From Acholoe squamosa (taxonomy: Eukaryota > Annelida > Polychaeta > Phyllodocida > Polynoidae), in NCBI GenBank assembly GCA_949317995.1, contig OX439043.1, positions 57,305,339 through 57,369,338 on the forward strand: a stretch of 64,000 nucleotides of DNA. The letters are read 5' to 3'. Made by a program: the position numbers and the translations under genes. The notes under the pieces were generated by a model. That model did not search any database. It saw only the letters and a list, made by a program, of their open reading frames with translations, and was not told the DNA's origin. Shown here in pieces: positions 1 through 64,000 of the stretch; the first letter of the stretch is position 1, and each line of letters opens with the position of its first letter.

Positions 1-1995
1 TTCCCCTATAATCAAATATGTTATTCGCTTGTGGCAAGCCAATAACATAAAAATATATTCATTCAAATCACTGACCATGCCAAAGGCCAATCCTACCAAA
101 GGTCAATCCTACCAAAGGCCAATCATAATAACAGCCAATCATCCCAATGACCAATCATTCCAAAGGCAATTCATGAATGCCAATCACCAAAGGCCAATCA
201 TCCCAAGGGCAAATGATCCCAATGGCTAGTCATAATAATATCTAATCATACCAATGACCAACCATTGCAAAGGCCATTCATGAATGCCAATCATCCAATT
301 GCCAATCATCCCAAGGGCCAATTATCCCAATGGCTAATCATCCCAAAGGCCGGTCTTCCAAAAGGCCAATCATCTCAAACATCAATAATATGTTAAGTCG
401 ATCATACTCACTGCCAATTATTTCATGTCTGATCATCCCATCTCCACTACCAAACACCCCAACACCATTCCTATCAATGGACAATCATTGCAAAAGCCAA
501 TAATACATAAAACCAAACATAAGAAATGTCAATCATAGCAAAAGCCAATCATACCATGGGCTACTCATCCTCACACCAATCATCCCAATGGCTAGTCATC
601 CAAAAGGCCAATCAGCCAAATGACCGATCAACCCAGGGCCAATCATCACCAGGGCCAATAATCTTAAAGGCTGATCATCCCAAATGCTAATAATATATCC
701 ATGGCAAATTATACCCACAGCCTTTCATTCCCATGGTCAATCATCCCCATGGACAATCATCCCAATGGAAAGTCATACCAAGGGCCAATAATCTCAAAGA
801 CTACTAATACCAAGGACAATCATCCCAAGGCCAATCATGACAAATGCTAATCATTCCAAAGGCCAGCTGTCTCAAAGGAAATAGTCACAAAGACCAATTA
901 TCCCATGGCCAACAATAACCCACAGTCAATCATTCCAAATGAGTCATCTGTAAGGCTGATTATACCAATGGCCAATCATACCAAAGACCAATTGCCTCAA
1001 TGACCAATATTCTCAAAGATCAATCATCTGAAAGGCCAATCACCCCTACAGCAGATCATACTGATAGCCAATCATCCCAAAGGCTAATTATCCCCAAGGC
1101 CAATAATACCTATGGTCCACCATCCCAAAGGCCAATCATCCCAAAGGCCAATCATCCCAATGCAAATCATAACAAAGCCCCTCTTTCAATGGCAATAGTC
1201 ACAATCCCCAATCGTCTCATTGGCAATGGTAACAAACACCAATCATCCCAAGGCCAATACTATACCCACAGCCAATCATACCAATGGTCAATCATCCCAA
1301 AGGCCAATTGTCTCAATGGCCAATTGTCTCAAAGATCAATCTGACATCCAAAAGGACAATCATACCTACAGCAGATCATACTGACAGCTGATCATCCCAA
1401 ATGCTAATTATCCCAAAAGCTAATCATCCCAAAGGCCAATTATACCAATGGCCAATCATGGCAAAGGCTAATCACACCAGGCCAACCATTTCAAGGGACA
1501 ATCATCCAAAAGGTCTATCGTCCCAATCACGGATAGTAATATAGGCCAATATCACCCAAAACCTATCACACCCACAGCTAATTATCCCAATGGCCAAACA
1601 TCCCAAGCCCAATCACATCCAAGGCCATTCAAAAGTAAGACCATCCATTCAAAAGGCCAATCATCCCAAAGGCCAATCATACTTAAGGCCAATCACCCCA
1701 AGGGCCAGTCATCTCTGAGGCTAGTCATAACAATGGTCAATCATTACAAAGGCTAATTGTCTAAATAGGCAATTGTCTCAAAGATCAATCATCCAAAAGG
1801 ACAATCATACCCACAGCAGATCATACTGACAGCCAATCATCCTAAATGCCAATCATACCAAAGGCCAATCATGGGTAATGGCCAATAATTGTAATGTCTA
1901 ATCATCACAATTGCCAATGATCCTCACAATCATCCCAATGGCTGAGGATCTCAAATACCAATCATACCCATGGCCAATCATCCCCAAGCCCAGAG
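1..1995. repeat. Degenerate 16-bp satellite array
   Basis: Almost 2 kb is built from a diverged short repeat whose clearest form is CCAATCATCCCAAAGG (16 bp), seen in perfect tandem near 1121-1165 and in drifted form from about position 65 to 1995. Variants swap CAAAGG for CAATGG or change CATCC to CATAC. Open reading frames here are by-products of the repeat and have no domain-like composition. The array probably continues past the left edge of the window. It is an old minisatellite with no visible gene. Confidence 0.9.
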
Positions 1996-2044
1996 TGAGG
2001 CCTTTCCCATACGCCAGTACTAGAAGTTAGGGGTGCAGCTTACA

Positions 2045-2235
2045 GGGCTCAGTATTGAGGTCTGGTGGCTCCGCCATTGCCTGACCTGGGACCAGGCGAG
2101 ATAAGCACTGATAACAACCAGCATGATGGGTACCAGGTGTTACATAATGTACCCAAAAAAGTCTGCAGTGAATGGAGGGAATTATCTCATTGGTTGATAA
2201 TGTATCCTGGGTCAGCCCTATACAGTGTTGTGACA
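2045..2235 (+). repeat. Dispersed repeat, copy 1 (second copy near 27838)
   Basis: This stretch resembles 27838-28022 over about 185 bp. Both carry, in order, a block like GGTGGCTCCGCCATTGCC, GATCTGGTACCTGGGGAGGT or its variant, ACAACCAGC/ACAGCCAATG, a TGTACCC(C)AAAA stretch, GAATGGAGGGAATTATC and a CTGGGTCAG/CTAGGTCAG end. The level of divergence suggests an old interspersed element. No coding capacity is shared between copies, so the open frames on both strands here are ignored. Confidence 0.6.
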
Positions 2236-2439
2236 TCTGCTCGAAGTAGCCTTTATCTATTTGGACCTGGCCTATTAGTCATCACATACTGTACTCAGCA
2301 CACAATCTGTGTCAGTCTGATCTAGTTATATAACCTAGAAGAGTTTCTCTGTGATACATTGAATATAGCGTATCGCACTTGAGTGGTCTTTTGTATGTTA
2401 AAATGTATCTGTTCCCACTGTTTTAGGGGATCAGTGTTT

Positions 2440-2610
2440 AGAGGGGCCCTGGCATGGTAATGCATGCCAGCATTAAAAAGTCACGTGACCACCCCTCGAC
2501 CAATCAGGGCACCGCATTTTTTCCACTGGTTCCCGCGATTTTATGATCACTCTTTGAATCGGTACCCATGTTGTTAGTTTGTGGTGCCAGCCAACATGTC
2601 GAGAGTGGAT
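2440..2610 (+). repeat. E-box/CCAAT-bearing element, copy 1
   Basis: The core reads GTCACGTGACCACCCCTCGA, then CCAATCAG, a TGGTTCCCGCG block, an ACTCTTTGAATCGG block and GGTACCCAT. The same blocks in the same order occur at about 2908-3055. The ends look like worn inverted repeats (CCTGGCATGG against GTGCCAGCC). GTCACGTGAC is a palindromic E-box and CCAAT is a classic promoter box; whether either works here is unknown. Best read as a small non-autonomous DNA element. Confidence 0.55.
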
Positions 2611-2907
2611 CAGATCGGTACTCCCTGGTTACCGATCGAATCTGGTCCGTCTGCAGTCGCCTTTAACAAGCCTTTTTTTTTTTAAATGCCCCTCTCCCAA
2701 GCCCTAAAGCTAAACACCTCCCCCTCTCCCCCCCCCCACACACACACAAATAAAAATTGTCACACATGTCACATGGCATAAAAGGCTTAAAAGCTGTGTC
2801 CCAGGAAGGGATCTTTATGAAGTACAAGTATCAGTAACGCTGTTTGCACCAATTATCAAGAATAGTTACATGTACCAAGTATCTTTTATAATAGCCCACA
2901 TATTAAA

Positions 2908-3055
2908 GGAGGGCTAGCACGGCTAAGACGTACCCGCGCTATTAGATCACGTGACCACCCCTCGACCAATCAGAACTTTAGCTGGTTCCCGCGGACTTGT
3001 GGGCGATCTTTGAGCAGGTACCCATATTGTATTTTTCCGTGCTAGCCCCGCTTTA
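2908..3055 (+). repeat. E-box/CCAAT-bearing element, copy 2, with inverted ends
   Basis: This copy has clear terminal inverted repeats: GGGCTAGCACGG on the left and CCGTGCTAGCCC on the right. Inside are ATCACGTGACCACCCCTCGA, CCAATCAGA, CTGGTTCCCGCG, ATCTTTGAGC and GGTACCCAT, matching copy 1 at 2440-2610. It lies about 480 bp upstream of the FBXW4 start codon, so its E-box and CCAAT box could act on FBXW4 or on the divergent exon at 3230-3370. Confidence 0.65.
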
Positions 3056-3229
3056 AAACAGGGGTTGAGGGGAAGACTTGAAGTGAAGAGAGGCAGGTCA
3101 CCAACTTCCAATTATCTGTTTTCTCGTAGAGTCGTAGACATCCCTGCATGACATCAATAGGCACTGCCTCTATATAAAGGAAAACTCCATCTTTCTTACT
3201 GCGAAACATCTGAAGTCATGAGTACTCAC

Positions 3230-3370
3230 CGACTTAACATTTTCTGGTGGAAATTTCTTGGTCTGGACTTCCCAAAACTCCTCAAAACAAAAGTTGACAC
3301 TCACGGCCTTGACCCAGTGACCCTGGGTCATGACGTCACGCCCAGAGTTCCCCTCTCGCAGTTCAAACAT
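3230..3370 (-). CDS. Candidate first coding exon of a divergent gene
   Basis: On the minus strand an ATG at 3370, preceded by GGCGGCC (G at -3), opens 47 codons that end in phase 0 at a consensus splice donor, TCG|GTGAGT, at 3230/3229. The peptide begins MFELREGNSGRDVMTQGHW and contains FEEFWEVQTKKFPPENVKS. I do not recognise the family. It faces FBXW4 head to head with only 164 bp between start codons, and the shared space has CRE-like TGACGTCA and an ATGGCCGCC motif. The frame runs open about 42 codons further upstream. Later exons would lie left of 3230 but none was found, and may be outside the window. It could also be a chance ORF inside the FBXW4 5' region. Confidence 0.35.
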
Positions 3371-3380
3371 GGCCGCCACG
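3325..3380. promoter_or_regulatory. Probable FBXW4 promoter: CRE and YY1-like motifs
   Basis: A full cAMP-response-type palindrome TGACGTCA followed by CGCCC lies near 3331-3343, and CAAACATGGCCGCCACGG near 3364-3381 resembles the YY1 element found at starts of TATA-less housekeeping genes. Both sit 150-200 bp before the FBXW4 start codon. There is no TATA box close by. The transcription start cannot be placed from sequence alone. If the minus-strand exon at 3230-3370 is real, these motifs are inside its coding part and the promoter is bidirectional. Confidence 0.4.
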
Positions 3381-3534
3381 GGCGCTATGTCGAAATTCCT
3401 CTTTTGATTACCACATTTCGTTGTTTCCTGGCTTACTAAAATGAGAAAATCCGTCGACAGACGCACAGAACGAATCTTAGCACAGTTCGTGTGCAACCAG
3501 AACTATTTTATTGCTTCGCCAAGAACTGTCTGGG

Positions 3535-6500
3535 ATGGACAGCGCGGCGAAAGAGAGGGAGGAGGGTGGCGAGGAATCTTCGCTGATGAACCTTCCTGAT
3601 GATGTTATTTATGCCATATCGTTTTATTGCGATCTCCAAAGTCTTGGGAGGTTGTCGCGTGTTTGCAAACGGCTCTCGACTCTCCTGCGACAAGAATGTG
3701 TGTGGATATGGATGAGTCGTCGTCTGACAATGATCGGTGACACCCACCAAAGCGCGGGCCACAGGTGAGTCGAGAATGTCACTGTGGATTCAGTCGTTTG
3801 ACTTTGACGACGCCATTGATAATCATAATGTAAATGTTGACAGCGTTGTTTGTAAACAAACCCACCTGGCATCTGCCTCTCGTCTTGCCATGCCAGCAAG
3901 CAATTACTTAGACGAAGAGTAGAACCCCATACTTTATTGTTAGAGCGTGCAAAACGTGGGAGCATGATATATCTATGAGACACAATTGTCTTTGCCACTG
4001 TTGCCTGTTGGGAAAACAACGTGAAGTAGTGACGTGGTTTCCAGGCACCAGGCAAACGCGTGTAAACTCCATGTGCCACGCCCACCACATCACTGCCACC
4101 ACGACAGCAAGAACAAGTCCAGAGGAGTTGCATATCTTCATAACTTATGTTGCAATCAGAGTAGAGGCTATTAAATCTTAGCACTCTTAGCTAGGCACTT
4201 ACCTATTTTACAAAACTTTATTCTTTGAATTTTATCTATTGAGCAATGGAAAGAGCTAATGAAAAGCTAAATGGTAAATGACGGGGGACCACCCTCGTTT
4301 AAATAGGGTCCAAATTTGTGATCAAGCAAGTTGAATGCAGGAGAATGTAGTTCACTTCTATCACTATTTTTAATGATTTTCTGTGTTGAGAGGCTAGATT
4401 ATGCCTGATATGGATATTGATGGATATTATCCCTGTATAATAACTCAAAATGGTATATTTAGACTCAAGTTTTCCCCAATTTTAGCGATCACATGATCAA
4501 CATATCATATGGTAATCAACAAGGAGGATTTTGAAGAAGAAAAATTCCAGTTTCCTCTGTAAGTGCCATGAACAGATTATTTCCCAAATACCCATAAAAA
4601 AAGTCAAGGTAGGGCCAACAAATTAGGGTATGTAGCGTAACCTGGACACTACATTACCGTAATCTCCCGCGTATAAGACGCATCCTCTACGCCAAACAAA
4701 ATGCTGGGGAGTCTTATAGGATGTACTGAAATTGCGTCTTATACAAGGGGTAATTTACTATAGAAATGTACTAATCTTACAAATTTACGCATTAAAATGT
4801 GCGTCTTATACGCGAAAATGCATGTGCTGAGTTTGGGGTGCGTCTTATACATTAACTGATTCATATAACCTTTTTTTACCTTTTCTATAGGCCTCAAGGT
4901 GCGCTCCGTGTCAAGGAACTATGCCGGCGGTCAGTGAATTGGAAGCGTGGCCATGCACGTGACTCCAGATTGATCCATCATGCAGTCAAGTAAGTCCTTA
5001 TCGATGAACCTTTGAGCAAATGATGGAGAAGAAAGTAAGTTCTTAACACTCACAGGCTCATTCATGGAGCTATGTTCCAGTACAAAGAAATATTGATAGC
5101 TAGTACACATTACTTTCACTCCATTCCATAGACGTAATGTTCCCCCACAGTCAGGAATACAAGATACTGATTACCATATGTTGATCATGTGATTTACAGG
5201 CAAATGCCGTGGCTGCAGCAAGATGGTCCATACCTGTGGGTCTCATACAACGACTTGATCCGATGTTACCAGCAGCGGAATAATGGCCACCTTCAAGAAG
5301 TACCCACCAAGACATTGCCACACCACAACAGTGATGTCTGCCGCTTCGTTGTCAAGGATGGCTGCATCCTTAGTGGCTCCAGGTAATTTGATCTTAATGT
5401 CTACAATTTAATACTGAAAATGGGGAGGGGCAAAAAAAATAAAACAAGAAAATGCAATTAGATACAGGAGAGAGATGAGTTTTCATGATCATTTTTAGAA
5501 GAAAAAAAAATGTTGCAGATTAGTTTATGCATCTATTCATTCAGGATGCTTTCACTTTTCTCCACAGGAACAGCGGGATGTGTTGTCACAGCACTTACAG
5601 CGCTGAATTAGTGTGGTCAGTTCAGCATTGTCACAACAGCGACATCCAGGCCGTTGATTTTCATAACCATATTGCCATCTCTGGTTCACGAGATGCAACA
5701 GTCAAGGTAATGAGGCATTGTGTTTGTCTTAAATTTGTTGTGATACCTCCAAATGATGCCTCTTGTACAGATATGATGTGAAAGCAGTATTGTATAAATT
5801 TACTGAAACACCCTGTGTATAAGTAGAACTCATTTCTAATTCGGACCCTGAGCTTATGTCTCACCTATAAGCCTCACTCGGGTTCATGTGTTGTACATCT
5901 TATTGGTACTACCGGTACTGGTATTCTCATATATAAACCTTGCCTAGAAGGTGCACCCAGGGCAAAGAAAAATCATAAGAGGCGCAACTAAGGTTATCCC
6001 CTCTCTCTTATAAGCAATGCATTATCCTATCATTATAGCAAAGTTGCTATACGTCATCCTCACTACCAACGGATTCAAGTTCAAGGATAAATTTTATGTC
6101 CAGACTCATAGAACTGCCATGGGCACTCGTATGGCCCCAAACTTTGCAAGTCTGTTCATGGGAGCACTAGAAACCAAACTTCTGGCAGAAAGTCCCACCA
6201 AGCCAAGAATTTGGCTTAGATATATCGATGATACCTTCATCATCCTACCCAGCTTAGAAGAGGCTCGTGAATTCTTGGAATATTTGAATTATAAACATCA
6301 ATCCATCAAGTTCACTAGCGAATACAGTAGGGATCAATTTCCTCGATACAACAGTCTATATCACACCAGATAGCACCCTCAATACCAAATCGTATGTGAA
6401 ACCCACAGACGCACACACCTACTTGAATTTTCATTCCTACCACCCTCTAACACTCAAAAGGTCTATCCCATTCTCTCAACTCATCAGACTCCGCAAAATA

Positions 6501-8782
6501 GACACCCTGGAGGAGGACTTCATACGAGACAGTCAGAAATTCCTCTCAACCTTTAGAACATATGGGTATCCTAACAAGATCCTGAGAGTTGCGCTGGCAA
6601 AGGCCAAGGCACTCAAGAGAGAAGACTTACTACATCCCCCAGAAAAACATACTTCAAAGGCGGTTACCTACACAACGGAATACAACCCAAAACACATGTC
6701 GCCGATTCCCAAGATCATCAAAGACAGCACTCCTATCCTGGGGCACAGGAATAACATCTTCTCAAAGTTTTATTTTTAACCTTTAACGAGCACAAAGGAG
6801 GAAGTTTTGGGAGTATTTACCAACCTATCAATTATCCTATAATATAATGCATGGGGCCTATATTCTATCAAATCAAGTACATGTACCAGATCTTAACCGG
6901 TATTGAATTAGAAATCAGCGATTTCAAAAGTTTTGGCTTGATGTTTTCTAGATCTGGGACATGACATGTGAGGCTGCAGAGGAAAGTTTACAAGAGACTA
7001 TTCGTGTCAATGACCGTGTATGGTCAATTGCTATGAACCCTGATGGAAGGTAAGGGACAAAGTATTTCTACTGGTACTACCGTAATCTCCCGCTAATAAG
7101 GCGCATCTTATATGAGGGTTTTAGTTCTCCCTGGATCTGCAAGGGGGACACCAAGACCTTCTTTTTAATGTTACACTCCTTTTAAGTCCTAATAGGATAT
7201 ACATGTAAACAGGTGCAGGGGGTTCGGGGATAACCTTTTGAATTTTTAAAATCCATTCAGTAGAACAAAAGTTATGATGCGACTTGTACGCGGGGGGTTA
7301 CGGTGTTCATTATGATTGAAAAGTATGGCTTCTGCATTGAATAACGGAGTGATGCAGGGCTTTTGATGCAAGGAAACAAAATGGTATATTTTACATCAAT
7401 CTTTTCTAATGAATTCCTGGAGTAAGTGATAAAATGCTGGGATTTCAGGTTTTCGCCGGGATTAAAGTTTATGCATTGCAAAGTTGATTGTTGGTATGTT
7501 GTAATTCTAAAATGTTCTAAAACCTTGGTTACAGGTCTTTCACTTCAGGCACAGCGGGTATCAACTATGTTCCACCTCTGCGCATCTGGGATACAGAAAG
7601 GTACGCTTCTTTTTGTTGCTGTTGTTGTTGTATTTAAAGTTAACCTAAAAGGATGAAGGTACATTAAACATCCACCCCTCCCATATCAAATGAATGCTGC
7701 TACAAGACAGAAATTAAAGGTAGAGAGAGAGAGTGTAAGCGAGAAAATGAACTCATGACGTTACTCTACTATTCAGAAATATACAGTATCTTTAAAATTT
7801 GAAATAAAGAAATGCACAAGACACTGTAAGACCATGTCTCTATACACCTGTCTGTCGTTACTACAGAGGTCAGCTGCTTAGTAGCCTTGGGGCACAGTAC
7901 AAGAATGGGGCGGGGGTGCTGGACATCCAATACGAGACACCCTACACGCTACTGTCCTGTGGCTATGATACCGCCATCCGCATGTGGGACCTAAGATGTT
8001 CAACAGACAAGCCGTACGTACACCATACTTGTTCATAAAGAGATTTTTTCAGAAGACAAAATGAAAGTGTCTTTTTCCTAAAAAGAAAGAAAGAAAAAAT
8101 TGTTCATATAGAGAGCACTAGTCTATTTCGTAGAGTGGATTATCTTTTGGCAACATGGTGGAATTCTACTGTGATTTTCAGACACAACCCCTGTGTGAAT
8201 TCTTAATTAATAGATACCTAAAAAAAACAATAGTCATATAGCGCCAAGAATGTGTCCCAAGTTAATCTAGGTTTGCTGTTTTCAGTGTCAAATGGTGGGT
8301 AGAACCTTTTGATGAGACCATCTACTGTGTGCGAACGGACCAACAGAATGTGGTGCTGTCGGGCACTGCACGTCATGGCATGGTGAGACTATGGGACAAG
8401 CGCATGACAGAACCAGTCCAGGTAAGTTAGCCATCCATTTAATCTATTGAATGGACACACTGATTACAAACCTGCTGAATTTTCTCTTTTTTTTTTTAAT
8501 TTCTTAAGAAAAAATATAAAACGATCTACAACCCCTGTAGAAACTACAAATCCAATAAATAAAAGACAAGCTTTGCTGTAGTTCAATGTTTTGTCAATTT
8601 GCAACCCCCACTATCAGGATTGCATTCCTCTATATTTCCAGGTCTATTACATTGGCAAGGCCAGCAGTCCGGTCTATGCCATGGCCTTTGATTCAGCTCG
8701 ACTGTATGTGGCGCTTGACAAAGGCATCAACATGCTTGACTTTGCAGTGCGCAAACCGGTACACAGAACCAGCCCTGACTAG
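3535..8782 (+). CDS. FBXW4: F-box/WD40 repeat protein FBXW4 (nine exons)
   Basis: Substrate-recognition subunit of an SCF (Skp1-Cullin-F-box) ubiquitin ligase; the vertebrate orthologue is also called dactylin. Exons: 3535-3764, 4891-4989, 5200-5382, 5568-5706, 6952-7049, 7535-7600, 7867-8013, 8286-8421, 8642-8782. All introns have GT-AG ends and phases agree throughout (2,2,2,0,2,2,2,0). The joined frame is 412 codons plus stop, about the human length. The F-box is at residues 18-60 (LPDDVIYAISFYCDLQSLGR then RVCKRL). WD40 signatures follow: SGSRDATVKIWD, DRVWSIAMNPDGRSFTSGTA, LRIWDTE, GAGVLDIQYETPYTLLSCGY, IRMWDLR, VRLWDKR, and a last blade with SPVYAMAF and LYVALDKG. The ATG at 3535 is the first methionine after an in-frame stretch opened only by a leucine codon. 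Intron 4 holds a Penelope-like fragment, introns 1 and 5 hold MITE pieces. No premature stop or frameshift was seen. Confidence 0.93.
4237..4400 (+). repeat. Fragment of the AAGCAATGGATAG inverted-repeat element
   Basis: In FBXW4 intron 1, TGAGCAATGGAAAGAGCTAA matches the terminal repeat of the element at 13425-13885, and GGGTCCAAATTTGTGATCAA at about 4306 matches that element's interior (GGCTCCAGATTTGTGATCAA). The right end was not found, so this copy is partial. Confidence 0.5.
4653..4852 (+). mobile_element. TA-CCGTAATCTCCCGC MITE, right end missing
   Basis: In FBXW4 intron 1 the left end reads TACCGTAATCTCCCGCGTAT, then come several AAGACGCA/GCGTCTTATAC motifs, the CCAAACAAAATGCTG block and a GGGGTAATTTACTATAGAAA block, all typical of the full copies at 19822-20058 and 22866-23102. 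It stops at GCGTCTTATACA without the closing GCGGGAGATTACGGTA, so the copy is truncated. Confidence 0.75.
6017..6779 (+). mobile_element. Penelope-like reverse transcriptase fragment, frameshifted, in FBXW4 intron 4
   Basis: Two adjoining frames encode parts of a Penelope-like (PLE) reverse transcriptase. The first (6017-6373) has GTRMAPNFASLFMG and the catalytic block WLRYIDDTFIIL, with aspartates at residues 71-72. The second (about 6340-6779) has PTDAHTYLNFHSYHPLTLKR, then a thumb-like region. A net one-base shift near 6340 separates them. The N-terminal RT part and the C-terminal GIY-YIG endonuclease are absent, so this is a dead fragment. It lies in the same orientation as FBXW4 between exons 4 and 5 and does not disturb the splice sites. 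Family assignment rests on motif recognition only. Confidence 0.82.
7079..7306 (+). mobile_element. TA-CCGTAATCTCCCGC MITE, diverged copy in intron 5
   Basis: The left end is TACCGTAATCTCCCGCTAAT followed by AAGGCGCATCTTATATGAGG. The right end is GCGACTTGTACGCGGGGGGT then TACGGTG, a worn inverted repeat of the left. Size about 225 bp, like the complete copies in the SUOX intron. It lies between FBXW4 exons 5 and 6. Confidence 0.65.
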
Positions 8783-10446
8783 GCCACAACCACAGACCAA
8801 GAGAGGATTCTTGGAGGGATCTATCTCATTAGCCATAGAGGTGTACACAAGAAACATGGATATCAGTGTATATTGTTCTCAAGGACAGTTTGTTAGTGTT
8901 TTCATCCTTGTGCATACTTGATAACGTGGCATCTTGTCATATAAAGCACAGTTGTTGCGATTACTGTTACTGGCTATTTATTGATAAATTATTGTAGGGC
9001 CTGCTTACTGGTAACAGTAGGTGAATAGATATTAATATAGGTTTAGCGGGGTAAAAGTTAGTTGTCAAACTGCTTTTTTGCTATGGTCATGCAGTTAAAC
9101 ACATAGAGTTACACCAGCACTCACCGAGTAATTACAATATTGATATGTACTGGATTCAGTGTACTAAAATACACATTTCCTTTTCTGGAAAACTAGAGAT
9201 GACTTATTATTACACGAGATTATTACATGTTTGTTTACAGTAAAACAGTATCATGTACATACGATTCTAAGTTATACAGACATTTTTATTGTACGTGCGT
9301 GTAATATAAGGTAAAAAGTACAAGAATAATAATTCATATCGTTTTTATCAGTGAAAGTCATTGTACAGTGTAAAAGCATATTAAGTCTTCTACATTGTAG
9401 CACTCTAATCAAGGAAAACTCCCCTTTTCCTTTTGGATGTTGCTCATGTTAGTGGAAATATGTAATACATAATGACCGGTGAAGTAGATGTTGTAATATC
9501 AGATAGGAAATATATAATTATACACTCCTGGTCATGGATATTCAGAGAGACTTTTAGTCGGTTGTTTTCGATCCAAAAAGTATCTTTGTGATTACACCAG
9601 ATCCGTGGAGAAAATGATCCAATATTGTAGGGGAAGACAGCTTATCTTCGACGTTTCCTGGCGAGAGCAAGAACCCTAGACAGTAGACAATTGTTTTAAA
9701 AATCCTTAACACAATACTAAGATGAAATGAGATCCCTTACATTTCTAACTCCATACCTAAAATGCCCTTGTCTATGTGTTAACCTAAATTATGATCATGT
9801 ATTCCTATGTTTTATCATGACATGTATAATGTCATTTGCGGGTGAAACTGGTACGATATGCTATGACCTCACCTCACCCCTGTAGATCTTCACTTTAGTT
9901 TTGTGCTTAACGTAATGATGAGAAATGAAGCAGAAATTATAATCATTGTAGCCACCAACATTTCCACTATGGTGGCTCTTGCAGCCAATGCTATATGGAC
10001 TTAGCAGGATCATTTATTAGCCAATAAGATAAGCCCAACAATTCACTGCGGTCCTCTCGGGGGCCGACTGGTACCCCTCTGATAGGTCTTATCAGTAGGA
10101 CTCGCTGGTAAGAAGCTCCAGCAATGGCGGTGCCCATGGAGCGACCTGCTAACTCGGAATATTATTACAACAGTAATAGGAGACAATATTCATGTACACG
10201 TAACAGAACATAATTCTAAGGTCATCAATGTGATTTTGCTGCGTCAATCCATTTTAAGTTATTAGCTTTTAGTTACCATAGTATCACACGTATAAGGCGC
10301 ATCTTGCATCCAAGGGGCACCCTGAGTTGAATGTAATGCAATAAGGCGCATACTATCCTGATAAAATCGTACCTATATGCCGCACACCCTCTTTTGGGAG
10401 GTTCAACAAGGAGCAGAAAGCATCAGATTCATGTATCGGCCAGAGT
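8783..10446. other. FBXW4 3' flank and intergenic DNA
   Basis: This AT-rich stretch follows the FBXW4 stop codon and must hold its 3' UTR, but I see no canonical AATAAA close to the stop, so the transcript end is not placed. A worn piece related to the TATAAGGCGCA elements lies near 10285-10385. No coding region or structured RNA was recognised. Confidence 0.5.
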
Positions 10447-10449
10447 TTA

Positions 10450-10690
10450 GGGAGTGGTCATTTTTAAACTTGGGAGGGGTGGTGGTTTTGGGGGGAGGGG
10501 CAAAAAAATTCAGACCCCTTGTGGGGGAGACAAATTTCACCCTCTCTCAGTGAAATAGCCCGCGCAGTGCAATAGCACAAAGGGGGAGGGGGGAAGATTT
10601 CTGCCCCCTCCAAGGGGGAGGGCCAAATACATTTTGACGTGCCTGGCTCAAAATCCACCACCCCTCTCTTGTTAAATAATGACCACTCCC
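10450..10690 (+). mobile_element. Harbinger-type MITE (GGGAGTGGTCA ends, TTA duplication)
   Basis: Ends are GGGAGTGGTCA on the left and TGACCACTCCC on the right, flanked by TTA on both sides (10447-10449 and 10691-10693). Three-base TTA/TAA duplications are the mark of PIF/Harbinger elements. The interior is made of G-rich runs such as GGGGGGAGGGGCAAAAAAAT, with no coding capacity. The same family recurs at 43247-43540. Confidence 0.75.
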
Positions 10691-11647
10691 TTATATGGAA
10701 CAAACAAAAAAATTGTACGCGAGGAACTATGGTAGTCCCCTCACTGCCAACAATGGACTGATGTGTCAGTGCAACTTGCTACCGCTGCTGCATTCATATA
10801 CCATGATTGCAAATATCTATGATGCAATATGTGGCTCTTCAGTAAAATGTAAAGCAGTTTGGGTCGGAACCTCTTTTTGCACAAGCGACAAAGAACTGCT
10901 GTCTTTCATTATCATTTTTGTCATTTTGTTTTAAAATTGCATTCAGGTCATGTCAACACAATGGTTATCTTATTCTTATGAAGGAATATTGATGTGCGGG
11001 TACATTATATTCTCTCAGTTAAGTGGTGGTTTTCTTAAATAAAAGTAGAAACATATGACATGCAGTCCTATTTTTCTTTTTTCTTTTTATACCCAATACC
11101 TGACACTTCTTAATGGTACCAACAAAGTTTGACCCTCTTGATACTCTTTCGAGTCGCATATATGGTGCATCCGGCTTAGAAGAAACCCTGAGTTCAAGAA
11201 CATTTTATGAGGCACACCTCATTTCTAAACATCTTTACTATGAAATCCTAGCATATAAGCCTGCTTCATGGAGGAACCCAATAATTTTGACTGTACAAGT
11301 ATATGATTTGAATTAAAGGATTAGTGCATCCTTATGGACAGACGAGCTCCATGCAGAATACTAAATAGGGTTTGTGTGAAACCCCTCGTATTAGCCGCGG
11401 CTTAGAGACCATTTCAGATGCAGGGCTAGGGGAGGGAGGGTAAGCAGAGTTTGAATATGGCATGCCATAACACACAAACACCAGCAGAGGATAGCGGAGT
11501 ATCCCACCAGAATCCAATCTCTGAGAGTATGATGGCCATACCAAATGGAATGCTGGGCATCTGCAGTCTGTGTAACTACCGCAGGCATAGGGCTCCACCC
11601 CCCCTCCCAACCCCTCTCCCCTTTACTTCCTCCTGTGTCAAGGTCAG

Positions 11648-11859
11648 GTCACAGACAGGGAGAGTGAGTGAGTAATAGATGTTTAACGCCATTTCGACAA
11701 CTAAGGTCATATTCATGGCGAGAACTACATTACACAATTCGTAGAGGAATGTGTCAGTGCCCACACATATGTGCACCACACACATCCTGAGGGGATAGCA
11801 AAGAGAAGATACAGACCCCTTTTAAGTGGGTTAGGGAAGCCCGTCACAGACAGGGAGAG
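11648..11859 (-). mobile_element. SINE family 1 copy with 17-bp target duplication
   Basis: The element (11665-11842) is inserted between two copies of GTCACAGACAGGGAGAG (11648-11664 and 11843-11859). Read on the minus strand it starts GGGCTTCCCTAACCCACTT, passes through GTAGTTCTCGCCATGAATAT and ends GGCGTTAAACATCTATTACT followed by a short (ACTC)n tail. A long target duplication with a simple-repeat 3' tail is the mark of LINE-driven SINEs. Other copies are at 15386-15810 (split), 40762-40955, 56900-57050 and 61810-61978. Confidence 0.88.
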
Positions 11860-11929
11860 GGAGGATTACAGAAATATAATCTTGTTATACCAGCGCCTAC
11901 GGCGCTGTGATTATAATAGGAAAGTTCAC

Positions 11930-12235
11930 TTTTGGCTGAACCCTCAGTTGCGCTATATTCACAGCAATGGTGCATGACGGGACTGCCTCAATGAGGGTAA
12001 AGAGAGATCTGTGGGTTGGGATCTGAACCCCGCTAGCGTACACGGAGCAGGGAAACAGCGTAGTACGTTGACCGAGCGGCGGAAAACTTTGCCGCTGGTT
12101 TCGGCGAGTCTATCTGTTAAGACGGAGACGAGCACACGCCCGTATGTCTGACTTCGGGTGAACTTTCAGTTGCATCAGACTCATGATAATGATGCATGCT
12201 GGGACTGCCTCAATGAGCATAAAGTGAGACTGACA
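11930..12235 (-). repeat. tRNA-like SINE head and a 70-bp direct repeat
   Basis: On the minus strand, CGCTCGGTCAACGTACTACG followed about 25 bases later by GGGGTTCAGATCCCAACC (12025-12085) resembles a tRNA-derived Pol III promoter, the second block fitting a B box. A block of about 70 bp containing GGGACTGCCTCAATGAG occurs twice, at about 11935-12010 and 12155-12232. Together they look like one or two tRNA-related SINEs. Confidence 0.45.
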
Positions 12236-12485
12236 CTTCGGCCCAAAACCAACTATTAGGCTGTCAAATACCTGTTATTATTTCTTTCCTCTTAAATAGA
12301 TGACAAATTCAGATAGAAATACATGCAGTGTTGAGAGAAAAGAAGAATGGGTGGATTGAAAGTGAATAAGAGATGTCTTGATAAAAGCAGTCACGTCAGT
12401 GCGTGAAAACAGCAGACGAACAGACAGACTCTAGGTCCACTGCCGTCGGAGGCGGGGGAGGTTTCATAGATAAGGGGGGTAATCA

Positions 12486-12575
12486 AAGACTGATTGATTG
12501 ATTTGTGTTTTACAGCACTTTAGCAACACTAAGTGGCTATCCTGTGCTTCACAGAGATTCTTATCCTAATCCCTT
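12486..12575 (-). mobile_element. SINE 3' end with (AATC)n tail
   Basis: Read on the minus strand: CTCTGTGAAGCACAGGATAG, then CCACTTAGTGTTGCTAAAGT, then GCTGTAAAACACAAATCAAT with further ATCA units. This is the form of a SINE tail. No target duplication was found. Confidence 0.5.
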
Positions 12576-13067
12576 AATTGGGTGCGATTAGTGGATGTTT
12601 ATTCTGCACTCTGTCTGTCTCAGTTCCATTTCACACTCTCTCCCACATATTCAGATAACCTATCAGTGATAATGTCTGCTGGGAGAGTGTGCTCACTCAT
12701 GCACATCCAACAGTTTCCAACAAGTTGGCCAAGGCTTTTTTCCAGCCTATTAAAAAATGTGTATTCGGCTCTGTTCCGCCCCCTGGTGTGCAAGAGGAGA
12801 ACTGCTGTCATGCTTGACTGCACCGTAGTTCTTAGTTCACTCGTCAAGGGGCGCGAACATCATGAGGTGCTGTGGGGTATTCATAAAGTCCCATCAGAGC
12901 CTCCCGGAGTAGTGCTCTTCAAGCAGAGTTGATTATTTCCACCTGGGTCCAAAGGTCGGCCAGGATAGTATATATCAGGATGGAGAGTGGTGAGTTCTCC
13001 AGACTCCAATTTGACGCGTGCAGGACTGCAGAAAAGCAGAAACACCTGAGAGACAAAAAGCAAGAAA

Positions 13068-13326
13068 ATGGCGCTGGTTGGCAGAAAACTTCCTTTTCTC
13101 CTGCAAAGAACCTTCCACAGACACCTCCTGAGTCGGGGAAACCCAGCTATTGTCTGCCTTTCGGCCGATTTCCATGCTCTGCAGAAGCAGGAAGATGGAA
13201 ATAGAGATGATTCTGGAAGGGGATGGAGACGGAGGGAAGACGGGAGAGACTACGGCACAGGGGCGGTGGCTGCCCGGGCCTCCCCATCCCTGGTCGCCGC
13301 TGCTGTCGGGGCGTCAGCCGTACTCG
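13068..13326 (+). CDS. SUOX: Sulfite oxidase exon 1: mitochondrial presequence
   Basis: The ATG at 13068 sits in a strong context (AAGAAAATGGC) and opens 86 codons plus one base before the donor CTCG|GTAGGT at 13327. The peptide starts MALVGRKLPFLLQRTFHRHL, rich in arginine and leucine and poor in acid residues, as expected of a matrix-targeting signal. Near residues 72-86 is a hydrophobic run, PSLVAAAVGASAVLG, which continues into GFTLYL of the next exon. This two-part presequence matches vertebrate SUOX, which is delivered to the intermembrane space. The leftover base joins GG at 23703-23704 to make Gly87, in frame with the main exon. The link across a 10.4-kb intron rests on phase, position and hydrophobic continuity. 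A spliced transcript would prove it; an extra exon between cannot be excluded. Confidence 0.78.
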
Positions 13327-13424
13327 GTAGGTTTCAGATTTCTGTGTCCCTGCGCTATAAATTTTATAGTATATAGTGGTTATTATTGACTGGAGAGGTG
13401 AAATTTTTTCAACCCCTCTCAGCC

Positions 13425-13885
13425 TATTAAGCAATGGATAGATCTCATCAAAAGAAGTGGATTTGCTGTTTAAATAAAGTCTTTATGCCAAGTATAAGGG
13501 AAGTTATGACTGATCAAAGACCCAAAATCGAACCCAAAATTCTGCCATTGTTAAGAGTTTAAATATAGGCTCCAGATTTGTGATCAAGCATAATGGATAC
13601 GGGAATGGCTACATCTCTTAAATCATTATTTTGATTTTTGGACTATTTTCTGGAAGAGTTCCCCATAAAAGGTTGAAAATCAATGTATCATATCAAAATT
13701 AAACAATTCAGAATGATTTTATCTTGACTTAATATCATCTGCAATTTAGCAATTGACAGAATTGGCGCAAAATTATGGAGTTGATATGAGATTTCTAATC
13801 GTTTAAAATTTCTCTTTAAACTGACATAAAGACTTCATTTAAACGGGAAATCCACCTCTTTTATCAGCTCTATCCATTGCTAGAT
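13425..13885. mobile_element. About 460-bp MITE with roughly 60-bp inverted ends
   Basis: The left end (AAGCAATGGATAGATCTCAT, GAAGTGGATTTGCTGTTTAA, AAGTCTTTATG) is an imperfect inverted copy of the right end, which closes with CATAAAGACTTCATTTAAAC, GGAAATCCACCTCTTTTATC and AGCTCTATCCATTGCTAGA. No coding sequence lies between. It is just inside SUOX intron 1. A partial relative is in FBXW4 intron 1 (4237-4400). Confidence 0.75.
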
Positions 13886-15385
13886 ACCCGGTAAATAATG
13901 TGGGCCTACATAGGATTGAATTTTGGAAAACAGACAAGGACCTAACATGGAGAAGCTGGTAGAAGGGTGATAGCATATGGCATGCTAAAATTTTTGTGGG
14001 GTCTGCCAAACATCCTGTTGCCCTATGAGAAGAAAAAATCATAGACATTTTCTAAGCCATTTTTTTTTTTGCTGTAGAATGTGTGGTAACTATTCTTTTA
14101 TGTGAGATTTGGCCTTTATACCAAAAAATGATTTCAAAGTTTTGGGGGTAACTTCACATGGGGAGAATGGGATGTTTGCCTGCTTCAGTTATTTCTCAAA
14201 TAGATTTATATTAAACCCTTTATCAATCCCTTTAAACTGATACTTTATTTGTCATGATCCACCAACAAATACAATTTTTATGAACTAGTAAGAAAAACAG
14301 AGTTGAAATCCCCCTTGTTCATAAATTGTCACACCTCACACCCCCCATGGCAGGCAGACTCACACATGGGAGATAGGTCAGTGCCTACGCTAAGGGTGTG
14401 AGGGGAAGGGGGCAAAATCCAGTAATTAATTCTTCACACTTGGATATTATTTGAATGATTTTCCACCAGGAGGGTGTCTGCTTATGTCCATTATGATTAT
14501 GGAAGGAGGGGGGGGGGCGTTGCACTTATTTGAGCATATGCGCTTATTAGAATGAATACAGATCTAATCTTCTCGTTTGAGTCCCTTCCCTCTCCCTTCT
14601 GATTCCTCTTCAACCAGTTTTCTTCCCCTATGTCAAGCCTCTTTCCCTGCTGCTATTTCCTCCTTCATGAAATAAGAGGACATAATAGTTCAATAGTGAT
14701 GCCGAAATGACGATGGCTTTTGCCAGCAAAGAATCTGAATGGCAAGTGTAGGACCTTGAGACTCAGGCCTGGCATGACCTCACTTTTCTAGTGTTGAAAG
14801 ATTTTTTTCAAATCGGTTTATCAGAACCAAATATAGGGAAATTTTTCCGAATTTGTTTCATATTCAAAAATATTCCTATTTCTTTTTAGCTACAATTGAG
14901 TTTATATGGGTACCTTAAGATATTAATGTTCATATGATCTTAGTGAGACGGAAATGGCCTGTGTAAGGTGCTATGACGCAGGTCACTTTGGTCTGTGTCA
15001 ATAAAACGTTTTCAGCAACACTGATGGTTCATGACGTAAAGAGGCCAAAGATATACCAACTGATCTGAACTTCACTCCAGGGCTCTTACAGAGGGAGGTT
15101 TCTCCTAACCCTAACCCTGGAGGAGGGTGATGAGGGAGGTTTGAGGGGTAAGGGGCTACAGGGCATGGGGAAACACCAGGTATGAGAACACTAGGCACAG
15201 GGGCACGGGGACACCGGGCACAGGTTTTGAATATCAAATTTGAGTTCCAGTTGCATGATTATTGCACATTAGCATCTATGAGACCCTTTCTCTGTGACGA
15301 TAACGCACCCTGGGTCATTTGTTCTAAGTAGCACAATGTACACTGGTATTCTCGTGGTTCGACTCCCATCCCTCTCCCTTCTGAT

Positions 15386-15461
15386 TCCCGGGCTTCCTTT
15401 ACCCACTTAAAAGGGTCTATATCTCCTCGTTCCTATCCCCTCAGATGTGTGGTGCACATAT
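15386..15461 (+). mobile_element. SINE family 1, 5' half (split by a later insertion)
   Basis: GGGCTTCCTTTACCCACTTA, AAAGGGTCTATATCTCCTCG and GATGTGTGGTGCACATAT match the 5' half of SINE family 1. The second half restarts at 15712 after a 250-bp insertion. Just upstream (near 15357) GTGGTTCGACTCCCATCC fits a Pol III B box, so the SINE may extend further left. Confidence 0.75.
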
Positions 15462-15711
15462 CAGGGTTCTTTAAAGGTCAGTTAAAACAATATTTTGGAA
15501 AAAGTCAGTTAAAATAAAAATTTTGACTAATTTAGGGGGATAATTTTCAAGATTCCATGTGAGTTTACAAAATTTCTAAAACACTCGCGGCTGAGAGTTG
15601 ATAAATTTTTTCGTGAGCCCCGTAAATCATCTACTATTTGGTCAGTTAAAAGTCGATAAATGTCAGGTAGAAGTCAGTTAAAATCATGATCCATAAAAAG
15701 TGGAAAGCCTG
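15462..15711. mobile_element. CAGGG-ended MITE inserted inside a SINE
   Basis: The 250-bp insert begins CAGGGTTCTTTAAAGGTCAG and ends GTGGAAAGCCTG, whose inverse is CAGGCTTTCCAC, so the outer bases form a weak inverted repeat. The flanks are CATAT (15457-15461) and CATAA (15712-15716), a likely target duplication of about 5 bp with one change. The interior repeats GTCAGTTAAAA several times. It separates the two halves of one SINE, which fixes its boundaries closely. Confidence 0.65.
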
Positions 15712-15810
15712 CATAAGCGTCAGCACCGACACATTCCTCTGTGAAATTGTGTAATGTATATGACTTTAGCTGTCGAAATGACATAAAACATCTATTACTC
15801 ACTCACTCTC
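15712..15810 (+). mobile_element. SINE family 1, 3' half
   Basis: CAGCACCGACACATTCCTCT, GTGAAATTGTGTAATGTA, GACTTTAGCTGTCGAAATGA and AAACATCTATTACTCACTCA continue the SINE begun at 15386. Part of the internal CTCGCCATGAA segment is deleted. Confidence 0.75.
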
Positions 15811-16359
15811 TTCTGATTCCTCATTTCCCTGCCTTCACTCATTCTTTCTACCCCTACCGGTACTTCAAGCTCTTTCCCTGCCGCTATTTCATTGGAGCGA
15901 TTCCCTCCCCCATTCTTTAACCTCCCCTCGTGTTCCATCCTTCCTCACTTATACTCCATTCTCCCATTTCCCTTTTCCATATTCGCCAATCTTAGAGCCC
16001 TTAATCCTTGCATCTAATTCCATATAATCCATATGGAAGTTCTTGTTTGCAATTTATGGCATAATTTGGTGTATCTAGGACAAGCAAAGTCTTGGAAATG
16101 ATAATTAGGTACCCGGTAACATGTATCTTCGTCGTTATCAAGTTCTTATTTGTACATGAGCGAAAATCATTTGTAAATTACATAGCACATACAATGTAAC
16201 ATAATTATTTCTTATTAGGATCAGAGTGAAATTCAACTCAGTCATATCGAATATGTCCCTAAGACATCAAACTAATTTCACCTATGATGACTTATGCATA
16301 TCCCAAGACGCAAATAGGCAGTAGTATTTGTGGTATAGTCATGTACCTGTCATGCAGGA

Positions 16360-16583
16360 GGGGAAAAGTCACAGTGCAAAAAAAAATTTCGACCTCCCCC
16401 CCCATAAGTGACAAAAATCGTGCGTGAACGTCCCCTTTTAGCCTATAGTAACCCGCGGGGTTTTCCACTGAAAACAGGTGAAATTATTTTGACCCCCCCA
16501 TCAGAGGTGTTGAAAAAATTCTGACCCCCCCCCCTCAAACCCACCAGCCCCCCCCCCCCTGTTGTTAAAAAATGATCACTCCC
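16360..16583 (+). mobile_element. Harbinger-type MITE, left end lost
   Basis: G/C-rich runs alternate with AAAAAATTCTGACCCCCC-like blocks and the unit closes with AAAAAATGATCACTCCC before TTA, the right end of the GGGAGTGGTCA family. The left terminal repeat is not recognisable. Confidence 0.55.
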
Positions 16584-17454
16584 TTAGAATGCTTCTACCT
16601 CCTTATCTTATACAAATCTAAAATGAGTCCAGTGTAACCAATCACATCTCGCCCTAGACAGTCATGAATACATTATGCATGATATACTGATAAGATAGTA
16701 CCAGGCACATGGTCTTCTACTGGAGCAAGAGGAGGCATTGATACAATGATAGAGAAGTAATACACGTGTACTCCCAGGTGAAGTTAGGCGTGTGTTTTTT
16801 TGTATGTGTGTGTTCTTTTAATATTAGGTTCTCTTTTATATGAGAAAATGTTAGAACAAGGGATGCATAATCCAGTGTCGTCTCATTGCTGCTTAGTTCA
16901 ATATCTTTTCATACCTTATTACCTGGGTAATACCATTATGAATACCTAGTTTGTTGGGGCTTTGTTTCATTTAATAACACAAAATAGTATGCAATAGTTA
17001 TAAAATGTTGTTGGTGACCCATTTGATTGTAGAAAATGGTAAAACGGTATACAAGGGTGTATATCACAGGCCAGATACAGGACACCTTTTAATAGTGTGA
17101 TTCAACAAGGTGAAGGGTAGCATAAATGGCGTGTGTATTGTATTTTATCTAACTATCTGAGCCTCAACAGTGCCTTTTTGCTCATAACCCCAGTTCCTTA
17201 TCCAGCCATAACGCACTCTGAGACCTTTTCTTCGTCTTCAAGAAGCTGCTGGTTTCAATCCGGACATGTTATAAAATTGGAGAAGTATACAATGTCAACT
17301 CCTCCATACGTTTCCAGTTAAAACCGTTTATGGTTCAACAGGGAATCGTTCCCCGGCCGCTGTGGCAGGAGGCGAGCTCGCTGTCCACTATACCAAGCCA
17401 ACCGTTGATAGAAAGCAAAGTACATCCAGTATTTGAAAATTTTTTCCCACATAC

Positions 17455-17637
17455 CTGATGTTTGCAGACCTCGTTAGCATAGATTTCAATGGAGCCTAGT
17501 GGAGTTATTAACAGAGAACCATCCTTAGATATCCTAGATGAACATGCCATGCCTAATTTCTCCATTTTGTTCGAAATAAATAAGAATCCATTGATTTTCC
17601 ACATCGATACGAGTCGGGACCCGCCCCGTCCGGCCAT
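17455..17637 (-). CDS. Candidate exon, minus member of a head-to-head paralogous pair
   Basis: On the minus strand an ATG at 17637 opens 61 codons up to a donor-like CATCAG|GTATGT at 17455/17454 (phase 0). It starts MAGRGGSRLVSM, then WKINGFLFISNKME, and ends with YANEVCKHQ. The plus-strand frame at 17707 has the same layout: 12 residues, then WKINGFLFIS, then 37 more residues aligning without a gap to a shared Y...VCK. About 23 of 47 aligned residues agree by eye. I do not recognise the family. Loss of identity without loss of frame suggests it was once, or still is, coding. Without splicing the frame runs on to 17335. It may be a first exon, a duplicated exon, or part of an unknown mobile element. 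Confidence 0.4.
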
Positions 17638-17706
17638 TCCTTGTTCGACGCGTGGCTGACCTAGTTCTTACATCTGGGCACCTATCCGCTTTGTAAACAA
17701 GACGCA

Positions 17707-17994
17707 ATGGCCGTGTACCGGGCCGTGTGCATTGGATCGTTATGGAAAATCAATGGATTCTTATTTATTTCAAAGAAAATGGAGACAAAATGTATGCAAA
17801 CACCAACTAGAGATCGTATATTTGGCGCTGCTAGAATAACAGGGCTTGACATCCTTGGATTATACCCGAAAAATGTGTGTAAAGGTGGAGGTATGTCGGG
17901 CAGAACGACAACATGGCCACGACGGCTTGGCAAACCGAGCGGATCGTATGCACTTACAAAATATCTTCTCATGGATTATTTCTTGGGTTATAAG
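17707..17994 (+). CDS. Candidate exon, plus member of a head-to-head paralogous pair
   Basis: The ATG at 17707 (CGCAATGGCC context) opens 96 codons ending in phase 0 at a good donor, TATAAG|GTAAGA (17995). It starts MAVYRAVCIGSL, then WKINGFLFISKKME, then RIFGAARITGLDILGLYPKN, VCKGGG and a basic patch TWPRRLGKPSG, closing with LLMDYFLGYK. A second possible donor, GAG|GTATGT, matches the donor position of the minus-strand partner within one base. Start codons are 70 bp apart, so the 69-bp gap would have to be a bidirectional promoter. It lies inside SUOX intron 1 on the SUOX strand. No known domain was recognised; no following exon was identified. Confidence 0.4.
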
Positions 17995-18038
17995 GTAAGA
18001 AATTAATACAAAATGGAGAAATATGTTCGATAAACGCC

Positions 18039-18155
18039 TTAATGTATGTTATGGGTACGCACTCGTGGGTTTATGGGTTAATAATCCACTCCCCCTTCGG
18101 GGTCGTGGATTATTAACCCATAAACCCACTTGTGCGTACCCATAACATACATTAA
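18039..18155. repeat. Long near-perfect hairpin flanked by TTAA
   Basis: About 55 bases starting TTAATGTATGTTATGGGTAC and reaching AATAATCCAC are followed by a CCCTTCGGGG turn and the inverse of the same sequence, ending GTACCCATAACATACATTAA. Only a few bases mismatch. TTAA at both ends would suit a piggyBac- or Kolobok-type target duplication, or it may be part of the palindrome. The UUCG turn would make any RNA copy very stable. Confidence 0.85.
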
Positions 18156-18471
18156 ACTCTAAGTATACGATGGTAGATTCCCTGCCCTAAACATTGGTCA
18201 TTGGGCAGCAGAATGATGAAGTTGGGTGTCTGGATAGGACCTTGCCAGCATCTATAGATATGGGGCCAGAATATTGCATTAGACCCATGTAAAGCGCCAT
18301 AATAGTGAGAGAATATCAGGACACATGCAGCCCTAGTTGCATAATGTTTGCTTGCATGTCGCTATTTACGTGTCCAATGCGGCTAAGTCATCCCAGTAAA
18401 TATTGACTTGTCTATGAGTGAAGAATAAGGGTATATCAAACAGAGGGGAAGGGTTGCATATATATTGACAG

Positions 18472-18609
18472 TGGCGGATCCAGGATCTGGAAAAGGAGGG
18501 GGCGTGGCCCAAAAGGAGGGGGCACGGCCCCTATTTTTGAGCAAATTTTGAACTCTAAAATACTGGGAGAAGGGGGGTGCGCGCGCCCCCGCACACCCCC
18601 TCTTAATCG
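18472..18609. mobile_element. Short MITE with CAGTGGCGGATCCAGG end
   Basis: The left end CAGTGGCGGATCCAGG and right end AATCGGCCGCTG form a worn inverted repeat. The interior is G/C-rich (AAAAGGAGGGGGCGTGGCCC twice in varied form). CAGNGGCG ends are common in animal hAT-type MITEs. No clear target duplication. Confidence 0.55.
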
Positions 18610-18682
18610 GCCGCTGTTACTGTGTAAATTGGCTTGTATCAGGCGTCAGTCACCTTAGTGCAAACCGAGTGCCTAATATAAC

Positions 18683-18855
18683 CAGGGATGTAAGTCTTCA
18701 GGTTTTATCAGGATTTCCTGATTTCTGAAAGTTTTGAATAACGTGTATATTCCTTATATGCGTAGTAAGGAAGGCTGTTTGGGAAAATAGAGGGCTTTTA
18801 TATCAAGTAAATCTATGGCTTCCTGATTTTTGCCCATTCCTGACTTACATCCCTG
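18683..18855. mobile_element. CAGGG-ended MITE with TATAAC duplication
   Basis: The 173-bp element has a perfect 14-bp terminal inverted repeat (CAGGGATGTAAGTC / GACTTACATCCCTG) and is flanked by TATAAC on both sides, a 6-bp target duplication. The interior holds CAGGATTTCCTGATTTCTGA-like blocks. A fragment of the same family (GGGATGTAAGTCTTCCTGG) is at about 22137. Confidence 0.8.
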
Positions 18856-19594
18856 TATAACTTATAATAAGGTAATTTTAGAGATCAGAAGAACAAATTC
18901 ATGTCCAGATCTTTAATATGCTGCATGTCCTATGTCCTAGTTGAGGCCTGAGATCCCCCAGTAGCCATTTTGCGCACAGTGGGAGGGTTACATAAGTACA
19001 CAAAGATAATGGAACATTGATATGTCGAATCCGCCAGAGACATTTCTAGATTATGAAGAGCCAGTTCAGACCGGGTATTGAGTCGATGAGATTCTCCTTG
19101 TGAAGTAAATTTGCATACACAATACTCTACCTGACACATAACTTTCTCCTTTAAGATAAGCTGTTTTCCCAGAATAGCCTGGCCCATCTCCTTGTCCAAT
19201 AAATTGTAGCCTGGAGTTGTGTGTCAAGGCTCATGGTCGATGTAATGCGATGTATGAAGCTAATAATAGATCAAGAATGTTGATTTGTATGGAGCAGATA
19301 TACATGTCTGAATTTAATGTGAACACTTGTAGTTAGTTATTCTCGCATCTTTTATCAATTGAATTGTAAGCACCTATAATTATAGTCTAATAAATCTATG
19401 CCATTACATGTAATGACATGGATTTATAAAAAGCGATTCAATTATTTGAGACCCTATCATTTGAGACCCAAAAGAGTTTTTCTTCTTTTTGTTCTTATTT
19501 TTTTGTTTAATAATTATTTTGGTCCACAAAATTTGTAAATGGAAATTCATCTTGCAAAAGCATACGCTTGCATGTTTATTTAGAAAATAGACAG

Positions 19595-19692
19595 CGACCT
19601 TCTTCACATTGAGACTGTCTGTTGGCCTATAATGCACAAATGCATCTGAGTGCATTATAGGACAACAGACAGTCCCAATATGAAGAAGGAGT
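19595..19692. repeat. Inverted repeat with about 40-bp arms
   Basis: CCTTCTTCACATTGAGACTG and TCTGTTGGCCTATAATGCAC (from 19598) are mirrored by GTGCATTATAGGACAACAGA and CAGTCCCAATATGAAGAAGG (to 19689), around a short ATGCATCT-type loop. A third copy of the outer piece, GACCTTCTTCATGTG, lies at about 19802 beside the next MITE. No coding content. Probably a foldback-type element. Confidence 0.8.
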
Positions 19693-19821
19693 TGTCCATT
19701 GTCTTTGTAAAATGTTGTACATTTCCTTCCCAACCAATCAAGTTCCAAATCAAGGTATGTCTAGACCAATTAATAGTACTTGACTTGCTTAAAACTATGG
19801 TGACCTTCTTCATGTGTATAC

Positions 19822-20058
19822 TACCGTAATCTCCCGCTTAGAAGACGCGCTGCGCGCATAGGACGCACCCGAAACTCAGCAGAGGCATTTTCGCGTACAA
19901 GACCCACCTCTTAGGGCTCAATTTTGTAAATCCAGTACTGTTCTATAGTAAAATTACCCCTCGTATAAGACGCACCCCCAACTTGAGAGTAAGCTATAAG
20001 GCGCACCAGCATTTTGTTTGGCGTAGAGGACGCGTCTTATACGCGGGAGATTACGGTA
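19822..20058. mobile_element. Complete TA-CCGTAATCTCCCGC MITE
   Basis: The 233-bp element runs from CCGTAATCTCCCGC to GCGGGAGATTACGG between two TA dinucleotides (19822-19823 and 20057-20058). Inside are repeated AAGACGC(A) motifs and ATTTTGTTTGGCGTAGAGGA. TA duplication suggests a Tc1/mariner-like or related transposase in trans. It lies in SUOX intron 1. Confidence 0.88.
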
Positions 20059-20424
20059 CACCTCTATAATGACCTCAATGTCACTCAATGTATAGCAGTG
20101 CATGGGCTGCCATTTTATAACTGGTATTAAATGCTGTAATAAATGCAAGGATAAAATCTTAATGCATAATAGCAACTTTATATAACTACCCTAAAATGTG
20201 TGACTATTCAAATATGCAGGAGAACTAAGTGTGCTTTGCAGAAATAGATCCCCAGAACTATGATAGCTGATTACCTTGTACCATTAAGCCCATAGTACGT
20301 GTGTATCACATACTGCACTACAATATATGAACCGTGAAGGAGGGACAGATAGGTTAACACCAAAGTTATGGAAAATAACACACAGTCACATTTTTTTCCG
20401 GAAATTGTTGACCTTTTCTTCAAG

Positions 20425-20705
20425 AAACTTGTCAAAATTTGGTGGGGAAAGGGGTACTTTTTTCCCCAGGAGTTTTCCCAAAAATTGGCCGGGAAAGGGG
20501 TACCTTTTAAAGAAAATTCTCAAAATATTACAGTGAAAGGGGTACATTTTTTGAAAATTTTCCATTGAAAGGGTGTCCAAATTAACGTTTTTATCTCATC
20601 AGATGCTAACCACAGGGAAAGCGGTATCTTTTTGGGGCTGATTCCCGGTGAAAGGGTATATTTTTACTGGAGATTGTCCCTCCGTAAGGGTCCCAAATTT
20701 AGGGT
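20425..20705 (+). repeat. Degenerate tandem repeat of GTGAAAGGGGTAC units
   Basis: Seven or so spaced copies of (G)GGAAAGGGGTAC(C/A)TTTTT occur between 20425 and 20700 with a loose period near 40 bp, each followed by an AT-rich tract with AATTTTC-type blocks. The overlapping short ORFs on both strands are products of this repeat. Confidence 0.6.
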
Positions 20706-22865
20706 GATGTACGCACATGGTTACTATAGAAAAGATATAGAGTGCCCCCCCCGGGTTCCCCACCCCCTCCCACGGACCTCTACTACCTAGCCGCCATTGT
20801 ATCCATATCCATATTTGCTCTGGAACGATCACCCAGATATAGATATGTATCTTGAGTGATAACCACTCAAGGAGGGGGTGGGTTGTTTCTTTCGTCATCT
20901 TACTCCTTCAAATTGAAGGTCATGACTTTGGTCAATGTTATGGCAATGTCATATTCTCAAACCAAAGATTTCCAACAGCGAAGAATTTGTTAGCCTTTGT
21001 TTTGGTATTTAGACACAGTAAAGGCCCTAAAAGCAGATTGCTGATACCGGTATTTAAATCACAGTTTATGATTGTAGAAAGTTCTACGTTTATCTTTTTT
21101 ACAAATTCTTTGTCTTAATTATATCCATGCTGAAAAAATCATGCTTACTTTAAAATCTCACACCCAGTATTCATTGAGCTGAGCGACACAGTCATTGGAC
21201 GGCGTTTCTCAATGAAATTAATTAACATTATTGCGAAATGCCCCCCTAGTGTCATTAATTCTCTTTTCCTAACTTTTTAGGAATTCAGAATTTTTGATTT
21301 TCTTTCCTATAGGTATTTCCTATTGTAAAATTGAAAAATTAAGAGGATTTCCGAATTTTTGGGGAGCAGTGAGTGGCATCCCTGCATTATGTAGAAATCA
21401 TTCGATGTCAGTATGTAGACATCATTTGATAAGGTCTGTTCTGTGGTCCAGGTTATAGATTGAACCGCCGAACCTTTGCATTTTGCATGCACCAACAATT
21501 ATTGTATAGATACACAGTGACTACCGTTACACATATCTGTAGTCTACCAGTGCTACCTATGGCCAGGGATTGCCGGTAGTAAATTTAGATACTGCATGCA
21601 CGGTTCAGGGATATGTGATTTCTCCTACGTCTTTGGAATTTCTTGCATCTTGGGTTTAAAAGTTAACCCTAGTGATATTGCCAAATTCATTGATTTCCTT
21701 TTTCTTTTGAGATTTATGATTGGATGGATGGGTGTGCTGGGATATCTTGGTCCTGGATATTTTGAGTCTAGCCAAGTATCAAATGCGCCATCTTCATCTG
21801 AGATTGAGTTTTTTTACACGAAGTCCGAGATACATCACGTGGTGGCTGTATTAATTTGTAGCCCGAGAGGCTAGGGTCAGAAATGGAACCATCAATCTAT
21901 TGTATTCACAATGTCTCTAGTGATGTGTGACTGACAGGCGGGTCACAGGAGGATCTAGTGTTAGGCCTTACTGGCTAATACCGGTATATCTCTAGCCTAC
22001 CCATACAAAGTCTGGTTAGGGATAGAACTGCCAAGCTGTATATCGCCCACCCTCGCTAGCCTATCTCTGACCTACTGCATATGAGGGGGACACTGTCCTC
22101 CCAGTAGCCCGCCACCACAGTCGAATCTATGAGGTAGGGATGTAAGTCTTCCTGGAATTCCATGAATATCTGGATTTTCCTTTTTAAGGGGCATTTGTTT
22201 GACCCATCCATTCTTAATATTTCTGTCCTTGAAGGAAACAAGGCAGTAAGAATTTTGCCATCTCAACTCTCCAGTCAGATTGGAAGTATTGTAGTTGTAG
22301 GCATTCTACCCTAGTTTCATTGATTGAAACTAAACATTTTTGTGTGTGCGGAGAGTAGATTCTGCCAATAGAAAATAATAGAACATTACAAATATCATTA
22401 CATGATTTCTAGTTAGGTGTCTAGGGAGATTTCTTTCTATGTGTATCTTCAGAAACCTTGCACCCTCACTGAATACTCTTTTTTTATCATTGATGAGACA
22501 GAACACTGAGCACTCTTTACAAAGTGATCAATCAAAACAATTTTTTACAGTTGGCCGGCATTCCCAGCAGGTTTAGTAGTCTGCTTATAGATCCATTGTG
22601 TATCAGGAATACGCTGAAAACGTTTCGTGATACGCAAATAACCCCAGTAAACAGTCTCCTTCAGGCGCACTCTAGTACTGCTCGTAGAAACACGTGTGGG
22701 GTCACTTAGTGGGGAGTTGTCGCAATTCGATTCAAGTTATCATGGTTTACCACATGCTCTTTGTTAGTGAACTCTCCATACAGATTCAGTGTTAAAGTAT
22801 CATTGAGGTCCTTGTGTATTTATCATAAGTTCCACTTGTATCTCAGTGATCAGGTCCTTTGCAAG

Positions 22866-23102
22866 TACCGTAATCTCCCGCATATAAGACGCGCTGCGCA
22901 TATAAGACGCACCCCAAACTCAGCACATGCATTTTCGTGTATAAGACGCACATTTTAAGGATGGAATTTGTAAGATTAGTACATTTCTATAGTAAAATTA
23001 CCCCTCGTATAAGACGCACCCCCAACTTGAAGAAATCCTATAAGACGCACAATGCATTTGTTTGGCCTAGAGGACGCGTCTAATACGCGGGAGATTACGG
23101 TA
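22866..23102. mobile_element. Complete TA-CCGTAATCTCCCGC MITE, second copy
   Basis: This copy runs from CCGTAATCTCCCGC (22868) to GCGGGAGATTACGG (23100) between TA and TA. It shares its interior with the 19822-20058 copy (GTAAAATTACCCCTCGTATA, GCACCCCCAACTTGA) at high identity, so both are fairly young insertions in SUOX intron 1. Confidence 0.88.
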
Positions 23103-23702
23103 CTTTAGAGTGTCAGAGATAGGTCAATTGTGGGTCATGTAGGGATAGTGACAACCTTTGACAAGTTGTAGGTTGTTTGTCTCTCCATGTAGATGCATGG
23201 GTAATGAAGTAGGGGACATCTCATCCAACAACACACAGGTCAAGGGTTAGTTTGGTGTTTGAAATCACTTCACATATTGATGGGCTAAGGGTAGGCAGGG
23301 CAGTGTCAAATAGTATTTAGGGGCCTTGTGGATACTCGAGTGAAACAATCAAGTTTTTCTTTTTCTTCTCAAAGATTGGCCTCTATCTAGTATGGTGAGA
23401 TTTATATTGCAAATTCAAGTTTACCTAAGTATAAAATAGTGATGTATGGTGATCGACAGTTTGGTTTAGATGTATACGTATATGAAGTATTTACAAGTTA
23501 ACAAACGTATATATTCCTCTTTCTTTTCTTTTTTAGAGAATTGTGCTTCATCTACCTGTAAGTTTTCTTTCTTTCCAGATCTTGACCTTGAATGGTGTCG
23601 GCCTATGCCTACACCTTGAGTTATAATCATGCAAGAAATACATGTTCTCTCGTCTTTTCGTGTATTAAGTTTGATTCAATGATGTGCTCTTCTTCATTGC
23701 AG

Positions 23703-25201
23703 GGTTCACACTGTACTTGAAACAAAGAGCAACACAATGTAAAGAGGGTGTGGAGAAAAAAGACGTGACGGCAAACTTTGGTCTGCGAAATGAGAAACTT
23801 CCAACATACCGGCGTACCGAAGTTGAACAACATTCAGCCCAAGCCAAGCGGGTTTGGGTAACATTCAAAGATGGCGTCTATGACGTTACAGATTTTGCAG
23901 AAAGTCATCCAGGGGGCAGGAAGATCTTCTTGGCTGCTGGAAAGTCTTTAGAACCTTTCTTCTCAACTTATGCGCAACACATGAATGAAAATGTGCTTGA
24001 GATTATGGAGGAATTGCGCATTGGGAATATTCACCCTGATGACAAAGTCGTTATGAAAGATATAGATGCCAATGATCCTTTCAAGAATGATCCACCAAGG
24101 CATCCAGCATTATCCATCAACTCTGAGAAGCCCTTCAATGCTGAACCTCCAACAGAACTCCTGGCTGACAATTACCTCACCCCAAATGACTTATTCTTCA
24201 TTCGTAACCACCTCCCAGTACCGACGATCGAGAAAACCCATTCGATCAAAATTAGTGGAGATGGATGGAAAAGGCCTATTGTACTCAATGTCGATCAACT
24301 GAAGCAGCGGTTCAAGCAGCATACGATTACAGCAACCATACAATGCGCCGGTAACCGGCGCTCACATATGGCCAAATACAAAGGTGTACGCGGGTTGTCT
24401 TGGGGTATGACAGCCATAAGCAATGCTGAGTGGACGGGAGTCAAACTGTCCGATGTTCTTGCCTATGCTGGTATAAGGGAAGAAGATTATGAACATGTCA
24501 CCTTTGAAGGTAAAGATAAGGATGTAGAGGGTGCCCCGTACGCAGCATCCATTCCTGCTGCTACAGCATTTGACCCACGCAAGGATGTCCTCCTTGCTTT
24601 TGAGATGAACGGAGAGCCTCTACCATTAGATCACGGATATCCAATTAGGATAATTGCGCCAGGGATTGCTGGAGCGCGACAGGTGAAATGGCTGACTGGA
24701 ATCAATGTTAGCAAAAAGGAATGCCAAGGACACTGGCAACAGAATGACTATAAGCAGTTCAATCCATCTATTGACTGGCACAATGTAGATTTCACAAAGG
24801 CAGCTGCCATCCAAGAGTACCCTATCCAATCTGCCATATGTGAACCCGCAGAAGAGTCTGTGTTAGACGATGCAGAGGAGATCACCCTGAAAGGGTATGC
24901 GTGGAGCGGAGGTGGCCGGGGAATTGTCCGAGTGGATGTTTCATTGGATGGTGGGAAGACATGGGAGGTGGCGGATCTCCATGATGCAAAGCAGCCGATG
25001 CATCGTCAATGGGCATGGTCAATATGGAACATTACAATGAAGATACCAAGTAATATGAAGGGAAAGAAGCTAGACCTTGTCTGTAAGGCAACCGATACAT
25101 CACATAATTCACAACCTGAGTCAGCTGAGGGAATCTGGAACCTGCGTGGTCTTATCCACAATTCATGGCACCATGTTTCGGTCACTGTACCCAAACACTG
25201 A
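23703..25201 (+). CDS. SUOX: Sulfite oxidase main exon (haem and molybdopterin domains)
   Basis: Oxidises sulfite to sulfate in the mitochondrial intermembrane space and passes electrons to cytochrome c, the last step of cysteine and methionine breakdown. The acceptor is TTCATTGCAG at 23702. Numbering from the joined start (+13068): a cytochrome b5 domain with haem-ligand histidines in HPGG (His155) and YAQHM (His179); a linker; then the Moco domain with FFIRNHLPVP (Arg254), the molybdenum-ligand cysteine in QCAGNRR (Cys301), and DYKQFNP (Tyr436), the tyrosine needed in electron transfer in vertebrate SUOX. The C-terminal dimerisation domain has GYAWSGGGRGIVRVDVSLDG and IWNLRGLIHNSWHHV. All key residues are present. 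Joined length 585 versus about 545 in human, the excess being in the N-terminal part. No peroxisomal C-terminal signal, unlike plant enzymes. Using only this exon would give a protein lacking the presequence. Confidence 0.96.
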
Positions 25202-25498
25202 CATTGATGATTAAAATATTAATATTGACATGTATTTTTATGTATATGAAACAATGGGAATGCTTCTGTCGCGGATCCTATTTTCGGTTGATATTCAATG
25301 ATATTGTATTTGGAAAATGCTCCTAACGCATAATACAGAATAACTGAGCATTTATAACACATTGTGAGATCTATATGGCTCTCTAGTGTTACCAGCATTG
25401 GTATTAACAATGGTTTTGTCCAACCATAAACCATGCTTTATTACTGTGCCTGTATGAACTGACTCTTTTCGAGGAAAGTATTCTCTTGTGGTACAAAT

Positions 25499-25504
25499 AA
25501 TAAA
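25499..25504 (+). terminator. SUOX polyadenylation signal AATAAA
   Basis: AATAAA lies 298 bases after the SUOX stop codon, within CAAATAATAAAGTTATTTT. It is the first canonical signal downstream and predicts a 3' UTR of about 310-330 bases. Confidence 0.7.
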
Positions 25505-25539
25505 GTTATTTTATGCTTTTTAATGACACTTCGACTCTT

Positions 25540-27835
25540 GAGTGCACCACCGGCAGCCACAGCTGATAACTAAGCACTGTTCTGCCTTAGTCACCACTTT
25601 TCCTTTATTGCCTGCTGCATTCTATGCTTTATGCTCACTATTTAGTTAACTCAGCTGATGAATCATAATCTTGTAATATGGGTGAATGACATGCTAAAAC
25701 AATTATAACCCATTTACCTTGTTCTATCAAAGTACTATTGTTAACATGTAAACCTTTGTGTTTGGGTGTTACACTTCCACTTTAGGAAACTCTCATATAT
25801 CGCGGCCAGTAATACCTGCGTTATCTGTATATAGTTGCTACCACGTGCATGCAGGATAAAATCGAAAGTACCATGTAGATAAGATACACATATCACGTGT
25901 GTTGAAAAGATGCCACTGCTCACAGAAATAATCCAGGCAGGAGTGAGGTGAACTATCAATTTAACAAGAAAGTGATTTTGATTGAACACGATAAAAGGGA
26001 GTTTGATCTTATTACATCATGTAGCACTGATTGTTATATATGTATGGTGAGTTGTAAGAACACATGTACTATGATACAATATACATGTACTAATTCCAGT
26101 ATGTGCAATTAACATTGAGTTGTATTGTTGAGCTATGGATTGAAATAACTCAAAATATAAAGGCCGGTAACACGATGAACACGTGTTGTATTTTATATGC
26201 TTTGGTTACAGAAAATTGTTAAGTTTGGAGGTTGATGAGAAAAAGAAAAGGACAATCCTCGGTAGTTAGAAATACTTCATATCTTCAAGTAATATCCCCC
26301 AGTTGTGGTGGTAGTGCAAAGAGTAACCACAATTTCAGTGGAGACATATCTTTCATTAAATTTTAGTCTCATGGCAAGAGCTACAATCCTGTGATAAAAC
26401 AGGTTATGGGGATTCAGATCACAACCTAAGAACAATGGATGTATATATAGATACAAAGTAGTAAACCCAGATCCATTTGCCATGAGCCTGAATAAAGCAC
26501 ATAAATGACTGTCAACCATCCAGTTATCTGTTTGGAGAGTGTATGCATGACCTAGATCTGGAGCTGGAGTATTGGCTATGGGTTGATCGAGCATACTTAA
26601 AGTTACTATCTAGGTTTCTGGAATTCCAGAACAAAGTATCCTCTGTCTAGTGACAGTTGTATTGGTTCAACGATTATTACAGTACGGTTAAATTTAGCAG
26701 TACAGGAAAACTCTTTGCCCAGATATCAGATGAGAAATTAAGAGTTGTTGCCCATAACTAATTCAAAGGAAGTAATTTGATTATCAATTAATGAACATAA
26801 GAATGGGAAAACGTGGATATCATTTTGCTGTAGAGAACAGCTATTAGGACATAATGGTCATTTGTAGCAAGGAATACTACTTATGCAGTGATGCCACTTT
26901 TCCTGGTTTACCAGGAATTCCTGGTTTTCATTCTAAGATTCCTGTATTAAATAATATTAAATTCCTGGGAAAATGTGGCCAAAAGTCCAATTTTCCTGGT
27001 TTTTGTCGGCCAGTGAGTGGCATCTCTGTTTATGAGAGCTAAGAACATATTCTGACACACTGACTGAATGAGCTTCCTTTGTCATATATCGTACTATCCC
27101 AGTGTATTCATGATATGCGATATACATAGAAAGACACAAAGACAATATGTAAGCTAACCTTTGTATCATGGCACCACAATCAACAACAGCTGATGGCTTA
27201 CATTTGGGGTATTTCAATGTAAGCATTTATAAAACAGTCCATTGTGACTGTGCTTGAATGGATTTAACATGTTGTGTTTTGTGTGCGTGAACTGAGGTTA
27301 CGTCTTGGTGTATCCAGTCACTTGTTATATTCAGACAAATAGATTATTATTGGAACATCTGTCATTTCTTTCTTCTGCAATTGAGAATTAATAAAAAAGA
27401 AAGCCTAAGGCAAATAGTTTGTTTAATTAGTTTGTCGATCCAACCAAATGATGTAATTATATGGGCCCCCACCTACCTGTTGGAAAAAGTGTGACAAAGT
27501 GTGAATGGGTGGGGGGGGGGGGGGTCTAAAATGGCTCAATACATAACATGGACCCTAGCCTGGTTGGGGGGGGGCGATCGCGATCGCACCTATGAGGTGG
27601 GAGGGAGATGAAATCACAACCCTACACTTTTGATATACATACATATTGGCCTATATAAACTCTAGATACCAGAGAATAGGTGTTCTATCTCATAATACCT
27701 TGTTCCTTTGATAACTCATCGATTTCTTTGAATTTAGGAATTTAGTTAAGCTTAGTGTTATATTGGATTGTGTAAGACTCAAATATATATTATGATTGAA
27801 CTTTAAATCCATTGAACTACCATAAATCCCTGCAT
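25540..27835. other. Intergenic AT-rich DNA
   Basis: Apart from the MITE at 26886-27028 and a long G run near 27510-27523 I see no gene, RNA or clear element. Short ORFs here lack domain-like composition. Confidence 0.5.
26886..27028. mobile_element. CAGNGATGCCACT-ended MITE
   Basis: Left end CAGTGATGCCACTTTTCCTG, right end AGTGAGTGGCATCTCTG (inverse CAGAGATGCCACTCACT). The flanks are CTTATG and TTTATG, a 6-bp duplication with one change. Right-end relatives (GTGGCATCCCTG and GTGTCATCTCTG) occur near 21374-21383 and 38617-38628. The interior repeats TTCCTGGTTT, AATTCCTGG-type blocks. Confidence 0.7.
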
Positions 27836-27837
27836 AT

Positions 27838-28022
27838 AACAGCGGGTTTGGTAGCGGGGGCACCATTGCTCGATCTGGTACCTGGGGAGGTAACCACCAA
27901 TAACAGCCAATGTGGTTGGACCAGTTATTATTTTATGTACCCCAAAATTCAGCAGCGAATGAAGGGAATTATCACGCTATCCAATGATATATCTCACTAG
28001 GTCAGTATAGACCCTAGAAAGT
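27838..28022 (+). repeat. Dispersed repeat, copy 2 (first copy at 2045)
   Basis: Shares ordered blocks with 2045-2235 (GGGGCACCATTGC, TGGTACCTGGGGAGGT, ATAACAGCCAA, TGTACCCCAAAA, GAATGAAGGGAATTATC, CTAGGTCAG). See that entry. Confidence 0.6.
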
Positions 28023-28326
28023 CCAGTTGCGAACCAGGTTGCCACCTGGTATGGAAAGGCAACACCATTCCTTGACCAAAGTGGCCCAGTCGCAAGTAGG
28101 GTATTCTATTGTGCAATACTCAATCTACATTTTAAGAATGAATTCATATTTTTTCTTCTAGGAATAAAACCTTATGATAATAGTTCATTTCACCATGATT
28201 TGATCACGATTTCACCATGAGATGACTAGGTTTTTCCCAAAGTCGTCCATCTCTGTTATCAGTGTTAATGACTGGTTCCACAATGTTTTTACTTGCAAAC
28301 TTTAGCATTTTATATGATAGAAACAG

Positions 28327-28588
28327 TCGGTGCGTTCGGAGTACGGCCGAGGGATCAATGCTGGTTTGTAAGGCCACCCCCTATTGGTCTGCCCCATGTG
28401 GGTCAATGTTGATCCCCAAGTCAACTTACTACACTTCCAAGCATAGTTAAGGACTGGTACCTAGCCAGACCTGGCTGGGGTGGAAGGGGGTGGAGGGAAC
28501 AAGCTAAGGTGGTGTAGTTAGCGTTCGAGGTCACCCCCACTCACAATGCACTGCATATGGTTAGAAAACCGCTGCCCGAACGCACCGA
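28327..28588. mobile_element. 262-bp MITE with TCGGTGCGTTCGG ends
   Basis: Perfect 13-bp terminal inverted repeats (TCGGTGCGTTCGG at 28327-28339, CCGAACGCACCGA at 28576-28588). The interior has a second, looser inverted pair (CTTACTACACTTCC against GGTGGTGTAGTTAG). No coding content. The target duplication is not obvious. Confidence 0.7.
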
Positions 28589-28943
28589 GAGAGCCTACAT
28601 GTAGAGTGTGTATCAAACCATAGTGGGCAGCACTGCGCCACTAAAAGGTTTCGGTGGACAACATGCTTTAGTTTGGGGCAAAATCTGTAGCTGTTTCTAA
28701 CGATTCTAGAGCTGAAATATTTACAATCAGCTGTAACATAATATATTTTCTAATTTGTGTATCATTAAAGCAACGGCAGTGGCAATAACCCATGATATTA
28801 TCATCTCACCTGTCATTTCAATAGGATAAATATACCTCCCTATGCCTTACAGTGAACGTCTTTGAGTGAAATTTGGTCGTCTCAGGGTGAAAATTGGGTG
28901 TTTGGAAAGTGATGTTATCACTGAGATAGATCTCGAAAAATCT

Positions 28944-29602
28944 CAGCGGCCAAAGGTAAAAAAAAAAGATTTTGCCGTGGATTAAAAAAATCCAAGTTAT
29001 TTTAATTAAGGAAAAGTCATCAAATGGTCAGAATGTCTTGTAACTATTTGATCTAAAATGGTGGTCAGTACAGTAGCCCAATGAATACCCTGTGACAAAT
29101 GGTTGATTAAGGGAGCATTCATTATTTATGGCAGGGGGGGGGTGAGCAAATGAGGGGGGGTCAAAATTTTTAGGGGTATTCAGAGGGGGGGGTCATTTTT
29201 TTCAGCCTATTGTGAGAGGGGGGGCATTTTTTTTTCAACCTATTCCTGAGGGGCGGCGCAATTCCTTTTTTTCAGCGGCCAAAGGTAAAAAAAAAAAGAT
29301 TTTGCCGTGGATTAAAAAAATCCAAGTTATTTTAATTAGGGAAAAGTCATCAAATGGCCAGAATGTCTTGTAACTATTTGATCTAAAATGGTGGTCAGTA
29401 CAGTAGCCCAATGAATACCCTGTGACAAATGGTTGATTAAGGGAGCATTCATTATTTATGGCAGGGGGGGGTGAGCAAATGAGGGGGGGGGGTCAAAATT
29501 TTTAGGGGTATTCAGAGGGGGGGTCATTTTTTCAGCCTATTGTGAGAGGGGGGGTCATTTTTTTTCAACCTATTCCTGAGGGGTGGCGCAATTCCTTTTT
29601 TT
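28944..29602 (+). repeat. Recent tandem duplication of a 329-bp unit
   Basis: The unit 28944-29272 is repeated at 29273-29602. Both start CAGCGGCCAAAGGTAAAA and share GATTTTGCCGTGGATTAAAA, TCATCAAATGG(T/C)CAGAATGTC and then the Harbinger-like left end GGGAGCATTCATTATTTATG after TAA. Differences are a few single bases and homopolymer lengths in the G runs. The G-rich part is the start of a MITE whose right end is absent. Confidence 0.85.
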
Positions 29603-29900
29603 GGGGTATTCGCCAACACAATGTAAAATTTCTCAACACAACACGATTTTTTTTCGCGACACGTCACGAAGTTAACAATTCTCCACCAAGTAATAGTACT
29701 TGTTAATGATTGCAGCCACAATTTTGCCCAACATTTTCTTATTACCTATCATTCATATCCATTTAATCATGTTGGTGCAAACTATAAAAACAGATTAATT
29801 GGTCGTAATAACAAAGGGCAACGGTGCGTCTCTGTTCGGAGACCCAAGACCCGAGGTCCAAGGGCTGGGCCAGTAGTACAGGAGAGAAAGAATCGAGCCA

Positions 29901-30914
29901 ATGAAAGGAACTGAGTTCCCTGACTGTCCTTGGTCTCGAATTGCTGCTGACTTCTGTTATCATGTTGGAACAAACTACCTAGTAGATGTTGACTACTATT
30001 TAAGGGATATTGAGACAAGCAAAGTCACTAAAGGAGTTGACGCCGCACAGACTGTCGCCAAACTTAAGAAAATATTTGTTCATCAGGGCATCCCCGATAT
30101 ACTTGTCACAGACAATGGACCTCAGTTCAGTGCAAGAGACTTTGCAAACTTTGTAGATGAGTGGAAATTTGTGCATGTAACATCTTCGCTGAGATATCCA
30201 CAGTCAAATGGTGAGGCCGAGGGAGCCGTACAGACAGTCAGAGGTATTCTCAACAAAGCTACTGATGTGGACTTAGCATTATTAATGTACCGAAACACAC
30301 CATTCCATAATGGCTTCTCACCAGCGCAACTAAATATGGGCAGGAAATTAAAGACCAGAGTCCCCTGCTATCCATCTGAACTCTTACCAAGCACACCAGA
30401 ACCGGTTGTTGTACGAAAAAAGGAGAGGATGTACAGAGCCAGTATGAAACTGAACTATGACCAACAACACCGTGTGAAAGAAGCCGGAGAGTTATCAGCA
30501 GGTGACAAAGTGTGGCTCCCTGATCTCAAGACTCATGGCACAATTGTAGGCAAAGCCAATGGACCGAGATCATATGTCATTTCAACCCCAACAGGCCTCC
30601 TGAGGCGAAACCGCCGTATGACTAGAAATGTTGGACTACCACCTGCTACACTACCAATACCAGGTCCACCTAATACAGGACCTATTCCAGCAGTTCATCC
30701 TCCTACACCAAGACGTGACATACCATCACATGCAGTCACCCCAAGGGTTGACTCACCTGACAAACCAACACTGAGGATTGATCAGCCGGGTACCCCTTCA
30801 TATGTGAATGAACCTGATGACCCGCCAGGGGCTGATATTACTGAGCCTCGTAGGTCTGGGAGAGCCAGATCTGCACCTAAGCTTCTGATTGAAAACATGG
30901 GAAAGACTCAATGA
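29901..30914 (+). mobile_element. Ty3/Gypsy-type integrase fragment (337 codons)
   Basis: A 337-codon open frame encodes a retroelement integrase core and tail. The DDE triad is visible: Asp17 (AADFC), Asp71 (VTDNGPQFS) and Glu107 (SNGEAEG), with the usual 35 residues between the last two. Around it are the family blocks HQGIPDILVTDNGPQ, YPQSNGEAEGAV and ALLMYRNTPFHNGFSPAQL. After the core come a basic segment and a proline/threonine-rich C-terminal tail. Gag, protease, reverse transcriptase, RNase H and the zinc-binding part of integrase are missing upstream, where a G-rich MITE-like repeat lies instead. The open frame is intact, so truncation is recent or the fragment is kept. The first ATG is simply the first in the frame; the real polyprotein would have begun far upstream. 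Confidence 0.88.
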
Positions 30915-31107
30915 GATATCAGTTTAGTTTAACTTGAGAGATAATTTCATAGCAAGATACTAGCTATAATCATGTTCTTATTTGGTTGATAAGTATTATT
31001 CATTCATGAACATTTCAAGACAAAGAGATTGATAAGTGAGCTACTCATTTTGATCGATAGGTATTATTCATCTATGAACATAATGATAAGTGAACTTCTT
31101 ATTTTCC

Positions 31108-31614
31108 AAAAAAAAGGGAGATGTGGTATGACCGGTATGCCTATATGGTGCTGCCACCAGTGACTGTGTGGGGAACTAAAGAGTAAAGTGAGTGGGTTGA
31201 GTGGGACATAACTTTGGGGGTTTAGGAAGCGGAGATCAGCATGTCAACATGTGGCTGAAACTGAATTTGTAACACTACAAGTCTACTCTACATTAAAGAA
31301 CTTCAAGAACTAATTTTCTAAACGTTTGCTCAATAGAGTATCCAACAATTTCCGAAGGCGATCAGCCCAGCCTGAGGACTGAGGGCCTTGGGTTACCAGA
31401 TCAGAGACAAACCGGAGCCCTTTGTTTACGTTCTGACATGAGAAAAAGCTTTGATTTTCCTTAAAATAATTCACAAATAAGACAGAAAAGCCACAAACAG
31501 GAAGTGAGACCGGAAGTGCTTTTATGGGTCCCCTGACCCAACATGCGCTCTCAACCAATCAGATTGCAGGAAAGGCGACCCAACTGCACTTGAGTGTTAG
31601 AACAACTTGCTTAC
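31108..31614 (+). repeat. Polypurine tract and probable 3' LTR of the Gypsy element
   Basis: About 195 bp after the integrase stop, AAAAAAAAGGGAGA (ending 31121) looks like a polypurine tract, directly followed by TGTGGTATGACCGGTATGCC. LTRs open with TG at this point. A plausible end is CTTGCTTACA at about 31614 (CA), giving about 493 bp. No second LTR was found to confirm the borders. Confidence 0.45.
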
Positions 31615-31915
31615 ATCACTAGACCTGGTGCTCCTTTAGACGTTGCTTAAAGGTGCTCATGATTATATTTTTAAAATTCAATAGTACCTCCCATATATAA
31701 CGTGTGATTTGTGGATAAGGCACACTGTAGGAGCAAATTCAAAAGATCAAATGAGAATATGAAGTTGGCTCCAGAAATTCCATAAACATTCTTGGGAGAT
31801 ACTCTCATACTCCATTATTATTGCTCCCATGCTGTACTACTTAACTAATGTGGTACAGTAATAAATATGTATTCTCTTGCATGAAGTTTGTATTTAGGAA
31901 TGTTTTAGTCCTGAC

Positions 31916-32474
31916 TACCATAATGTCTTGCATATAAGGCGTTTCTTAGGCCTATGTGCAAATCAGAGCCCAGGTGCGCCTTATAGGATCAGCCTGAGTT
32001 AAGGGTGGATCTTATACGTGGGGTTTATTCAAATATCATTTGATACATAAAATGATTTACCCTGAAAAACATGTAAATAGCCCCCCACCTCCATCACACC
32101 TATGGGTAAAGCTAATGAATGCTGTAAAGGTGTTGGGCAGTATTAGCTCCCCTCCAACCCTACCAGTACTCTATGGTGGCCATAGCTTTTCACTCCATCC
32201 CATGCCGCCCTCACACCCTCCAATGTCACGGTAACACCTTAGCAAGGCTTTCCCCACAACTTAGGCCTATTCAATGTACATGTAGGTTAGCTTTTACCAA
32301 GGGAGGCTATGTCTTACAGCATATGTCAAAAGGTTGGGGTGCACCTTATATAAGGGTTTTTTAAAATATTAATCCAGAAGCAGTAGGTGTGCCTTATATG
32401 CAAAACACACATCCCGGAGTTAGGGGTGCACCTAATACATGAGCTCCACCTTATATACGCAGGAGATTAAGGTA
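31916..32474. mobile_element. Diverged TA-CCNTAAT MITE, about 560 bp
   Basis: Left end TACCATAATGTCTTGCATAT then AAGGCG; right end TTATATACGCAGGAGATTAA then GGTA. The ends are worn inverted repeats of the CCGTAATCTCCCGC type between TA dinucleotides. Inside are several GCGCCTTATA and GCACCTTATATAAGGG blocks. Open frames within are not gene-like. Confidence 0.55.
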
Positions 32475-33610
32475 AACTTCATTTTCAATAATCTTGGTGG
32501 CCAAAAGAGATCGCAAATCACATTTTTCTGTAATTCCAATTACCATTTTCTTATTCCATGTACCGGGTAATTAGTTCAGGGTGTCAGGAGCAGTGAACCA
32601 TTATCAAATCACCTTATCATCTTACATCTGGCACAAGGGTCTTCTGTCAAGAAAGAGAGAATGGTAAACATTCTCCAATCTGTTGTGGACCATCAGAGTA
32701 GATGACAGCAGTGGCTTTCTAGAAGTATACATAGAAAAGCATGTCTCTTGAGCTGAGAGGTGCCAGCAAAGTTCTCGGTGGTAAAAAAGTCACCTACTAT
32801 AATCACAGCAACTACTGATCAGAACCTCCAGTTTCTAACCCTTAGTTTCACTTTTGAAATCAATGCTTTTGCAATTGATATCCATCACACCTACTAAATT
32901 AATGTTAAAAAATGAGATCAGAATGAAATTGAAACACTAGAAAAATCTCAAAAAGTTTGTCTTTGTATGCGCAAATTTTGAAAAAGACAGCTGCAAGTGC
33001 TTCAATCACTACAGTTAGTCAGGAATAGGTTGCATGATATAGCTGGCTAAGACATCCTTAAGCAAATTTACCAGGATTATAAACAGGGCAGGCTCATACA
33101 CAGGGCAGGCTTATATTTCTCTACATGAAATAATGAGGGAGTGGCAAACAGTTTGCTCAAGACTTATCTATGGTTTGTACATAATTCTTTAGACATTTTC
33201 TATAATCCTTTATCTCTTTTTGCATGAAATATAAGGGTAGCGGAAATTGATATAGCTGAAAAAATATATAAATACCATATGTTGAAGTATGGTAATGGTC
33301 CAAAATGCTTTTTCATTGAGCACAGAGGTCATACACAGGGAAATATAGTACCCACTTAAACTGCATCAGTAGTGGCCCATGTTAGTGCCCCCTATGGAGG
33401 AGCCTTCAAAATAGGTACTTTTTATACAGATGTCAATCAATCAATGGCAGGGTATTCACATTTCAATTTTTCAAAAGATCTGAACCATTTTGAAAAAGGC
33501 TTTGCATTTATACAAAATGAAAGCTGGCCAACGGCTGATAGCTTTTACGACATTCTACAACGGCCACCCCATTTTTAACATAATAATTGGAATGGTTTAA
33601 ATTCAGGTAG

Positions 33611-33727
33611 AATACACTTTAGCTGGCGCACATCTTGCTGCACATTAGGATTAGCATAGGGTTAGCATTAGGGTAGCTAAAGGGTTCACTTCAGCACCAG
33701 CTACTAGCACCGGCTAAAGTGCATTAG
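33611..33727. mobile_element. 117-bp MITE with AATACACTTTAGCTGG ends
   Basis: AATACACTTTAGCTGGCGCA at the left is mirrored by AGCACCGGCTAAAGTGCATT at the right. The middle has TTAGCATAGGGTTAGCATTA and a second CACCAGCTACTAGC. It is small and has no coding capacity. Confidence 0.6.
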
Positions 33728-33842
33728 TCCCTCAATTTCTCCTAATATGACAGGAATGAAGAGACCTGATGTACACAGACTTTGTTGAACATGGTTAAAT
33801 GTATAAGGTAATGTGATGGGAATCATTTTCTTAAAATCAGTT

Positions 33843-33987
33843 CTAAGGGGGGGGTCATTTTTTTCAACCCATTCCTAAGGGGGGGGGGTCACTTTTTTTC
33901 AACCTATTCCCAAGGGGGGTTAATTTTTTTTTGACGTATTCATTCTGCCAGATTGGCACCCCCCCTGCCATAAATAATGAACGCTCC
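33843..33987. mobile_element. Harbinger-type MITE, right half
   Basis: Three units of a G-run followed by TCATTTTTTTCAACC-type sequence lead to GCCATAAATAATGAACGCTC then CC and TAA, the right end of the GGGAGCATTC subfamily. The left terminus is missing. Confidence 0.6.
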
Positions 33988-34291
33988 CTAAGTCCAACCT
34001 GAAGAACTATTAGATACCTGCGCATAAATCCTATTAACCATACAGATTCAGGATTTTCTTGACAGAAATTGGTATCTTCGTTGTAAATCGATGTTTGTAG
34101 TAGTTTTTTTTTCATTATTTCATAGACCTACACAGAAGTAAACTATGGACTGGATCCCCCTGTGCACTGAACCATGACTGCCTCACTATTGTTTGTAGTT
34201 CTGCCACTAGAGATAGGTGGCAGCCCTGCATATGCAGTGTTGCCACCTCTGGGCAGTGGCAGGAACAGGGGGGGGGGGGCTCATGAACCTG

Positions 34292-34748
34292 TAGGTTGCA
34301 GAACACCAATTGACGGGAGGTGGCAGCAGGAGACACTTTGTAGCTCCGCACTGAAGGGTGTTGTACAATGATTGTTGGTCTAAAATCTGACAGTGGGTAG
34401 GCAAACCAGGTATCAAATTAATCCTTAGGGTGTATATTAATCGATTTGAGTGTTATTTAGGCTGATATTTGATGGTAAGTTGAGGGGGTGCACTCTATTT
34501 AATTAGAGAATGTATTGAAATCATTCACTGCAAAACCCCCAAATCTGGGTATGTCCGCACTCTAAGGCCTATAGCAAAAAAGTTAATCACATTGTACCAC
34601 ATGCCATGGCCCTAAACTATTGGGAAAAATGTATATCTACAAGAAAATAATAGTGGCTAAGTCCAGATACTTGCACAAGTATTTTATTTTCGCCCAAAAG
34701 CTATATAGGCCAACAGTGGAAAAATAATTAGTGTTCTGCAGCCTCTAC
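34292..34748 (+). repeat. Direct duplication, copy 1 (457 bp)
   Basis: From TAGGTTGCAGAACACCAATT to GTTCTGCAGCCTCTAC this segment is repeated at 35652-36109 with only a handful of differences (for example GATTGTTGG against GATTATTGG, CATTGTACC against CATCGTACC). The copies are 1360 bp apart and in the same orientation. Confidence 0.88.
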
Positions 34749-35651
34749 GGGCTATATAGGGCCTTCTACCAAGTTTGTCAAATCTCGCTAAAATGTGTTT
34801 ATTTTGTTTAGGGTAAGTCAGTTTGACAATGTTATGGTGAGAAAGGGCAAGGGAATCAATAAAATTAGTGAGAAATCACTGAAAATCGTAGTAGCGGAGT
34901 TTTGGCCTTGGAGAGGTTTATGAGAAATATTCTGGTGTCAATCCGCAAGCCTGATACTTCTCTCTTGGGGGTGCCAGGTAACCAAAATTATGGTTTTCAG
35001 GGTCAGAATGACCTGAATTTTACATTCTCAGCTGTTTCCATCTATTTCTATCGTCCTCAGTGCTCTATGGGAGGCCTTTTCATGCATCGGGGGAAAACAT
35101 CATTTTTCTCTCCCCGAGCTATGCAGCCAATGAATGTTTACTGACACTTAATAAAATGTCCTTGTATTCACCATATCTGGTAAATTTTGTTGTCCTTATA
35201 TGGGGGAGCTTGAATAATGTGTAAATGGGGCCATCTAAGCCATTACACATGGAGTTAAGATGCATTTTGTTGAATTTATTCCTTTATATCATTATATTTC
35301 CGAGGGTTTTTCATACATTTTAGCCAGATATTTCTGTGAATTATAGCACCTAGAGAGAGAATAACACTCAGCACCTCACGTGGTACCCCTTGGCTATCAG
35401 CATGTCAAATTTCTTGGCCCTGTGACCATTTTTTCTATGTGAAAGCACCATACGTCAATGTCAATGCTAGAAATCGATAAAATCTATGGAGAGCGCACAG
35501 ACTGATACCCACTCTGGGAATTGATTCTCAGAGAGATTTGAGGGGCCTGAGGGGCATAAAAGTAAAAGATTCTGGATAAGACATTACTGGGCCAGTGAAT
35601 AAAAGCTTTCCAAGCTATTTCATTGACCACCAAGATTCCAACCCAGGCCTT

Positions 35652-36109
35652 TAGGTTGCAGAACACCAATTGACGGGAGGTGGCAGCAGGAGACACTTTG
35701 TAGCTCCGCACTGAAGGGTGTTGTACAATGATTATTGGTCTAAAATCTGACAGTGGGTAGGCAAACCAGGTATCAAATTAATCCTTAGGGTGTATATTAA
35801 TCGATTTGAGTGTTATTTAGGCTGATATTTGATGGTAAGTTGAGGGGGGTGCACTCTATTTAATTAGAGAATGTATTGAAATCATTCACTGCAAAACCCC
35901 CAAATCTGGGTATGTCCGCACTCTAAGGCCTATAGCAAAAAAGTTAATCACATCGTACCACATGCCATGGCCCTAAATTATTGGGAAAAATGTATATCTA
36001 CAAGAAAATAATAGTGGCTAAGTCCAGATACTTGCACAAGTATTTTATTTTCGCCCAAAAGCTATATAGGCCAACAGTGGAAAAATAATTAGTGTTCTGC
36101 AGCCTCTAC
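35652..36109 (+). repeat. Direct duplication, copy 2, ending at the foldback element
   Basis: Near-identical to 34292-34748. The match stops at CAGCCTCTAC, and the very next bases, TACATGGTATCAAGAA, are the left end of the 2.4-kb inverted repeat. Copy 1 continues there with unrelated sequence (GGGCTATATAGGGCC). Confidence 0.88.
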
Positions 36110-38490
36110 TACATGGTATCAAGAATAGTATAGGTTCCCTAGGATATGTTACTCCATAGAGTCCTATAGTGCAAGCCACCCCCATCTACCCCCCCTTAAA
36201 AGTAGGCTACCTTTTGTGTTCAGTACTGAGTCCTATGTAAGATAAGGGGGTTTATGGTGATGTCAGGAATCTTTATCAGAGTGATATCAAATGGAAACAA
36301 GGGACCACCTATACCAGAAAGTCCTGCTGAATCAAAAAATTGTGGTCTTGATTCTCAAAATTTGGCCAAAGGTACCTAAAAATGAGGTTTGATGATGAGA
36401 ATATTTTAAAAATGTAAAAAAGTTATATTGAAAATGATTGGAACTTTTTATAGATGCAACATGCTAATCAAAGTCAGTACCTCAATCTACATATCCCAAT
36501 GTTTGCCTATCCGAACCTGACAAGTACTCTGCTTGCATATGGCTCTACCTCTCCCACATACTGCCTATCCCTTAGTCTGCCCTATCACTCATACTACCTA
36601 TCCCCTGAAACATCTAGAGTTTAATTAGGTTTTCCCTCACATGGCTTAAAGGATTAAAGTTTACCCCTCACCTTTGTACCTAATTTTCTCTGTACATTCT
36701 TACCATTAGTCTACCTATCCTCAATCTGCCTATCATTCACTTTACCTATCCCTCATGGTGACTATCCCCCAAATCTGCACATCCCTCATATTTGACTGGC
36801 ACATCTGTAATATTACCTAGCACCAATGTATCTTTTGAATATGCTCACCTTACAAGGTACCCTCTGTACCTATCTCTTAAACTGTTTATTACCTATCCTC
36901 CTTGCTACCCATCCTCTTCATGCCTATCCCTCAAGCTCAATTTATAGCTTTCCTGCCTATCACAGCTTGATCAGCTGGGATAGCTCACATCCAACCTTTG
37001 TATGATCTCTTAGTCAACCTATCCCCTAAAGAACAAATCCAACAGTCTACCTCAAGCATACATCTACTGATGACTCATGTTATATATCCTTGAGGTTACC
37101 TATCCTTCATACTGCCTATCCTTCATGGTATATAGCCCTCTGCCTACCTAACCAGCTATCTATGTATCTCTCACCTTGTATGCTATTCTTTCTACCTTTA
37201 TAGTAGCTCTTATAGTCTATGGCTTGTGAAATATACCTATCGCTCATTGTACCTATCCTCAAGTCTGCATATCACTCATGTTTACCTTACATATCCCTCA
37301 GCCCATTGAATTATCATGCTTTTCTAAAATGCCTCACCATGGCGATCATTAGACTAGCTTACTTCCTATCCTACATGTATGTTGTTTATTCCCCTCTTCC
37401 TATCCTTCATGCTGCATATCGTTCATGCTATCCCACTTGACAAGTTAAAAAACTGAGGGCTATATACCATGAAGGATAGGCAGCCTGAAGGATAGGTAAC
37501 CTCAATGATATATAGCATGAGTGATGTATTTGTGAGGTAGACTGTTAAATTTGTTCCTTAGGGGATAGGTTGACTAAGAGATCAAAATGAAGGTTGGTCG
37601 TGGGCTATCCCAGCTGATCAAGCTGTGATAGGTAGGAAAGCTATAAAGTGAGCTTGAGGGATAGGTATTGAAGAGGATGGGTAGCAAGGAGGATAGGTAA
37701 TAAACAGTTTAAGAGATAGGTACAGAGGGTACCTTGTAAGGTGAGCATATTCAAAAGATACATTGGTGCTAGGTAATATCACAGATGTTCCAGTCAAACA
37801 TGAGGGATGTGAACAGTTGGGGGATAGTCACCATGAGGGATAGGTAAAGTGAATGATAGGCAGATTGAGGATAGGTAGACTAATGGTAAGAATGTACAGA
37901 GAAAATTAGGTACAAAGGTGAAGGGTAAACTTTAATCCTTTAAGCCATTTGAGAGAAAACCTAATTAAACTCTAGATGTTTCAAGGGATACATAGTATGA
38001 GTGATAGGTAGACTAAGGGATAGGCAGTATGTGGGAGAGGCAGAGCCATACACAGGTAGAGTACTTGTCAGGTTGAGATAGGCAAACATTAGGATATGTA
38101 GATTCAGGTATTGACTTTGATTAGCATGTTGCATCTATAAATAGTTCCAATCACTTTCAATATAACTTTTGTACATTTTTAAAATATTCTCATCATCAAA
38201 CCTCCTTTTTAGGTACTTTTAGTCTAATTTTGAGAATCAAGATCACAAATTCTGGATTCAGCAGGATTTTCTGGTATAGGTGGCCCCTTGTTTCCATTTG
38301 ATATCACTCTGATAATGATTCCTGACATCTCTATAAACCCCCTTATCCTACATAGGACTCAATACTGAACACAAAAGGGAGCCTATTTTGAAGGGGGGGG
38401 GGGGTAGAGGGGGGGGGCTGTTACACTGTGTCCATAGGTAAAGCTCTGAGTTTCACCTCCTATCTATTGAAGCTTCTTGATGGTATATGG
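36110..38490. mobile_element. 2.4-kb foldback element with arms of about 1 kb
   Basis: The left arm (about 36110-37142) is mirrored by the right arm (about 37453-38490). Matching pairs include TTTTGTGTTCAGTACTGAGT with ACTCAATACTGAACACAAAA, TGCAACATGCTAATCAAAGT with ACTTTGATTAGCATGTTGCA, and CTTCATGGTATATAGCCCTC with GAGGGCTATATACCATGAAG. The sum of paired coordinates stays near 74590, so arms are almost colinear. A roughly 310-bp spacer separates them. The inner halves of the arms are rich in spaced CCTATCC(T/C)(T/C)CA units. No transposase frame is present. The form is that of a Foldback/Galileo-type element. Confidence 0.85.
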
Positions 38491-38945
38491 AGGGATGATG
38501 ATGATGTAGGAAGGACTGAAGGAATTCTGAATGTTTGACTTCCATTCAGATAGGTATTTTCTATTGTAAATTGAGAAAATTAGGAGGATTTTCGATTTTT
38601 TTTGGGGTATCATTGAGTGTCATCTCTGTACTGGGTATATATCAGACTTATATCAAAGGTACATAAGGCCCATACATGGGTAAAAAAACGACACGTGCGA
38701 CACGGCGACACAGGGGCTTGTAAAGTCTGACATGTCCGACGCGCCACTTTTCAATATCGACAGACACGGCTTGAGACACCAGATTGCATTGGATAAAAAA
38801 CGACTTGGCGACACGCATGTTATTTTGCCGACCCATGTATAGGTATATACATAGGCATGCTATATTTCATTGAAAAGAGAATTAAAAGGCAGAAAAGGTC
38901 AGATTCATTTGACGGTTAATGAAAAAAGAAGAATGAGTGTAGATA

Positions 38946-39062
38946 GGGGCTGTGTACAAATGACGTCATGCATTTTTGGACCATTTTTGACCCCCCCTCC
39001 CCCCCTTGTCATGTTTCGTCATACAACAATTGACCCCCCCCTCAGTATGACATCATGCAGAG
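38946..39062 (+). mobile_element. GGGGCTGTGTACAAATGACG element, left copy
   Basis: Left end GGGGCTGTGTACAAATGACG then TCATGCA; interior has C runs and CCTTGTCATGTTTCGTCAT; right side TATGACATCATGCAG is a worn end. The partner at 40985-41098 has the opposite end intact. Confidence 0.6.
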
Positions 39063-39832
39063 AGCTACCCCCCCCCCCCCAAGTTTAATGAATAGTGTAG
39101 GCCTATTCCGACCTAGCCGGATACATTATTGACCAATCAGAAAATTCCCTTCATTCGGTGCAGACTTTTTAGGGTGCATTACAAAACTCCTTGTACCGGT
39201 ACCCATCACCCTGGCTGTTATCAGTCCTTATCAGCTTGGCACCAGCTTGAGCAGGGGTCACCCCAATAAGGATCTGCTACCATGGAATAGCAGAAAAACA
39301 AAATAAATTGAAATGGTTCAAAGGGACATATAGTGGGGGTGAATTGGCAATTAAAGATAAGATGAACTAGCACTGTTCAACAAATGAACAGAGAAACATG
39401 CCAAACACTGGCAGCTTATGGGCCAGGGGAGGGGGGGGCACTTCAATTGTTTTTGATACGGATGTGTGGCTGAACCCGCAAACTACATTTACCCTTGCTA
39501 TTGCACTTGTTCACAGGGATTTTCTTCAAAACTCTACTCTTGCTAGGGAATTTTTGACATGACAATCTTAGATTTTGCTCAAAATATCTTGAATCGACCT
39601 TATTTGGAGAAAATTTGAATTTTGTTCATGCCATTTTCATGAAAACTGAGAAAATATACATGAACATTTCTGAATTTTCAACGTTAATCAGGGTATTTTG
39701 CTGAACGTTAACCCTTGCTGGGGACATTTTGCTCAAAAGTAGACCCTTACTAGGGACATTTGTGGCTGAAACAGGAGGCTTGCTAGGGACTTTACCCAGA
39801 AAAAGTTCCCTTGCCAGCCGCACATATGTGTG

Positions 39833-40190
39833 TAATGGTTCGGATTGAAGTATCGACTAGTTTGAAGTGAAAACCAGACGAGGTATCTCGGGTTAGTGCA
39901 ACCGGCACGTATTTATTACGGTATATGTTTTACATCCACCTCGAAGTATACTGCTTAGCTATGTGCAAGCTCAGGTAAAGGTGGTCCGACTCCGTTGGCA
40001 GGCAGAGCCAGACTAACGCCTTCCCCGGCCCCAGGTAGGAGCAGGGGCGAGGCGAACAGTGCTGCCACCACCCCGCAGAGACCAGTGGTCGAGGAGACCT
40101 CTAGTGACTACCGGTGATGGGCGCACCGCTCGAAACGCCCTCTCGAGGGAGACGCTCACACTATATCATGATCTACAAGCCCCTACATGT
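39833..40190. repeat. Unclassified G/C-rich block, LTR-like
   Basis: A 350-bp stretch richer in GC than its surroundings, with GTTAGTGCAACCGGCACGTA, TTTATTACGGTATATG and CCTTCCCCGGCCCCAGGTAG. No frame, no clear ends. Its layout loosely resembles the block at 59025-59400 (both have a TTTATTACG tract), hence LTR-like is only a guess. Confidence 0.25.
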
Positions 40191-40761
40191 GTATACATTA
40201 CATAGAGGGTGCCCCCCGGGCATATGGGTCCTTATATGCAGGATGCACTATATCCATGCCTAATACACAGAGTATTATGGTAGTGATCATATACAAGTAT
40301 TTCCTGTCACAAAAGATCCTTAAAAACTGTCTAGGTCAATAGTCCAATACAAGATCTCAGAAAGTATCACAAATTCTCAGAAGCCCATCAATTGCAATCA
40401 TACTTTCAATTTATGAAATTACAAAGCAATTGAGTCACCTCAGGATTTTACTGTAGTATCTGCAAATAAGGTGAGTCCAATAGAGTTCCATTCAGACAAA
40501 GATGTGGAGAGTAAACTAAGGGGGAAGTCCCTTTTACATCTCCCCAAGCATCTCCTCAATGAAAAAAGCAACAGGGTGGAGGAAAGCTCTTAGGGATTAC
40601 TCCTCAACAACGGGAGGGGGTGGATTGGGAGAGGAGCAAAATAATTTTGATACCTCAAGGAGTGGGAGGGGGAGGGTCATTGAGTGAGATGTCTGAGGAA
40701 GGCATAAATGTAGGGCCTATAGGTATTATATTTTCCTACCTTTACAATTTTTTTTTCTTGC

Positions 40762-40955
40762 CCGGGCGTCCCTAGCCCACTTAAAAGGGTCTATTTCTCT
40801 TCTTTCCTATCCCCTCAGGATGTGTGTGGTGCACATATGTGCGGGCACCAACACATTCCTCTGTGAAATTGTGTAATGTAGTTCTCGCCATGAATATGAC
40901 CTTAGCTGTCGAAATGGCATTAAACATCTATTACTCACTCACTCACTCTTTTCTT
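40762..40955 (+). mobile_element. SINE family 1 copy, plus strand
   Basis: CCGGGCGTCCCTAGCCCACT, GTGTGTGGTGCACATATGTG, GCGGGCACCAACACATTCCT, GTAGTTCTCGCCATGAATAT and GGCATTAAACATCTATTACT followed by (CACT)n. Full length and little diverged. Confidence 0.85.
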
Positions 40956-40984
40956 GCCAAAACCAAAACAAATTTTGATTTCTT

Positions 40985-41098
40985 GATGACATGATGTCAT
41001 GCAGCCCATGACCGCCCCTCCCCCCCCTTGTCATGCTTGGTCATGGGAAGTGGGACCCCCCTCCCCCCTCCTGCATGACGTCATTTGTACACAGCCCC
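40985..41098 (+). mobile_element. GGGGCTGTGTACAAATGACG element, right copy
   Basis: Interior CCTTGTCATGCTTGGTCATG is in the same orientation as in the left copy, and the right end is TGCATGACGTCATTTGTACA then CAGCCCC, a perfect inverse of the left copy's outer end. Flanks TAGAT lie outside both outer ends (just before 38945 and after 41098). Confidence 0.6.
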
Positions 41099-41819
41099 AT
41101 AGATCTAACCTCTTGTGATTCGTTTTCACATTTGCAATATGAAATTGAACATAAAATTTTCTGTTTTTCAGAAATGCCCCTGCTGAAAGTCCTTGATTAA
41201 ATAAACAGAATGTAAATTGCTAAAAAAAATTGAATGAAAGGGGGAATCATTACATTTGAGTTGGAACATCAGCTGGCAAACATATTTATTACCATTTTTA
41301 CCCCCTAAATATTAGCAAGCCCATGAGTTCTCTGTTTTATATGCTAAATGAGCCTAAGGACGTTTTGAGCAAATAACAGTAATGCCAGTTTTGTATAAAA
41401 AAAAACAAGAATGTGTATAGATTTGTTTCCATATTATATTTATTGTTGCAACTCAACTCAAGAATCCCCCTCAAGAAGCATCAAATATTAGTCATCTTAT
41501 CTTCGCAACATACTGATGATGGGTTCCACAGCTACATTCATCATAACATTACATCAATAAGCACTAGTTTACAGGATATTCTACACTACACATCAAATAC
41601 AGACAGCAGAACACATGTTCGTGATCATGACAATGATATCATTATTATGCACTCATTATACATTTACAAGGAAAACCTTTGATATAGAGGTACAGATATT
41701 AAGTATATACATTATATACCATGTAAGTTAGAAGACACATGATCATCATAATAATATATATTTATTGCATGCAAATACAAGAAAAACCTTACATAACATT
41801 GCCTAAATGCATTCAAACA

Positions 41820-42606
41820 CCTTGGTACAAATTACCTCCCCCCATCGTACAGATTACCTCCCCACATCGTACAGATTACCTCCCCCAAAGTACAGATTAC
41901 CTCCCCCCATGGTACAGATTACCTCCCCCATGGTACAGATTACCTCCTCCCATCATACAGATTACCTCCCCAAATTGTACAGATTACCTCCCCACATCGT
42001 ACAGATTACCTCCCCCTTCATGGTACAGATTGCCTCCCCCCATGGTACAGATTACCTCCCCCAAAGTACAGATTACCTCCCCCCATGGTACAGATTACCT
42101 CCTCCCATCATACAGATTACCTCCCCAAATTGTACAGATTACCTCCCCACATTGTACAGATTACCTCCCCCCTCCATGGTACAGATTGCCTCCCCCCATG
42201 GTACAGATTACCTCCCCCAAAGTACAGATTACCTCCCCCCATGGTACAGATTACCTCCTCCCATCATACAGATTACCTCCCCAAATTGTACAGATTACCT
42301 CCCCACATCGTACAGATTACCTCCCCCTCCATGGTACAGATTGCCTCCCCCCATGGTACAGATTACCTCCCCCAAAGTACAGATTACCTCCCCCCATGGT
42401 ACAGATTACCTCCTCCCATCATACAGATTACCTCTCCAAATTGTACAGATTACCTCCCCACATTGTACAGATTACCTCCCCCCTCCATGGTACAGATTGC
42501 CTCCCCCCATGGTACAGATTACCTCCCTCATTGTACAGATTACCTCCTCCCATCATAGAGATTACCTCCCCAATTGTACAGATTACCTCCCCACATCGTA
42601 CAGATC
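41820..42606 (+). repeat. Minisatellite of about 22-bp units in a 156-bp higher-order repeat
   Basis: Units of the form GTACAGATTACCTCCCC plus three to five variable bases repeat about 35 times. A marked unit with GATTGCCTCC instead of GATTACCTCC recurs at 42031, 42187, 42342 and 42498, spacing 156, 155 and 156 bp, so seven units form one higher-order block. The long plus-strand frames (up to 351 codons) come only from this repetition and encode a low-complexity QITSPHRTDYLPP pattern; they are not called as a gene. Confidence 0.92.
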
Positions 42607-43108
42607 ACTCAATCTGGGGATCACACTTCCTTAATTGGTGTACCTTGTGTAATTCCGTGATTATTTCAATGAAAATAGTTATAAATGTAGTAGGCACTCC
42701 TACCCAGTGGGTACTGGTGCATGATGTTCCACTTAAAGAAAACCCCTACCCTAATTTCATGATAGCGTATTTTGATGGCCTTTATGTCAAATAAAAAGAA
42801 ATTGACATGGCTATTGAAATATTTGCCCCATAGAGGAGAGCTGCAGGTTTATCTGATGCATCTGATGACACTACACGTGGGAACAGGTTTAAAGCTATGC
42901 TACATGTATAGGGCTTCTTAGTTATAATATTAAACACCAGATGACAGTGTCCACAAATAGGTACCCTAAAAGGCCACCAGATGGCGGACCTGATGAAACT
43001 GCCACGTGGCATACGCAAAAGGGTGTATGTTTGGAGAATCTACCTGGCCCTCTGCGGAGACGAATGTTGACGCCGTTGCGGTTCCCGGGGTGCCTGGCCA
43101 AATGGGAG

Positions 43109-43191
43109 CTCGGGGGCAGAGCCCCCGATCAAGGATATATGCCAGATCTCATCTGAATTTGAATTATATTCAGATGAGATCATCTGGCAGA
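43109..43191. repeat. Two adjacent hairpins
   Basis: TCGGGGGC-AGA-GCCCCCGA (43110-43128) is a compact perfect hairpin. Fourteen bases on, GCCAGATCTCATCTGAAT and ATTCAGATGAGATCATCTGG (43142-43190) form a longer one with a 3-base bulge. Function unknown; could be the end of a MITE. Confidence 0.6.
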
Positions 43192-43246
43192 CCCAAGTGA
43201 GATTACCCTCAGTTCTCGGGCCTCAGTTGAACCGGGGCAGATCTAA

Positions 43247-43540
43247 GGGAGTGGTCATTATTTATCAACAGGGGGGGGAGGATGGTGGGTTTGATGGGGG
43301 GGGGCGTAAAAATTTCAGACCGAGGGGGGGTAACAAAATTTTGACCCCTCTTGAGGGGAGGGCTAAAAAAATTTACCCTCTTTTGAGCAAAAAAAGCCGT
43401 GCGCTACTATAGCTCAAAGAGGGGCGCGAAAATCCTCTGCAAAAAATTTTGACTGTCGTCGAGGGGGGGCGTAAAAAATTTTCGCATGTCCGCGCAGAAA
43501 ACCACCGGCCGCTCTCTGTTGATAAATAATGACCACTCCC
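43247..43540. mobile_element. Complete Harbinger-type MITE with TAA duplication
   Basis: Perfect terminal inverted repeats of 23 bp (GGGAGTGGTCATTATTTATC then AAC, mirrored at 43518-43540), flanked by TAA on both sides. The 294-bp interior is G runs with AAAAATTT(T/C)(A/G)AC blocks, partly symmetrical. Best copy of its family here. Confidence 0.88.
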
Positions 43541-45088
43541 TAAAAGGAAATGGTCTAGAGGGCACAGCCAAGAAAATTTGGTCGGGGGGGGGGGCACGTG
43601 CAAGGAGACGGCCTCGCACCTTGTTTAATAGGACCCCATTTTTGGTTAAAGGAGGCTGGTGCACCCCTCCCCCCCCTCCAACCTCTAAATATATCTGCCA
43701 CTGTGAGTGTCATATTAACTATATGATCGTCTCTGCCCACTGCCAAACTACCGACCCCCTAAATCCCAGATTCCTGAAGTAATCCACCACCCATAATTTC
43801 AATACATTTGGAGTTACCGCCCCTAATTTCAAGGCATTTGAAGGGACTACCTGAGATTTGAAGACATATCTACAGCATGGACCTTATTATGTGCAGTTAT
43901 TGTAAATGTACAGTTATGGTGCAAAGAAGATATTTACTGCCTCCTATTTTTGAGGTGCACAAAGAGTTACTACCCCCTATTTCTGAGGTTTAACACAGTC
44001 ACCGCCTCCGCTTTTAGGGCCCGTTTGGCAGTCGGTAGCCTATTCTATTGCTACCTGAGTAGTCCCCCCGGCCTTTATATAGGCCTAGAAAACATTTTCA
44101 AACTTTTTCTCTGATTTCATGGATACCCCGATACTAGCCTAATACATGAAACCTCTGTTGGTATATTCTGTTCCTTATTTTCCTCCTGGCTTATTCTTTT
44201 AAGAAATACAAATAAGCAGGTAGGAGACAAATAAGCAGGTAGGGGCCCCACCTCTCTCGTCAATAGAGGTGGGGCCGGCAACCAGCCAACTGCCCCCCCC
44301 CCCCCCATGGCCATCTGAGATCTGACAGAGGATTGTGGGTAATCTCTCATCTTGCCCTGCACCCACAGAAAACTGCCCCTGCCTCTATCTTAATCACCTT
44401 GAGTACCTGTCTGGGGTACCTGTCCATTGTTTTAGGTGTGAATGGAGGGGATTAGGGAGCATTCATTATTTATGGCAGGGGTGGGGGTGAGCAAATTGAG
44501 GGGGGGGCCATTTATTTTCAGGGTATTCTTAGGGGGGGGGCCAAATATTTTCAGGGTATTCTTAGAGGGGGGGCCGTTTGTTTTTTACCTATTCTTAGAG
44601 GGGGGGCCATTTATTTTTAGGGTATTTATCCAAAATGTCGCAAATTTCGTCACCATAAAATGTCTTTTAATGTATCAGTGACTCCTTTTGAAAGACTAAA
44701 GGTAATCAAATTGATCCAGTTCAGTGAAATCTAATTGGATGGAACTATATTTAGAGATCTTTTTCAATTGATCAATACCAATGTGCATTTCTTGTTGATG
44801 ACTACCAGTACATGCAGCTACAGCTGCTTTTTAACCTATTTCATCTAGAAGTAGCATATTCTAATAGAGATGATACATGGTATGTACTATCTTCCAAAGA
44901 ATCTGAGTCTCTCTTATGAACAACAAGACTATTCTACAAAAAAAAAATACCTTGTCTATAAGGTGTATCTGAGTTGAGACCAATTCTATCACCTATCCCT
45001 TGGAGTCTATTAACCCATTAAGGGCAGAAGGCACATGAGTTATCTGGCCATGGGGACAGCCTTTAAATTTCCTAGGAGTAAGGGCCTA

Positions 45089-45310
45089 CCTTCTATTAAA
45101 TGCACCTGCACTAATAAGCGCACCCCTCGCCATTTGGGTTGTAAGCACACACCACTTGTGTCAAATCATGCTGCTGTAAAAGTAAAGTTTTTTAGAGCAA
45201 ATGGTTTTTAGACTTTAGGGGTGTGCCTTTTGGAAATGATTTTTGTATTAAGGTTTCGACCATCTAATGATTAATTTTCAGCACCGGTGTGGTTATTAGA
45301 ATGAATATGG
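45089..45310. mobile_element. TA-flanked MITE of the TAATAAGCGCACC type
   Basis: Left part CCTTCTATTAAATGCACCTG and CTAATAAGCGCACCCC; right end CACCGGTGTGGTTATTAGAA then TGAATATGG before TA. The right end is a worn inverse of the left. Related to the larger 47014-48106 element. Confidence 0.5.
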
Positions 45311-45357
45311 TATTCACAGTCCCCGCACTATTCCTATATAAGGAGGCCTACATGGTG

Positions 45358-45404
45358 TCGACTATAGTCGATGCTCGACCCGCGACGATGTTGACTATAG
45401 TCAA
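45358..45404. repeat. Pair of 14-bp palindromes differing by mirrored changes
   Basis: TCGACTATAGTCGA (45358-45371) and TTGACTATAGTCAA (45391-45404) are each perfect palindromes followed by TGCT. The second equals the first after C-to-T in one CpG and G-to-A in the other. Confidence 0.8.
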
Positions 45405-45879
45405 TGCTAATCATTAAAATGTTAAAGTACTACTCTCAAGAGAGGTATAATTATATGTATCACACAATGTATAGGCATATGGTTTTGGCATTTATGTTAA
45501 ATAAAAGAATATTCATGGATGATCGTCATTGGGGGGGGGGCGCTTTATTTTCAACCTATTCTTGAGGGGGGGGGCCATTTATTTTCAACCTATTCTTGAG
45601 GGGGGGGCCAAAAATTTTGGACGTATTCTTTAGGGGGGGGCCTTTTATTTTTGACCTATTCTCTTTCGCCAAATGCTCACCCCCACCCCCGCCATAAATA
45701 ATGAATGCTCCCTTAGCATGATAGGGAGACAATGACTTGGTTTTACTCAGCCTGGATTACATGTACCCTCTGAGAAAACTTTTAAAGTTTAATTTATCTT
45801 GTATTTGAAGTACTAAGTCTATATAAAGCTTATATTGTGTATATGCTATCCAAAAATGTTTCTTTATTCGTGGTGTTTG

Positions 45880-46274
45880 GCCCGCATCTCAGCGGGGCCT
45901 GCAGGGACCTGCATTTAGTCCAAACCGCAGTATAGACGGTGTAAAGAGGGCGGACCGTAGACTGGCGAGGCGGACCGTTGTTGCCTATGTCAAAAGCAAA
46001 GCATTTCAAGTGACCCGCGAAACCACGCCGCGTCCCACTGACCGCGTCCCTATGCTTCGGCGTCCGTCCGCCAGGCGGCGTCCGCATAATTTAGCGAAGC
46101 TACTTGCATATATTACTGACGTCATAGCGTGGCGCTGGCGGCCAGGCACATGATGATCAGAAATGGCGATGGCGAGAGAAGGGTAGTCTCGCTAGTCGCT
46201 CCGCAATAAATCGCAACGATATCGGATTTACAAACGCTTTTCATGACAACAATGGACCCGATCTGCTTCCTAAG
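45880..46274 (+). promoter_or_regulatory. CpG-rich block with CRE and a possible first exon
   Basis: From about 45880 to 46150 CpG pairs are dense, unlike the neighbours (GCGGACCGT occurs twice, GCGTCCGTCCGCC). A full CRE palindrome TGACGTCA is near 46117. Then AGAAATGGCGATGGCGAGAG starts a seven-codon frame that stops, and ACAATGGACC at 46252 starts MDPICFL with a good donor CTAAG|GTACGT at 46275. This resembles the promoter and first exon of a gene transcribed to the right, but I found no second exon. It could instead be a GC-rich mobile element; a related GCGGACGTCGGACCGTTGCC lies near 48835. Confidence 0.35.
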
Positions 46275-47218
46275 GTACGTACCTGTATCTCCATATTGAT
46301 GTTCAGGAAAGTGCCGTGATGTTTACCGTGCACCAAAGGAAAATACGCAGCCTTTGAAATGGCGGTAAAACCATGAGGTCATCGCTATTCGTTCATGTTT
46401 ATGCAAAAGGCTGACACAAAGGGGCGCCATGTGATTGGGCTTTTGTTAAGCTCGGCATCGTCTGCTGTCTGGTTCAATCAAAGGGACTGCATAACCCTGC
46501 TAGGTGTCTGCAAAAGAGCAATCAGACAGTGATTTCACAATTTAATGATAATTGAAGCCTGTCTTCAATCTAAACACGACTTTAGAGGGGTACCTTTGTA
46601 AGTGACCTATATCGGGAAACCCACGTGTTGTGAACCGTCCCCACGAAACCACGACCGCCAAACTCGACCCAGGTGGCACGAGATAACTGACAATTTTTAT
46701 CCAACATGCACATTTCCAGTTCATTCCCAACTACGCATTTTCTATGACGTGTACATGTCAGCATTATACCATTGGCTCATGTGAATTTGATATTAAATTG
46801 AGATTGTGTTCGGATGCATGCAGCGAAGTAAAGTTGCATCTTGTGGTTGACACAGTTTATTGTTTTGACAGCTTGGTCTCCATTTTCAGTGTGGGGCGAT
46901 GATGGTGAAGGGGCGGGGTGGGCCTGTTTGGGGGTCAAGCAGGGCGCTCTACGTCTGTGCCTGGCGTCACTCGTGCATTTTACTTTACTGAGTCAACATA
47001 GAAATATCAGACGTACCGTATTCCTTCTAATACGCGCACCTGCTCTAAAGCTGACCCTCCCATATTCCCCCTGTGGAGTGGGGACCTTCATGTGAGGGCA
47101 TGGAGGAGCAGAATAACTTCATTGGGAGTCCACGAAGGAATTCTCCTTCCATTCTACCAGTAGGCATACCAGATTCATAAAAGGCGACAAACTTGGGGTT
47201 TCTTGTGGCTTGGGGTGA

Positions 47219-47819
47219 GCATGTAGGCTGCTGGTGTCCATATGCGTGGGCCCGGGCCTACATGCTTGTCTCTATAGCCATGGGATTCCCCCTCAGTGAA
47301 CCACGTCTGAGTGATCAAAGGCCGTGGTTTGTCTAGCCCTAGCTATGGGACCAGGCAAATAAAAGAACACTTGCTATCCCAGGGCTTTTGACAGGGCTGC
47401 GCAGTGCGTAATACATGCTTTTAATGCTTAAATGTCGCATCTAAATGGCTAGAATGGCCATTCATTTACAGAATGGCGCATTGTTTTTGCTAAGAAGTGT
47501 GCAATTGGCCCATTGCAAAAAATCCTGTCAAAAGCCCTGCTATCCTTTGAAAAGAGTAGGGGAATGAAGCCCCGGTAGCGGTTTTCCCCCTCACCCCTCC
47601 TCATAGATGCGGTCGTTCATCTCATAGATTCGGTCATTCGTAGATTCGGTCACTGCTGTGTCGGGCAAGCAGCATATAAATACCTGACTAGCTGTTTGGA
47701 CAAACAGCTTTTAAAAACCTGTCCAAAAAGAAAAGAAAGGACTTGATGTCTGCGAACCACAGAAATGTCCGCTAACTTTTAAGTACTATTAGTGGACATA
47801 AAATCAACCAAACCAAAAC
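47219..47819 (+). mobile_element. SINE family 2 copy interrupted by a MITE
   Basis: Matches 59978-60376: GCTGGTGTCCATATGCG, GTGAACCACGTCTGAGTGAT, CAAAGGCCGTGGTTTGTCT, GAACACTTGCTATCC, GGGGAATGAAGCC(C/T)CGGTAG, AGATTCGGTCATTC, CAAGCAGCATATAAATACCT. It ends with an A/C-rich tail (AATCAACCAAACCAAAACC). The stretch 47380-47539 is an insertion absent from the other copy. Confidence 0.8.
47374..47545. mobile_element. 160-bp CAGGG-ended MITE with its empty site known
   Basis: The element 47380-47539 has perfect 16-bp ends (CAGGGCTTTTGACAGG / CCTGTCAAAAGCCCTG) and is flanked by CTATCC on both sides. The SINE copy at 59978 has the uninterrupted CTTGCTATCCTTCGAAAAG with a single CTATCC, so the insertion and the 6-bp duplication are seen directly. 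Confidence 0.93.
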
Positions 47820-49587
47820 CCTCCCATATAGGCCAGACAGGGACAGCCCGGGGACAGCCTACCGCTACCGTGAGGTAGAGTCTGCAGTGGCCTCGGCCTA
47901 CCTCCCATACTGTTTAGGGCCATAAGACTAAGTTCACCCCCTGGCCCTGGTGTCACACCATGCAAATGAAGTCTACAAATAAAGATTTTAGGACAATTAA
48001 AAAAAAATTAAAAATTTTAAGACTAATTATTAGAATTATTTTTTGTTTTGGGTTTTAAGCATCTCAAAGTAACTGCATCGGTGCGCTTATTAGAAGGAAT
48101 GTGATACTGGTAATTGAATTCGTCCGGATAGAAACCACATATCGTAGTTAGTCGCCAAGGTAACATGTCACGTGTAGACGGAGCGCTCCATTTTGTGCAG
48201 GGGACAAATTTGTCTGCCTCAGCACTGCGCTCATCATTCAGTGTCGAAATTCTCAAAATCTATAGCACTTATAGAATCTTCTTTCACACAGTATAATGAA
48301 AATTGAAAATAAAATGACACAGTGTGCATAGATAAGACATTTGGATAGTATACAATCGTTTTATCAGTTTGATACACTAGATGGCGTCCTAGTTGACCCC
48401 TAGGCTACAGGGGCTACTCACCACCCAGCCCCTGCAGCCCCATAGGCCTCTCAACACCTCTCACAATTATACTGTTTTGACCTTGAAAAACGGTTCCAAG
48501 AGCTTAGAAATCAGAGATTTCCAGAGAGAAATAGTGTATCCAGATATCCCATAAATATTGGATTGGGAAAATTAACCAAACACCTTCTATCGCATTTCAA
48601 ATCTTGAGGTACACTCTGCAGTGAGTAAGAGAGGAACTCACCATGCCCCTGTAGCAGGAGCAATTTGGCTTGGTCGACACTTAAGCCATCTACTGTTTAT
48701 CCTTGATAGAACTTTTGTTTACATTGTAGTGCCCGTAATATACTTTCAAAAGTTGCGCAGGGCTCATGTGTAGCACTTTTATTATGGTACGTAACAGGGA
48801 GCGCAGTGCACAGAGCACCACGATGTCCCCGGTGTGCGGACGTCGGACCGTTGCCGTAGTTACAGGACTTTTCGTCTCAATGAATTAGATCTATCTACCT
48901 ATTTTTGACATTACATTCTTGCATGATACTTAAGTTTTGCCTAATTCTTGGTGTGACATTCTAGAACTTTTATGTGGGGAAAAGTAAAAAAAAGAAACAG
49001 CATATACGGGTCACAGGCTGTTTCCAGTTCCCTTTTGTGCTGGAAGAGGAAAGGGGGTACTGAGTAAGAGCATGTGAAGGGTGCCCCTGGTGTGTGCATG
49101 GGGAACTTATTTAGTCCCAACTCTCCTTTATCCACCCCGAATTGAATATATTTTTACAAAACAAAGTTTGGATCGGTTATTTTAGACCAGAATATCGTAA
49201 CATTGGGCCAGGAGTTGGATGTTTCTGCTATTGGAAAAAAAAAAGTTTTTAGTCCCCACTCTTCTTTGTCCACACAAAAGCACATTGCTGTTGTGTTGTG
49301 AGTAACAGAGTGGTCATTATATGTACAAGAAGGGAAGTGGTGGGTTTTCACGGACGTTTGAAAACTACCTAAATGCATTCAGATTCTTTTACCGCTGCTC
49401 ACTAAGAACTGATTTTGCAAAGTGAGCCCCCCCCCCCACCCAAAATTAGGTTATGTGTTGGAACTGTCTACAGTCGTTTTTATCGTGACCGACCTGCACA
49501 AGTGGGAGGGGGATGGGGACTTTTGTCTACAAAAGCTATGACATGTGAGGAGCACAAAATATATGACTTTTAGTTTACTAGTGAAGG

Positions 49588-49962
49588 AGGGCTCAGGGCT
49601 CGACAAATTGGTTTGGAGATTGTGTGCCCATGGGCACAAGGGCAAAAAAAAGTTGCACCCAGCAGACAAGCTCTGTGCCAAGGACCTTTTCTTTCGATAC
49701 TCAAAATAACATAGCTAGCTAAATGGCACACATATTGTTTTATGATAAATAAAAAGATTTTATTTCATCCCATCTCTAGTGAAACAAGTTTCAGAGACTA
49801 CTACACCCAAATAATCACAGCAGCGTTGCATTCTGCTGATATCCCAAGTAGCTTTTGGACAGCTCTGCCCATTGGGCACAACTTAGAAAAATATTTTGTG
49901 CCCAGAGAATTTTTTTTGAGTCACGGGCATTGGGCACAGGGATTTGTCGAGCCCTGAGGGCT
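49588..49962. mobile_element. 363-bp CAGGG-ended MITE with AGGGCT duplication
   Basis: Element 49594-49956: left end CAGGGCTCGACAAATTGG, right end ATTTGTCGAGCCCTG, 15-bp perfect inverse, flanked by AGGGCT on both sides. Inside, GTGCCCATGGGCACAAGGGC and CGGGCATTGGGCACAGGG extend the symmetry loosely. Confidence 0.85.
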
Positions 49963-50337
49963 AGCATGGCGATTTTCAAAGCCCCCTTTAAAATGTAAGT
50001 CTACTGCTACCGGGTACTAGCTGGTACCGTATACAAAAACAAGGGTACCCGCATTGATTACGCGTTTCTGCATGCATGCCAATGATGTTCATGTAAGCAA
50101 ATCCTGACTCGGGCCTTATTGTTGTAATATGTTTGTCAGCTTGCACTGCCATCTGGTGTCTACATAGAAATACTGTATGTTGTGCCATCTATAGGATAGG
50201 AATTTAGACTGACACAAGCCTGTCCCGAGTATGGGAGTTGCAGCAAGTCTCCAGCTTAGGATTTAGTTTCTCTCCCTGTACTGTTATATTACTCTACTGT
50301 CACTCTCTCAGCACAGGCCGGTCAAACCGTGATCGGG

Positions 50338-50673
50338 TATATGGTGGTACCACCCTAAATACCCAGTTTTGAAATTTTTTTAAATCGCCATGGCAACCAC
50401 CACACTGATTTTGAGCAGCGAGACCTGACTAGTGTAGGAATGCACTATATGGTCATTTCACCCCCATAACCCTCCTCTGTTTCCTTGATATCAATAAAAA
50501 ATCAACTCTGGACTAAAGAAAAACACTTCCTGATTATTTTGATACCAAATAACCATGGGCTTAAGCCTTTCTCTCCTCACAAATAGTCCGAATTCCTTGA
50601 AATAATACATTTTCTGAGGAACTATTTGGCCATTCTACCCTGAAGTGGCTGAATTAGGGTGGTACCACCATAT
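50338..50673. mobile_element. 336-bp MITE with GGTGGTACCACC in each end
   Basis: Ends TATATGGTGGTACCACCCTA and TAGGGTGGTACCACCATA are inverse copies, each containing the palindrome GGTGGTACCACC. Flanks are TA-rich; the duplication is not certain. No coding content. Confidence 0.75.
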
Positions 50674-50860
50674 GGCAATTTACTTGATTACTTTAGTTCA
50701 TTTCAACCACCATGCCCTTGAGAGCCATGGAGAAGTGATGTTGATTGCAAGAATAGGACAAATATAAATTACATCACCACACATTACAAAAGGCTTCAAC
50801 CATACACACACACACAAGGAAAAGGGTGGGGGGGACCTGTCTAATCTCTATTAGCTTCCA

Positions 50861-51340
50861 TTAGGAGTGTCATTGATACCTACCAAATCGATACATCACG
50901 ATTATCGCATCGATAAAACCATTATATCGATACAGTCATTTGTCTCATAAATGCACAGGATTTGGGCTTTCCAAATTTGAAAGAATTTTTTTCAGAAATT
51001 CCTATTAGAACCAAAGTTATGATCAAAAATGTATTGTGATTCAAATATATTTTGAATTACCCAATCCCAACACTTTTAAATTATAATTAATGCATCGTTC
51101 ATTTGAGTTTGTTATTGCATTTTGCCAATAGATCAAATAATTCTGTAAATTTTGTGTACAGGGCAATATAATGACTCTAATTTGCCTAGTAATTAGAGTA
51201 TACGAAAAATTCTTTCCCTGTTAAAAGCTCATATCACGGCCATTTTGCTCTATTTAGCAATAATCAATATATTTGAAATATCGAGACCAAAATGATGATA
51301 ATCATCATCGATATATATTGGATGTCAATGACACTCCTAA
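50861..51340. mobile_element. 480-bp MITE with CTTCCA duplication
   Basis: Left end TTAGGAGTGTCATTGATACC, right end TGTCAATGACACTCCTAA, 16-bp inverse, flanked by CTTCCA on both sides (50855-50860 and 51341-51346). The interior has ATCGATA-type symmetrical stretches near both ends. Confidence 0.8.
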
Positions 51341-53642
51341 CTTCCATTCCCAGCTCTCCTTGAGTATACACTCCAGGATCCCCCCACCCCACCCCCTCCA
51401 TCTCCCTTCACCAAACAAACCCTTCACCAATCCCTCCACTCCACCCCAACCCCCATCCCAAGTGTCCACATTCTTGTCCTCAGTATGCATGTAAAATTTC
51501 CCTTTGTGTGGATCAATAGCTTCCCCAGCTTATCCTCAGCTGGGGATTTTCAGGACGGGGTCATTGACTAAGAAGGAGTCATCACCGATCTAATATTCAC
51601 ATAATGATAATGAGTTTTGGTGTTGCTGTAACCATGGCATTCCATAGCAGACCTGTTTTTCTCTATTAGAGCATGACATAAAAATGTGGTCTAAATGTAT
51701 TTCCCCACTCTTCATACACACAGCCTTGTATACACATGGGGCCATGGTCGATAGCATGTTTGATGTTGTATTTAACCTTGTAGTTTAAAAAGAGGCCAGT
51801 CCGCTTAATAGGACATAATATGATGAGCTGAGTTTGCAGAGTTCTTAAGGCTGATAGTTTATCTATGTCATGTGCCAGTCTGTACATAAATGGGTTTGGA
51901 CTTTATTTTGAGTGATATTAAAGGGTGAATAAGAGAGGAGAACTTCCTGCTTACTCTGGCCTAGAATATCCCCCCTAATGACAGCTGGGGAATACCTAAC
52001 AAGCCAAGACCAAGTAGAGTAATTTACGAGAAAAATGTTGAAGTGATTAAGACCTCGGGAAAAATGTGAAAAGAAATGAATGATGATATGGTAATCGAGA
52101 AAACTACTGCAAATATGGTCAGCTTGAATATGGCCTGCTGCTATGACTAGGGCTTTTGGTAGCTACCAGCCTGACTAGGTCAGTTGCACCCCCTCCGCCA
52201 CTCACCAACCCTCATGTTTGGTGGGTCTAGTACTACGGTAGAAGCATAGAAGGTGGGCAGCCTGGGCAGCCTCAGTGTAGTAGGTGAGAGCTATAGCAGT
52301 GTAGGGATATGTAGCTGTGACCGTGAAGGTCTGCCAAGTTCTTCTGGCACATTTAGGGCATAGAGAGTAGCTGTACCACTGTAAAGAGGTGGATTGTCAG
52401 GTAAGTTTAGTTGGCCCTAGTATGTTGATTTTTGTCAAAGATCTGATGTAGATATGATGTTTAATATTCATGTGGTTTTGACAGGCGAAGAGAGGGGTGG
52501 GATAGGTTTTCTTTTAATCTTCCTTATACAGCAATTTGAATGTAAAAACTAGTACCTCCCCAGGCTACCCCCCACCCCTAATATAAAAGTCAAAACAAGA
52601 CCTAAGTGGGCCCAAATGTACGTAAGATTAATCCTAGTTGTTAAGCCTGACTATTCCTATGACCTGTATTTAAATCGATACACGCTCATATCTAGGCCAA
52701 ATCCTACAGGTTTGTTGCTGTATAGAATTTTATCCTAAATTTGCAGGAATTTACACGAGAAGACTACCAGTAGTATGCTAGATGTTCTTCATCTTAGATT
52801 CAGGTTGTTCTCTGTCCTAGACAGTTCTCTCTATATATTTCTCTATATGCTGTGAGGGTGTTTGTATAAATAGCTGAAATATTGATCAAAATGTGTCTAG
52901 ATGTGTGCCCTTTACTTTATCATACTGGTTTATACCTACGTGAATTATGAAGAGGTATACTACGGAATTTATTGAAGATAGATTTAGATATGACATTGTC
53001 TTGTCTACACAGAACCTACAGGTAAATTTGTGTCCTTGCCAAGACTACCTTTTTACATGTGTGAATTTACCTCAAGGTTCTTTATCACCACCTCACACAC
53101 ACACATACACAAGACACTCACCCCACCCTCTACACACAATACAGGGTTGGAGGGGAGAGTAGGGATGTTCCCAAAATACAATAGGGTTAGGAAAAGTGGC
53201 AGGGGGTGCATGTGTGGATGAGGGAGGCATGCAAGGGGCCGTGGGCGTGGCAGCCCCCCCTCCCCCCATTACTCCCTCATTAATATTTACAGCATGGGAC
53301 ATAAAATCACAGTAGTGAGTGTCCTTATCACGTTACTCTAAACCAGGCTATCTACTGTACAATATCAGCGTAGACTTACCGTAGTAGCTCTGTGCCAGTT
53401 TGATTGAACAGTGATTGTGGTGGGTTCATTTGAATGTAATGACAACTTTTTCATTGACACCAAGATCACAGACAAAATCAAGTCCCGGTATATGGCAAAA
53501 TGACTGAATCATATGATGTGAATAATCATATGTGAACGGTTATTTCATAGGGTCTGCAACCCTGTCTACCTAGGCATAAGCCAATATATTGCAGCAATAA
53601 GCCCTCCTTCATCACCCCTATTTCCCGATCCATGTTTCGACA

Positions 53643-53846
53643 TACCGTAATCTCCCACGTATAAGGCGCAGCTCGCATATAAGGCACCCCCCAACTCACA
53701 GGGGGGCTGTTTCGCATATAAGGCGCCCCCTGAGTGGAGATTTTTGTCAATTTAGTACTGTTCTATAGTAAAAATACCCATATATAAGACCCAGCAGCAT
53801 TTCGTTTGGCGTATAAGACGCGCCTTATACACGGGAAATTACGGTA
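53643..53846. mobile_element. TA-CCGTAATCTCCC MITE, third near-complete copy
   Basis: Left CCGTAATCTCCCACGTATAA, right GCCTTATACACGGGAAATTA then CGG, between TA dinucleotides. Interior TACTGTTCTATAGTAAAAAT and GCATTTCGTTTGGCGTATAA as in the SUOX-intron copies. Confidence 0.82.
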
Positions 53847-53965
53847 GGTATTGATCTTAGGCCTGCAGCGCCCCCCCACACACACACACACACATACATA
53901 CAACCACCAGGCCTAAAAAAAAAGTTGTTGTGTTCAGGAAACATAGCTAAAAAAAATTAGGGCAG

Positions 53966-54152
53966 GTACCGTAACCCCTGAAATCCTATAAGCCGGTTTT
54001 GGGGTCAAATTTTTACCATTTTCTCTTCAGTCTATAGTAAAAAAAAAAAAATGGTCATAAGCAGGGGGTAGACTTTGGGAGAAATTTAGAAGCCAGTTTT
54101 GGTCAAAAATAGAGAAAAAAAAAATCCGGCTTATGACCGTGGTTTTACAGTA
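53966..54152. mobile_element. MITE with TACCGTAACCCCTGAAATCC end
   Basis: Left TACCGTAACCCCTGAAATCC and TATAAGCCGG; right CCGGCTTATGACCGTGGTTT then TACAGTA. A sister of the TATAAGRCGC family, with CATAAGC/GCTTATG cores instead. Poly-A tracts inside. Confidence 0.65.
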
Positions 54153-54221
54153 GATCGGATTTTTTTTTCATGTTTTTCCTTAAGGTTTGACTGATCAAAA
54201 TTTGTCAAACGTGTGGGGTAT

Positions 54222-54566
54222 TAGGCCTTAAAAAAAAAGATTGTGTTCAGGTATCCTGACCGACCCTATTTTTTTTAAAAAGATTTTTACAAAAATTGTA
54301 AAATAAATCAGATATTTTCCGAATATAGGCATATTTGGTATCAAATTAAAGCTCATGATGTCAGCAATACAACTGGCATTCAATATTAACCAATAGAACC
54401 TCCTATAACACTTGTGAACAATCCGAAATTTGTTTGGCAAATTTTCTCTTAATTATGGCCCTTCAATTACCCCTAAAAAAAAAAAGTTAAAAAAAAAAAA
54501 ATCCGACCTACCTACCCTTAATTTGTTGGCCTTGTTACCTGAACACAAGCATTTTTCTTAGGCCTT
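54222..54566. mobile_element. AGGCCTTAAAAAAA MITE
   Basis: Left TTAGGCCTTAAAAAAAAAGA then TTGTGTTCAGGTA; right TTACCTGAACACAAGCATTT then TTCTTAGGCCT. Inverse ends of about 35 bp. Interior AT-rich. A second, nested copy spans 57846-59568. Confidence 0.75.
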
Positions 54567-54684
54567 AGCGAAAATTTGTTTTGAAAAATGACAACTTAAA
54601 ATATTGGTAATACACTGAAATGCTGAACCAACCACATAACAGGCACACTTAGTGCTACTGAACACGCCCCACAGTGCAGACACA

Positions 54685-54747
54685 ATGGCGGAAGCTCTGC
54701 TGGAGGTTTGTCCATTGTTAGCGAGGAACCTTCTCAGACAAACACAG
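54685..54747 (+). CDS. Possible short first exon (21 codons)
   Basis: ATG at 54685 in a strong context (ACACAATGGCGG) opens MAEALLEVCPLLARNLLRQT plus Q, then CACAG|GTTGAG is a fair donor in phase 0. Read through, the frame would stop at 54822 (45 codons, with a hydrophobic end YFLLYLVLL). No following exon and no family recognised; weak. Confidence 0.2.
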
Positions 54748-55129
54748 GTTGAGTTGGTTGTAAAAACAATAACTGGGTATTTCTTGTTGTATTTGGTTCT
54801 CCTAAGGTGTTTGATGTTTTAGCTTTGTTTGGATCGAAACAAGCCCCCAGCCCCCTTCATTAAAAATAGCATTCTACACTCTTGTACAAGTTTTGACCAG
54901 CATCCCCCACCCTCACCCGACACATCCCCGTAAACATACTCCTGGCTGTTTTGTTTATAGGAATACGACCCGGGTGTATTTCCCATGCCTGTGTACATGA
55001 TTCTTTTTACAGGGTGTCTGTGTGTTGAGGGTTTGGGGACTACCCATGGCTGGCATGAGCATGATCGTGTCTCACTGACCAATACACAATAACATGCTCT
55101 ACACAGTAAGATGTATCATGACAAAGCCA

Positions 55130-56850
55130 CCATTGTTGTTGTAATTAGAAATAAAAAAGGCTCACATACCCCCCGCCACATCCATTAATGGTACTTGAAA
55201 AAAAAAAATGGGATCAAAATACGGGTGCTGATAGTCAAATTATGTTTGGATTGGGAGGGGGGGTGGAAATTCACCTCAATATAGACGATTAAAAAACTAC
55301 TGTCAAAGATCATTTAGATCTAACCTTCAAAGAGGGAAGTTGCACCATATGTTATTTGTGCTCTAACCACTTTCGTGTGCACAAATATGACATTTTGAAC
55401 CTCTTGTCGTGAGTGACATTTGGTGTGGCTGGAAATAGTGGGCGTGTAGAGACCAATCGTCAGAGGTTACCTGTGTCACCTGTTCCCAACAAGATCCAAG
55501 GTAGGACAATGCTCCAGTGTGGACAGGTGTGATGGGCTAGCTGACTCCTGAACTCTAAGTACCGGTAGACAGTGAGAGGTAATTGCAGGCAACGCCTATA
55601 TTTTGACAACATTGACAACCTGAAAACGGACACGTTGATAAACTCGCGTCATGTATTAAAGTAAAAATTATTGCACGATATATGAATAAGAACTTTTGTG
55701 AAATACCTTGTATTGACAGAAATAATAACAAATTGACTTAAATGACTTTGTTGACGTTTTCACCCAAAATAAATATGAAATACTTCAATTTGATTCGGTC
55801 TTGCTGAGTGCGTTTTGACTTTTTAATTGATGAAATTCTAATTATTTAATACTCTAAGGCAACACCTTTATTTCAATCTTAGAAATCGCTTACCACAACC
55901 TCGAATAACCCTAGATGAAGTTAGGCAGCTTAACTATATAGATTTAAAAAGAAACGGGTCAGACCAAATTACAAACAGAATAACAGAATTCATTTCCCCA
56001 GCAGGAAACACCTACAGCAGTTGTCACGGAACACAGTATTTATGAAACTCGTCATAGGGATTTTAAAACATGTTATTCTATACCTGTCACGTCTTGCTGG
56101 AAGACGGGATATTCAATTATGGACAAGGCAGGTAAAACGTAATTCACTCGTGGAGGAGAATAAACGCATTACCAAGGGAACAAGTAAAGACTAAATGAAA
56201 GGGAATTTGATTTGATATTATACAAATTATTTGCAGTATAATTATAATCATACCAGAATTGACCATGGTAAAAAACGAAATATGATTTAAAGGCCTCATC
56301 AAGTCTAAATCAGTTGATAAATCAGTAACTGATGAGAGGCGTTAACACATCTACTCGTGCCTCCAGCTCATGTTACAGCATGGAGTGGTGGTTCTGACCG
56401 GTGGGGACGTCAGGGCCGGGTAACTCCATTAATTATTAGGTGATTAACTTTGCCACAGCCAGCGTAATTAACCTGGTACAACCAGGCCCAGGCCCTACAT
56501 CCTCAGATCATACCGGTAGTATCAATAGCACAACCACATTAGGCAATTATTGATTTATACAGTAAAGTCTCTCTGTGTAAAGTGTACTAAGAGTATTGGT
56601 TTTGTCTACTAGATTTCCATGTCAGCTATACCTTAATATAAACTTTTTTCAACAAATCAGCATTCAGCAATCAGGATAGATCACGATATTTAAAGTTATA
56701 CCAGTACTTTTACAATAGAGCCATTATGTAAATGTCATCTCAGTGAATAGTTCAGGTTCAGCTCCTTGTTCCCCACCTCCCAGTTCAAGGTACAGGCACG
56801 TTATGCTCTCACATTACACTTTCCCTACTCAGTTACTGACCCTGCCTGGT
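55130..56850. other. Intergenic DNA without recognised features
   Basis: AT-rich sequence with no convincing frame, hairpin or repeat family. Nothing is called here. Confidence 0.5.
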
Positions 56851-56899
56851 TACGTAGTACGGTACATGTAGTGTCCACGTAACCAGGCATGGTCTAACA

Positions 56900-57050
56900 T
56901 AGGGGGAGTGTGAGTGAGTGAGTAATAGATGTTTAACGCCATTTTGACAGCTAAGGTCATATTCATGGCGAGAACTACATTACACAATTTCAGAGAGGAA
57001 TGTGTCAGTGCCCGCGCATATGTGCACCTCACATATAGGGGGAGTGTAGG
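56900..57050 (-). mobile_element. SINE family 1 copy, 5' truncated
   Basis: Minus-strand copy with the (ACTC)n tail at 56909-56925 and the GCGTTAAACATCTATTACT end; it stops after the GGTGCACATATGCGCGGGC part. ATAGGGGGAGTGT on both sides looks like the target duplication. Confidence 0.82.
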
Positions 57051-57880
57051 AGCATAGAGGGTAAATTCAGAAAGTGGTAAAAATGTAATAAAATAATGCC
57101 GAGCCCAAATACCCAAGTGTGGTGATAATTCCATCATAGTGGATGTGGTAGCAGCCCCCCCCCCCCACACACACACATACAAACACATAAGTGCCCATGT
57201 GCGCGATCAGAATCAAATAAACATTATAATAGTGGGTTGGTTTGGAGGGACGGGGCCATTGTAATACCGGGGTATGTGATCTTTCCAGCTGATCATGATC
57301 ATCTAAACCAAAGCTGGGACCCAAACCCATCTGACGACAAAGTTATGGCAATAGGTAGTTCATATCTAGTACCGTAAATATTTGCCCGGGGTAGAAGTAG
57401 TAATGGGGGTTTAGAGAAATAAATGTTATCTTGATTATGACCTAGCTGTAAACCATGTCAGCTTCAGTGCAGCTCGGTCTCAAGCCTCCCGTTAAATTGG
57501 CTCATAGTAGTCCAATTAATCATTCCAGTGCCTTGATTCCCTAATTTCGTCCCATTTAATCTGTCTAGTTAACTGACAAAAATCGAGAATCTGTCGAGTT
57601 ACCTGACAAAAATCGCAGAGAAAATGAGAAATATGAATTTGCTAATGTTGATACATGCATGAGCACCTATCACCTTGCAGGAAGAGGGTTGTCTTCCTCT
57701 CTTCCCCTCTCTATTTTTTGCTGTGGTGCCAGACAGATTCCAATTTCATGGTCTGAGCATGGCATGACATCTTTTCTCCTTTCTCTTTTGGGAGAATCAT
57801 GAGTCTCAGACACGATAACCAGGCATGGACAGATGAGGGTTGGTCAGGCCTAAAAAAAAATGTGTTCATGTATCCCGACC

Positions 57881-58767
57881 TACCGTAATCTCCCGCGTAG
57901 AAGGCGCGTCTTCTACGCCAAACAAAATGCTGCTGGGTCTTATACGCGGGAGGGTAATTGCCTTGAGTTGGGGGTGCGCCTTATACGCGGGTTTTTCCAA
58001 CATCTCATTTGGGAAAATGCGCCGATGACAACTTGAACTCATAGCGCCAGCACCGCGGCAGACCGGGAGGTGTCAACGCGCTTGGCGGGTTCAAGCCGAC
58101 CGTGTGCCGATGACAGCATAGACTCAACAGGTTGACAATGCGGTGTGGCTTGCCGGGGTGTAGGGAACACGTGGGCCGATGACAGCATCGACTCATAGCG
58201 CTAGCGCCGCAGCAGACCGGGAGGTGTCGACGCGCTCGCCGGGGATAAGACCCACCATACGCCGATGACAGCTTGAACTCATAGCGCCTGCACTGCGGCA
58301 GACCGTTCGGTGTACAGGCGCTCAGCGGGTTTGACGCCGACCGTGTGCCGCTGACAGCTTGAACTCATAAAGCCAGCACCGCGGCAGACCGGGAGGTGTC
58401 GACGCGCTCGCCGGGGATAAGGCCCACCATACGCCGATGACAGCTTGAACTCATAGCGCCTGCACCGCGGCAGACCGGTCGGTGTACAGGCGCTCAGCGG
58501 GTTTGACGCCGACCGTGTGCCGATGACAGCTTGAACTCATAAAGCCAGCACCGCGGCAGACCGGTCACTGTAGAATAGGGGGTGGGGAGGGGGGGGCGCC
58601 TTCTACGCGAAACAGCCCCCCTGTGAGTTGGGGGGGCGCCTTATACGCGGGTTTTTCCGGAAATCGATCCAGAAGAGGTACGTGCGCCTTCTACGTGAAA
58701 AGGCCTTCTCTGAGTTGGGGGGGCGCCTTCTACGCGAGCTGCGCCTTCTACGCGGGAGATTACGGTA
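57881..58767. mobile_element. 887-bp TA-CCGTAATCTCCCGC MITE with an internal satellite
   Basis: Ends CCGTAATCTCCCGCGTAGAA and CTACGCGGGAGATTACGG between TA dinucleotides, as in the short copies. The interior is expanded: from 58021 to about 58570 there are about six and a half GC-rich units of some 86 bp, each starting (G)CCGATGACAGC(T/A)T and containing CACCGCGGCAGACCG. Confidence 0.88.
58021..58570 (+). repeat. GC-rich tandem repeat, about 86-bp units
   Basis: Units start GCCGATGACAGCTTGAACTC and run through AGCACCGCGGCAGACCG. Alternate units are more alike (those ending CGGGGATAAGRCCCACCATA versus those ending GACGCCGACCGTGTG), so the working period is about 172 bp. GC-rich against AT-rich flanks. 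Confidence 0.88.
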
Positions 58768-59024
58768 CCCTAATTTTTTGGCCCGACCCCCTTTTTTTCT
58801 TTTTTTTAGAAATTTTTGGTAAATATGACTTAAAATTCAAGAAAAATGTAAAAAAAATGAAATAACCAACATTTTTATAGTTTTTAAAGTTGGTTTATCT
58901 TTTGAACCATGTTTAATGTCATTTTGGCAATTTTTGGCATCCAGGAACTTTAAAAAAAAAAATTATAATTATATAATAGACACAACTATGACAACAAACA
59001 TTGGTTTCAGTTGTTTTTATTATA

Positions 59025-59465
59025 CCATTGTAAGGGGTTGTGGCCTTACGGACCTGGGGGGTTCGGGTCTTACGATTCGGAAAGAAAGAGTAAGACGGTG
59101 TTTCAAGTGTATGCCAACGGATAGATTTTATTACGAATGCACACTCACGGCTACCCGATAGTATGAAGAGGGCAGCTAATAATTATCAATGGTGTTCTAC
59201 ATGCTTTGGAGGCCAGAAGGGCCTCTGACGTAGCGGCTGAGCCCTGGGCTTTATATAAGGACCCAGGTGTTCGTCGTCAGATGTCCCCACAGACCCGGAT
59301 CGGTGCTGCCACCTATCCGGAACCTGAGGAACGTCCGACGACTCGACTCACCCGCCACGTCAGACGGTACCCAACGCTATGGTTACATGTTATGTACCTC
59401 TACACCATATTAAATCATGTTGATCACAACGTTTCAGCACATGCAGGCCTTCATCAGGTGATCTG
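59025..59465 (-). repeat. Retroelement-like insert with TATA box and hammerhead-like end
   Basis: The 440-bp block differs in composition from the poly-A-rich element around it. It has CTTTATATAAGG near 59250 and, on the minus strand at 59459-59405, CTGATGA, a short GGC...GCT stem, GAAAC, then GTTG-TGAT-CAAC. That order fits a worn type I hammerhead ribozyme as found in Penelope-like pseudo-LTRs. No coding region. Confidence 0.4.
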
Positions 59466-59977
59466 ATTTAAAAAAAAAAGAAAATCTAAAAAAAAATATA
59501 AAAAAATATCCGACCTACCCTAATTTTTTGGGCTATGTTACCTGAACACAAGAATTTTTTTTTAGGCCTCAACACTCATATTTACCAGCAGTACCGGTAC
59601 TCTATCCATAAAGATATATCCATAAAATTCAGTGTATATCCATAAAATTATGGTTAAAGGGGAACAACCTTAGTATTTACCAGGTTGCTTCCCCGGTGCT
59701 TCCATCATCCATGCGTTTATTGGTATTTCCAAGATCTACCTAGGTCCAGAATTAGCCTGTATGACATGGATTACGTTGGGGAAGTCCAGTGATGCCAGAG
59801 TGGTGTGATCTATGTAGGCGGTGTTTCACATATACCCCTGTATGATGGTATCTTATGTAAGTTATTGTGTGAGATGGATTTAAATACTCTGGGCTTGACT
59901 AGTCCCCGCAGTGCCCCAACTTTTAAACTAGAATTTTGCTTTAATCTCTTACTAGCACTTTTAGAAAAGTTAAAGTA

Positions 59978-60376
59978 GCATGTGGGCAGCTGGTGTCCAT
60001 ATGCGCGGGCCTGGGCTTACATGCTTGTCTTTTGCCATGGGATTCCCCCTCAGTGAACCACGTCTGAGTGATCAAAGGCCGTGGTTTGTCTGGCCCTGCC
60101 TATGGGACCAGGCAAATAAAAGAACACTTGCTATCCTTCGAAAAGAGTAGGGGAATGAAGCCTCGGTAGCGGTTTTCCCCCTCGACCCTCCTCATAGATT
60201 CGGTCATTCATCTCATAGATTCGGTCATTCATAGATTCGGTCACTGCTGTGTCGGGCAAGCAGCATATAAATACCTGTCCAAAAAGAAAAGAAAGGACTT
60301 AATGTCCGAGAAACCTTGAATGTCTGAGTTCCTCGATGGCCCCCGGACGTAAAACTAAACAAACAAACAAACAAAA
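59978..60376 (+). mobile_element. SINE family 2, intact copy with (AAAC)n tail
   Basis: Begins GCATGTGGGCAGCTGGTGTC, shares its whole body with 47219-47819, and ends GGACGTAAAACTAAACAAAC then several CAAA units. It holds the empty site (single CTATCC) of the 160-bp MITE found in the other copy. Confidence 0.8.
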
Positions 60377-60534
60377 GCATGTGCTTTGTCTATTCTGAAT
60401 TATGAGAAATGCCATTTCCAAAGGCAAACACGATACTGTACCCACTTGACACTCGCACCAGACAGTTTCTATGGTCTGTACTTTCTCACAGTAAACCGAC
60501 CCATATGAATGGACTAGACTGTAGACATGCGGGA

Positions 60535-60562
60535 CAGATTGTGTGTGTGTGTGTGTGTGTGA
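60535..60562 (+). repeat. (GT)n microsatellite
   Basis: Run of GT pairs from about 60539 to 60560, ending GAGTTGG. Confidence 0.9.
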
Positions 60563-60839
60563 GTTGGTGTAACCAGCAAATTGGGGACATTCATGGGAAC
60601 ACACCTACAAACTGGGGACATCTTGCGAACCGGGGACGGCTCACTTCGCATGACCTTGAGAAAAGGGGGGCAATGGGTTTGGGTATCACAAATGACCTTG
60701 AAAAATGGTTATGAACATGATTTCTAGTGTGTCAACAAAATGTCCCCAATTTGGCCTGGAGCAACTTGTGCTGTGTGTAAAAAGTTAGAGATTTTTTTGT
60801 GATTTTTGCCTGTGTGTAAAAGTCCCCAATTTGTTTTGC

Positions 60840-61350
60840 ACACTGAGGACATGGCCACACAATGTGTGTAGGCAAATAGAGAACTTGGTCTAAGATACAC
60901 TCCACACAGTGTGTATATGCATATAGAGGATATGGTCTTAGATACACTCCACACAGTGTGTGTAGGCAAACTGAGGACACGGCCACACAGTGTGTGTAGG
61001 CAAATAGAGGACTTGGCCTTAGATACACTCCATACAGTGTGTGTAGGCAAACTGAGGACATGGCCACACAGTGTGTGTATGCAAATAGAGGACATGGTGT
61101 TAGATTCACTCCACACAGTGTGTGTAGGCAAACTGAGGACATGGCCACACAGTGTGTGTAGGCAAATAGAGGATATGGTCTTAAATACACTCCACACAGT
61201 GTGTGTAGGCAAACTGAGGACACGGCCACACAGTGTGTGTAGGCAAATAGAGGACTTGGCCTTAGATACACTCCATACAGTGTGTGTAGGCAAACTGAGG
61301 ACATGGCCACACAGTGTGTGTATGCAAATAGAGGACATGGTGTTAGATAC
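60840..61350. repeat. Minisatellite of about 81-bp units in a 243-bp higher-order repeat
   Basis: Units contain CCACACAGTGTGTGTAGGCA, then either AACTGAGGACACGG(CC) or AATAGAGGACTTGG, and TTAGATACACTCC. The variant GAGGACACGG recurs at 60973 and 61216, 243 bp apart, three units. Because 81 is divisible by three, frames stay open on both strands (up to 231 codons), which explains the long but meaningless ORFs. Related fragments continue at 61700-61800 and 61980-62100. Confidence 0.9.
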
Positions 61351-61794
61351 ACTCCCAGTCAATATGAAAACTCGTCGGACATTTGCTTTTGCTGACAAAA
61401 TTGTTCCCGGACCAACCAAATGTCTGGCTGTATTTATGGGACCTTAGGCTACATTTTGTTTTTTACGGCATGCAAATCGGACCATTATTGAGGTTTTTAC
61501 CGCCTAAAACAAAAGCAGTTACTTTTAGTTAAATTTTGAAGAGTTAAATGGTTAAAATAGTTATTTAATTCAGTTTTTTTATTATTCATTTCTCATCAAA
61601 AATAATCTTGAAGTATTCATTCCTGCCAAAATCAATCCGGGCCTGCGGTATGATGAGATCTGCAGGACCTTATGGCCTGCAAGGGGAAAAACTTTTCTTA
61701 TAGACTGCACTCCACACAGTGTGTGTATGCAAACTGAGGACATGGCCACATAGTCTATGCCAATAGAGGACATGGTATTAGTTAAGGTCCACAC

Positions 61795-61990
61795 AGTGTG
61801 TGTGTACGGGCTTCCCTAGCCCACTTATAAGGGTCTATATCTCCTCTTTTCTATCCCCTCGGATGTATGTGGTGCACATATGCGCGGGCATCGATACATT
61901 GCTCTGTGAAATTGTGTAATGTAGTTCTCGCCATGAATATGACCTTAGCTGTCAAAATGGCGTTAAACATCTATTACTCACACAGTGTGT
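61795..61990 (+). mobile_element. SINE family 1 copy inserted in the minisatellite
   Basis: CGGGCTTCCCTAGCCCACTT to GGCGTTAAACATCTATTACT, full length, plus strand. CACACAGTGTGTGT lies on both sides, so it landed in the GTGTGTG part of the 81-bp repeat. GCGCGGGCATCGATACATTG shows light decay. Confidence 0.87.
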
Positions 61991-62099
61991 GTAGACAAAT
62001 TGGGGACATGGCCCCACAGTGTGTCTATGCAAAAAGAGGACTTGGTCTGAGACACAGCATGTGTACAGGCAAACTGGGGACTTAATCTAAGATATACTC

Positions 62100-63545
62100 C
62101 ATGCAGAACTATCAACACAATATCAACCAGTTGGTAATGTTGATGAAATTGTTAATGAGAGCGACTGATTCCTGACAACTCAAGGGACATCCCACTCAGA
62201 AGGCCATGTTCTGTTCCAGCTCTTACACCATCGTGGTCCAGCCAGGGGGTCCAGGCCCATTGAATCTCGACCTTCACCAGGACTTTTTCCAGCAAAGACT
62301 GCTGTGCAACAACTGACCACCCAGCTTCTAGTGGTTTACCTCTAACCCTAAGTTATCAGCAGCCTCCTTAGTATTCCTCCTGCAGTTTTCGCAAACTTCT
62401 CTGAATGCTTCTCGTTTGTCTGTTCTGTGGCTCCCTGCTGGGGTAGTGTGCTTTTCAGGTGACTCTTTGAATTATCGCTCACTACTGGTTGCTATATAAC
62501 TATTCCCTCCTAGGATAGATCAACTAAGCTGGCTCTTCTGCCCCCACCTAATATGTCTTTGAGCCTTTGTCTATCCTCAAATTCTCTCCCTCTATTTACT
62601 GGCATGCCTTACCAACTTAGGCAGTTGGAGGTATACACTATCTAGTCAGTTGCCTGGGCACACTCTCAGGAGGCCCTACCCAGGATGGGTGAATGGCATC
62701 AGGTTAATAGTTGGACAAATCTGACACACATCTTCCTCGGGATAGCCTTCTAGATGCCTGTCCCTCATTTCTGGGCTTAAGTGGACAATATGTTAAAGAC
62801 TGGGACTATACAGCCAGCCAAATGCCATGGTGCATGGAGCTCTTTTGGGCACCCCCTTATAATGCCAGAGCAGTATAGGGTGAGCTTCTAGAACATAGTT
62901 TGGTTAAGGGCAAATTTTGGAGGAAAAGGACTACGAGGGGGGGAGAAGACTCATGGGCCTTCCCTCAGAGCATCTCAACTGAAGATGCTGCCCCCTGGTG
63001 TTTTACATTACAGTTGCATAATTTAGTGGTGCATGATAATAGCAACGTCAAACAAATCTAGCAATCTCCAAGCAGATCCTTTCGGAGGTACATTTTTAAA
63101 GTTTCTCTGAAACTACCAGTCAGATCTTAACATATGACCTGAAGCCCATGGGGAGTACCATTTAGATCTGCAGTTGTAGGGAGATTTCCCTTATCAATAA
63201 CCACAGGAAGTGTGCCAATATCTCTGAACTGAGATCTAATATGGCGACCATTGCAGATTTACTGGCAACTTTTGAGGTTATTAAACGATTTACCAAGCAA
63301 GTAAACAAAGAACACCTCAAAAGTAAAGTATCAGGAACTAATTAAGTTTGTGAAACACCCCAAAAGTATTAGAACATTTTTGTTTAAATGTCAACATATC
63401 ATGTCAAATTAGCTGGCACTTACCTCACTTCTACACAGGTTGAAAATTTTGCTTCATCTGGTACCCCAAGGGTACCCCACTCTGAAGCAGTCACAAATTG
63501 AACATTTCTAACCAGCGATCTAGCAACCCATTTTTATATATAGTG
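62100..63545. other. Non-coding stretch, nothing recognised
   Basis: Mixed-composition DNA without a long frame or clear inverted repeat. It may be decayed mobile-element sequence but no motif supports a family. Confidence 0.4.
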
Positions 63546-63548
63546 TAA

Positions 63549-64000
63549 CCAAAATGGCAGGACCCCACACTCCAGGGTGGTGACTGAACAAGGATCCCAC
63601 ATCCCAGGATCAGAAGGTGTATGAACCAGGAAGGTGTCTGTATTGTCTAATTCTCATGATCCTTATGGGACAGGTCTTATCTAGTTCTGTGTGCATAATT
63701 GCACACATGATATCCCAGCATGTATTAGGGTCCCTGCTATAATAGAAGTTGTGCAAGTCAAAATACTTAAGTGCTTGATGAAAATCATTTTTGACATAGT
63801 ACCTGTATGATCTCCCAACAAATTAGATACTAGTCATGTTTAAAAAATACATATCCTTATCCATGCACCTGCCTACCCCTTTTTACACAAATTTATATTG
63901 ATCTATATTGATGTACCAATTCCATGATATAAGTGATATCACCAACATGTGCACTAAAATGACAGGGCCCCACACTCCAGGGCAGTGACTGAACAAGGAT
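63549..64000 (+). repeat. Direct repeat about 406 bp apart at the right edge
   Basis: AAAATGGCAGGACCCCACAC near 63551 and AAAATGACAGGGCCCCACAC near 63956 both continue TCCAGGG(T/C)(G/A)GTGACTGAAC, AAGGAT. The second copy is cut by the window end. It may be a long tandem repeat or the two ends of an element. Confidence 0.7.

What the first reader, a model, noticed from the sequence alone, without database searches (positions are those of the whole stretch)
17455..17994. Head-to-head pair of paralogous exons of an unknown family inside the SUOX intron
Two divergent frames start 70 bp apart. Each has 12 residues, then WKINGFLFIS, then a stretch that aligns without gaps for 47 codons, to a shared Y...VCK, with about half the residues identical by eye. 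Each is followed by a plausible splice donor. Gapless drift after an inverted duplication is what coding constraint leaves behind. The 69-bp gap would have to be a bidirectional promoter. I recognise no family, so this may be an undescribed gene pair or a new type of mobile gene.
Basis: partly seen in the sequence, partly recalled or inferred. Interest (0 to 1): 0.72.

Follow-up and report, generated by a model that had tools for sequence, protein, structure and literature searches.

The report
Non-autonomous Crypton transposon with hairpin end
The two look-alike 'exons' are not genes but the middle of a 1-kilobase jumping DNA element present in well over a hundred copies in this animal genome; its folded hairpin end, shared with elements that carry a tyrosine recombinase, hints that it may move much like bacterial integron cassettes.

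Summary
The inverted pair is real, but it is the palindromic core of a 1018-bp mobile element (F1, 17145-18162) repeated through the genome. The frames are not coding: 148 of 150 scored copies carry stops, one stop is shared by 36 of 41 aligned copies, and substitutions show no third-position excess.

F1 has a left end TTATCTMAC, a tRNA-like Pol III promoter, the palindrome, a ~120-nt 3' hairpin whose arms co-vary (32 of 55 pairs) around persistent loops, and an end GCTWA. Seven empty-site alignments from five copies show no target-site duplication; the target is TA-N7^N-TA.

A second family, F2, has this plan. So does a Crypton (DUF3504 tyrosine recombinase) element here: TTATTACAC, 3' hairpin with the same apex, end TTTA, right flank N-TA in 17 of 20, and its own ~1.2-kb non-autonomous derivative with a central palindrome.

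Best explanation: a non-autonomous Crypton-type element. Its direct partner was not found, and the left half of the target rule is weak in the Crypton (5 of 20). The off-centre single-point junction and strand-specific hairpin suggest, but do not show, integron-like single-strand recombination.

The parts
17145..18162 (+). F1 element, 1018 bp; oriented with the hairpin (3') end on the right
   Evidence: homology of complete genomic copies stops here; empty sites
17145..17153 (+). left end TTATCTAAC; F2 has TTATACCAC, the Crypton TTATTACAC
17136..17137 (+). left half of target site, TA at -9,-8
   Evidence: 43 of 48 F1+F2 left junctions
17332..17403 (-). tRNA-like segment with A and B boxes (A ~17385-17395, B ~17342-17352), T4 at 17323-17320
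   Evidence: A box exact in 39 of 41 F1 copies, 43 nt from B box in 39 of 41; conserved while flanks differ 23-40% between subfamilies A and B; no ARAGORN hit at default, 16 of 41 at -ps90
17548..17608 (.). left arm of the central palindrome (the finding's left 'exon')
   Evidence: 85% complementary to 17736-17796
17736..17796 (.). right arm of the central palindrome (the finding's right 'exon')
   Evidence: 227-bp self-inverted match 17559-17785
17338..17637 (-). left open frame of the finding; not coding
17707..18003 (+). right open frame of the finding; not coding
17993..18022 (+). AGGTAAGAAATTRATACAAAATGGAGRAAT, a DNA word kept between this F1 copy and F2 (altered in its second half in the subfamily B copy aligned)
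18039..18155 (.). terminal 3' hairpin: ~24-bp stem, 2x2 loop, ~25-bp stem, apical interruption (GA/GA on the minus strand) and GAA apex
18156..18162 (+). right end ACTCTAA (ACGCTAA in most other subfamily A copies; subfamily B and F2 end AGCTTA)
18164..18165 (+). right half of target site, TA at +2,+3
   Evidence: 38 of 45 F1+F2 right junctions

Best explanation
F1 is a non-autonomous DNA transposon of the Crypton type, a cargo moved in trans by a DUF3504 tyrosine recombinase (YR). Shown: it is dispersed, has fixed ends, leaves no target-site duplication, enters TA-N7^N-TA sites, ends in a structurally conserved hairpin, and shares this end plan with a YR-encoding element and that element's own 1.2-kb derivative. 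Inferred: a YR recognises the hairpin end and joins TTAT... and ...TTA to a TA-N8-TA target, probably from a circular or single-stranded intermediate. Because the junction is a single point 3 nt off the centre of a symmetric site, exchange of one strand followed by replication fits best. The inverted 'exons' are the element's central palindrome, a feature also seen in F2 and in the Crypton derivative; its role is not known to me.
For: Repeat: 40 of 40 scored copies at least 94% identical, of 3928 first-look candidates. Ends and no duplication: seven empty-site alignments from five copies. Target: TA at -9,-8 in 43 of 48 and at +2,+3 in 38 of 45, against 7.4% TA in the window. Hairpin: 95.6% of cells paired, 32 of 55 pairs doubly changed, covariation 0.405 against 0.121 shuffled and at most 0.062 slid. 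Second family F2 with the same plan. Crypton link: DUF3504 at 2.8e-28 and Phage_integrase at 3.8e-07; best PDB match QRICH1, 5.4e-10, a gene that PMC3212892 derives from Cryptons; left end TTATTACAC; 3' hairpin with the same apex; right flank TA in 17 of 20, 15 of 18 distinct. The apex motif gives 42 hits in 362,789 held bases (loci overlap, so copies are fewer) and 0 in 3 block-shuffles. Of 40 scored Crypton 3' ends, 13 have a YR match less than 1.7 kb upstream; of the other 27, 14 pair with a left end at 1154-1433 bp. The derivative's middle is a palindrome.
Against: No autonomous element with F1's own terminal sequences was found; the link rests on structure and short end words, not on sequence homology (nothing better than E 0.14 between F1/F2 and three Crypton loci). 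The left half of the target rule is weak for the Crypton: 5 of 20 TA; of the two further copies, L068 has TA on the left but CA on the right, and L069 AC on the left and TA on the right. L069's hairpin is shortened. One of the three Crypton loci, L067, shows no such hairpin in its flanks. F1A has AAC rather than CAC in its left end. In the covariation test one measure, further pair types, did not stand out (44 of 500 shuffles as high), and the sequences are related. PMC8969392 (passages) calls Cryptons generally low in copy number. Strand-specific exchange is not shown.
Confidence: 0.8

Rival explanations
1. F1 is a non-autonomous Helitron or Helentron (HINE) moved by rolling-circle replication; the 3' hairpin is the terminator.
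For: 3' hairpin, no duplication, and 87 Helitron_like_N matches in the genome. HINEs are abundant in the Pacific oyster (PMC7492417, passages read).
Against: No 5' TC / 3' CTRR with A^T target and no TT target; the target is TA-N7^N-TA. The stem is 57-60 bp, against a 16-20 nt palindrome in canonical Helitrons and 5-10 bp palindromes in the mite HINEs (PMC4067079, passages). No subterminal inverted repeats were seen at the ends.
Confidence: 0.1
2. A tRNA-derived retroposon (SINE-like), inserted by target-primed reverse transcription with a 3' stem-loop.
For: A and B boxes at tRNA spacing, T4 after them.
Against: The promoter points away from the hairpin and lies ~260 bp from the left end. There is no duplication. 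F1 copies start at the same left base, and one search's 40 of 40 keep the left end, though that query selects for it.
Confidence: 0.04
3. A member of an undescribed transposon superfamily whose recombinase is neither Crypton nor Helitron; the resemblance to the Crypton end is convergent.
For: No terminal sequence homology to the Crypton; the left half-site differs.
Against: Shared TTATnnCAC...TTA, the apex motif, N-TA right flank, and a ~1-kb derivative with a central palindrome.
Confidence: 0.05
4. A pair of divergent coding exons with a bidirectional promoter, as first proposed.
For: Two frames open in the window copy, donor-like GT after each; dN/dS between the arms 0.61, against 0.91-1.76 in the five other frames.
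Against: Shared stops, no third-position excess, high copy number.
Confidence: 0.01

Closest known systems
Animal Crypton transposons and their non-autonomous derivatives (CryptonA/CryptonI; PMC3212892, passages read; Eulor5/6 as ancient Crypton repeats, PMC5753468, passages read)
   Same: YR-type system; animal Cryptons reported without terminal repeats; non-autonomous copies outnumber autonomous ones; in Eulor5/6 the similarity lies especially at the termini.
   Different: The main texts of both contain no occurrence of hairpin, palindrom or stem-loop. The ~120-nt co-varying hairpin and the TA-N8-TA target are not described in the passages seen.
Integron attC sites and cassettes (PMC2727003, passages read)
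   Same: A YR acts on a folded single strand; imperfect palindrome with conserved interruptions but little conserved sequence.
   Different: Bacterial, with an attI platform and extrahelical single bases; here 2x2 loops and a GNA apex, dispersed targets; single-strand reaction untested. Besides QRICH1 the YR's only PDB sequence match is an integron integrase, 2a3v, E 0.52, too weak to count.
Strand-biased circularising integrative elements, SE-6945 (PMC9345347, passages read)
   Same: YR elements whose circle forms from one strand.
   Different: Bacterial; 6-bp spacer in the circle junction; its authors found no attC-like inverted repeats at the att sites.
Helentron/HINE and DINE-1 elements (PMC4067079, PMC7492417, passages read)
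   Same: Non-autonomous, abundant, 3' palindrome, no duplication found.
   Different: subTIRs, short palindrome, TT target.

Membership tests
Crypton (non-autonomous member) | no terminal inverted repeats, no target-site duplication | tested here: met
   seven empty-site alignments, five copies, one of them approximate; end sequences
Crypton (non-autonomous member) | ends shared with an element that encodes a DUF3504 tyrosine recombinase | tested here: inconclusive
   same end plan, apex and right half-site as the L068 family, but no sequence homology to F1/F2 beyond short words
Crypton (non-autonomous member) | short direct repeats at the termini (fungal/oomycete Cryptons) | tested here: inconclusive
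   TTA at both ends in F1B, F2 and the Crypton, TTA and mostly TAA in F1A; animal Cryptons reported without any
Crypton (non-autonomous member) | moved by the YR | not testable with these tools
   needs an assay
Helitron | 5' TC, 3' CTRR, insertion between A and T | tested here: not met
Helentron/HINE | subTIRs and TT insertion | tested here: not met
tRNA-derived SINE | A and B boxes | tested here: met
   (F1: A box exact in 39 of 41, B box at most one mismatch in 33 of 41; F2 weaker: A box one mismatch in 8 of 8, B box 1-3 mismatches)
tRNA-derived SINE | promoter at the 5' end of the element, target-site duplication | tested here: not met
integron attC-like site | conserved folded hairpin with strand-specific interruptions | tested here: met
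   covariation; exact apex on minus strand in 27, on plus in 2, absent in 14, not delimited in 6 of 49 copies
integron attC-like site | only the folded strand is recombined | not testable with these tools
   inferred from single-point, off-centre junction
protein-coding exon pair | codon-level constraint | tested here: not met

The most novel reading that the evidence does not exclude
Animal Crypton-type elements, autonomous and non-autonomous, carry an attC-like folded 3' hairpin and integrate as a single strand at TA-N8-TA sites, so that integron-style single-strand tyrosine recombination exists in animal genomes and has spread hundreds of passenger elements.
Probability: 0.33. Interest if true: 0.85.

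Novelty: new variant of a known kind. Interest (0 to 1): 0.52.

Why it matters
Cryptons are described as hard to delimit because they lack recognisable ends (PMC3212892, PMC8969392, passages). A terminal hairpin with a recognisable apex and a fixed target rule would make their ends, passengers and empty sites findable by computer, and would make their integration mechanism directly testable with oligonucleotides. It also warns that inverted repeats inside such elements can imitate divergent paralogous exons.

Tried and rejected
Coding exons: rejected. Helitron/Helentron: end and target rules not met. Rfam: only sub-threshold matches, mostly miRNA models on the hairpins, and none on the tRNA-like part (the one tRNA match, L041:444-524, lies outside the element); no hammerhead listed, so a retrozyme was dropped. 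ARAGORN at default found no tRNA, at -ps90 16 of 41 F1 and 0 of 8 F2. Replitrons: literature search only, not pursued. Empty sites for the Crypton itself: none spanning the junction in the part of the list shown, the first 30 rows. F1's own autonomous partner could not be sought by similarity, because only the best 40-150 candidates are scored.

Statements about print rest on the listings of searches and the passages of the papers named (of PMC10394393 I saw part 1 of 3). Repbase and Dfam were not available, so F1 may be catalogued there. That Eulor repeats may be palindromic, and that GNA triloops and tandem G-A pairs are stable in DNA, are from recall.

Left out before counts. One search gave junction-spanning alignments for seven copies; one search showed five; L027 (65-68% identity) and L041 (TA repeats) were not looked at. 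In one search, L018's left junction (its flank holds a second TTATCT that misled the script) and copies without a recognisable end were dropped: 48 left and 45 right junctions from 49 copies. The 41 F1 copies are the distinct ones among the loci held then. Alignment A1 used 14 chosen hairpins of the 27 F1 hairpins. The script was given 18 of the 151 listed YR matches; the rest I compared by eye. The arms were found by searching for the word GGAAAATCAAYGGATTC, so its presence there is partly by construction; both arms of all seven elements had it, and one search shows it without that selection.

Full report
What was checked. The two divergent frames are there: 69 bp apart, sharing WKINGFLFIS, in one gapless inverted register. 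They are the arms of a 227-bp imperfect palindrome.

It is a repeat. A search of the window's own genome (1.48 Gb, 63 contigs) with the 540 bp gave 40 of 40 scored copies at 94% identity or more, out of 3928 first-look candidates; with the right frame as protein, 150 of 150 scored candidates matched, out of 11,288. Twenty copies fetched with flanks begin to match at 17145 and, where complete, stop near 18162; others are cut short or differ in the hairpin. The element, here F1, is 1018 bp in the window.

It does not code. By my reading, all but two of the 150 rows have stops in the frame. Among 41 aligned copies a stop at right codon 91 is present in 36 and at left codon 43 in 15; mean diversity at codon positions 1, 2, 3 is 0.114/0.132/0.102 (right) and 0.083/0.115/0.118 (left). 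Arm differences are 20/16/20 of 49. dN/dS between subfamilies in the named frames: right 2.63, undefined, 3.47, 1.23, 1.91; left 2.29, 2.84, undefined, 0.75, undefined, on few changes; the other two forward frames of the right arm give 0.13-0.79. The word TGGAAAATCAATGGATTCT (right arm) and its complement without the outermost bases (left arm) are identical in the two F1 and two F2 copies aligned without any selection for them, third positions included, which is what a DNA site, not a protein, would show.

Anatomy. From left to right: TTATCTMAC; a tRNA-like segment on the minus strand (A box exact in 39 of 41, B box at most one mismatch in 33 of 41, spacing 43 in 39 of 41; in F2 weaker); the palindromic core; the word AGGTAAGAAATTRATACAAAATGGAG (F1A and F2; altered in the F1B copy); the 3' hairpin; GCTAA or GCTTA. 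Subfamilies A and B differ by 23-40% outside the tRNA-like part and the core and by about 50% in the hairpin, but by 3-13% inside them; L015 has B's left end joined to A's next block. The hairpin arms change together: 95.6% of cells pair and 32 of 55 pairs have compensatory changes; covariation 0.405 against 0.121 shuffled; only the count of further pair types is unremarkable, 44 of 500 shuffles as high (14 chosen of 27 hairpins, related to each other). DNA folding gives z from -15 to -19 for six strands of three hairpins, with a mid-stem 2x2 loop and an apical interruption in all six. The apex reads GA-N4/5-GNA-N4/5-GA on the minus strand in 27 of 49 copies, on the plus strand in 2, is absent in 14, and 6 were not delimited. 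Near-perfect arms with persistent loops argue against simple palindrome correction (inference).

Insertion. Joined flanks hit uninterrupted copies; seven alignments from five insertions were inspected, with nothing duplicated or lost in the clean ones; L028/L022 is approximate. Junctions show TA at -9,-8 in 43 of 48 and at +2,+3 in 38 of 45, that is TA-N7^N-TA; TA makes up 7.4% of dinucleotides in the window.

A second family. F2 (L025:4405-5225, and 40 of 40 scored copies at 92% or more of 3786 candidates) is about 67% like F1 in the core, has the same order of parts, a ~121-nt hairpin, TTATACCAC at the left and AGCTTA at the right in the eight copies aligned.

The recombinase link. The genome holds many DUF3504 (Crypton) matches (151, from 150 of 621 candidates scored). 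Two copies, L068 and L069, are 97.6% alike over 3.09 kb with an open frame of 352 codons hitting DUF3504 and Phage_integrase; the best PDB match is QRICH1. Their left end is TTATTACACC. The 3' end is a hairpin with the apex TC-GTCC-TAC-GGAC-TC and a mid-stem TC/TC loop, ending GGGTTTA. L069's hairpin is shortened. The apex motif gives 42 hits in the 362,789 bases then held (overlapping loci counted more than once), all but two in F1/F2; the two are L068 and another repeat, L022 near 5732. Three block-shuffles gave none. Of 40 scored 3' ends, 13 have a YR match within 1.7 kb upstream. Fourteen of the other 27 pair with a left end (itself capped at 40) to make elements of 1154-1433 bp: a non-autonomous derivative. 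A 300-bp piece of one has a central palindrome, which the autonomous L068 lacks. Right flanks are N-TA in 17 of 20: 11 of 11 from the longer group (10 of the 11 with a YR match; three of the 11 flanks identical, so not independent) and 6 of 9 from the derivative. Left flanks are TA only in 5 of 20. L067, a third YR locus, shows no such hairpin in its flanks.

Reading. I take F1 as a non-autonomous Crypton-type element whose direct partner was not found. The off-centre, single-point junction in a symmetric site and the strand-specific apex are what a folded single strand exchanged by a tyrosine recombinase and finished by replication would leave, as at attC (PMC2727003, passages). This step is inferred. 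The gene nearby is sulfite oxidase (508-codon frame 23675-25201); that F1 lies in its intron is plausible, but the upstream exon was not verified.

Literature. The main texts of PMC3212892 and PMC5753468 contain no occurrence of hairpin, palindrom or stem-loop. The listings of searches showed me no paper describing this end. Repbase was not available.

Noticed in passing
   Followed up: partly
window 6014-6373 and 29877-30914 (+): Fragments of a reverse transcriptase (RVT_1, below its cut-off) and of an integrase core (rve).
   Followed up: no
L112 (G000:C14:8928020-8928319): The Crypton's own 1.2-kb derivative has nested central inverted repeats (27 and 42 nt arms) that the autonomous copy lacks; F1 and F2 have central palindromes too. 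Why passengers but not the autonomous element carry one is unexplained.
   Followed up: partly
L022 near 5732 and L028 flanks: A further repeat with the same GA-GNA-GA hairpin apex, into which an F1 copy (L028) inserted.
   Followed up: no
L006, L053: Hairpin apex inverted relative to the other copies (motif on the plus strand).
   Followed up: no
L056 near 1500: An F1 copy starts 2 bp after the right end of an F2 copy, so F2's own end supplied the TA half-site.
   Followed up: no
L028:95-334, L012:4176-4379, L043:421-529, window 19598-19689: Other long foldback hairpins of unrelated sequence.
   Followed up: no
window 16407-16586 and 43243-43541: Dispersed repeat sequence that also occurs in the left flank of the L069 Crypton copy.
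   Followed up: no
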